Shown here: piece by piece, positions 1 to 39,188 of the stretch
Layout of the letters: every line of letters starts with the position of its first letter
How positions within the stretch are numbered: the stretch's first letter is position 1
Assembly: GCA_945876945.1 (NCBI GenBank)
Contig: CAMCQE010000023.1
Span: 1-39,188, forward strand
Source: Klebsiella pneumoniae
Lineage (GTDB): Bacteria; Pseudomonadota; Gammaproteobacteria; Ga0077536
Direction of reading: 5' to 3'
Length of the DNA stretch: 39,188 nucleotides
Position numbers and translations under genes: made by a program
The notes under the pieces: generated by a model
Database searches by the model: none
Told to the model about the DNA's origin: nothing
The model's input: only the letters and a program-made list of their open reading frames with translations

Positions 1-981
1 GCCCGGTTGGAGCACCAGCCGTGCCGCACCGGCCGCGTCGGTAATCTTGTCGATTGCGGTCTGCATGCGCTTAAGCGCAAAGGGCACGCCGTTCGCGTCG
101 GTATCGGTCAGCAGGGCAGCCAGACAGTCTTCGCGAAACATTGCCGCGCAATCACAATCCCGCAAGGACTCTTTCGCGCCGGTGACCAAGTGCCGCATGG
201 CTTGCGCGATTTCCTGCGAGCCCGGTGCGAATGCTGTGGGGTCGAAGGCGACCAGCATCATGCTGAGCGGCCGCTTGTAGCGCTTGCTGGCCGCAACTTC
301 CTGCGTCAGACGCTCGTCAAAATACGTGAAGGTATAGAGCCCGAATTCGGTGTCGACCAAACCGCCTGCGCCGCGCGCATCGCCCAGCTCACCCCGCGTC
401 AGCGCGAGCGTGCCGCGGGCGTTGATACGGTAGGCATAGATGGTGCGGAGTTCTGCGCGCTCCGCCTCAAAGCGCTGACCACAACCCAGACACAGGCAGG
501 CGGTGTCGGGCTCGGTGGAAACATAATTGCAGCTCCCGCAGAGGTAGCTGCTGGCAGGGCGCTCATAGTCCACCCCGATGTGGCGCAACTGATGCCCGCA
601 TTTGCGGCAGGTGTAGCGCACGCCGTCCTGAAACTCGGTTTCCGGGGCCATATGGCCGCAGCGGAAGTGATGCAGCAGGTCGCCCACCTCAACGTTGCTG
701 CTGGTGCAGGAAGGACAGACTTCACGGAAGAGCAGGGCATGGTGCCCGCACTGCCAACAAAAATAGCCGCGCTCGGCAAACTGTCGGTCCACATAGCCCA
801 ATTCGGCGAGTTGATCGAGATCGTCAAACGCATCCCGCGTCGAAATCCCCAGCTCGCTGATGCCCGGGAACGAAAACCCGTTCAGGGCGCTCGGGTCAGG
901 GACCGGGCTCAAAAGCTGTTGCGAATTTCTGGCGGCCAGCTTCAGCAGGCCAAGATAGCGCTCGCTCGTGGGAAGCATCAT
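1..981 (-). CDS. Zinc-ribbon (TackOD1-like) protein with degenerate GGDEF-like domain, partial at window edge
   Basis: The frame is open from ATG 981 to the window edge without a stop, giving 327 residues with the C-terminus missing. Residues 75-167 hold paired cysteines (C75/C78, C89/C92, C108, C125/C128, C148/C151, C162/C164/C167), as expected for several stacked zinc ribbons. From about residue 215 the sequence follows the start of a GGDEF domain (ERLTQEVAASKRYKRPLSMM), but the signature loop reads FREDC instead of GGDEF, so cyclase activity is unlikely. This layout fits the TackOD1 (thaumarchaeal output domain 1) group of signalling proteins, recalled rather than searched. The start is the second of two candidates (TTG, then ATG ATG), with a purine-rich GAGCGAGAA upstream. 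The plus-strand reading over the same bases is a shadow. The frame and cysteine pattern are secure; the family name is moderately so. Confidence 0.72.
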   Translation of the reverse strand, partial: MMLPTSERYLGLLKLAARNSQQLLSPVPDPSALNGFSFPGISELGISTRDAFDDLDQLAELGYVDRQFAERGYFCWQCGHHALLFREVCPSCTSSNVEVGDLLHHFRCGHMAPETEFQDGVRYTCRKCGHQLRHIGVDYERPASSYLCGSCNYVSTEPDTACLCLGCGQRFEAERAELRTIYAYRINARGTLALTRGELGDARGAGGLVDTEFGLYTFTYFDERLTQEVAASKRYKRPLSMMLVAFDPTAFAPGSQEIAQAMRHLVTGAKESLRDCDCAAMFREDCLAALLTDTDANGVPFALKRMQTAIDKITDAAGAARLVLQPG

Positions 982-1091
982 CAAGCGTTCTCGCTCATGG
1001 ACAAGAGTGGAAAACTGCCGGTTTCAGGCACTTCCCGAATGTAAAAGCGTGCGGGGTATTTTGCAAAACAAAAATCGGTGCGGCGTCTGGC

Positions 1092-1115
1092 CCTACGCCC
1101 GTTCAAGGGCGTAGG
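1092..1115 (-). terminator. Hairpin downstream of the amidohydrolase gene
   Basis: A perfect 9-bp inverted repeat (1092-1100 with 1107-1115, 6-base loop) lies 18 bases past the amidohydrolase stop. On the minus strand a run of five T follows only about 18 bases later, so this is a weak or Rho-assisted terminator at best. It would separate the amidohydrolase unit from the zinc-ribbon gene at 981. Confidence 0.4.
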
Positions 1116-1133
1116 CCTTGCCCGCACTGGCAA

Positions 1134-2879
1134 TCAGCGCGCCGACTGCCCGCCGCGCAATACCCGGCCGGGTCGCGCGCCCGTGTCTGCGCCGTGCTCG
1201 GTCACAAACTCTCCTTTGACCAGCGTGCCCACATAGCCGCTCACCTGCTCGGTGAGGCGGGGCATGCCGGCCGGCAGGTCATAGACCATGCTCGGCGCCG
1301 CGGTGGCGAGTGCGCCAAGGTCGATTAGATTGAGATCCGCCCGCAGGCCCGGCAGCAGCGCGCCGCGATCGGCGAACCCGAACAAGCCCGCATTCGCGCT
1401 AGAAAGCTTTTTCACCATTAATTCCAGCGGCACATGATGCGCACTGTCGGGCGCGGTATCTCGCACCCAGCGGGTGAGCATGTAGCTGTGCATGCCGGCA
1501 TCGGCGATAAACCGCACATGGGCACCCGCGTCGCTCAGGCCCAGCGCCGAGAGCGGGTGACGCATCATGGCGTGGAGGGCGTTCGCATTACCTTCGGCGT
1601 AGTTCACGCCGAAGTGAGTGAGGATGGCGCGGCCGTTGTTCTGCAGCAGCAGATCGTAGGCCACGGCCTGCGGCGTCTGGCCGGTGCGGCGGGCGATTTC
1701 GGCCACGCAAGCCTCGCGCGGTGGGGTGTAATCGATGGGCGAACCGGCGGCGTAGGTGTGTTCCCACATCACCGGGTTTTTGTACATCAGCGAAAAACCG
1801 GTGTCGTTAGGGTCGATGTCGTTGAGCAGACGCTCGCGCATCGCCGGGTCGGCCAGCGCGGCATAGCGTTCGGCAAACGGCAGGTCCCGAATCGCCTGAT
1901 AGCTCGGCATGAAGCGCCAGGGGTGTTCGCCCTCGAAGCTGAAGAGAATCGAAATAGGCCGGCCCGAGACTTGCGGGATAAGCCGTTGCCCTTCACGCGC
2001 AGCGGCTTCGCAGACCGCCAGCTGGCGCTGCCATTGGCTGGGGTCCACGTTGTGCTGCAAGAGCAGGAACATCACGGCGCAGTCGGACTGCGTGGCGATG
2101 GTTTTCATGAGCGCCATTTCGCGATCCAGGCCTTCGATGTCTTCGCCCACGATGCCGGCGTTGACCATTTCGAGCAGCCCGTGGCCGCTGGCTTTCACCG
2201 CGCGGGCGATGGCGGTGAGTTCCGCTTCAACGGCGAAGGTGCCGGGCACCGGGCGTCCGTCGGCGGCGATATGAATGGCGGTGCGGGAACTCGAGACCCC
2301 CACCGCGCCGCCTGCCATGGATTCGCGCGTGATGCGGGCCATGGCGACTAAATCCTCTGCCGTCGCGTGCTCATTGGCCGCGCCGCGCTCGCCCATCACG
2401 TAGGCGCGGAGTGCGCCGTGGGCCAGCATGGAGGCGATATCAAAACTGCGTGGCGTGGCATCCAGCGCATCGAGATATTGCGGGAAGCTCTCCCAATTCC
2501 ACTGCATGCCGGCTTCGAGCGAGGCGGCGGGAATGTCTTCTACGCCTTCCATCAAGCCAATCAGCCAGCGATGTTGTTCAGGGCGTGCGGGCGCGAAGCC
2601 CACCCCGCAATTGCCCATCACGGCGGTGGTCACGCCGTGGCGTAGCGAAGGCATGAGCACCGGGTCCCAGCTGGCCTGACCGTCGTAGTGGGTGTGGATG
2701 TCGACCCATCCGGGGGTGACCAGCAGGCCGTCCGCATTCACGGTGCGGCGGGCGCGCCCCAGATCCTGCCCGATGGCGGCAATCTTGCCGCCGCGGATTG
2801 CCACATCGGCGGTAAGGGCAGGGGCGCCGGTGCCATCCACCACGGTACCGCCGCGAATAAGGGTGTCGAATTCGGCCAT
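1134..2879 (-). CDS. D-aminoacylase / N-acyl-D-amino-acid deacylase family amidohydrolase
   Basis: This is a 581-residue metal-dependent hydrolase of the amidohydrolase 3 group. It has an N-terminal beta-sandwich (about 1-55), the metal-binding HTHYDG motif (H62, H64), the conserved MGNCG cysteine (C91), and the late GLSDAGAH motif carrying the catalytic aspartate. The family removes N-acyl groups from D-amino acids, but many members act on unknown cyclic amides, so the substrate is open. The start at 2879 is preferred over a longer frame to 2951: GGGAG sits about 8 bases before this ATG, and the [11 protein letters not shown] opening matches the family. It is cytoplasmic, with no signal peptide. 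It lies third in a minus-strand series after alkA and the quinone oxidoreductase, but a gap of about 105 bases leaves room for its own promoter. Confidence 0.88.
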
Positions 2880-2984
2880 GGTCTTGCTCCCTGAAAGATG
2901 GGCCAGAGTATGTTGCCGCTCGCGGCGCAATAGCCAGCATTGAGGCGGCAAATTGCGTATTGCGTTGAAGCGCTAATGCGCCTG

Positions 2985-3965
2985 CTAGATCGTCACCACC
3001 ACGTTACCCACCGCGCCCGACTCCACCGCGATATGGGCCTCGGCGATTTTTTCGAGCGGGAAGCTGGGGCCGGGATGGTGGTGCAACGTGCCGGCCAGCA
3101 GCTGGCGTGTCAGGTCAGCATTGGCCGCCGCCCGGTCGGCGGGCGTTAAATTGAAAACGATAAAAAAGCGGTAGCGCAGATTTTTAACGACCGACGGCAA
3201 GAAAGGCACCGCCACATCGGCCCCGCCCGAGCCATAGACAATCACATCGCCTTCGGCCTGCACCAGCAGCGCGTCCTGTGCCAGATTGGCTTTGCCGTCC
3301 ACTTCGATTACCCGGTGAACGCCAAGGCCGGCGGTTTCCGCCAGCACCCGGGCCACCAGATCTTCTGTGCGGTAGTTAATCGCGACATCGGCGCCGGCAG
3401 CGAGCGCAATCGCGGCTTTTTCGGGCCCGCTGACGCTGGAGAGGATGCGGGCGGCGCCAGCGGCGCGCGCGAACTGGATGGCGTAGTGGCCCACCGCCCC
3501 GGCGCCGCCGGCCACGAGCACCGTTTTGCCTGTTACGCCGCCATCCACATTCACCGCCTGCCAGGCGGTGAGCGCGGGAATGCCGAAGCAAGCGCCGGCG
3601 GCAAACGAGGTGTTCTCGGGCAGCGGCACCGCCTGCGCGCTGGGTAGCACCACGAATTCGGCCGCCGTCCCTTGCGGTCGACCCCAGCAAGCGTTGTACA
3701 GCCACACCCGCTCGCCGAGTCGCGCCGACGGCACCCCGGTGCCGATCGCATCGATGACGCCGGCGCCATCGCTATGCGGGGTGATGTGGGGGAACGCGAG
3801 TTGGGTGGTGCGCGCGCCGCCGCGAGTTTTCACATCGACCGGGTTCACCCCGGAGGCATGCACACGGACGCGCACCTCGCCCGGGCCCGGCTCGGGCGTG
3901 GCGATGTCGACCAGTTGCAAGACTTCGGCCGCCGGGCCGGTGCGTTCAAACAGGACAGCGCGCAT
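2985..3965 (-). CDS. Zinc-free medium-chain dehydrogenase, NADPH:quinone oxidoreductase type
   Basis: This 326-residue member of the MDR superfamily belongs to the quinone reductase (zeta-crystallin-like) branch. The N-terminal GroES-like fold includes a VNPVDVKTR segment. The NAD(P)-binding Rossmann domain starts at the glycine motif AGGAGAVG after VLVAGG. The structural-zinc cysteine cluster of alcohol dehydrogenases is absent. The family reduces quinones or alpha,beta-unsaturated carbonyls with NADPH; the substrate cannot be read from sequence. The ATG at 3965 is chosen because GGAG lies 8 bases upstream and MRAVLFERTG is the usual family opening. The alternative start six codons earlier would include that ribosome site. 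It lies 30 bases downstream of the alkA-type gene, probably on one transcript. Confidence 0.88.
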   Translation of the reverse strand: MRAVLFERTGPAAEVLQLVDIATPEPGPGEVRVRVHASGVNPVDVKTRGGARTTQLAFPHITPHSDGAGVIDAIGTGVPSARLGERVWLYNACWGRPQGTAAEFVVLPSAQAVPLPENTSFAAGACFGIPALTAWQAVNVDGGVTGKTVLVAGGAGAVGHYAIQFARAAGAARILSSVSGPEKAAIALAAGADVAINYRTEDLVARVLAETAGLGVHRVIEVDGKANLAQDALLVQAEGDVIVYGSGGADVAVPFLPSVVKNLRYRFFIVFNLTPADRAAANADLTRQLLAGTLHHHPGPSFPLEKIAEAHIAVESGAVGNVVVTI

Positions 3966-3995
3966 GGGGCAATACTCCATCAAAAAAGCGGGGCA

Positions 3996-4619
3996 TTAAC
4001 GGGTGGGCATGGCGTCGGTGATGCGCCACATATACAGCGCCAGCAGCGAGCGATGGGGGGCAAACAGCATCGCCGCGCGCTCGAGATCAAAGCGGGACTG
4101 CTCTGCCACAAAACGCTCGAAGGTTTTGCGTACGGCAAGATCGCCCAAGGGCCAGATATCCGGTTCGCGAAAATAAAACAGCGAGATCATGTCGGCGGTC
4201 CACGGGCCGATGCCACGCAGCGCGGTCAGGCCGGCGGTGCGTTCCGGGAGCGCGAGTTGCGCCATGCGGGCCCGCTTCAGTTGGCCAGCAGCCTCGGCGG
4301 TGGCGAGCGCTTGCAGCGTCAGCAGCTTGCCGCCGGACAGGCCACAGGCCCGCAAGGCCTCCGGGCTTGCCGTCAGGGCCAGCGCGGGGATTGGCTGATT
4401 GGTGGTCTTGGCCAGGGCTTCTATCCGCTGCCAAATGGTGGCCGCAGCGCGCGTCGAGAGTTGCTGTCCGACCACCACGCGCGCCAGATAGCGGGCCAGC
4501 GGTTGGCGATGACGGACCGGCCATGCGGGGGCGCCAACCTGTGTCATCGCCGCGGCCAGCGGCTTTGAAAACTTGCCCGCGGTGCGGATGAATTGCGGGT
4601 GGAGGGTAGCGGGATCCAT
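3996..4619 (-). CDS. DNA-3-methyladenine glycosylase II (AlkA/HhH-GPD family)
   Basis: This 207-residue base-excision repair glycosylase has a helix-hairpin-helix at [11 protein letters not shown] (134-144), followed by [10 protein letters not shown], whose D160 is the expected catalytic aspartate. The enzyme flips out and removes alkylated purines. It matches the short bacterial AlkA-like form and lacks the N-terminal TATA-like domain of E. coli AlkA (282 residues). The frame is open to 4940, but the extra 107 residues have low-complexity shadow character and overlap the sensor kinase. The ATG at 4619 gives the family N-terminus and has a purine-rich stretch upstream. It is divergent from the histidine kinase, with 139 bases between starts. 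Confidence 0.88.
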
Positions 4620-4758
4620 CTTCGGGATTCTCGCGAGCCGGGGTGGCGGCCGCAAGCGCGAAGTTTTGCCCTCATGCCGCCCGCAATTCAGTAGACTCGA
4701 AACACCGGCGTCGATGGTGCGGCCCGGAACCAGTCTGTTGTTCAGTGGGAGACGCATT

Positions 4759-7722
4759 GTGAGGCGAGATGCGCAATCGACGCGCTTAATCTCCACCGCT
4801 CGCTGGGTGTGGCTGACCTTCGTCAAAAACGCCCTGCTGCCCCTGTTGCTGGTGGAGGTGGCGATTATTGGCGTGTATGTGGCCACCACCATCATTTCGC
4901 ATCGCGCGAACGTGGCTTCGATGCGGGGGCTCGCGACCACCGAAATTCAATCCATTGCGAAGGCAGAGGCCAAAAACATCAGCGCGCAGCTCGCGTCGGT
5001 GACGGGCCTGATGGAAGTGCTGCGCGTCGCAACTTATCGCGCGCTGGAGTTCCCCTATCAACCGTCCGCCGAGACGCTGGCCAGTCTTCGGATGTCGCCC
5101 GACGGCGTCTATTACACGGCCGTCGACACCGGCACCGCGGCTGCGTTCTATAGCGGCGCCGTGCCGGTCGGCGCGGGTGAAATGGCTAAAGCGCAGCGCC
5201 TGCTCCAACTCGACCACACAATGAAAGCCATTCGGGGCGCGAACCGCATTGTGGTGCAGTCCTACTTCAACAGCTTCGACTCGCTGAACATCATCTATCC
5301 CTGGTTTGATGTGCTCAGCCAGTACTCGCCGAAAATGTCAGTCCCAACGTACAACTTCTACTACGAAGCAGACGATCGGCATAACCCCAAGCGCGCTGTG
5401 GTCTGGACCGCACCGTACCTTGACCCGGCGGGCGCCGGTTGGATTGTGTCGGCGATCGCCCCGGTCTACCGCCGCGATTTCCTCGAAGGGGTGGCGGGAA
5501 TCGATATCACCGTCGAGGCGATTGTGCGCCAGGTGCTGAATTTGCAAGTGCCCTGGCAGGCTTACGGCGTGTTGGTGTCTGGCGAAGGCACGGTCATCGC
5601 CTTGCCTCCGGCCGGCGAAAAAGATTTCCGTCTCTCCGAACTGACTAAGCACCACTATCAGACGGCCATTACCAAAGACACGCTCAAGCCCGACGACTTC
5701 AACCTTTACAAACGTCCGGCCCTCGCGCCGCTGGCAGCGCAGGTAGGGACGCGCCCGCAGGGGGTCGCCGCATTTGATTTTGGCGGTGCCAAGATTGTGG
5801 GCTGGGCCTCGGTGGCGGAAACCGGTTGGAAACTGCTAATCCTTGTGCCAGAGGCAAACTTGTTCTCGGTGGCCGATGCGCTCCGCACCAACGCCAATAT
5901 GACCGCCGGGTTGATGGTTGGCTGCATGCTTGCTTTCTACCTCGGCTATTTTGTTTGGCTCCGCGTTCGGGCCGAGCGCGAGAGCCTGCGGGTGACGGCG
6001 CCATTGCAGGCGCTGAACAACATGGCCGAGCGCTTCGATAACGGCGATTACGACCAGAACCCTGAACATTTCGAGATTTTTGAATTCGAACAATCGGTCC
6101 AGCGTTTTGCCGGGATGGGCCGCTCGCTGGGAGATATGGTCAGTCGCTTACAGGACGCTGAGCGCGTGGTGAGTGCCAGCGAAGAACGGCTGAGTCTGGT
6201 CCTGACGGCGTCGGGACAGGGCGTGTGGGATTGGCGGATTGCCGAAAATCGGACCTGGCGCTCGCTGCGCTTCAAGGCCTTGCTCGGCTTGGCCGGGCCG
6301 GCAGACGTGGTGGATGGGCTCGCGATTCGCAGGCACTTGCATCCCGCAGACAGTCAACGCTTCGAGGCGCGGCTGGAAGCCTTGTTTGCCGGTCGCGGCG
6401 CGATTCTCGACGAGGAAATCCGGCTGGGGCGCGGCGACGGCACCTACGTCTGGGTCCAGTGTGTCGCCCAGTTATCGAGCGATGACCCACGCCCCGGGCG
6501 CCTGGTGGGCGCGATTGCCGATGTCACCGAGCGGCGTCTGGCAGAAGAAACGCTGCGGCAGGCTAAAGACAGCGCCGAAGCAGCGAGTCTCGCCAAGGGC
6601 CAGTTTCTGGCCACTGTGAGCCACGAAATCCGTACCCCGCTTAACGGGGTGCTGGGCATGTCGCTGTTGCTGGCGGATACCGCGCTTACCGAAGAGCAAC
6701 GCGATTACGTCGACACCATTACCAGCTCCGGTCAGCATTTGATGGAAGTGCTGACGGAGGTCCTGGATTTCTCCCGCATTGAAGCCGGCCGTCTTGAACT
6801 GGATGAGGCGCCGTTCGCGCTGGCGGGTCTGGTGGAAGAGGTGGCGCGCCTGATCTCGCCGCCGGCGCGTGGCAAGGGGCTACGCTTCATTTGGCGGATC
6901 ACGGGCGCGGTTCCGCCACTTGTGAAAGGCGATGCCACCCGCCTGCGGCAGGTCTTGCTGAATCTGTTAGGCAACGCGGTGAAGTTCACGCGCGAGGGCT
7001 CGGTGGATTTCGAGGTAACGGCAAAGCCGGTGGAGGACGGGCGTCTGGCGCTTGGCTTTGAGGTACTCGACACCGGGGTGGGGATCCCGCCGGACAAACT
7101 CACCCAGATTTTTGAGGCCTTCAGTCAGGCGGATAACTCGCATTCGCGCGAGTTTGGCGGGACGGGCCTCGGCCTCACCATTTCCGATCGGCTGGTTTCT
7201 TTGATGGGCGGCAAGATTGCAGCCAGCGCAAGGGCCGGCGGTGGCAGCGTCTTTCGCTTCGAGATCGTCCTGGACGTGGTGGCGACACCCGAAACCTTGG
7301 CCACGCCAACAGCCTCGCCGCCGCCGGAGGCGAGCTCGCGCAGGCCCCGACGCGTGCTGGTGGCCGAGGACAACCTGATCAACCGGCGTCTGGTGCAGGT
7401 GATGCTGCAAAAACTGGGCTATGAGGTCGGCCTTGCAGAGAACGGTCGTCTCGCGCTTGATGCGCTGGAGACCCGCAGGCCCGACGTGCTGCTACTCGAT
7501 TTGCAGATGCCGGTGCTGAGCGGGCTTGAGGTCGCGCGTCGCGTTCGCGAGCGTGAACAGGCATTGAACCTGCCGAGGTTGCCGATTATTGCGGTGACCG
7601 CCAATTCATCCGCGGCCGACCGCGAGGCCAGTCTGGCCGCCGGCGCCGACACGTTCCTCGCCAAGCCTTTTACCGCCCCCGAACTTGCCGCGCAGATCGA
7701 GGCGCTGCTTGGGCCAGTCTGA
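4759..7722 (+). CDS. Hybrid sensor histidine kinase (Cache-type sensor, PAS, HisKA, HATPase, receiver)
   Basis: This 987-residue inner-membrane sensor has a first membrane helix at about 22-46, a periplasmic double-Cache-like sensor (about 50-375), a second helix at about 380-402, a HAMP-like linker, and PAS/PAC (about 475-595). HisKA follows with phospho-accepting H622 ([15 protein letters not shown]), then HATPase_c with [11 protein letters not shown] and a GGTGLGL G-box. A C-terminal receiver has its phosphate-accepting Asp at D914 ([10 protein letters not shown]) and a conserved KPF lysine. No Hpt domain is present, so phosphotransfer must go to a separate protein. The GTG at 4759 is chosen because GGGAG lies 7 bases upstream; the frame is open back to 4573, which would overlap alkA. 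No response regulator lies nearby, so the ligand and target are unknown. Confidence 0.9.
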
Positions 7723-7743
7723 GTTTTCAGCGCTCGCCCAGGC

Positions 7744-8883
7744 TCAAAATTGCCGCAGGCCGGCGTAGCGCGCACGGTGATAGCGAGCGTCGCCCAGAGT
7801 CTGCTGGGCCACGCGGGCGCGCTTCAGGAATAGCCCAATCTCCTCGGCGTCGGTCATGCCGATGCCGCCGTGCAACTGCACCGCTTCGCTGGACACAAGC
7901 TCCAGCGTTTCGCAGGCCTTGGCTTGCGCGAGACTGGCGAGCAACGGGGCCTCCGGGTTTTGGGTATCGAGCGCATCCAGCGCTGCGCGCACGGCCGAGC
8001 GCGTGAGTTCGAGTTCGCAGAACATCAGCGCCGCGCGGTGCTTCAGCGCTTGAAAAGAACCAATCACCACCCCGAACTGTTGACGCATGCGCAGATAGTT
8101 CAGGGTGCGGTCGAACGCTTCTTGCGCCGTGCCCAGCATTTCGGCCGCGAGCCCCGCGCAGGCGCCGTCCAGCACCGCTGACAGCGCGGGCCAGGCGCCA
8201 TCCAGCGGCCCCAGCAAGGCCTCGGCCGGCACTCGCAGATTGGTGAACGCCAGCGTCGCCGCGTTGCGCGAGTCCACCAGATTGAGCCGGCGGCAGTGCA
8301 GGCCGGCGGACTGCGGCGGCACGAGGAACACGCTGAGACCGTTCGCGTCGCCCGGCTTGCCGCTGGTGCGCGCCACGACCAGCAGGGTGTCTGCCACATG
8401 GCCATCAAGCACCATGGTTTTGCGCCCGTTGAGGCAATAGCCGTCGCCGTTGGCCTCGGCGCTGAGCGCGGTGTGCAAGGGCGCGTGGTGCGGGCCTTCA
8501 TCGAGCGCGAGCGCGAGAATTTTCTCGCCGCTGGCGACGGCCGGCAGCAGTGCTGCGCGTTGACCCTCATTGCCCAAAGCACGCACGAGTGGGGCGCCAA
8601 GCAGCACGGTCGCCAGCAGGGGTGAGGCCGCGAGCGTGCGGCCTGCCTGCTCCATGATTTGGCCGGCGCCCTGATAGCCAAAATCGACGCCGCCTTCGCT
8701 TTCCGGAATGAGAATGCCGGCCCAGCCCAGTTCGGCCATGGCCTGCCATGTGTTGCGGTCAAAGCCAGTCGCGTCGGCGCGGTCGCGCAGATCGCGCAAG
8801 GCCTTCACGGGCTGCTTCTCGGCAAAAAAATCGCGCGCCGCCTGCTGCAGCATCTGTTGTTCGTCGTTCAGGATAAGGGTCAT
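7744..8883 (-). CDS. Acyl-CoA dehydrogenase, small partner-type subunit
   Basis: This 379-residue flavoprotein has the three acyl-CoA dehydrogenase regions: N-terminal helices, a middle beta domain around 120-230, and a C-terminal helical bundle with the FAD-contact motif MRQQFGVVIGSFQALKHRAA and a late QLHGGIGMTDAEE. It begins 9 bases after the stop of a second, dissimilar acyl-CoA dehydrogenase. Such tandem unlike pairs often form alpha2beta2 heterotetramers (as in actinobacterial FadE/ChsE pairs) acting on bulky or sterol-side-chain CoA thioesters. That role is inferred from pairing, not shown. ATG 8883 has GAGG about 11 bases upstream. It is convergent with the histidine kinase, 21 bases apart. 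Confidence 0.9.
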   Translation of the reverse strand: MTLILNDEQQMLQQAARDFFAEKQPVKALRDLRDRADATGFDRNTWQAMAELGWAGILIPESEGGVDFGYQGAGQIMEQAGRTLAASPLLATVLLGAPLVRALGNEGQRAALLPAVASGEKILALALDEGPHHAPLHTALSAEANGDGYCLNGRKTMVLDGHVADTLLVVARTSGKPGDANGLSVFLVPPQSAGLHCRRLNLVDSRNAATLAFTNLRVPAEALLGPLDGAWPALSAVLDGACAGLAAEMLGTAQEAFDRTLNYLRMRQQFGVVIGSFQALKHRAALMFCELELTRSAVRAALDALDTQNPEAPLLASLAQAKACETLELVSSEAVQLHGGIGMTDAEEIGLFLKRARVAQQTLGDARYHRARYAGLRQF

Positions 8884-8892
8884 GGCGGGGCC

Positions 8893-10077
8893 TCAATCGG
8901 GCAGGCCAAGCACGCGCTTGGCAATGACGTTTAGCTGGATTTCGCTGGTGCCGCCTTCAATGGAATTGCCCTTGGAGCGCAACCAGGTGCGACAGATGGT
9001 GAGTTCTTCTTCGGTGAAATCCTCACCTTCCCAGCCTAGCGCGGCGGTGCCGGCGCATTTGAGGATGAGTTCGAACTTGCGCTTGTTTTGCTCGGTGCCG
9101 TAGTACTTGAACATGGAGGACAGCCCGCCGTTGGCGGCGCCGGCGCTGCTCTCTTCGGCCGCGCGGCGCAAGGTGAGGGCGAAGGCGTGGTCATCCATCA
9201 CGTGCCGGGCCACCGCGTCGCGCAGCACCGGATCGCCGATGCTGCCGTCGGCCAGCCCCAGATAACGCTGGGCGATGACATCGACCGGCGGCGTGGTGCC
9301 GCCAACGGTGCGGCCGATTTCGGAGATCATGCCGCGCTCGTGCTGAAGCAGTTCTTTGGCGATATCCCAGCCGCCGTTGATGTTGCCCACCAGATTGGCT
9401 TTGGGCACTTCCACGTTGGTGAAGAAAGTTTCACAGAAGGCAGAGGCGCCGCTGATGAGTTTGATCGGCCGCGCTTCCACGCCGGGACTCGCCATATCGA
9501 ATAACAGAAAGCTGATGCCACCGTGTTTGGACTCGGTGCTGGTGCGCACCAGACAGAAAATCCAGTCGGCGAGATGGGCGTAGGAGGTCCAGACTTTTTG
9601 CCCGTTGACCAGCCAGTGCTCACCGCGGTCTTCGGCCCGCGTTTGCAGCGAGGCCAGATCGGAACCTGCGCCGGGCTCGCTATAGCCCTGGCACCAGCGG
9701 ATTTCACCGCGCGCAATCGGCGGCAGGAATTCGGCTTTTTGCGCACTTGTGCCGCGGGTCAGAAGCACCGGCCCCAACATGCTGATGCCAAAGCCGAACA
9801 AGGGCTGGCGGCAGCGTAAACGCTGCATTTCCTCCTTGAGCACCAGCGCCTCGGTCGCGCTTAAGCCGCCGCCGCCGTATTCACGCGGCCAGGTGGGCAC
9901 CGTCCAGCCGCGCTCGACCATCGCCGCCAGCCAGCGCTGGCTGTCGGGGTGTTTGAAGACCGGATTGCGCCCGCCCCAAACGCGTTCGTCTTCGGGCATC
10001 GGGGTGCGCATTGAGGCCGGGCAGTTGGCCTCCAGCCAGGCGCGCGTCTCGGCGCGGAAAGTCTCCAGAGCGTCCAC
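8893..10077 (-). CDS. Acyl-CoA dehydrogenase, large partner-type subunit
   Basis: This 394-residue acyl-CoA dehydrogenase shows the middle-domain signature YSEPGAGSDLASLQTRA and the C-terminal FAD/dimer signature SIEGGTSEIQ followed by NVIAKRVLGLPD. It would catalyse alpha,beta-dehydrogenation of an acyl-CoA, passing electrons to ETF. The start is a GTG at 10077 with GGAG 8 bases upstream; no in-frame ATG fits better. It is tightly coupled to the downstream partner gene, probably as a heteromeric enzyme. A 61-base gap separates it from the SCO-MauG gene upstream, so it could belong to the same long transcript or have its own promoter. The substrate is not evident. Confidence 0.9.
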   Translation of the reverse strand: MDALETFRAETRAWLEANCPASMRTPMPEDERVWGGRNPVFKHPDSQRWLAAMVERGWTVPTWPREYGGGGLSATEALVLKEEMQRLRCRQPLFGFGISMLGPVLLTRGTSAQKAEFLPPIARGEIRWCQGYSEPGAGSDLASLQTRAEDRGEHWLVNGQKVWTSYAHLADWIFCLVRTSTESKHGGISFLLFDMASPGVEARPIKLISGASAFCETFFTNVEVPKANLVGNINGGWDIAKELLQHERGMISEIGRTVGGTTPPVDVIAQRYLGLADGSIGDPVLRDAVARHVMDDHAFALTLRRAAEESSAGAANGGLSSMFKYYGTEQNKRKFELILKCAGTAALGWEGEDFTEEELTICRTWLRSKGNSIEGGTSEIQLNVIAKRVLGLPD

Positions 10078-10138
10078 AGGCAGTCTCCATCGCTAGGGGA
10101 AGGAATTATCAGCGAAGCTCGCCCGACCGGCGAGGTGT

Positions 10139-11992
10139 TCAGCGGCGGGTGGCGTCGCCAATGGGCGCCGCCCAGGCGTCGCGCACCAGTGCCGGCACCG
10201 AGTGGCCGGTCAGGGCTTGCAGCAAGCTCACCAAGTCGGCGCGCTCTGCGGCGCTCAAGCCCAGCGGCTTCAGCCGCGGATCCAGCCCTTCATTGGCGAT
10301 CCCGCCGGCATTGTAGAAATCGATTACGGCGGCGAGATCGGGCAGGGAGCCGTCGTGCATGAACGGCGCGGTCAGCGCCACGTTGCGCAGGGACGGCGTG
10401 CGAAAACGCCAGCGGTCAGCGGGCTGTTGGGTCACTTCATAACGCCCCAAATCTTGCGCGTTTTCCAGGAGTTCGACCGCGCGGTCGCGGGCGAGTACGG
10501 GCACCTGGGTGCCGGGCGCCAGCGTGACCGGTGCGGTGTGCGCCGGTGTGTGCATCGATTGTGCGAAGCCGACGCCGGTGTTGTGCAGGTCATGGTCGGT
10601 GAATAAGGCGTCGCTCGCGCTAAGCGTGTGGCAACTGCTGCAGGCGGCTTTGCCGGAAAAGAGCGCGAAGCCGCGTTCGGCGGCGGGCGAAAAATCAGGC
10701 TCAGGCCGGCCGGCGCGCCAGCGATCGAAGGGGCTGTCGCCGGCGATCAGGCTCCGCTCGTAGGCGGCAAGCGCCGCTCCAAGCGTCTCCATGCTGGCGG
10801 GCTTGCCGTCAAACGCGGCTTCAAATTGGCCGGCGTAGTCTTTCAGGCCGGTAACTTTCTCCAGCACAAAGCCGATCGACGGATTGCCCATTTCGTTGGC
10901 CGCCAGCAGCGGGGCCCAGACCTGCTGCTCGAGGCGCGACTCTCGACTGTCCACAAACAGCCGGGGCAGCAGGCCTACGTTGAGCAGCGTTGGTGCGTTA
11001 CGTCGCACGGTACGGCCTTCGATGCCAACCGGCGTCGCCAGTTCATTGCTGGTAAAGCCCTGCTCGGGCACATGGCAGCTGGCGCAGGAGAGGGTGTTGT
11101 TATGCGAGAGGCGGCGGTCAAAGAACAGCCGACGGCCCAGCGCGATTTGCGCCGACGTCGGCAGCGGGCCGGGGAGCGCGGGCAAGCCGGCTTCGCCGGC
11201 CTTGAGTCGGGCCCGCAAGTCGAGCGCTTCCGGGCGGCGCGCACCGAGTGCCCGCGACTGGCTGGCATAGGCGTTGGAATCATAGCCGCCGCGCGGGTCA
11301 CCGCTGCCGGTGCTTGCCGCAGGCGAGGCGCTGGCCGATGCCGCGGGGGCGAGCAGCAAGGTTTCGATGTCGGCGCCGACCAGTTTGGAATCCAGAAAGC
11401 CCGAGGTGTATTCATTGCGAATCCGCCCTTGGGGGTCGATCAAAAACACCCGCAGGCTGTGCGCTAATTCGCCGCCTTCGCGCTGCAGATCCTGACGGTA
11501 GCCGCCCAGCAGGGCGCGCATCTCCGCCGGCGCCGCCGCCACGAAGCGCCAATCGAATCCTTGGGGGCGGAAGTGCCGGGCGTAGTCTTCGAGCACCTCG
11601 GGCGTATCGCGGGCAGGGTCAAAGCTCACACTGATAAAGCGCAGTTGCGCCGCCAGATCTTTGCGAGTGGCGAGCCGCTTGGCCGTCTGCGCCAGCGTCA
11701 TGCTCGCCATCGGACACCCCTGCGCATCGCCGCAAAGCGTGTAGATGAAACTCAGCACCACGAGCTTCTGCCCAAACAGGGCCTGCAGGGAGAGCGGCTG
11801 GCGGGATTCGTCCAGCACTTGACCGTCTGGCGCCTGCCGGATCGGGGGTAGCGCGTAGCTGCCGGGCGTTGGCGCATCGAAAACTTTAGCGGGCGCTGGC
11901 GCCTGATGGGCCAGCGCCGGGAGCGTGCCGAAGAAACCGAGGACGGCTGGCAACAGCGCGCGGACCCAGCAGTGCCGCGCCAGCCGTGGCAT
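10139..11992 (-). CDS. SCO copper chaperone fused to di-haem MauG/cytochrome c peroxidase, secreted
   Basis: This 617-residue protein has a signal peptide (about 1-29, ending LPALAHQ). A SCO/SenC thioredoxin-fold domain (about 45-215) carries copper-ligand candidates C87, C93 and H178. An Ala/Ser/Gly linker (about 216-245) leads to a di-haem cytochrome c peroxidase/MauG domain (about 250-605) with two CxxCH sites (C303-H307 and C451-H455). The SCO cysteines are spaced CX5CP instead of the usual CX3CP. The ATG at 11992 is chosen because it starts a good signal peptide, sits one base after the mtoX stop, and has AGGTAAG just upstream. In known methanethiol oxidase loci SCO and MauG are separate neighbours of mtoX. 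The likely role is periplasmic copper delivery and oxidative maturation of MtoX; this is inference. Confidence 0.9.
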   Translation of the reverse strand: MPRLARHCWVRALLPAVLGFFGTLPALAHQAPAPAKVFDAPTPGSYALPPIRQAPDGQVLDESRQPLSLQALFGQKLVVLSFIYTLCGDAQGCPMASMTLAQTAKRLATRKDLAAQLRFISVSFDPARDTPEVLEDYARHFRPQGFDWRFVAAAPAEMRALLGGYRQDLQREGGELAHSLRVFLIDPQGRIRNEYTSGFLDSKLVGADIETLLLAPAASASASPAASTGSGDPRGGYDSNAYASQSRALGARRPEALDLRARLKAGEAGLPALPGPLPTSAQIALGRRLFFDRRLSHNNTLSCASCHVPEQGFTSNELATPVGIEGRTVRRNAPTLLNVGLLPRLFVDSRESRLEQQVWAPLLAANEMGNPSIGFVLEKVTGLKDYAGQFEAAFDGKPASMETLGAALAAYERSLIAGDSPFDRWRAGRPEPDFSPAAERGFALFSGKAACSSCHTLSASDALFTDHDLHNTGVGFAQSMHTPAHTAPVTLAPGTQVPVLARDRAVELLENAQDLGRYEVTQQPADRWRFRTPSLRNVALTAPFMHDGSLPDLAAVIDFYNAGGIANEGLDPRLKPLGLSAAERADLVSLLQALTGHSVPALVRDAWAAPIGDATRR

Positions 11993-11993
11993 C

Positions 11994-13346
11994 TTACCTG
12001 GCCGTCGTCGCGACCTCAGCGGTCGGTGCATCCAGGGCCGATTGCGCATAGATCGAGCGGGCATTCAGCGTCATCTGATGCGGCCGACCCAGCTTCTCTT
12101 TCACGAAGTTCATCTTGATCGCAGGGGTGAGCGCCTTGCCATCCCAGTGGTAGGCCTTGAAGAACTGCAGATCGCCTTCCGGCCCTTCGGTCTTGTCCCA
12201 GTTGGCCAGCAGCGAGGAGGTGAAATACACCCGCTTGCCGTCCCAGCTTTGCGACACCATGTTCACCTGGGCGCCAATGTTCTTTTCGTAAATCTGCTTA
12301 GGCTTGAAGGGATCCGAGATATCGAACAGGCGCGTCATGCCGTCGTTCCAGGTGTTGACCCACAGGCGCGAGTCGTCGGCCGCAATGGACATGTCGACCG
12401 GCAGCGGAATCTTCTTCGGATCGCCAATCGTGGCCACGGCCTGCGCCTGCCACTCACCGGCCTTGTCGCGATGAATCAGCCAGATTTCCGAAGTGAGCGC
12501 GGTGGCGGTCAGGCAGTAGTCGTGTTTTTCATTCCAGGCGCAGCGAATCTCGAGCGGAGCACCGGGCACATCAAAAATCTTCAGCGGCTTTTTGGTGTGC
12601 AGGTCCCACACCGTCACCGTATTGCCAAAACGCTTCATGGCTTCGCCGTCGGCCATCATCTTGCCGAGGTTCATCATGTAGTTGTTCCAGCCGGTGAACG
12701 AGGAGGTGAGCATCACGTTCAAGCGGGGCAGCGCGCGCACGTCGTACCCGTAGCCGTCGGCCAGTTTGCCGGTCTTCACCGCGCCATTGAGGTTGTCGTC
12801 GGTCGGCATCCAGTGGGTGGCGAGATATTCGCCCTCATTGCTGTATTCCACCATGCCGCTGCGGCCACCGTGGTCCTGATTATTGGACAGGCCGGTGATG
12901 AGCATGCGGCCGGGCAGGGCGTAGAAACTGTGCGGGCCCACCACGCCGCCGCTGGTCGCGACGAAGTCGGTAATGGTGTTCACCAGTTTCGGTTTGGCCG
13001 GGTCGGTGTGGACGTCGAAGATGAAGATGTTGCTGCTGTCCAGACCGCCCGCCCACAGAAAGCGGCGGTCGTCGGTGTAGCCCGAGTGATGCGCCTCGTT
13101 GCGCCCGCCCACCGACACGCTGTGGATCATCTTGCCGAAGGTTTTGGAGCCGGGGCGCACGTCGATAGTGACCAGTTTGTCCTGCTCGTCACCCATGCCA
13201 ATCACGCCCAGCGTCCAGATGTACATGAAATCTTCCTGCGTGCTGAGGCGTTTCATATAGGGCGACACGCAGGTTTCGTCGGCGAACGCGGGGGCCACGC
13301 AGAACATGCCCAGCAGGAGGGCGAACAAGCGGGAAGACGGCTTCAT
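11994..13346 (-). CDS. mtoX: SBP56/selenium-binding-protein family, periplasmic methanethiol oxidase
   Basis: This 450-residue protein has a clear signal peptide (22 residues, cut after AFA) and the SBP56/SELENBP1 beta-propeller fold. Landmarks are TCVSPY near the mature N-terminus (C26), a GGRNEAHHSG histidine pair, VGPHSF, and GRPHQM near the C-terminus. Bacterial members (MtoX) are copper enzymes oxidising methanethiol to formaldehyde, sulfide and hydrogen peroxide in the periplasm. The ATG at 13346 has GGAGAA about 9 bases upstream and yields the signal peptide. The longer open frame to 13526 overlaps the transporter gene and is rejected. The one-base gap to the SCO-MauG gene, whose domains match known MtoX maturation partners, strongly supports methanethiol oxidase over a generic selenium-binding role. 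Confidence 0.9.
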   Translation of the reverse strand: MKPSSRLFALLLGMFCVAPAFADETCVSPYMKRLSTQEDFMYIWTLGVIGMGDEQDKLVTIDVRPGSKTFGKMIHSVSVGGRNEAHHSGYTDDRRFLWAGGLDSSNIFIFDVHTDPAKPKLVNTITDFVATSGGVVGPHSFYALPGRMLITGLSNNQDHGGRSGMVEYSNEGEYLATHWMPTDDNLNGAVKTGKLADGYGYDVRALPRLNVMLTSSFTGWNNYMMNLGKMMADGEAMKRFGNTVTVWDLHTKKPLKIFDVPGAPLEIRCAWNEKHDYCLTATALTSEIWLIHRDKAGEWQAQAVATIGDPKKIPLPVDMSIAADDSRLWVNTWNDGMTRLFDISDPFKPKQIYEKNIGAQVNMVSQSWDGKRVYFTSSLLANWDKTEGPEGDLQFFKAYHWDGKALTPAIKMNFVKEKLGRPHQMTLNARSIYAQSALDAPTAEVATTAR

Positions 13347-13378
13347 GCGATTAATTCTCCGTGTAATGACGAGAGGTA

Positions 13379-15862
13379 TTAGTGGAACGGCTTCCACATC
13401 AGGATGAGTTTGGGCATCAAGGTTAGCGCACCGAGTATGGCGACCGTCATGGCCACCGTGGTTAGTACGCCAAAAATGATACTGGGCACAAAATTCGAGA
13501 GCACCAGAATCGAGAAACCAAAGCACACCACCAGCGTCGTGTAGAACCCGGCCTTGGCGATGTTCGAGTGACAGTAGTACATGGTCTCAACGCCATCGCG
13601 GATTCGCGCGAACTCCACCCCGTAGCGATACAGGTAGTGGATGCAATCTTCCACCGCGATGCCAATCGTGAGTGAAGCCACCATGATCGTCATCATGTCG
13701 AGTGGAATGCCCATCCAGCCCATGAAGCCCAATACGCCGGCGGCCGCGATGATATTGGGGATAACGCCAATGAGCGCCGCTTTGAAGGAGCGGAACAGCA
13801 CCCAGAGAATGCCCAGCACGCCGAGGATTGACCAGCCGATCGACTGAATCTGGGAGGAATACAGGCTCTGCAACATGTTGTTGTAGAGCACCAGCAGGCC
13901 CACCATTTCAAACTCTTCGGGCTTCAGACCGACGTCGTGCATGAGGCCTGTGCGAATTGCTTCGAGCAGCGCCTGCCGATGCAGATTGGGCTGCGAGTCG
14001 AGAATGCGCAGCGAGATGCGCGCTTCGTCCGCCTCGATCGAAATATAGGGCGAGATCATCTCGTCCTTCAGATTGTCCGGCAGCTGCTTGTAGATGACGT
14101 TGAGTTCAAACGGATTGAATTCGCGGCCTTTGTTCAAGTCTTCAGCCACCCGCACCATTGACGCCAGCGAGGTGACTTTGCCGACGCCCGGGATGGTCTC
14201 GAGATAGTCGTGAACCTGCTTGATGCGCGCGACTTTCTCCGGCGTAAACCAGTAGTCGGATTTCTGCGACGTGGTGTCGTCAAACATCGCCGCGAGTTCC
14301 GCATCTTCGCCGTCGGGTGTGGTCGTGGGCGGGGCCGCGGTTTCTTTGGGAAATTTGAGAATGATGTCGATCGGCGTGGTGCCGCCGAGGGTTTCGTCAA
14401 CCTGCTTCAAACCCTGATAAATCTCGGTGGATTGCTTGAAGTAATTGATGAAACTGTTTTCCACCTGGAGCTTCAAGGTGCCCCAGACGCCGAGCACCGC
14501 AATCAGCGCGGTGGCGGCCAATACCAGCGTGCCGTGGCGGTCGGTAAAACGGGCGAGGCTCGCCGTGAAGCTCGCATTGCCCTCATCACTGACCTTGAGC
14601 GGTCTTTTGTTCATCAGCAGCATCACGCTGGGGATGAAGGTGAAGAGCACCACGAACACCACGACCAGACTCAGCGACATCATCCAGCCAAAATCGATGA
14701 TGGGCTTGATGTCACTGGTCACTAGCGAAAAGAAGCCCACGATGGAGGTGAGGTTGGTGTACAGACAGGGTTTGGCCATGTTGTGCGCCATCATGCGCAC
14801 GAGTTCGAACTGTGAGTGCTCCGGGTGCTCCCGATAGAGCTCCATGTAATGAACGATGAGATGGATGTTGATCGAAATCGTGAGAATCAGCGTGAGCGCG
14901 ATGAAGTTCGAGGAGATGACCGTTAACTCCCAACCCAGCAGTCCGAGCATGCCCAGAATCACTACCGTGCAATAAATGCAGGTCGCGAGCGGAATCAGCA
15001 CCCAGCGCAATTCGCGGAACAGGTAGCCCAGCATGCAGATGGCGAGCAGCAGCGCGCCGATACCGAACACCATGATGTCGCTGCGGACAAACGAAATCAG
15101 GTCGTTGGTGATCATTGGCAGGCCGCCGAGATGGATTCTGGCCTCGCCTTTGAAACTGGCCAGCACCTCGCGCAGTTGTTCGATCGCCGTGCGATTCACG
15201 TCCTCTTGCGTCCGCTTGCCTGTCTGATAGGCCGGCTCTACCACGGCGAGGCGGGCGGCCTCTTCCCCGGTTAGCGTGCCCCTGGCGCGCTTGAACACCA
15301 GATCGCCACGCTCGATGGCCAGCTGTCGGAACTCGGGATGGTCCCGCAGCATGACGCGGATTGCCGTCGTGCGCCCGTCGTCGCTCAACACCACTTTGCG
15401 GTAGAGCGGGCTGGTGAGCAGTTCCTCTTTGGCCTTGGCCAAATCGACGTCGGGCGATTCGAGCGTGCGGTAGTTGGTGGACGCTTCAGAGAGACTTGTC
15501 TCCTGATTTTTAACCAGCGGCACGTCCAGAATGCTGAGGACCGAATCGACTTCCGACAGCCCCTTCAGGCGCTCGCGAATGGCGGCTACCAGCTGGCGGG
15601 ATTCGGGGTCGAAGAGATCGGCCTTGGGCGTCACCGTCACAAACAGGAAGTCGCGGGTGGGATAGCGCTTGGTGCTATCCCGCCAGGCCTGAAAGTCGCT
15701 GTCGTTGTCGAGCAGGAGCGAATCCGCCGACGCGTCGATGCGAAATTTGCTGAGGCCGAGACTGAACACCACCAGCAATAGCCCCAACAGGCCCAGAGTG
15801 AGGCGGGGGAAGGCCAAAACGGTTCGGTCGTAAACAGAAGAGAAGGCTCGCAGCATCGTCAT
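13379..15862 (-). CDS. RND superfamily (MMPL-type) inner-membrane transporter
   Basis: This 827-residue exporter-like protein has the duplicated RND plan. One N-terminal helix is followed by a large periplasmic loop and a cluster of about five helices. The layout repeats in the second half, and the final helices read GALTLMPKLILMWKP. Length and layout match the predicted-exporter/MMPL family, which moves lipids, hopanoids or hydrophobic compounds; the cargo is unknown. Its stop is 32 bases before the mtoX start and all genes run the same way, so it probably heads the transporter-mtoX-SCO/MauG transcript. Start 15862 (ATG ACG ATG) is chosen over 15898 because the extra residues lack family character; 15856 is also possible. 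No membrane-fusion or outer-membrane partner gene is nearby. Confidence 0.88.
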   Translation of the reverse strand: MTMLRAFSSVYDRTVLAFPRLTLGLLGLLLVVFSLGLSKFRIDASADSLLLDNDSDFQAWRDSTKRYPTRDFLFVTVTPKADLFDPESRQLVAAIRERLKGLSEVDSVLSILDVPLVKNQETSLSEASTNYRTLESPDVDLAKAKEELLTSPLYRKVVLSDDGRTTAIRVMLRDHPEFRQLAIERGDLVFKRARGTLTGEEAARLAVVEPAYQTGKRTQEDVNRTAIEQLREVLASFKGEARIHLGGLPMITNDLISFVRSDIMVFGIGALLLAICMLGYLFRELRWVLIPLATCIYCTVVILGMLGLLGWELTVISSNFIALTLILTISINIHLIVHYMELYREHPEHSQFELVRMMAHNMAKPCLYTNLTSIVGFFSLVTSDIKPIIDFGWMMSLSLVVVFVVLFTFIPSVMLLMNKRPLKVSDEGNASFTASLARFTDRHGTLVLAATALIAVLGVWGTLKLQVENSFINYFKQSTEIYQGLKQVDETLGGTTPIDIILKFPKETAAPPTTTPDGEDAELAAMFDDTTSQKSDYWFTPEKVARIKQVHDYLETIPGVGKVTSLASMVRVAEDLNKGREFNPFELNVIYKQLPDNLKDEMISPYISIEADEARISLRILDSQPNLHRQALLEAIRTGLMHDVGLKPEEFEMVGLLVLYNNMLQSLYSSQIQSIGWSILGVLGILWVLFRSFKAALIGVIPNIIAAAGVLGFMGWMGIPLDMMTIMVASLTIGIAVEDCIHYLYRYGVEFARIRDGVETMYYCHSNIAKAGFYTTLVVCFGFSILVLSNFVPSIIFGVLTTVAMTVAILGALTLMPKLILMWKPFH

Positions 15863-15931
15863 TCGGCATCTTTGAAAGGTGGGTGAGAACGGCCGCATTG
15901 TAAGCCGCGAGCGGGGTTTCGCCGAGAAATT

Positions 15932-15957
15932 CCTGCCGGCCGATGAAAGCCGGCAGG
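15932..15957 (-). terminator. Hairpin terminator after htpX
   Basis: A perfect 9-bp GC-rich stem (15932-15940 with 15949-15957, 8-base loop) lies 7 bases past the htpX stop. On the minus strand it is followed by a short AATTTC stretch rather than a full T tract. It sits between htpX and the transporter gene and probably ends or attenuates htpX transcription. Confidence 0.55.
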
Positions 15958-15964
15958 TGAGGAC

Positions 15965-16828
15965 TCAGCCGCTGCGCCGTAAGGCGTCGATGCGCTGCTC
16001 CAGCGGGGGATGGGTGGCAAAGAGATGACCCAGACCGCCCAGCAGATTGCCGCTGATGCCGAAGGCCGCGATGTTGCCCGGCAACTGCGGCGCATGCGCG
16101 AGCTGTAAGCGCTCGAGGGCGGAAATCATCTTCTGGCGGCCGGCCAGATGTGCGCCGCCCGCATCCGCGCGGAACTCGCGTTGCCGGCTGAACCAGCACA
16201 CGACTATCGACGCCAATACCCCGAGCACCGCCTGCGCCAGCATGTAGCCCACGTAGTAGCCCATGCCGTGGCCACCGCCTTCGCGTTCGTTGCCGCGATC
16301 CAGTGCACTCGCAATCACCGAAGCAAACACCATCACAAAGGTGTTTACCACGCCCTGGATCAGCGTGAGCGTGACCATGTCCCCGTTGGCCACGTGGCTG
16401 ATTTCGTGGCCCAGCACGGCTTCGGCCTCGTCCTGATTCATGTGTTGGAGCAGGCCGGTGCTCACCGCCACCAGCGCGTTATTACGATCGGCGCCGGTGG
16501 CGAAGGCGTTAGGTTCAGGAGAATCGAAAATCGCCACCTCTGGGAGACCGATGCCGGCCTTCTCGGCCTGGCGGCGCACGGTATCGACCAGCCACCGCTC
16601 GGTGGCGCTGCGGGGGTCAGTAATGATCTCGGCGCCGACGGAGCGCAGCGCCATCGATTTCGACATCAGCAAGGAAATAAACGAGCCACCCATCCCGATG
16701 ATGGCAGTCATCGCGAGCCAGGGCAGCATACTCATGCCCGGACGATTGAAGCCGAGTACGGTCAGGACGACAGACAGGACCAACACCACGGCGGCGTTGG
16801 TCGCCAGAAAGAGGAACATTCGGTTCAT
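15965..16828 (-). CDS. htpX: Membrane zinc metalloprotease HtpX
   Basis: This 287-residue M48B protease has two N-terminal membrane helices (about 5-27 and 35-55), the zinc motif HEISH (H141, E142, H145), two further hydrophobic segments (about 155-180 and 190-215) and the downstream EFRADAGG motif carrying the third ligand Glu. HtpX degrades damaged membrane proteins alongside FtsH, its active site facing the cytoplasm. Length matches E. coli HtpX (293). The ATG at 16828 has GGAGACC about 9 bases upstream. It is divergent from the phosphatase gene; in many bacteria htpX is under envelope or heat stress control, but no clear heat-shock promoter is visible in the 105-base gap. Confidence 0.95.
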   Translation of the reverse strand: MNRMFLFLATNAAVVLVLSVVLTVLGFNRPGMSMLPWLAMTAIIGMGGSFISLLMSKSMALRSVGAEIITDPRSATERWLVDTVRRQAEKAGIGLPEVAIFDSPEPNAFATGADRNNALVAVSTGLLQHMNQDEAEAVLGHEISHVANGDMVTLTLIQGVVNTFVMVFASVIASALDRGNEREGGGHGMGYYVGYMLAQAVLGVLASIVVCWFSRQREFRADAGGAHLAGRQKMISALERLQLAHAPQLPGNIAAFGISGNLLGGLGHLFATHPPLEQRIDALRRSG

Positions 16829-16933
16829 CGGGACAAGGTCTCCATGCGCTTGGTTTGAGGCTGCCGCATTGTACTCAGCGACAACGCGGTGTCATGATTC
16901 GGCCATCCCCGCCATTGTGCTAACGGCCGCTTC

Positions 16934-17734
16934 ATGGACTCCCAATCGGTGCAAGAGTTTCAGGATTTCATGCCCGAGTTGGCCCGGGTTGCCGCCGAGG
17001 TGGTGCTGCCCCGCTTTCGGCAACCCCTGCCGGTCACGGATAAAGGCGGCTTGCGCTTTGATCCCGTCACCGAAGCCGACCGCGATGCCGAGCGCGAACT
17101 CCGCGCGGCAATTCTCCAACGCTATCCCGATCACAGCATCCTTGGCGAAGAGTTCGGCGAGCACCTCGGCACGAGCCCTTATCGCTGGGTCATCGACCCC
17201 ATTGATGGCACCCGCGCTTTCATCAGCGGCGCGCCGACCTGGGGCACCCTGATCGCGCTATGCGAGCACAATGTGCCGGTGCTCGGCATGATGAGTCAGC
17301 CCTTTGTTGGCGAGATTTTTCTGGGCGGCGGCGAGGCGGCGTGGCTGCTTCGGGCCGGCACGCGCAGCCGTTTGCAGGTGCGAACGGGCGTGGCGCTGGC
17401 GCAGGCGTCGGTGTTTGCCACGACCCCCGAGATGTTTTCTGTTGCTGAATTAGCCGCTTTCGAGCGCGTCTCGCAGGCCGCGCGACTGACCCGCTTTGGT
17501 ATCGACTGCTATGCCTACTGCCTGCTCGCGGCAGGGCATGTCGATCTGGTCATTGAAGCAGGGCTCGGCTTCTACGACATCGCCCCCCTGATGCCTATCG
17601 TAGAGGCGGCGGGTGGGGTGGTGACCGACTGGCGCGGGGCCCCGGTACGGCGCGGCGGGCGCGTGATCGCCGCTGCGAGTCCGACGCTCCACGCGCAGGC
17701 GCTGGCCTTGCTCAACGCCGGCCTCGATGACTGA
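16934..17734 (+). CDS. Inositol-monophosphatase family phosphatase, histidinol-phosphatase (HisN)-like
   Basis: This 266-residue Mg-dependent phosphatase shows all IMPase motifs: GEEFG (E72/E73), WVIDPIDGT (D88, D91), and the third metal motif FYDIAPLMPIVEAAGG, with Phe where many members have Trp. Within the family the sequence most resembles HisN-type histidinol-phosphate phosphatases (last-but-one step of histidine synthesis), but inositol or other sugar phosphates cannot be excluded. No other his gene is nearby. The ribosome site is weak (TAACGG). Its last 8 bases overlap the next gene, so translation is probably coupled. Confidence 0.85.
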   Translation: MDSQSVQEFQDFMPELARVAAEVVLPRFRQPLPVTDKGGLRFDPVTEADRDAERELRAAILQRYPDHSILGEEFGEHLGTSPYRWVIDPIDGTRAFISGAPTWGTLIALCEHNVPVLGMMSQPFVGEIFLGGGEAAWLLRAGTRSRLQVRTGVALAQASVFATTPEMFSVAELAAFERVSQAARLTRFGIDCYAYCLLAAGHVDLVIEAGLGFYDIAPLMPIVEAAGGVVTDWRGAPVRRGGRVIAAASPTLHAQALALLNAGLDD

Positions 17735-18764
17735 AACGCTTCGCGTCACGTCGCGAATTACCGTCTGCGTCGGGCGCTTGCAGCCCCTGCAGCACCGTCA
17801 TCTCGAACTTCTCAATACCGCGCTGGCCACCGCCGACTGCGTGATGCTCATCCTGGGTGGGGCCGCACAGTCTCCCGACACCCTTAATCCCTGGTCGACC
17901 GCCGAGCGCCTCCACATGCTGGGTTTGGCCGGCCTTGATTCGCGCGTCATTGCGCTGCCGCTCGCCGACTGCTGGTATGACGACGCACGTTGGGCCGCCG
18001 CGGTGCGGAGTCTGGTGGCGGCGGAATGCCTCGCCCGGGGGCTCAATCTCGCGACGGCGCACTGCTCGCTGCTGGGACTGGAGCGCGCGGAGGCCGCCTG
18101 TTACGCGCCCTTGTTTCCCGACTGGGCGGTCCTCCCTGCGCCGACCGCGCCCCGCTTTGAATCCGAACTGAGCGAACGTTTGCTGGAAGCGAGCCCTGAC
18201 GCGCTGACGGACCTGCTGGAGGCTTACGTGCCAGCGGCCGTGCACGCATTCATTCGTGAGGGTTTGGACCAGGCCGCCGGGGAGGAACAGCGGGCCGAGC
18301 AGGCGTATATCGCGAACTATCGGCGCGCCTGGCAGAGCGCACCGTTCCCGCCGGTGTTTGTCACCGTCGATACCCTGGCCCTCTGGCGCGATCAGATTTT
18401 GCTGGTGGAGCGCGGGCGGCGACCCGGGCTTGGTCTTCTGGCGTTACCCGGCGGCTTTCTAGACCCCGGTGAGTCGCTGCTGGCCGCTGCGCGGCGCGAG
18501 TTGGCCGAGGAGACCGGTCTCGATCTCAACGCCGCCCTGCAACCCACTGCCGTGCGGGTCTTTGACCATCCCCTGCGGTCGCGGCGAGGACGCACCATCA
18601 CCCACGTGTTCGCCTTTGATCTCAGCGCATGGCCGGCGCCACCGCAGGTGGCGGGCGGTGACGATGCGCGCGATGCGCGGTGGTTTTCGCTGGCTACGCT
18701 CAAGCCCGAGCGCTTTTTTGAAGACCACTATGCCATCTTGCAGGTGATGCGGGGCTTGGACTGA
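17727..18764 (+). CDS. Fused NMN-adenylyltransferase-like / Nudix hydrolase protein with degraded adenylyltransferase site
   Basis: This 345-residue fusion pairs a nucleotidyltransferase-type N-terminal half (about 10-190) with a Nudix hydrolase (about 205-340). The Nudix box is intact: GGFLDPGE followed by RRELAEETGLDL, with the catalytic glutamates. Bifunctional NadM-type proteins join NMN adenylyltransferase to an ADP-ribose pyrophosphatase. Here the nucleotide-binding motif expected as GRFxPxHxGH reads GRLQPLQHRH: the first His is Q22, and the glycine is Arg. The expected SxTxxR motif near residues 155-165 is not recognisable. The adenylyltransferase half may therefore be inactive or altered, while the Nudix half looks functional. 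The start overlaps the preceding gene by 8 bases, and the following gene begins one base after its stop. Confidence 0.82.
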   Translation: MTETLRVTSRITVCVGRLQPLQHRHLELLNTALATADCVMLILGGAAQSPDTLNPWSTAERLHMLGLAGLDSRVIALPLADCWYDDARWAAAVRSLVAAECLARGLNLATAHCSLLGLERAEAACYAPLFPDWAVLPAPTAPRFESELSERLLEASPDALTDLLEAYVPAAVHAFIREGLDQAAGEEQRAEQAYIANYRRAWQSAPFPPVFVTVDTLALWRDQILLVERGRRPGLGLLALPGGFLDPGESLLAAARRELAEETGLDLNAALQPTAVRVFDHPLRSRRGRTITHVFAFDLSAWPAPPQVAGGDDARDARWFSLATLKPERFFEDHYAILQVMRGLD

Positions 18765-20027
18765 ATGCGCAGGATTGGGTTAATGACGCGGCAAACGCCT
18801 GACCGGCTGGGACCATTGCTGCTCCTCCTCGGGCTGGTGTGCAGCCCGTGTGCGCGCGCTGAAGCGCCGAGCTATCGGGAGATAGTGCAGAGCCTCGCCA
18901 ATGCGCCACTCGAGCAACGGCGCCTGTTTGCGTCGATGGCGCTGGAGTCATTGATTCAACGCCATGAGCAGGAAGCAGCGCGCGCCGCCCGTGGCAAACC
19001 CGGCTGGCAACGCGGCATGCGTTCCTACATCAGCAAGCTGCGGGCGGTGATGGGGCGAGTCCCAAGGTCTGAGTCGGTGGTGCTGGTGGCGGACGGCAAG
19101 GGCGAGGTCCGGATGATTGTTGACCACGGCCAGATCATGCTGGCAGCGCCGAATTTGGCCGGGCAGGGCGCTTTTGAGCGCGAGGTGTCCGGCGCCTGGT
19201 GTGCACAAACCGCCTGCGAGTCGGCGCCCGCGCCGACGGTGGAGGCCGCCTTGGATCAGCCTGAATCGGCCGACTCGCCGGCCGCCCCGGTGCAGACTTT
19301 CCCGGCGACCGAGTCGCTTCCCGGCGAGCCCGCTGTGCTGGCCGCGCCGCCGCTGGCCGCCACGCAGCCCCAAGCGCCTGCCGGCGTCGAGGCCCCCTAT
19401 GTCGCGGCTGGTGCGCTGGATGCCGGCGCAGTGCCCCGGCCGCCCGCTTTGCCGGCGCCTGCGTCACCAGCCGCCATGCCCGCCGGCGGGGCAGCGCTGG
19501 TGGTACGCGAAGACCGTGTGATCGAACCTCGGGAGCCACCGCCCCGCCCTCGCGAAACGCTGAAACTGACGCCTGCGCCGATCAGTCCGTCGCCGGAACC
19601 TGCGCCTGCCGCGGCCTGGTCCTTCAGCGATCGCGCGCCGCCGCTCTATACCGCGGGGGATGGGCTGCAGTGCGCGTTCGAGGACTCGCGGCATCTCAAA
19701 ATCAAACAGGCGTCCTGCGCGGCGGTGATGAAAGAACTTCGCCAACTGGCGAGCGCCCTGCAGCAGCAGTTGGCCAGAGGAGGCGCGATGGACTGGGCGC
19801 GTTTTGCGCTGGTGCCCGAGGGGCTGGACGCTCCCGTGCGAGTTGCCGGTACGCCGGGGGCCGCGCTGAGTCTGCGTTTGCCCTATCTCCGGGCCGCGCC
19901 CCTGGTGCTTGCCGGCGCTGTGCCCTGGCTGCAGGGGCGTTTGAGCCGCACGCCGGTGGCCTATCGGATCGTGGCCCCGGAAGCCCTCAGTTATCTCGTG
20001 CCAGAGGTCGCCGCCGCCGGGCAGTAG
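18765..20027 (+). CDS. Secreted Pro/Ala-rich protein of unknown function
   Basis: I do not recognise the family. The protein has up to 420 residues, with a signal peptide (LLLLLGLVCSPCARA) close to the N-terminus. A conserved-looking region (about 35-140) has basic and amphipathic character, a long Pro/Ala-rich spacer (about 145-300) follows, and a compact C-terminal part (about 305-420) starts with GDGLQCAFEDSRHLKIKQ. Two cysteines near 146-151 and two near 315-335 could form disulfides in the periplasm. It starts at ATG 18765, directly after the Nudix gene stop; ATG 18783 is an equally good start and puts the signal peptide nearer the N-terminus. Codon use is like the neighbours, so it is a real gene translationally coupled to the fusion enzyme. 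Confidence 0.75.
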   Translation: MRRIGLMTRQTPDRLGPLLLLLGLVCSPCARAEAPSYREIVQSLANAPLEQRRLFASMALESLIQRHEQEAARAARGKPGWQRGMRSYISKLRAVMGRVPRSESVVLVADGKGEVRMIVDHGQIMLAAPNLAGQGAFEREVSGAWCAQTACESAPAPTVEAALDQPESADSPAAPVQTFPATESLPGEPAVLAAPPLAATQPQAPAGVEAPYVAAGALDAGAVPRPPALPAPASPAAMPAGGAALVVREDRVIEPREPPPRPRETLKLTPAPISPSPEPAPAAAWSFSDRAPPLYTAGDGLQCAFEDSRHLKIKQASCAAVMKELRQLASALQQQLARGGAMDWARFALVPEGLDAPVRVAGTPGAALSLRLPYLRAAPLVLAGAVPWLQGRLSRTPVAYRIVAPEALSYLVPEVAAAGQ

Positions 20028-20066
20028 GCCGCTGGTGCCCTGAACGCGAGGCGCGGCGGCGATGGT

Positions 20067-20960
20067 TTAGTGGGATTGATTAAACGTCTGTCGCTGCAGG
20101 AAGGGTTCGCGCTCTTCAATTGCCACCTCCAGCGCTTCCCGCACCTCCACCAGATCCTGCGGTTCCAGTTCGAGATAAATCGCGCTGGTTTGGGCGGTGT
20201 GTTTCCCGGCGACGGTCTGCTCGCCATAAAGCTGGTCCACTAAATCTTCGGCCACATGCCCAATGGCGATGAGGGTAGGAGACAAGCCCTGCATGTCCTC
20301 TCGCGCGGAAATGAGCGCCTCGCTGTCGTGGTGCGCGCGGGTGGCGGCAATCAGTTCCCGCGGCATGCCCCAGTTCCGTCCCAGCAAGGCACCGACCAGC
20401 GCGTGGCTGCAGCCATGCCGACGATTCTCCATCACCACACGGTTAAAGCCCGCTTCGTCGGCTTCGGCGAGTGTCGTCAGATAGTCGGGAAAGCGTCGGA
20501 GCATCAGCGGCATCGCCGCATCATGGAAGAGCGCATAGGTATAGGCCGCGTCCGGCGAGGTGCCGCGCAGGCTTTTGGCCAGCAGGCCGGCACCGAGCGC
20601 CGAGTGGCCCGCGCGGCGCCAGAAACCCTCCAGCCACCTCTGGGGAAGTCCTTGGCTGAGCTGGCTTTTGAGCGCCACCGAAATGGCGATGCAGACGATA
20701 TTGCGGGTGCCGAGATGGGTCACGGCTTGTGGCACGCTGTCGAGCCGGCGTGCGGGCCGGTACAGCGGCGAGTTGGCGAGTTTGATCGCCGCCGCCGACA
20801 TCCCGACATCGGCCGCGATCAGCTGAGATAAGACATGGAGGTCCGGCAGATCTTTTTGGGCCTCCACCATCACGGCAGCCAGTTGTTCAGGACAGGCTGG
20901 GATGTCGATGCTGCCAATGAGCTTGGTGAGTTCTTGATTCGAAGCTTCGGGATTCGTCAT
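20067..20960 (-). CDS. HDOD domain protein
   Basis: This 297-residue cytoplasmic protein consists mainly of one HDOD domain, about residues 10-215. It opens IPACPEQLAAVMVEAQKD and includes LVSQLIAADVGMSAAAIKLAN-type helices and the family's LGTRNIVCIAISVAL segment. The histidine/aspartate pairs of true HD phosphohydrolases are mostly missing, as is normal for HDOD, so it is probably a signalling adaptor rather than an enzyme. No GGDEF, EAL or receiver domain is attached. ATG 20960 is chosen because GAGGATG lies directly upstream; the longer frame to 21014 is not supported. It is divergent from the SDR gene across 187 bases, where I see no clear promoter. Confidence 0.85.
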   Translation of the reverse strand: MTNPEASNQELTKLIGSIDIPACPEQLAAVMVEAQKDLPDLHVLSQLIAADVGMSAAAIKLANSPLYRPARRLDSVPQAVTHLGTRNIVCIAISVALKSQLSQGLPQRWLEGFWRRAGHSALGAGLLAKSLRGTSPDAAYTYALFHDAAMPLMLRRFPDYLTTLAEADEAGFNRVVMENRRHGCSHALVGALLGRNWGMPRELIAATRAHHDSEALISAREDMQGLSPTLIAIGHVAEDLVDQLYGEQTVAGKHTAQTSAIYLELEPQDLVEVREALEVAIEEREPFLQRQTFNQSH

Positions 20961-21147
20961 GTCATCCTCAAGATGGCTTACCTTAGGGGGCTTGGGTGAA
21001 GAGCAGGGCGTCATGCCGCGCGCTCGTTTAGCGGCGCTATGGCTGATTCTATTGAGCCAAATTCAGGGCGAGCAAGCCATTCGGAAAGACCGGCCACGCA
21101 CCCTTTCCAAACCCCGAGAGCGGGCGGACGTAGTGAGGAACCCCAGC

Positions 21148-21900
21148 ATGCGACTGACAAACAAACGAATCGTCATCACCGGCGCCAGCAGCGGCATCGG
21201 GCGGGCGATGGCGCTGGCCTGCGTGCGCGAAGGCGCGGCAGTGGTGCTCAACTACCGGCGCTCCGCGCAGGCCACCGACGCGCTGGTCGCCGAGATTGTG
21301 GCCGGTGGCGGACGGGCCTACGCGCTCGGCGCCGATGTTGCCGATCCGCGTGAGGTGGAGGCCCTGGTCGCGCAGGCCAGCGCGCGCCTTGGCGGGCTGG
21401 ATGGCTGGTGCAATGTCGCCGGCGCCGACATCCTTACCGGCGCCGGCGCGCAGCTGTCTGACCTCGAGAAACTCGCCTGCCTGATTGACACCGATCTGCG
21501 CGGCACGATGCTGTGTTCCTGGGCTGCTGCCCCCATCCTGCGCGAGCATCGCGGCTGCGTGCTCAATACCTCGTGGGATTTGGCGCTGCGGGGGATGGGC
21601 GGGCGTAACCCGGAAATGTTTGCCGCCGTGAAGGCCGGGGTCACCGGCTTTACCCGTGCCCTGTCGCGCACGCTCGCGCCCGAGGTGCGGGTGAACGAAA
21701 TCGCGCCGGGCTGGATCGCCACTGCCTTTGCCGAAGAGGCGATGGACCCCGTCTACCGCGCGAACGTTGAGGCCGCCACGCCCCTGGGGCGTTTTGGTCA
21801 GGTGAACGATGTGGCGCAGGCGGCCGTGTTCCTGCTGTCGGATGAAGCCGCGTTCATTACCGGACAGACGCTGAAGGTGAACGGCGGCCTGTCGAGTTAA
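21148..21900 (+). CDS. Short-chain dehydrogenase/reductase family protein lacking the catalytic tyrosine
   Basis: This 250-residue classical SDR fold has the cofactor motif TGASSGIG (11-18), NVAG (89-92), the catalytic-region Ser S142, and the C-terminal PGWIAT and GQTLKVNGG signatures. The YxxxK active site instead reads FAAVK: F158 occupies the tyrosine position and K162 is kept (codon TTT at the Phe). The tyrosine donates the proton in the standard mechanism, so ordinary dehydrogenase activity is doubtful; a binding or non-redox role is possible. ATG 21148 has GAGG about 9 bases upstream and gives the usual N-terminus; the open frame back to 20959 is shadow. Convergent with egtB, 3 bases between stops. 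Confidence 0.88.
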   Translation: MRLTNKRIVITGASSGIGRAMALACVREGAAVVLNYRRSAQATDALVAEIVAGGGRAYALGADVADPREVEALVAQASARLGGLDGWCNVAGADILTGAGAQLSDLEKLACLIDTDLRGTMLCSWAAAPILREHRGCVLNTSWDLALRGMGGRNPEMFAAVKAGVTGFTRALSRTLAPEVRVNEIAPGWIATAFAEEAMDPVYRANVEAATPLGRFGQVNDVAQAAVFLLSDEAAFITGQTLKVNGGLSS

Positions 21901-21903
21901 GGC

Positions 21904-23148
21904 TTAGTCGTCTGCGAAGTCCCGGGCCAGCCGCAGGCCGGCAAATTGCCAGCGCTGATGCGGATAGAAAAAATTGCGGTAGCTCACCCGCGTGTGGCCT
22001 GGCGGCGTCGCGCAGCACCCGCCGCGCAGTACCAGCTGGTTTGCCATGAACTTGCCGTTGTATTCGGCGACCACGCCGGACAAGGGCCGAAAGCCGGGGT
22101 AGGGCGAATAGGCGCTGCTGGTCCACTGCCAGACTTCGTCAAACAGCTGCTGGAGCCCCGCAATTGCGGGATTCGCCGGGCGCGGATGACGCGCGGCCAG
22201 CGGGGCGTTGTCTGCCGGCGGGTTTGACTGCCGTGCGGCGTGTTCCCATTCAAATTCGGTTGGCAGCCGGGCACCGGCCCAGCGCGCATAGGCGTCTGCC
22301 TCATAGAAACTCAGGTGACACACCGGCGCATCGGGCGGCAGGGGGCACCAACCGCCGAGCGTGAACGCCTCCTGTCCTTGTGCATCCCGCCAGTAGGCGG
22401 GATAGGTCCATTGCTCGCGCTGCACGGTAGACCAGCCGTCGGCCAGCCAATGCGCGGGATTGCGATAGCCGCCGTCGCTGACAAAAGCCAGAAACTCCCG
22501 GTTGGTCACTAACCGATTGGCGATCGAAAAAGGCGCCAGATATTGCTGATGCTGCGGACGCTCGTTGTCGAAAGCGAACGTCGGCGCTGAAGTGCCCACC
22601 TCGACCACGCCGCCGGCGTATGCCAGCCAATGCAGCGGGGTTTCGATGTCGGTGATGGGCGGCAAGTCGCGATAGACCGGCCCCAGCGGGTTGCACGCAA
22701 ACAGGTGCTTGAGGTCCATCAGCAGCAGTTCCTGATGCTGCTGTTCGTGATGCAGCCCCAGTTCAATGAGGCCCAGCACGCTCGCGGGGAGTGCATGGCT
22801 GAGCGCCTGCAGGATCCGGGCATCAATCGCCGCCCGGTAGTGCATGACTTCGGCGAGCGAGGGCCGCGTGATGAGACCGCGCTGCGGACGGGCGAATTGC
22901 GGTCCCACGCCCTGATAGTAGGAATTGAACAGCACCCTGAAGCCGTTGAAAGGCGATTGATACGCCGGGTCCAGCGTTTCCAGTACGACGGTCTCGAAAA
23001 ACCAGGTGGTGTGTGCCAGATGCCATTTGGCGGGACTGGCGTCCGGCATCGACTGCGCGCCAGCGTCTTCGGCGGAGAGCGGGGCGATCAGATTTTCGCT
23101 GTCGCGCCGCACCGCCCTGAACCGTTCGGCCAGCAGGGCGTTCATCAT
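21904..23148 (-). CDS. egtB: Ergothioneine-type sulfoxide synthase EgtB
   Basis: This 414-residue non-haem iron enzyme has an N-terminal DinB-like domain with the three-histidine iron site (WHLAH, H46; LHHEQQH, H134 and H138), followed by an FGE-sulfatase domain (about 190-410). The latter has the C-terminal VLRGGCCATPPGHTRVSYRN segment. EgtB uses oxygen to join a thiol donor to hercynine (trimethyl-histidine). Length and motifs match proteobacterial EgtB. No egtD (histidine trimethyltransferase) is in the window, so the pathway must be completed elsewhere or the substrate differs. Its ATG overlaps the stop of the NRDE gene as ATGA. It is last in the mltD-arsM-apt-NRDE-egtB run. Confidence 0.88.
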   Translation of the reverse strand: MMNALLAERFRAVRRDSENLIAPLSAEDAGAQSMPDASPAKWHLAHTTWFFETVVLETLDPAYQSPFNGFRVLFNSYYQGVGPQFARPQRGLITRPSLAEVMHYRAAIDARILQALSHALPASVLGLIELGLHHEQQHQELLLMDLKHLFACNPLGPVYRDLPPITDIETPLHWLAYAGGVVEVGTSAPTFAFDNERPQHQQYLAPFSIANRLVTNREFLAFVSDGGYRNPAHWLADGWSTVQREQWTYPAYWRDAQGQEAFTLGGWCPLPPDAPVCHLSFYEADAYARWAGARLPTEFEWEHAARQSNPPADNAPLAARHPRPANPAIAGLQQLFDEVWQWTSSAYSPYPGFRPLSGVVAEYNGKFMANQLVLRGGCCATPPGHTRVSYRNFFYPHQRWQFAGLRLARDFADD

Positions 23149-23933
23149 GCGTCAAGGCGCCGGATCGCGCTGGCGTCTACCGCGTAGCGGCTTTCGCCGG
23201 TCACCGCACAGCCGGCGTTGTAGCGGCGTTCAACGAACAGCATTTGACCATCGGAACGGCGTAGCACCACGGTTGAACATCGCGTGCCATAGCTGCTGCC
23301 GTCGATAAAAATGGGCGCGAGGAGTCGCTCGCGGTCGAGGCCGACACCGGTGTCGGGCAGCATCGCGTCGGCCGGTTGTTCGCGGTCGCGCAACACCTCA
23401 AGCAGGGCGGCGGCGAGCGCTTCGCCGTTCAGATGGCGCACACGCTGGTAGGCGTTTTTGAGGCGCGTGAGTTTGGGCCATTCGTCGTCAAGTGCGCCGT
23501 TAGACAGCCCGTAGAGGCCGGCAGGTAGCGCGGTGGGGCGGGCGTCACGGTTAGACCAGTTACCGAGCCCCTGATGGTCGGCCACGATGAGATTCACGCC
23601 CGCGTAATCGCGCGCCCTCGGATTGAGGCTGTGCGCATAATCGAGCGGTCCCATGTGGTGTTGTTTGAGGAAGTCCGGGACTAGAAACCCACGGGAGCGA
23701 TTGCCGGCGCCGGGGTGCGCACTCCGCACATTGGTGACGGCCGCGAAGCGACCTTTCTCATCAACCCCCAGCCAGGTGCCGCCGGCTTCCAGATCGCGAC
23801 CGGCCAGCAACTGCGGGTGCTCCGCCCAAACCTCAGCCGGCGCAGTGGGGCGGCTGTGAAATTCGTCGCGGTTGGCCGCGACGACGAGGTCATATTCGGC
23901 GTGTTCGCCAAACGCGACGATTAACACGCACAT
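23145..23933 (-). CDS. NRDE/TANGO2 family protein
   Basis: This 262-residue protein of the NRDE family opens with MCVLIVAF, carries the name-giving AANRDEF at residues 18-24, and continues LAGRDLEAGGTWLGVDEKGR and VTNVR. The family is related in fold to N-terminal nucleophile hydrolases (C2 would be the nucleophile after Met removal). Its animal member TANGO2 has been linked to haem and lipid handling; the bacterial function is unsettled. It begins 22 bases after apt and overlaps egtB by four bases, so coupled expression with egtB is likely. Confidence 0.88.
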   Translation of the reverse strand: MCVLIVAFGEHAEYDLVVAANRDEFHSRPTAPAEVWAEHPQLLAGRDLEAGGTWLGVDEKGRFAAVTNVRSAHPGAGNRSRGFLVPDFLKQHHMGPLDYAHSLNPRARDYAGVNLIVADHQGLGNWSNRDARPTALPAGLYGLSNGALDDEWPKLTRLKNAYQRVRHLNGEALAAALLEVLRDREQPADAMLPDTGVGLDRERLLAPIFIDGSSYGTRCSTVVLRRSDGQMLFVERRYNAGCAVTGESRYAVDASAIRRLDA

Positions 23934-23955
23934 GACGGTCGGCGTCCGGGTTCGA

Positions 23956-24471
23956 TCAGAAATGCAGGAGCGAATGCACGCGGCAGTCGCCGAGTGCGGC
24001 GCGGCCGTTCAGAAAATCGAGCTCGATGACGAACGCGCAGCCCAGCACCGTCGCGCCAGTCAGCCGCACCAGCGCCAGGCTGGCCGCAGCGGTGCCTCCG
24101 GTCGCCATCAGGTCGTCCACCAACAGCACTCGGTCGTTCGCTTCCAGCGCATCCTGATGAATTTCCAGCGTGGCGGAGCCGTATTCGAGGTCGTAGGCCA
24201 CGCTGTGCGTGGCCGCCGGTAGTTTGCCCGGCTTGCGCAAGGGCACAAAGCCAACGCCCAGCGCGGCCGCCACCAGCGTGCCGAAAATAAAGCCGCGTGC
24301 CTCCATGCCGGCAACGGCGGTGACCCCTGCGTCGCGAAACGGTAGGGCGAGGGCGTCGATCGCGACCTTCAGGGCCACTGGGTCGCGCAGCAGGGGCGTC
24401 AGGTCTTTAAAAAGAATGCCGGGCTTGGGGAAGTCGGGAATGTCGCGAATGCGGGAAGTGATGATGTCCAT
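23956..24471 (-). CDS. apt: Adenine phosphoribosyltransferase
   Basis: This 171-residue purine-salvage enzyme makes AMP from adenine and PRPP in the cytoplasm. It opens with [21 protein letters not shown], typical of Apt, has [10 protein letters not shown] and [12 protein letters not shown], and the PRPP-binding loop [14 protein letters not shown]. Length matches the family (about 170-180). ATG 24471 gives the canonical N-terminus with AAAGAG upstream; the open frame to 24780 overlaps the methyltransferase gene and is rejected. It lies 37 bases after the arsenite-methyltransferase-like gene and 22 bases before the NRDE gene, within one minus-strand run. Confidence 0.95.
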
Positions 24472-24508
24472 GACGAGCTCTTTCAATTCAGGGATGGGCG
24501 GGAGTGGC

Positions 24509-25561
24509 TTAGCAGCAAGCCCCGATGGGCGCGCCATTGGCACTCTCGGCGTCGAAGGGCAGGAGAGTACCGCAACCTTCAAAGATGCCGTAGTGCGTGC
24601 TCCAGTCGCCATGGAAGTCGAAGTGTGGCTTGAGCCTTGTTTCGTGCAGCATCCGCCAGGTGTTGCCACACACGAGATGCATCTTGCCGCGCGTGAAAAC
24701 GTGATGCTTGTCGAGCGTAAAGCTTGCGGCTGCGTCTTCCACCGTGCCGCGATAGACCACGGCCTGACCGTAATCTTCACAGGCCGGTTCCAGCGCTGGC
24801 AGCTTAAACAGGCGCCAGGTGGCTGAATAAAAGCGGATCGGTGCGACTTTCTCCGCGATTGTTTCTTCGGTCACCGCCACCGGTCGGTCTTCGACGAGTC
24901 GCGGGTCCAGGAAACCGGCGCTGCGGGCGAGGGTGATGAAGTCGTTCCAGTACAGCGCACCGCCCAGGCATTCGCCGTAGAGCACCGGCTCGGCGGCCAG
25001 CGATGCGGGCACGCGGCGGTCGGCATAGATGTCTGCGAAATAGAATTCCCCGCCGGGTTTCAGCAAGCGCCAGGCATTGCGCAGCACCGCGCCTTTATCG
25101 AGCGCAAGATTGATCACGCAGTTGGAGATGATGAGGTCGAAGGACTCGTCTGCCAGCGGCAGCGCTTCCAGCGTCTCCAGATAGCCGTGATGAAAGGCCA
25201 CGTTGGACTGCGGATATCCAAACCGCTCCCGGTGCCAGTCAAGGTGACGGCGGGCAACGTCCAATTGGGCTTCCGTCATGTCCACGCCGACGACCGCGCC
25301 ATCGGCGCCCACCAGTTGGGCCAGTGCGTAGCAGTCACGGCCGCTGCCTGAGCCCAAATCAAGCACGCGCAGTCCCTTGATGGCGGGCGGACAGACCAGC
25401 CCGCAACCGTAATACCGCGCCAGCACTTCATCGTGCACGTTGGCCAGCGCGCGGCGATAGCGCGCCGGGAGTGGGGTGTCGGTGGTGCAGGCCGAGGTGC
25501 GCAGGTCTTGGGTGCGCTGAATGATTTCACCGTAGTAATGCTGAACAGACTCGTGCGTCAC
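24509..25561 (-). CDS. arsM: AS3MT-like arsenite S-adenosylmethionine methyltransferase
   Basis: This 350-residue enzyme starts with [20 protein letters not shown]. The SAM-binding motif is [11 protein letters not shown], and [12 protein letters not shown] lies downstream. The four cysteines used by ArsM/AS3MT to bind and reduce arsenic are in place: C25 (TSAC), C53 (YYGCGLV), C148 (SNCVINL) and C198 (GECLGGA). From memory the whole layout, including the C-terminal region, is closer to animal AS3MT than to the short bacterial ArsM. The chain ends in vicinal C349-C350. The family methylates As(III) to volatile or less retained forms. There is no arsR, arsC or arsB nearby; it sits between mltD (14 bases upstream) and apt, an unusual setting. 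The specific metalloid substrate is inferred. Confidence 0.9.
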
Positions 25562-25575
25562 GGGGCGGCCTCGGC

Positions 25576-27000
25576 TCAGGAGGGTTGAGAAACGACGATT
25601 TCCTGACCCGGCTGGAGTTCCTGTTTCCGCTTGAGGCGGTTCCAGGTCAAAAGCTGGTCAACGGAGACCTTGAACTGGCGCGAAATGGTCCACAGCGAAT
25701 CGCCCTGTCGGACTCTGTAACGTTTGGGCGCTGCCGCCACCTGACGCTGCGCTTTGCCGACTTTGCTTTTGGGTGCAGGCCCCTCGGTGAGCACAATGCG
25801 TTGGCCGGGCTGTAGCTTGCTGTTGGCCTTGAGACCGTTCAGCGCTGCGAGTTTGTCGACGTTGAGTTGGTGTTTGCGGGCGATAGTCCACAGCGAATCC
25901 CCGCGTTTGACCGCATAGGCGGGGCCGGTAGCCACCACGACGGGCCGGGGCTTCGCGTCCGGCGCCAGGCTGGGAATCGGGCTTGCGGGCAGGGTTGCGG
26001 CCAGTTGTTGGGCGGCCTCAAGACTGGATAGCGGCACCAGCACGCGCGGATTCGGCGCAGGCCCGGTATGACCGCGTCGCCAGCCCGCGTTCAATAATCT
26101 GAAGTCGTTCGCGGGCAGATTGAGCCGTTGGGCAAACTGGCGCAGATCGGTGGGGCGTTTGAGTTCGACGGCCGCAAAATGCGCCGCTGAGGCTTGTTCC
26201 GGAAGCGTCACGCCATAGCGCCCCGGATTGCGCACCACTTCAGACAGCGCCAGCAGGCGCGCGACCATCGACCGCGTTTCGGCGCTGATATCCAGAGACC
26301 AGACATCCACCTTGCGATTGTTTCGGCGTTGCCTGGCAACCGCGCGCTCGATCGTGCCCCAGCCCGCGTTATACGCCGCAACCGCCAGCAACCAGTCGCC
26401 GCCGAAGCGTTGCTGGAGCGTTTGCAGATATTGCAAGGCGGCATCGGTCGACTGCACGACGTCGAGTCGGCCGTCGTACCAGGCATTGAGTTCCAGACCG
26501 AGTTTGTTGCTGGTCCCACTCATGAACTGCCACAGGCCGGCGGCACCATAAGGCGATTTCACGCTCGGGTCGTAGCCGCTTTCGATAACAGGCAGGAGCG
26601 CGAGTTCGCCTGGCAGGTCGCGCTTTTCGAGTTCGCTCGTGACATGAAAGATGAACGGTTGGGCGTTGTTGGCAACGCGGGCGAGGTATTTGGGATTTTC
26701 TCGCAACCATTTTAATTCCCGCGCTACTTCGGGTCGCTCGCTAGCCGTCAGGCTGAACTGCGTGCGGAGCGAGGCCCACACGTCGTCGGTATCAGCGACG
26801 CTGGCCGCAGTGGGATTGTGGGGTTTTGCGATCGGCGTGGGGGCATAACCCTCGGGGCGCTGGACCAGCCTGCTCTCGACCGGGGCGGTGACCTTTTGCG
26901 CCTGTTCGCCGCCCTTTAGTAAGCCTTCGCTACAGGCACTCAGCATGAGGGCGCAAAAGGCCATCGCGGCGGTTCGCGAGTATCGAGAATAACCTTGCAT
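25576..27000 (-). CDS. mltD: Membrane-bound lytic murein transglycosylase D
   Basis: This 474-residue lipoprotein has a signal ending in lipobox LSAC (Cys 23). An SLT/goose-lysozyme-like domain (about 115-260) contains PVIESGYDP, with the catalytic Glu, then SPYGAAGLWQFM and AVAAYNAGWG. Two C-terminal LysM peptidoglycan-binding repeats follow (about 360-405 and 428-472). It cleaves glycan strands with 1,6-anhydro product formation at the outer-membrane inner face. It is divergent from the YafS-like gene. In E. coli and relatives gloB (glyoxalase II) lies in this gap; here the 125-base gap has no such gene. It heads the arsM-apt-NRDE-egtB run, the next start being 14 bases beyond its stop. Confidence 0.94.
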   Translation of the reverse strand: MQGYSRYSRTAAMAFCALMLSACSEGLLKGGEQAQKVTAPVESRLVQRPEGYAPTPIAKPHNPTAASVADTDDVWASLRTQFSLTASERPEVARELKWLRENPKYLARVANNAQPFIFHVTSELEKRDLPGELALLPVIESGYDPSVKSPYGAAGLWQFMSGTSNKLGLELNAWYDGRLDVVQSTDAALQYLQTLQQRFGGDWLLAVAAYNAGWGTIERAVARQRRNNRKVDVWSLDISAETRSMVARLLALSEVVRNPGRYGVTLPEQASAAHFAAVELKRPTDLRQFAQRLNLPANDFRLLNAGWRRGHTGPAPNPRVLVPLSSLEAAQQLAATLPASPIPSLAPDAKPRPVVVATGPAYAVKRGDSLWTIARKHQLNVDKLAALNGLKANSKLQPGQRIVLTEGPAPKSKVGKAQRQVAAAPKRYRVRQGDSLWTISRQFKVSVDQLLTWNRLKRKQELQPGQEIVVSQPS

Positions 27001-27125
27001 GGCCGTATGCTAGGCACCGCACTTTTGGCGCGTCAACCCGAAGGTCCGTCGCCAGGCCTTCCCGGTTGCCGCTGAGACCTCGATTTTGGAACCTTCAGGA
27101 GCTTGTTTGGACAGGCGCAAAACCA

Positions 27126-27920
27126 ATGAATGAGCCGAGTTCAACGCCTCCTGCGGGCGCCGTGGTTCGTTGCGATTCGCTGGCAGAGTGGTTCGCCGGT
27201 GAGGCCGGCGCCGCGATTGCCACCCAGGAAGCCGCGATAGCCGCTGAACTCCTGCCGGACCTCTTTGGCTATCACCTGCTCCAATTGGGGCGCCCGTATG
27301 GCGCACCGTTGTTGGTTGCGAGCCGCATTGGGCACCAGTTGATTTGCGATGACGAACTGAATCACCCCGCCGTGCAACTTGCCGCCCGCGCGGATGCTTT
27401 GCCCTTGCAGGCGGCCTCGGTGGATGTGGTGGTGCTGCCGCATGGGCTCGAGTTCGAATCCGACCCCCACGGTGTGCTGCGCGAAATTGAGCGCGTGCTG
27501 ATGCCCGAAGGCTATTTGCTAGCCTTTGGCTTTAACCCCTGGAGTCTCTACGGTCTGTGGCGCGTTGCGACTGGCTGGCGCGGAGACTTTCCCTGGCGGG
27601 GACGTTTCATCCCTTTGGGACGATTGCAGGAATGGCTGGCGGTGCTGGGGTTTGAGACCGTGCGTGCTGCGGGGCTATCGTTCCGCCCCCCGCTAAAACG
27701 ACCCGGGGCTGCGCAGGGGTTCGAATCGCTGGAACGTCTCGGACGGCACTTTCTGCCGTTCTTTGGGAATGTGTATTGGTTGCTGGCGCGCAAGCGGGTC
27801 CCTGCTGTGAGACCGATCAGGGCGTTGCGCGCGCGGCGTCGACGCCTCAGGAGCGGTGCCGTGGTTGAAACCGGCAGCCGCCGACTTTTTGATAGCTTGA
27901 AGGACCCGAACGATGGATGA
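27126..27920 (+). CDS. YafS-like SAM-dependent methyltransferase family protein
   Basis: This 264-residue class I methyltransferase-fold protein belongs to the group between mltD/gloB and rnhA (YafS in E. coli). The middle carries [26 protein letters not shown], split by a typical post-motif helix, then [21 protein letters not shown]. The SAM-binding motif I is degenerate: [11 protein letters not shown] replaces the usual LDxGxGxG, a feature of this family. The substrate is unknown. ATG 27126 is chosen because the longer reading uses TTG 27066. The last 8 bases overlap rnhA, so the two are translationally coupled. The C-terminus is unusually basic ([12 protein letters not shown]). Confidence 0.85.
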
Positions 27921-28380
27921 GCGTAGCCGTACCGCGCAAGTGATTGTGTATACCGACGGGGGATGTCGCGGCAATCCGGGGCCCGGCGGCTGGGCCGCGC
28001 TATTGCGCTACGGCGACCACGAGCGGGAACTCACTGGTGCCGAAGCGCAGACCACCAATAACCGTATGGAGCTGATGGGGGCGATCGCGGCCCTTGAAGC
28101 GTTGACCCGTTCCAGTCGGGTCGCGCTCTACACCGACTCCCAATACGTCAAAAAAGGCATGACCGAATGGCTGAAGAGCTGGATCGCGCGCGGCTGGCTT
28201 ACGGCGGATAAAAAGCCGGTCAAAAACGCCGATCTGTGGCAACGCCTGCAGGCGGCCGCAGCGGGGCACCAGGTGGAATGGCACTGGGTGCGAGGCCACA
28301 ATGGCGATCCGGGCAACGAGCGGGTGGATGCACTCGCCAACATCGCTATCGATCAATTACTCGCCGGCCGTCGGGCCTGA
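27913..28380 (+). CDS. rnhA: Ribonuclease HI
   Basis: This 155-residue enzyme is the same length as E. coli RNase HI, with the DEDD catalytic set: D15 ([15 protein letters not shown]), E53 (NNRMELMGA), D75 (YTDSQYV) and D139 (NERVDALAN). The basic handle region [18 protein letters not shown] is present. It degrades RNA in RNA-DNA hybrids. ATG 27913 has AAGGA about 7 bases upstream and overlaps the methyltransferase stop. The dnaQ gene follows 26 bases later in the same direction. In E. coli rnhA and dnaQ are divergent neighbours, whereas here both read in one direction. Confidence 0.97.
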
Positions 28381-28406
28381 GTCAGCAGTCGGGAGACCAG
28401 GCAAAC

Positions 28407-29144
28407 ATGCGTCAAATTATTCTTGACACCGAAACCACGGGCCTCTCGACCGACGACGGACACCGTGTGATCGAAATTGGCTGTATTGAACTGGTCGACA
28501 GACGTCAGACCGGGCAGCGCTTTCACTGCTTTCTCAACCCCGAGCGCGACGTGGATCAGGGAGCGCTCGAAGTCCATGGCCTAACGCTCGAAAAGCTGCG
28601 CGATCAGCCGCGCTTCGTCGAAGTCGTAGAGTCGTTCACGAGCTTTATCCGCGGCGCGCAGCTGATTATTCACAACGCGAGTTTTGACGTGGGCTTTATT
28701 GACCACGAGCTGAAGCTGGTGGGCTCGGCCTGGGGCTGCCTCGCCGATTACTGCACGGTGCTGGACACCCTGAAACTGGCGCGCGACCTCCACCCCGGGC
28801 AACGCAATAGCCTTGATGCCCTGTGCAAGCGCTATGAAGTAGAGAACTCGCACCGCACGCTGCACGGGGCCTTGCTCGATGCCGAGCTGCTGGCCGAGGT
28901 CTATCTGGCGATGACCGGCGGTCAGACGACGCTGGTGCTGGAGCCGGTAGGTGGCAAGGTGGCGGCCGATGAAGCGGAGTGGACGGGGTCCCGGCTAGGG
29001 GTGAACCGGCCGGCAGTGCGGGTGATAGTGCCGACTGATGAGGAACGGGCCGCGCATGCGGCCCGCCTGGCGGTCATCGACAAACGCAGCGGCGGACGCT
29101 GTGTGTGGCTTGCCGAGACCGCGCCGGCTGACGCGAGGGTTTAA
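28407..29144 (+). CDS. dnaQ: DNA polymerase III epsilon subunit (3'-5' proofreading exonuclease)
   Basis: This 245-residue DEDDh exonuclease opens MRQIILDTETTG (D7, E9 metal ligands), has IHNASFDVGFIDHEL for the second Exo motif, and HRTLHGALLDAELLAEVY for the Exo III His/Asp pair. The C-terminal tail (about 185-245) would bind the polymerase alpha subunit. ATG 28407 gives the family start, with AGG 7 bases upstream and GGGAG a little further; the frame is open to 28236 inside rnhA but that extension is not conserved. Its stop overlaps the stop of grxD on the other strand (29141-29144). Confidence 0.96.
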   Translation: MRQIILDTETTGLSTDDGHRVIEIGCIELVDRRQTGQRFHCFLNPERDVDQGALEVHGLTLEKLRDQPRFVEVVESFTSFIRGAQLIIHNASFDVGFIDHELKLVGSAWGCLADYCTVLDTLKLARDLHPGQRNSLDALCKRYEVENSHRTLHGALLDAELLAEVYLAMTGGQTTLVLEPVGGKVAADEAEWTGSRLGVNRPAVRVIVPTDEERAAHAARLAVIDKRSGGRCVWLAETAPADARV

Positions 29145-29449
29145 TTCGCCGCGGTCAGTTTCTGCAGTTCGCCGCTCTGATACAGGTCGAGCACGATATC
29201 GCAGCCGCCAACCAGTTCGCCGTCAATGAAGACTTGCGGAAAGGTGGGCCACTGCGAGAAGCGCGGCAGGTTCTGGCGAAACTCTGGTTCCGCCAGCACG
29301 TCAACCGCGTGGAACGGAACGCCGCAGGCGTTAAGCGCCTGCGCAGTTTTCATCGAAAAGCCGCACTGGGGGAACTGCGGCGTGCCTTTCATGAACAGAA
29401 CGATGCGGTTGTCGGCCAGGATTTTCTGAATGCGTTCAATGGGGTCCAT
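29141..29449 (-). CDS. grxD: Monothiol glutaredoxin (Grx4/GrxD)
   Basis: This 102-residue CGFS-type glutaredoxin shows KGTPQFPQCGFSMKTAQAL with the monothiol CGFS active site, WPTFPQVFIDGELVGG (cis-Pro loop), and GGCDIVLDLY for glutathione binding. These proteins bind and pass on [2Fe-2S] clusters as glutathione-ligated dimers, often with BolA. Length matches the 100-115 residue family. ATG 29449 has GAGG about 9 bases upstream. It is convergent with dnaQ, with interlocked stop codons at 29141-29144, and divergent from the small membrane peptide. Confidence 0.96.
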   Translation of the reverse strand: MDPIERIQKILADNRIVLFMKGTPQFPQCGFSMKTAQALNACGVPFHAVDVLAEPEFRQNLPRFSQWPTFPQVFIDGELVGGCDIVLDLYQSGELQKLTAAN

Positions 29450-29564
29450 CTGGGTAACCTCGGAAAAGGTAAAACAAGCACCAGTCTAGGCGGCAACGGG
29501 GCCGGAGAAAACGCGCGGGCTCCGGGGTTTTTCCGATGCCGCGCAGATGACGGCGCCGGCAGGC

Positions 29565-29593
29565 TTGAATCTTCAAAGTCCGTCACAGAGAAT
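29565..29593 (+). promoter_or_regulatory. Possible sigma-70 promoter for the small membrane peptide gene
   Basis: TTGAAT (29565-29570) and GAGAAT (29588-29593) are spaced 17 bases, each matching four of six consensus positions. It lies about 60 bases upstream of the 31-residue ORF. The gap between grxD and this ORF must hold divergent promoters, but this is only a weak match. Confidence 0.25.
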
Positions 29594-29655
29594 GCCTGCG
29601 CACGCGTTTTCGCTACCTACACAACACGAACCTTGAACAGGTTGGGAGAGACAAC

Positions 29656-29751
29656 ATGAATCCATTGGATACCCTTCAGGGCACCGTCATTTCAGGCCTG
29701 ATTCTGGCCGTCGTACTGGCCTACGTCGCCAAGCTTCTCGTTGGTGGTTAA
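29656..29751 (+). CDS. 31-residue single-helix membrane peptide
   Basis: ATG 29656 to TAA 29751 encodes 31 residues: a short polar N-terminus (MNPLDTLQGT), one hydrophobic segment (VISGLILAVVLAYVAKLLV), and a short GG end. A strong ribosome site GGGAGAG ends 5 bases before the ATG. The gene is 47 bases upstream of the urate-oxidase-N-type membrane protein and in the same direction. I do not recognise it. The hydrophobic helix, strong ribosome site and position make a real small membrane protein likely, perhaps a subunit or regulator of its neighbour. That link is inference. Confidence 0.65.
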   Translation: MNPLDTLQGTVISGLILAVVLAYVAKLLVGG

Positions 29752-29798
29752 AACCCAACGTCACCTACACTCCGGCTCTGCTCTTTAAGGATCTCGTT

Positions 29799-30329
29799 AT
29801 GGAAATCGCAATTTTTGTTCGTTGGTTGCACGTTGTTGGCGGCGTGATGTGGATCGGTCTTTTGTATTACTTCAACTTCGTCCAGGTGCCGGCGCTTGCG
29901 CAGGCCGGCGCTGAAGCCAATTCCGGTGGTCCGGGCGGCGCAGCCATTACGAAGTATGTCGCGCCCCGCGCCCTGTTCTGGTTTCGCTACGCCGCCCTGT
30001 TCACCTGGCTGACCGGCGCCTACTACCTAGCCGTCAGCCCGTACACCCTGCACGGCGCATTCACGCTCGGCTTGATGCTCGCCGAGCCCAGCGCTTCGGT
30101 GACCTACATCGGCTTCGGTGTGTGGCTCGGTACCATCATGTTGCTGAACGTGTGGGGTTTGATCTGGCCGAACCAGAAGAAGATTCTGGGCATCGTGCCG
30201 GCGACGGACGAACAGAAAGCCAAAGCGCGTCGCGTGGCGTTTCTGGCTTCCCGCACCAATACCGTGCTCTCTATCCCCATGCTGATGTTCATGCAGGCGG
30301 GCGCCCACGGACTGCCGTTCTTCGGCTAA
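29799..30329 (+). CDS. Stand-alone urate-oxidase-N-type (PuuD N-terminal-like) membrane protein
   Basis: This 176-residue integral membrane protein has about four hydrophobic helices. It opens EIAIFVRWLHVVGGVMWIG, the signature start of the Urate_ox_N family (DUF989), with a conserved RWLH that could bind haem. PuuD proteins that hydroxylate urate also carry a C-terminal cytochrome c; no CxxCH occurs here, so urate oxidase activity should not be assumed. Short versions of this kind are common in gammaproteobacteria and are of unknown function. It follows the 31-residue peptide gene and is ended by a hairpin at 30361. No purine-catabolism genes are nearby. Confidence 0.82.
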   Translation: MEIAIFVRWLHVVGGVMWIGLLYYFNFVQVPALAQAGAEANSGGPGGAAITKYVAPRALFWFRYAALFTWLTGAYYLAVSPYTLHGAFTLGLMLAEPSASVTYIGFGVWLGTIMLLNVWGLIWPNQKKILGIVPATDEQKAKARRVAFLASRTNTVLSIPMLMFMQAGAHGLPFFG

Positions 30330-30360
30330 GTCAGACCAGCAAGAGATCATTTTTGTCGTC

Positions 30361-30382
30361 GAGCCCGGCTTCGGCCGGGCTC
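30361..30382 (+). terminator. UUCG-tetraloop hairpin terminator
   Basis: A perfect 9-bp GC-rich stem (30361-30369 with 30374-30382) is capped by TTCG, a very stable tetraloop. It lies 31 bases after the membrane-protein stop and 33 bases before argD. The bases after it (TCCGTTTC) are only moderately T-rich. It likely ends the small-peptide/membrane-protein transcript, and could also influence argD. Confidence 0.6.
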
Positions 30383-30414
30383 TCCGTTTCTGGAACCCCG
30401 ATCGCAGGCAAATC

Positions 30415-31614
30415 ATGTCCAATCCAGCGGTGATGGCCACCTATGGCCGGATGAATGTCAGCTTTGAGCGCGGCCAAGGCGTTTGGCTCTGGGACACCGA
30501 AGGCCGTCGCTATCTCGATGCCCTGAGCGGCATCGCCGTCTGTGGCCTCGGTCATGCGCACCCGCGTCTGGCGGCAGCGCTCTGCGAGCAGGCCGGCATG
30601 CTCTGGCACACCTCCAATCTCTATCGGGTGGTGTGGCAGGAGCGCCTCGCCGAAACACTCACCCGCCTGTCTGGCTTGGATGCGGTGTTTTTCGCCAACT
30701 CCGGCGCCGAAGCCAACGAGGCGTCGATCAAATTGGCCCGCTTGTATGGGCACCGGAAGGGCATTGAGCGGCCAGTCATCATTGTGATGGACGGCAGCTT
30801 CCACGGCCGCACCATGGGCGCCCTGAGCGCGACCGGGAACAAGAAAGTGCATTTGGGTTTTACCCCGCTGCTGGAAGGCTTTGAGCGCGTTCCCTATGGC
30901 AATAGCGCGGCCGTTGCCGCCGCTATCGCGGCAAATCCCTCGGTGGTCGCCGTGCTGGTAGAACCGGTCCAGGGCGAGGGCGGCATCGTGGTGCCGCCGG
31001 CGGATTATCTGCCCGCCTTACGTGAATTGTGCGACCAGCACGGGCTGCTGCTCATGGTCGATGAAGTCCAGACCGGCATCGGCCGGACGGGTAGCTTTTT
31101 CGCGTATGAGCAGTCAGGCGTGAAGCCTGATGTGATGAGCCTGGCCAAGGGCCTGGGGAATGGTTTCCCGATTGGCGCCTGTGTGGCGGGTGGCGCGGCG
31201 ACAGGGGTGTTGCAACCCGGTAGCCACGGCTCCACGTTTGGCGGCAACCCGTTGGCGGCCCGGGTGGCCTACACCGTCTGCGAAGTGCTGGAAACCGAGC
31301 AACTGGTCGAGCGCGCAGGGGCGCTGGGGGCTGCAATCCTCAACCACTTCAGGCAGCGACTCGGGACGCTTCCTGCGGTAACCGACATTCGGGGCAAAGG
31401 CCTGATGATTGGCATTGAGCTCGACCGACCCTGCGGCGAACTTGTCGGACAGGCGCTGGCACGCGGGCTGCTGATTAACGTCACCGCGGAGCGGGTCGTG
31501 CGACTACTGCCGCCGCTGGTGATGAGCGATGAAGAAGCACTGACAATGGTCGACGGCGTGAGCGCGCTCATTAACGACTTCCTTGCCGCCGGTGAGCCTG
31601 CTGCAGGGGTATGA
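30415..31614 (+). CDS. argD: Acetylornithine aminotransferase
   Basis: This 399-residue class III PLP aminotransferase converts N-acetylglutamate semialdehyde to N-acetylornithine in arginine synthesis; many members also act as succinyldiaminopimelate aminotransferases. Visible are [54 protein letters not shown] and the PLP lysine motif [13 protein letters not shown]. Length is as expected (about 400). ATG 30415 has AGG about 8 bases upstream. Its stop overlaps the argF start (ATGA), so the two arginine enzymes are translationally coupled. Confidence 0.95.
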
Positions 31615-32519
31615 GCATGCGTCATCTGCTGAATCTTTCCGATCTCTCAGGCAGTGAAATCAGGGCGCTTATCTCGCGCGCCTCGGCCCTCAAGTCGGCG
31701 CGCAAACTGGGTGATAAGCCGCGCATCTTCGGGCACAAGGTGCTCGTTATGATTTTCGAGAAATCCTCCACCCGAACTCGGGTCTCGTTCGAAACCGCCA
31801 TGATCGAGGGCGGCGGTGGCGCCGTGTTTCTGTCGCCGCGCGATTCCCAACTGGGGCGTGGGGAACCGATTGAAGACACTGCGCTCGTGCTGTCAGAGAT
31901 GTGCGACGCCATCATGGTGCGCACTTTCGCCCACGACACGGTGGAGCGCCTGGCGGCCCACGCGCGGGTGCCGGTCATCAACGGGCTGACCGATCGCTCG
32001 CACCCCTGTCAGGTGCTGGCCGACATGCAGACCTTTTTCGAACATCGGGGTGACATCGCGGGCAAGAAGGTGGCTTGGGTCGGCGACGGCAACAACATGT
32101 GCAATACCTATATCGAGGCGGCCAGCTTGCTGGACTTCGAGTTGACCATCGCGGTGCCCACCGGGTTTGAGCCAGCACTGCTTGCCCAGCAGGACAGGCC
32201 TAAGGTGCGGCTGGTCAGTCAGCCGACCGAAGCCGTCAGGGATGCGGCGCTGGTCGTGACCGATGTGTGGGCCAGCATGGGACAGGAACAGGAAGCGCCG
32301 CGCCGGCGGGAAATCTTCGCCCCGTATCAGGTGACGCCAGACTTGATGGCGCGCGCCGCACCGGACGCCCTGTTCATGCATTGCCTGCCCGCGCATCGCG
32401 GTGAGGAAGTGGCGGCAGAAGTGATCGACGCGCCGAACGCCGTCGTTTGGGACGAGGCGGGCAATCGACTGCACGCGCAGAAAGCCCTGCTCGAATTCCT
32501 CTTCGCGCAAGCGAGTTAG
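31611..32519 (+). CDS. argF: Ornithine carbamoyltransferase
   Basis: This 302-residue enzyme makes citrulline from ornithine and carbamoyl phosphate. It has the carbamoyl-phosphate motif SSTRTR (52-57), the SHPCQ motif, [11 protein letters not shown], and the ornithine-binding loop [13 protein letters not shown]. Length fits the family (300-335, short form). It overlaps argD by four bases; a second ATG at 31617 (M3) is an alternative start. The surE gene starts 5 bases after its stop. Confidence 0.95.
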
Positions 32520-32524
32520 GGGGG

Positions 32525-33271
32525 ATGCGCCTGCTGTTGTCCAATGACGACGGCTACCGGGCACCCGGTTTGGCCGCGCTGGCCGAAGCATTACGGCCGC
32601 TTGGCGAAATCACTATCGTTGCCCCGGAACGTAATCGCAGCGGGGCGAGCAATTCGCTCACGCTCGATCGGCCGCTGCGGGCCTCGCAGGTGGCCGAAAA
32701 TCACTACGCGGTGGATGGCACGCCTGCCGACTGTGTTTATCTGGCGATGACGACATTGCTGGAACAGCCGCCGGATTTAGTCCTTTCGGGGATCAATGCG
32801 GGTGAAAATCTAGGGGACGATGTGCTCTACTCGGGCACCGTGGCGGCGGCGATGGAGGCCTGTCTGCTGGGCACGCCGGCCATCGCCCTCTCGCTGGCGA
32901 GCCCGGATCCCAGCCATTATGCTAGGGCCGGTGTGATCGCCCGCGATCTGGTCTTTAACGTCCAGCGTCTGGGTTTGCAATTGCACTGGTTACTCAACGT
33001 GAACGTACCGCCGAATCCCGAAGCCAGCCTCAAAGGGGCAAGGGTGACGAGGCTGGGGCGGCGCCAGCGCGCCGCTGGGACCATCATGCAACTCGACCCA
33101 AGGGGGCAACCGGTGTACTGGATTGGCCCGGCGGGCAAGCCGGGCGCGCATTCCGGGCCCGGTACCGATTTTCACGCCATCGCCGAGGGCTGTGTGTCGA
33201 TCACGCCGCTGCAGATGGATCTGTCGTCCTATCCGGTGATGGACGACCTTGTTCAATGGTTGGGGATTTAG
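32525..33271 (+). CDS. surE: 5'/3'-nucleotidase SurE
   Basis: This 248-residue metal-dependent nucleotidase opens MRLLLSNDDGYRAPG, giving the metal aspartates D8 and D9, then APERNRSGASNSLTL and LVLSGINAGENLGDDVLYSGTV. SurE dephosphorylates nucleoside monophosphates and helps stationary-phase survival. ATG 32525 is directly behind AGGGGGG, which also contains the argF stop; this fixes the start against a longer frame from 32447. Length and motifs match E. coli SurE (253). The pcm gene follows after 10 bases, as usual. Confidence 0.96.
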   Translation: MRLLLSNDDGYRAPGLAALAEALRPLGEITIVAPERNRSGASNSLTLDRPLRASQVAENHYAVDGTPADCVYLAMTTLLEQPPDLVLSGINAGENLGDDVLYSGTVAAAMEACLLGTPAIALSLASPDPSHYARAGVIARDLVFNVQRLGLQLHWLLNVNVPPNPEASLKGARVTRLGRRQRAAGTIMQLDPRGQPVYWIGPAGKPGAHSGPGTDFHAIAEGCVSITPLQMDLSSYPVMDDLVQWLGI

Positions 33272-33281
33272 CACCGCCAAG

Positions 33282-33941
33282 ATGATGACCGACCGCAGCG
33301 GGATAGGGTTGACCTCTCAGAGAGTCCGTAACCGGCTGGTGCAGCAGTTGCGGGAGATGGGCATTTCTTCTGATGCCGTGCTGAATGTCATCAGCAGCAC
33401 ACCTCGTCATCTTTTTGTCGATGAAGCGCTTGCGAGCCGCGCTTACGAAAACAATGCCTTGCCGATTGGCTTTGGTCAGACCATCTCGCAACCGTTTGTG
33501 GTCGCTGCAATGACGCAGGTCTTGTTGGACACGGGACCCTTGGACCGCGTGCTGGAGATTGGCGGTGGCTGCGGCTATCAAAGCGCGGTGCTGGCGCGTC
33601 TGGCCAGTCAGGTTTATACCGTTGAGCGCATTGCGGAACTCGCTAACCGTCTCCGCTCACGATTGCACGAGCTGCAAATTGGCAACGTGCGAGTGCGTCA
33701 CGGGGATGGTCGTCTGGGATGGTCGACGCATGCCCCATTCGACGCCGTGCTGGTGGCCGCGGCGGCGCCGGCTATTCCGTCAGCTTTATTGGAACAACTC
33801 GCGCCCGGTGGTCGCGCCGTGATGCCAGTGGGGCGTCAGGGAGAACAGGTGCTAACGCTGTTTCGACGGACTGAGTCAGGGATCGAAGAAATCCCGCTAC
33901 AGCGCGTCAGTTTTGTGCCCTTGCTCGAAAATGTGGATTAG
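33282..33941 (+). CDS. pcm: Protein-L-isoaspartate O-methyltransferase
   Basis: This 219-residue SAM-dependent enzyme repairs isoaspartyl residues in ageing proteins. It has the family's SxPRHLFV segment (ISSTPRHLFVDEAL), QTISQPFVVAAMT, the motif I variant LEIGGGCGYQSAVLA, and GDGRLGW. ATG 33282 is adjacent to a second ATG (33285) and gives the usual start; the ribosome site is weak, and a TTG at 33249 inside surE is the alternative. It overlaps nlpD by 11 bases. Confidence 0.95.
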   Translation: MMTDRSGIGLTSQRVRNRLVQQLREMGISSDAVLNVISSTPRHLFVDEALASRAYENNALPIGFGQTISQPFVVAAMTQVLLDTGPLDRVLEIGGGCGYQSAVLARLASQVYTVERIAELANRLRSRLHELQIGNVRVRHGDGRLGWSTHAPFDAVLVAAAAPAIPSALLEQLAPGGRAVMPVGRQGEQVLTLFRRTESGIEEIPLQRVSFVPLLENVD

Positions 33942-34929
33942 GTCACGCAGGCAAGATTCTGGCTTGCGTTTCGCGCTGTTGGGCGTGACGCTTCTGTTCG
34001 CCGGTTGCGCATCGCAGGAGCCTGCACCCATTCAGCAGGGTGCGTCGGTAGTTTCGTCCTCTTCCCGAAACCTGCCAAGCAAGCGCCCCAGTGCCCCTGC
34101 CGATGACAAGCCGCCAGCGGTTTATCGGGTGGTCGCGGGCGACACCCTTTATGGCATCGCCTGGCGGTTTGGTCTTGATGCGCGTGACATAGGACGCTGG
34201 AACCGTATCGACGACTTCAACCGCATTTTTGTGGGGCAAAAGTTGAAGCTGCAGTCGGAGCCCAGCGCCGCAGCGTCCATTTCGCCGGGAGTGGTGGTGG
34301 CCAAAACCGCGCCGATGCCGGCCCCGGGAGCACCGCGGCAGCTCGCTCCCCTACCGGAAGTCAAACCGCTACCGCCGCCCCCCCTAGCCACCAAGTCCGA
34401 GCCTGCAGCGCCAGAAGTTGCGGCGGATGCAATGCCACCCAAAGCGGCTACCCCACAGGCGCCGCCGCCAGCGACGAAAGCGGACAATCTCGCGCCAGAG
34501 CCTCCTTTGGCGCCAGCCGCGGTGACGGCCCAGAGTGGGGACGACACGACGCGTTCGGCCGGCGGTATTGCGTGGCGGTGGCCAGCAAGCGGTAAGCGCC
34601 GAACTACGGTGGCCGCTACCGGAGCTGCGGGTCTGGATATCCTCGGTGCCCGTGGTCAGCCCGTTTACGCTGCAGCTGAAGGGCAGGTGGTGTACAGCGG
34701 TAATGGTTTAAGGGGCTATGGCCAGCTCATCATCATCAAGCACAGCGACGCATTTCTGAGTGCCTATGCGCACAACGATAAACTCCTGGTAGGTGAAGGC
34801 AGCAAGGTGAAGTCAGGGCAGCAGATCGCGGCAATGGGCGATTCGGAAGCCGACGAAGTGATGCTTCATTTCGAGATTAGAAAGGGTGGCAAGGCGGTCG
34901 AACCCTTGCAGTTTCTGCCGGGTCGATAA
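33931..34929 (+). CDS. nlpD: NlpD-type lipoprotein, amidase activator (LysM + degenerate M23)
   Basis: This 332-residue outer-membrane lipoprotein has the lipobox LLFAGC (Cys 26). One LysM domain (about 66-110; YRVVAGDTLYGIAWRFG) is followed by a Pro/Ala-rich spacer (about 115-210) and a C-terminal M23/LytM domain (about 220-330). The first metal histidine is replaced (AAGLDILG instead of HxGxD), while YAHN and LHFEIR remain. This matches NlpD, which is not a hydrolase but activates the division amidase AmiC at the septum. ATG 33931 lies inside the end of pcm. The usual next gene, rpoS, is not here; a Mth938-like gene on the other strand follows after 148 bases. Confidence 0.93.
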   Translation: MWIRSRRQDSGLRFALLGVTLLFAGCASQEPAPIQQGASVVSSSSRNLPSKRPSAPADDKPPAVYRVVAGDTLYGIAWRFGLDARDIGRWNRIDDFNRIFVGQKLKLQSEPSAAASISPGVVVAKTAPMPAPGAPRQLAPLPEVKPLPPPPLATKSEPAAPEVAADAMPPKAATPQAPPPATKADNLAPEPPLAPAAVTAQSGDDTTRSAGGIAWRWPASGKRRTTVAATGAAGLDILGARGQPVYAAAEGQVVYSGNGLRGYGQLIIIKHSDAFLSAYAHNDKLLVGEGSKVKSGQQIAAMGDSEADEVMLHFEIRKGGKAVEPLQFLPGR

Positions 34930-34987
34930 ATCCGGGCGTGCAGCCTTTCATGGCGCCGCGAGCGTAAAATCCTGGTGGGAGATCCGT

Positions 34988-35018
34988 GCTTGGATGGTCA
35001 GGGTAAGCGTGTCCAAGC
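34988..35018 (+). repeat. Inverted repeat between nlpD and the convergent gene
   Basis: GCTTGGA (34988-34994) pairs with TCCAAGC (35012-35018) across a 17-base loop. It sits 58 bases past the nlpD stop, in a 148-base gap between convergent genes, but is not followed by a T run. The rest of this gap holds nothing I can name. Confidence 0.35.
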
Positions 35019-35077
35019 GTCAGTCGTGACGGGCTCGTCCTGCAAGACCCATCCGGCATGAACGCCGGCGTCCAGTG

Positions 35078-35455
35078 CTATTCGCGAATGGAGAATAGGG
35101 CCGCCGCCACCGAGCGGGACTCCGCCAGCAGCACGTTGTAACAGCGACAGGCCGCTGCCGTATCCATGATTTCGCAGCCGACGCCGCGCCCAAGGACGCT
35201 AGTGATCAGGGCATAGGGTGGGAATATCTGCCGGCGTCCAGTCCCGATTACGATCAAATCAGTTTGTAGCGCGCAGAGTTGATCGAGGTGGGCTGCGTTC
35301 AGTTCGGTAATGTCTGCGGGAAGCAGATCGACGATGATGCGGTCCGCTACCAGCACGATGGATCCGTGCAAGCGTTGTTCACCCACAGTGAATTCACCCG
35401 GCCCATAGGATCGTATGATGCGGGCCCCAGCAGTATGGTCGAGTTCGAATTTCAT
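35078..35455 (-). CDS. Mth938-like domain protein (NDUFAF3-related)
   Basis: This 125-residue protein has the Mth938/DUF498 fold: GPGEFTVGEQRLHGSIVL, a central VIGTGRR motif at about residues 70-76, and GVGCEIMDTAAACRCYNVLL near the end. The mitochondrial relative NDUFAF3 is a complex I assembly factor; the bacterial role is unknown. ATG 35455 gives the family start; the longer open frame to 35818 overlaps adk and is rejected. Divergent from adk, 97 bases between starts. Confidence 0.85.
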   Translation of the reverse strand: MKFELDHTAGARIIRSYGPGEFTVGEQRLHGSIVLVADRIIVDLLPADITELNAAHLDQLCALQTDLIVIGTGRRQIFPPYALITSVLGRGVGCEIMDTAAACRCYNVLLAESRSVAAALFSIRE

Positions 35456-35552
35456 CGCGTCGCGAGTGTGACGCCGTCGGTACTGGCGGGCAAGAACTGC
35501 GTCAACCTGGCAGACGCAAAGAATTTGAAAATCAGCGAAGAAAGGCAAAAGT

Positions 35553-36200
35553 ATGCGAGTAATTCTGTTGGGAGGACCGGGCGCGGGCAAAGGCACGCAG
35601 GCGGACTTCATTTGCCGCGAGTTCGGTATCCCCAAAATTTCAACCGGTGACATGTTGCGCGCTGCGGTGAAGGCGGGCACCCCGCTGGGACTCGAGGCCA
35701 AACAAGTGATGGAGTCTGGTGGTCTGGTCTCAGATGACCTCATCCTTAACCTGATTCGCGAACGTCTCAAAGAGGCTGACTGCGCACCGGGATTTTTGTT
35801 TGATGGTTTCCCACGCACGATTCCGCAAGCAGAAGGGCTGGACGCAATCTCGGTTCACATCGATCGCGTCATCGAAATTGCGGTCGACGATGAGGAAATC
35901 GTAAGTCGCATTTCCGGGCGACGTGTGCATCCGAACTCAGGTCGCACCTACCACACCCAATTCAATCCTCCGCGCGTTGCGGGTGTTGATGATGAAACTG
36001 GCGAGCCGCTGGTTCAGCGCGATGATGATCGCGAGGACACTGTGCGCCATCGTTTGAAGGTTTATCACGAGCAGACAGAACCGCTGATTGGCTTCTATTC
36101 AACACGCGCGCAGCAGGATCCAAAAATCAGGTATTCACGCGTAGAAGGCGTGGGTTCGGTTGATGAGATTCGGACGCGCGTGATGGGCGCGTTGACCTGA
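35553..36200 (+). CDS. adk: Adenylate kinase
   Basis: This 215-residue enzyme interconverts ATP + AMP with 2 ADP. It has the P-loop [10 protein letters not shown] (7-16), the AMP-binding [20 protein letters not shown], and the LID region HPNSGRTYH without zinc cysteines, as in enterobacterial Adk. Length is that of E. coli Adk (214). ATG 35553 has AAAGG about 7 bases upstream. A hairpin with eight T follows the stop by about 20 bases. Confidence 0.97.
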
Positions 36201-36216
36201 TCGATCTTGCTTGGTG

Positions 36217-36258
36217 TTGCGTTGAAGAAACAGAAATTGCACTTACGCGATTTTTTTT
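36217..36258 (+). terminator. Intrinsic terminator after adk
   Basis: An imperfect stem (36217-36222 with 36245-36250, plus AAG 36225-36227 with CTT 36242-36244) is followed at once by eight T residues (36251-36258). The T tract makes intrinsic termination likely despite the bulged stem. Confidence 0.55.
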
Positions 36259-36268
36259 AAGCCTTTGC

Positions 36269-36298
36269 TTTACACCCTGTTGCGGGCTGCGGTATATA
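36269..36298 (+). promoter_or_regulatory. Sigma-70 type promoter for the lysine-rich protein gene
   Basis: TTTACA (36269-36274, five of six consensus) and TATATA (36293-36298) are spaced 18 bases, just after the adk terminator. Transcription would begin near 36305, giving a leader of about 50 bases before ATG 36356. Confidence 0.6.
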
Positions 36299-36325
36299 AC
36301 GCGCGTGGTGTTGTTTGTTAATTAA

Positions 36326-36342
36326 TTCAACCTCAAGTTGAA
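36326..36342 (+). promoter_or_regulatory. Small hairpin in the leader, touching the ribosome site
   Basis: TTCAAC (36326-36331) pairs with GTTGAA (36337-36342) over a 5-base loop. The right arm ends where the strong ribosome site AAAGGGGA begins (36341-36348), so folding could modulate initiation. No other regulatory element is visible in the leader. Confidence 0.35.
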
Positions 36343-36355
36343 AGGGGACTGAGAG

Positions 36356-36664
36356 ATGGCAACTGCAAAGAAAAAAGCGACGACCAAGAAGGCTGTCGCG
36401 AAGAAGGCCGTAGCTAAAAAAGCTCCGGTTGCCAAGGCCGTCGCCAAGAAAGCCGTCGCTAAGAAGGCTCCGGTCGCGAAGAAGGTCGTAGCCAAGAAAG
36501 CGCCGGTAGCCAAGGCTGTCGCTAAGAAGGCCGTAGCCAAGAAAGCGCCGGTAGCCAAGGCCGTCGCCAAGAAGGCCGTAGCCAAGAAAGCGCCGGTAGC
36601 CAAGGCTGTTGCGAAGAAGGCTGTTGCGAAGAAGGCCGTTGTCAAAAAGGCAGCTGCCAAGTAG
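36356..36664 (+). CDS. Lysine/alanine-rich histone-H1-like (AlgP/HC1-type) repeat protein
   Basis: This 102-residue protein is almost entirely K, A, V and P. After MATAKKKATTKKAVA come 15-residue repeats of the form KKAPVAKAVAKKAVA (four copies, with one 11-residue variant), ending in KKAAAK. It resembles the C-terminal tails of AlgP (AlgR3) in Pseudomonas and the chlamydial/H1-like proteins, which bind DNA non-specifically through lysine. AlgP is linked to alginate control; here no alginate genes are present, so only nucleic-acid binding is suggested. It has a strong promoter and ribosome site, so abundant expression is likely. The low complexity makes the opposite-strand open frames shadows. 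Confidence 0.88.
   Translation: MATAKKKATTKKAVAKKAVAKKAPVAKAVAKKAVAKKAPVAKKVVAKKAPVAKAVAKKAVAKKAPVAKAVAKKAVAKKAPVAKAVAKKAVAKKAVVKKAAAK
36413..36625 (+). repeat. 45-bp tandem coding repeats
   Basis: Three near-identical 45-bp units run at 36491-36535, 36536-36580 and 36581-36625, preceded by a diverged 45-bp unit (36413-36457) and a 33-bp unit (36458-36490). All keep frame. Such repeats can expand or contract by slippage or recombination without breaking the reading frame, so copy number may vary between strains. Confidence 0.85.
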
Positions 36665-36698
36665 TACTCGAGGGCCTTGCACTCGCTTGCTGGCGAAA

Positions 36699-36730
36699 GG
36701 TGTCCCTTAGCCATTGTGCCAACGGACACC
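36699..36730 (+). repeat. Inverted repeat after the lysine-rich gene
   Basis: GGTGTCC (36699-36705) pairs with GGACACC (36724-36730) over an 18-base loop. No T run follows directly. A second, A/T-rich 7-bp stem lies at 36774-36780 with 36787-36793. Either could end transcription of the lysine-rich gene. The remaining part of the 206-base gap before mrcB shows no clear promoter. Confidence 0.4.
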
Positions 36731-36870
36731 AATCGCTCACGCTTAGATAACATCCTCTTTCTGTTTTTTCTGCGGTTTTTGCCTGAAAAAACCGATCATC
36801 TCAGTCTGGTTCAACGACTGCCCCCGGTGCCATCAAATGGCCACCGCGAACTGGACAGACTTCCAACGCC

Positions 36871-39183
36871 ATGAACGAGCCTGAAGACAACGACGAAGAG
36901 TCATCCTCGCCAGTCTTTAGCTGGCTGTGGTTTTTGCTCCGACATCTCGCCATCTGGTTGTCGCTAGCCCTGATCGCCTATTGGGCGTGGCTCGACCACG
37001 ACGTTGTAAATCGTTTCTCCCAGCGGCAGTGGGCCTTGCCCACGCGTATCTTCGCTGCGCCCCTTGAGTTGTATCCTGGCCTGAAGTTGGACGAGAACCG
37101 TCTGGGCGAACAACTCTCGGCCATTGGTTATCGGCAGGTCGAATCCGTGAATGGTTCCGGCCAGTTCAGCGTGGGCATACACACCATTACTTTGCAGACT
37201 CGCGCTTTTGTTTTTCCCGATGGTAACGAGCCTTCGCGCGACGTCGTGCTTTATTTCGCCCCGGACGGATTGCGCACGATCGCCAATCGCGTTGGCGGCA
37301 CCGCTGTCGATCTCGTACGCCTTGATCCGCTGGAGATCGGACGACTGCATAGCGAGTCATTCGAAGACCGCGTACCGCTCGAGCTAAAGGAGGTGCCCGA
37401 GTTTTTCGAACAAGGCTTGTTTGCGGTTGAGGATCAACGCTTCGCGAGTCATATCGGCATCGACTTTTTGGGGATTCTGCGCGCGATCGTGGCTAATTTG
37501 AGAAGCGGCGGCATTGCGCAAGGTGCCAGCACGCTAACCCAGCAACTCGCCAAGAATTTGTTTCTCTCGCGTGAGCGCAGTTATGTCCGCAAGTTCAAGG
37601 AGGCGCTCATCGCAATGTCCCTTGAACGCGCCTTCGGTAAGCAAGAAATCCTTGAGGCGTATGTCAACGAGGTTTTCCTTGGGCAGGATGGCAATCGTGC
37701 AATCCACGGTTTTGGTCTGGGCGCGCGATTCTATTTTGGTCGACCGCTCGGTGAACTGGGCGTGCCCGAACAGGCGTTGCTCATCGGCTTGATTCGAGGA
37801 CCCTCGCAATACAATCCGTTTAAGCATCCAGACCGGGCGCTTGAGCGACGCAACGTGGCCTTGAGCAGATTCCGCGATAGCGGCCTGATCAATGACGAAG
37901 AGTACGAGCGATTCAGCAAGGCACCTTTGTCCTTGCGTGAAGGGGCGTGGCGCGGGAGCGGTCGTTATGCGGGTTTTCTTGACCTCGTCGCGCGTCAGCT
38001 CAAAAAGGATTATCAAGAGTCAGATCTGCAGACTGCGGGCCTGAAGGTCTTCACCACCCTTGATGTGGACATGCAGCGCGCGGCGGAACGCGCCGTTGAG
38101 AATGTCATCACCACGATCGAAAAAGACAGGGCCAAAGAGCGGGGAAAACTGCAGGCTGCGTTTATCGTTTCAGGCAGTCGTAGCGGCGATATCAAGGCCT
38201 TGGTCGGCGAGCGTTCCGGCGCTCCCGGCGGATTTAATCGCGCGCTGGATGCGAACCGACAGATTGGTTCCTTGATGAAACCGTTCGTCTATCTGACCGC
38301 ACTCTCCGATTCTGCGCGTTTCAACGTTGGGACGCGCTTGAACGATGAGGCTCGTAGCTGGCGCGGCGCTGACGGTAAGCTGTGGTCACCGCAGAATTAC
38401 GACAAGAAATTCAACGGCCAGGTGACACTGGAATACGCCTTGTCTCATTCGCTGAATCTCGCGACGCTCGACTTGGGGTTCCAACTGGGAATTCCTCGCG
38501 TGATCAAAACACTGCGCCATCTCGGTGTGACCGCGCCGCTCTCAAACTACCCCGCGCTGTTTCTCGGGGCGGTGGAAATGACGCCGTATGACGTCACCCA
38601 GTTGTATCAGGTGATTGCCAACGACGGGTACCGCAGTCCGTTGCGGGCAATCAAGGCAGTGGTGGATGCGCAGGGAACGCCTCTCCAACGCTATGACATC
38701 AAGGTCGATCGCTTGCTGGATGCCCCTTCGGTTTGGCTCACGCGCTATGTCATGAGCAAGGTGGTGGAGTCGGGCACGGCGCGTAGCCTTGCTAGCGCGC
38801 TGCCTGGCGCAATGCCGCTGGCAGGCAAAACCGGTACCTCAGATGACGGCCGGGATAGCTGGTTTGCCGGCTTTGGCGGCGACACCTTGGCGGTGGCCTG
38901 GATTGGGCGCGATGACAATCTTCCGATTCGCCTGACGGGCGCCACGGGGGCATTGAGAATTTGGACCGAAGCGATGCGCCTGCACGGCATAAGCCCGATC
39001 AACATGGACCCGCCTCCGGCCATCGAGTGGCACCGCGTGACCGCCGATGGCGCGGCCACCGTGGACGAGGATTGTGCCAACGCAAGGCTCATTCCGATGA
39101 ATATTGAACATCTACCTCCAGCGGCGTCCTCTTGTGGGGAAGCCGCTGGCGCCTGGCAAAATTTGCGGAGTTTGTGGCGATGA
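36871..39183 (+). CDS. mrcB: Bifunctional penicillin-binding protein 1b
   Basis: This 770-residue class A PBP builds peptidoglycan at the inner membrane. It has a cytoplasmic tail, one membrane helix (about 20-42), and a UB2H-type domain (about 55-150), the site where LpoB docks in E. coli. The GT51 transglycosylase contains EDQRF (catalytic E187) and QGASTLTQQLAKN. The transpeptidase has SLMK (S467 nucleophile, K470), SHSLN and KTGTS (K653). The frame is complete, ending 5 bases before the window edge. UB2H points to PBP1b rather than PBP1a. No lpoB is in the window. Confidence 0.96.
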   Translation: MNEPEDNDEESSSPVFSWLWFLLRHLAIWLSLALIAYWAWLDHDVVNRFSQRQWALPTRIFAAPLELYPGLKLDENRLGEQLSAIGYRQVESVNGSGQFSVGIHTITLQTRAFVFPDGNEPSRDVVLYFAPDGLRTIANRVGGTAVDLVRLDPLEIGRLHSESFEDRVPLELKEVPEFFEQGLFAVEDQRFASHIGIDFLGILRAIVANLRSGGIAQGASTLTQQLAKNLFLSRERSYVRKFKEALIAMSLERAFGKQEILEAYVNEVFLGQDGNRAIHGFGLGARFYFGRPLGELGVPEQALLIGLIRGPSQYNPFKHPDRALERRNVALSRFRDSGLINDEEYERFSKAPLSLREGAWRGSGRYAGFLDLVARQLKKDYQESDLQTAGLKVFTTLDVDMQRAAERAVENVITTIEKDRAKERGKLQAAFIVSGSRSGDIKALVGERSGAPGGFNRALDANRQIGSLMKPFVYLTALSDSARFNVGTRLNDEARSWRGADGKLWSPQNYDKKFNGQVTLEYALSHSLNLATLDLGFQLGIPRVIKTLRHLGVTAPLSNYPALFLGAVEMTPYDVTQLYQVIANDGYRSPLRAIKAVVDAQGTPLQRYDIKVDRLLDAPSVWLTRYVMSKVVESGTARSLASALPGAMPLAGKTGTSDDGRDSWFAGFGGDTLAVAWIGRDDNLPIRLTGATGALRIWTEAMRLHGISPINMDPPPAIEWHRVTADGAATVDEDCANARLIPMNIEHLPPAASSCGEAAGAWQNLRSLWR

Positions 39184-39188
39184 CTATT

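Follow-up and report, generated by a model that had tools for sequence, protein, structure and literature searches.

An MxdA-like gene joining a TackOD1 zinc module to a degenerate GGDEF domain with a retained I-site: a putative c-di-GMP effector

Introduction

What might a protein do that carries a cysteine-rich zinc module on a diguanylate cyclase domain whose active site is lost? The question is raised by a gene at the very edge of the window, by which we mean the whole 39,188-nucleotide stretch of DNA that was analyzed. The window is a complete contig (G000:C23) of a genome that is in 219 contigs and 97% complete. The zinc module, TackOD1, was described in 2018, and its function was called obscure (PMC5847659). 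We compared the gene with its relatives, with intact cyclases, and with the mxd locus of Shewanella oneidensis.

The gene and its coding strand

The minus-strand frame is open from 984 down to base 1 without a stop or frameshift (ORF translation); the initial annotation of this DNA had stated that it has no stop up to the edge. The contig ends inside the gene, and the assembly therefore has no sequence past base 1. The alignment of orthologs sets the gene start at the ATG at 978, with 981 or 984 also possible.

1..978, minus strand: MxdA-like gene, TackOD1 plus degenerate GGDEF; 3' end cut by the contig edge
1134..2951, minus strand: Amidohydro_3 family gene, the upstream neighbor; a similar gene lies at the corresponding position in the orthologous loci of the same genus

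The long shadow frame that had been noted on the other strand is also present, a 345-residue antisense frame at 7-1044 that overlaps the MxdA-like gene. Compared with two same-genus orthologs (L053 and L054), the minus-strand frame gives a dN of 0.24, a dS of 1.04-1.08 and a dN/dS of 0.22-0.23. It is under purifying selection, and the minus strand is therefore the coding strand. The Amidohydro_3 neighbor is not proposed as part of the mechanism discussed below.

Elsewhere in the window, the minus-strand region 10139-15898 encodes a 641-residue fusion of SCO1/SenC to a MauG-type di-haem peroxidase, beside genes for SBP56, of the selenium-binding protein family, and an MMPL-family transporter. 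The SCO1/SenC-MauG fusion looks unusual. That the region is a methanethiol-oxidase cluster is a guess.

Sampling of the family

Relatives were found via TackOD1 peptides, the TackOD1 profile, whole-protein similarity or, for MxdA, a promoter primer. The I-site was not a selection criterion for any of them, although this region does contribute to whole-protein searches. A first contig scan with a single-sequence query found no relative. A scan with a four-row alignment gave 321, the best 80 of which were kept.

The resulting alignment has 118 rows, or 116 when two duplicates are dropped; L105 and L110, both among the 116, share their last 300 residues. The tree and the alignment with cyclases use 113 rows, from which the two duplicates, the near-copy L110, the broken L059, and L175 were dropped. 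Two same-genus orthologs (72% identity) and one relative at 42% are complete.

The family had been called uncommon. This is fair within the class, where 19 of 369 genomes, the window's own included, exceed the Pfam cut-off for TackOD1, but the relatives from the four-row-alignment scan cross many phyla. Among the 8 other genomes of the same genus, 2 carry the gene (E < 1e-100).

The TackOD1 zinc module

The window protein matches the Pfam profile of TackOD1 (PF18551) with an E-value of 5.6e-44 and 150.4 bits, against a cut-off of 32. The zinc-rich module, at first described as TackOD1-like, is TackOD1 itself.

424..942, minus strand: TackOD1 zinc module (PF18551), residues 15-187; Pfam, E 5.6e-44
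481..759, minus strand: zinc-ligand motifs, five CxxC and one HxxC, read from the translation

The "about six" CxxC-type pairs that were first counted prove to be five CxxC motifs, at residues 76/79, 90/93, 126/129, 149/152 and 165/168, and one HxxC at 106/109. This is the published make-up of TackOD1, in which 11 cysteines form five CxxC motifs and one HxxC (PMC5847659). Each of these 11 cysteines is 97-100% conserved in the 118 family rows, and in that alignment no other part of the protein is as well conserved as the zinc module. All 32 listed matches among solved structures (E up to 1) have their best stretch in the GGDEF half and none matches TackOD1; the fold search of the model described below barely tested the zinc half.

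The degenerate GGDEF domain

The second half of the protein is a GGDEF domain without its catalytic residues.

1..372, minus strand: degenerate GGDEF domain, residues 205-328, C-terminal end missing; Pfam, AlphaFold model and PDB match
121..135, minus strand: GGDEF signature columns, reading REDCL, non-catalytic; alignment with 13 intact cyclases

On the window sequence by itself the GGDEF profile gives a weak match (E 0.0068), below the Pfam cut-off. Three complete relatives pass this cut-off: L003, L004 and, by a narrow margin (24.2 against 23.8), L002. A check against TackOD1 and GGDEF profiles, which had been named at the outset, thus gives a strong match for the first and, for the second, a match that is carried by the relatives. 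An AlphaFold model of the window protein, built with 45 relatives, has a mean pLDDT of 92.7 and a pTM of 0.63. Its residues 204-328 match GGDEF structures, best of all 5euh_A, the c-di-GMP-bound GGDEF domain of GcbC (Z 15.7, rmsd 1.8 over 121 residues). The modeled fold of the degenerate domain is plainly that of GGDEF. PelD is absent among the 50 fold matches shown, and no conclusion is drawn from this absence.

The active site was examined by aligning the family (113 rows) with 13 intact diguanylate cyclases from related genomes. All 13 cyclases have their signatures in the same columns, and there the window protein reads REDCL. The expectation of a GGDEF-like domain stands, on the modeled fold, but the signature given for it, FREDC, begins one residue early. 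In the same alignment the metal-Asp and guanine-Asn columns are both Ala in the window protein and mixed in the family. GG[DE]EF occurs in none of the 118 family rows, nor in 4 further rows (L142, L143, L148 and L149). The window protein thus has neither the GG(D/E)EF signature nor the catalytic Asp of an active diguanylate cyclase, and the label of a dead cyclase is borne out at the catalytic columns examined, REDCL plus the two Ala residues.

The retained I-site

The columns of the inhibitory site, or I-site, differ from those of the active site.

151..162, minus strand: I-site RxxD, here R-D-C-D, residues 275-278; on the I-site columns of the 13 intact diguanylate cyclases
67..69, minus strand: Arg306, 31 residues after the I-site Arg, a possible further I-site arginine; alignment

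In the alignment with the 13 cyclases, Arg is kept at its I-site column in 90 of the 113 family rows and Asp in 109, while the columns of the metal Asp, the guanine Asn and the signature are scrambled. Conservation in the GGDEF half peaks at D278 (95% of the 118 rows), and R275 shares third place among the 124 columns of this half (79%). With duplicates removed, RxxD is found in 89 of 116 rows and the I-site Asp in 110. The four loci outside these counts (L142, L143, L148 and L149) have RxxD in every case and all 11 cysteines.

The I-site Arg is replaced by Lys, Thr or another residue in 22 of the 116 rows, 20 of which are Bacteroidota by record title, and therefore not every member need bind alike. 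Two alphaproteobacterial plasmid loci, in Roseibium (L136) and Phyllobacterium (L137), keep TackOD1 and the GT2 gene that follows it and have lost RxxD at the I-site columns. PelD is reported to require a further Arg of its GGDEF domain (PMC8461298). In the family, R275 is paired with Arg or Lys at position 306 in 84 of the 118 rows, two duplicates included.

An RxxD at the I-site columns together with a dead active site, the combination known from PelD and BcsE, is thus present in the window protein. A degenerate GGDEF domain need not bind c-di-GMP; that of BpfD is reported not to (PMC11395469).

Homology to MxdA

The mxd locus was located by a promoter primer printed in PMC3691769, which matches exactly in one of 129 genomes of one genus, on a contig of 4,969,811 bases; a second printed primer adjoins the gene. 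The mxdA gene found there encodes 462 residues, and the next genes encode 442, 362 and 122. The second of the four encodes a GT2 and the third an HlyD-type protein, which fits the published operon order, mxdABCD (PMC3691769).

MxdA matches TackOD1 with an E-value of 4.7e-71, and its match to GGDEF is weak, just below the Pfam cut-off. The window protein aligns with MxdA at 24% identity over 315 residues (E 6e-26, one comparison) with the RxxD motifs in register, and the GT2 of L002 aligns with MxdB at 32% (E 5e-55).

The string NVDEF, said to be the degenerate signature of MxdA, occurs in the MxdA sequence and aligns opposite AFDPT of the window protein, upstream of the I-site (MxdA is L171, 8379-9767, minus strand). 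It sits in the first-strand region of the GGDEF fold, off the signature columns. If NVDEF has been so reported, the alignment would make it a misplacement.

MxdA is reported to bind c-di-GMP and to interact with the cyclase PdgA and with CheY3 (PMC7666153 and PMC11395469, both citing Gambari 2019), and mxdA and mxdB mutants are reported to be deficient in aggregation (PMC3691769). The nucleotide-sensing role first suggested for the window protein gains support from this homology to a reported c-di-GMP binder and from the conserved I-site.

Phylogeny and domain architecture

In the 113-row tree the window protein, the two same-genus orthologs, L056 and the Nitrospinota sequence L055 form a clade of short forms (support 100/99). 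MxdA falls in another clade. Short forms make up 9 of the 113 rows, one of which (L076) is cut by its contig edge. The window protein has 26 residues before the conserved Pro27 and is without the N-terminal domain of the MxdA type. Long forms have an extra N-terminal domain, which is a true receiver in L057 and L085. The N-terminal domain is not taken as family-defining because the short clade joins these two REC-bearing sequences in a supported group (97/90).

The N-terminal domain of the Rheinheimera protein L089 shows alternating strands and helices in its model, and Foldseek gives it long alignments to WspR and PleD, though at poor rmsd. A profile comparison of this domain with the receiver of L085 was not significant. 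That it is receiver-like is only a guess.

Matches to the family were found in 17 plasmid records, five of which were viewed. The Aeromonas caviae plasmid pKAM345_3 carries at 6584-8944 (L134) an MxdA-like gene followed by the beginning of a GT2 gene, which is cut by the start point of the record. This plasmid is 29 kb long and typed as mobilizable, a location that points to a module able to pass from one bacterium to another.

The GT2 partner and its gene cluster

In L002, L003 and L004 the TackOD1-GGDEF gene is followed 7-11 bases downstream by the gene of a GT2 of 435-436 residues. Both complete same-genus orthologs and the 42% relative have this PgaC-like GT2 directly downstream. Among NCBIfam models the GT2 of L002 is nearest to PgaC/IcaA (E 3.2e-49). 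On sequence, the partner is classed as PgaC-like and not as PgaC, because its score of 168 bits is far below the model cut-off of 422. The partner enzyme in the relatives probably makes a biofilm sugar polymer.

A GT2 gene on the same strand within 300 bases is present in 74 of the 80 loci of the named collection (downstream in 72), in 14 of the 17 loci of the class survey, and in all six others, the five plasmid loci and mxd. L061 and L066 have the GT2 gene upstream of the TackOD1 gene. The class set comprises 17 loci and draws on 16 of the 19 genomes that exceed the cut-off; the window's genome and the fragment-like G185 and G208 were left out. Named-collection loci without an adjacent GT2 gene are L059 (broken frame), L069 (285 bases from its contig end), L076 (contig edge), L085, L109 and L121. 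In the class set, L184 and L196 have none within 300 bases, and L176 has one at 306 bases.

An HlyD-type adaptor above the Pfam cut-off is encoded in the same cluster in 10 of the 11 loci scanned. The remaining locus, L089, has an adaptor candidate below the cut-off and a large neighbor without a match to OEP. An outer-membrane efflux protein is encoded in 3 of 4 loci, with L056, L101 and L053 matching OEP (Pfam). The annotation of a Plesiomonas plasmid gives the order diguanylate cyclase, glycosyltransferase, HlyD adaptor, and an annotated Phyllobacterium plasmid has a corresponding gene order.

In the window's own genome no GT2 ortholog was found: the L002 GT2 query gave six weak GT2 hits, the best at 46.7 bits. 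The outer-membrane efflux protein of L053 had no match there either, in a search without a positive control. An assembly gap likely explains the missing GT2, because the contig breaks off within the gene in an assembly of 97% completeness. The GT2 pairing of the window gene is inferred from its relatives.

Proposed function

We consider it probable that the gene is a short-form member of the MxdA family, encoding a putative c-di-GMP effector in which TackOD1 is joined to a dead GGDEF domain that keeps its I-site RxxD and which switches on a GT2. At high concentration, c-di-GMP would fill the I-site of the dead GGDEF domain, and the filled site would shift the arrangement of this domain relative to the zinc module. 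The rearranged protein would then activate or recruit its partner GT2, an MxdB-like enzyme, and the exopolysaccharide made by the partner would be exported by the adaptor and the outer-membrane factor. The logic would be that of PelD and BcsE, in which an inhibitory site has been turned into a receptor site, here on a different partner domain. Such PelD-like working is likely because the catalytic signature is gone, the I-site is kept, a GT2 is adjacent in the relatives, and MxdA is reported to bind c-di-GMP.

The best of the alternatives, which we regard as unlikely, is a scaffold that organizes the glycosyltransferase, diguanylate cyclases, or both without binding c-di-GMP, its I-site being kept for structure or protein contacts. 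The reported interactions of MxdA with PdgA and CheY3, the strong conservation of the zinc module, and the rows in which the I-site Arg is replaced all fit a scaffold. The reported binding of c-di-GMP by MxdA argues against it, as do the I-site columns, which stand out against the scrambled columns of the active site, and the pairing of R275 with Arg or Lys at 306, a pattern to be expected of a ligand pocket.

Somewhat less probable still is that the gene is an orphan in this genome, its operon past the edge lost and its product left with another role or none. The assembly lacks a GT2 ortholog and a match to the related outer-membrane efflux protein, and few other genomes of the genus carry the gene. 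However, the frame is under purifying selection and stays open to the break, which lies inside the gene; the genome is in 219 contigs and 97% complete, and the outer-membrane search was run without a positive control.

Highly improbable is a diguanylate cyclase that still works despite its unusual signature, a reading rejected for the residues at the signature, metal and guanine columns. The modeled GGDEF fold is intact and database annotators have named some relatives diguanylate cyclases, but the signature is REDCL, both key columns are Ala, and no family row has GG[DE]EF.

A putative effector of this kind would have a wider bearing. Linking TackOD1 to MxdA places the zinc domain in a pathway, points to a likely binding site in MxdA, and predicts that many phyla have an exopolysaccharide system gated by c-di-GMP. 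In the literature searched, which covers few subscription papers, "TackOD1" and "PF18551" occur only in PMC5847659, "Thaumarchaeal output domain" occurs nowhere, and MxdA and "I-site" occur together in no paper; the main text of PMC5847659 does not mention Mxd, and the link may be printed elsewhere. More tentatively, and with less confidence than we have in the effector itself, TackOD1-GGDEF proteins could be a large, phylum-crossing class of c-di-GMP receptors like PelD, BcsE and PilZ, with a little-studied GT2 polysaccharide synthase under their control. TackOD1 would couple the loaded I-site to the synthase, and the window's clade would have lost a receiver-like N-terminus and be gated by c-di-GMP alone.

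Comparison with known systems

The archaeal TackOD1 proteins have the same zinc module as the window protein. The architectures described for them in PMC5847659 are TackOD1, REC-TackOD1 and REC-wHTH-TackOD1, and that description mentions no GGDEF or glycosyltransferase partner.

BcsE (DUF2819) likewise has an I-site on a dead GGDEF domain and is reported to bind c-di-GMP there, in the cellulose system. Its partner domains are different, and it acts together with BcsQR and with BcsA through the PilZ domain of the latter (PMC8461298).

PelD of Pseudomonas resembles our reading of the window protein in its dead GGDEF domain, its RxxD as effector site, and its link to a polysaccharide synthase, that of Pel (PMC8461298). 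It differs in its GAF domain, its predicted transmembrane helices and the GT4 enzyme that it serves (PMC8461298); the window protein has the zinc module, and its relatives pair with a GT2. No GAF domain was found before the GGDEF domain of the window protein, where Pfam matches up to E 10 are to TackOD1 and zinc ribbons. The window protein may operate in the manner of PelD but is not classed as a PelD.

MxdA (SO_4180) differs from the window protein in sequence, with 24% identity, in belonging to a different clade, and in an N-terminal stretch of about 115 residues, ahead of TackOD1, that has no counterpart in the window protein. Like the window protein it combines TackOD1 with a degenerate GGDEF domain that has an I-site RxxD, RVTD in MxdA. 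Like the relatives of the window gene, mxdA has a GT2 gene next downstream, and its operon has an HlyD adaptor, as do their clusters.
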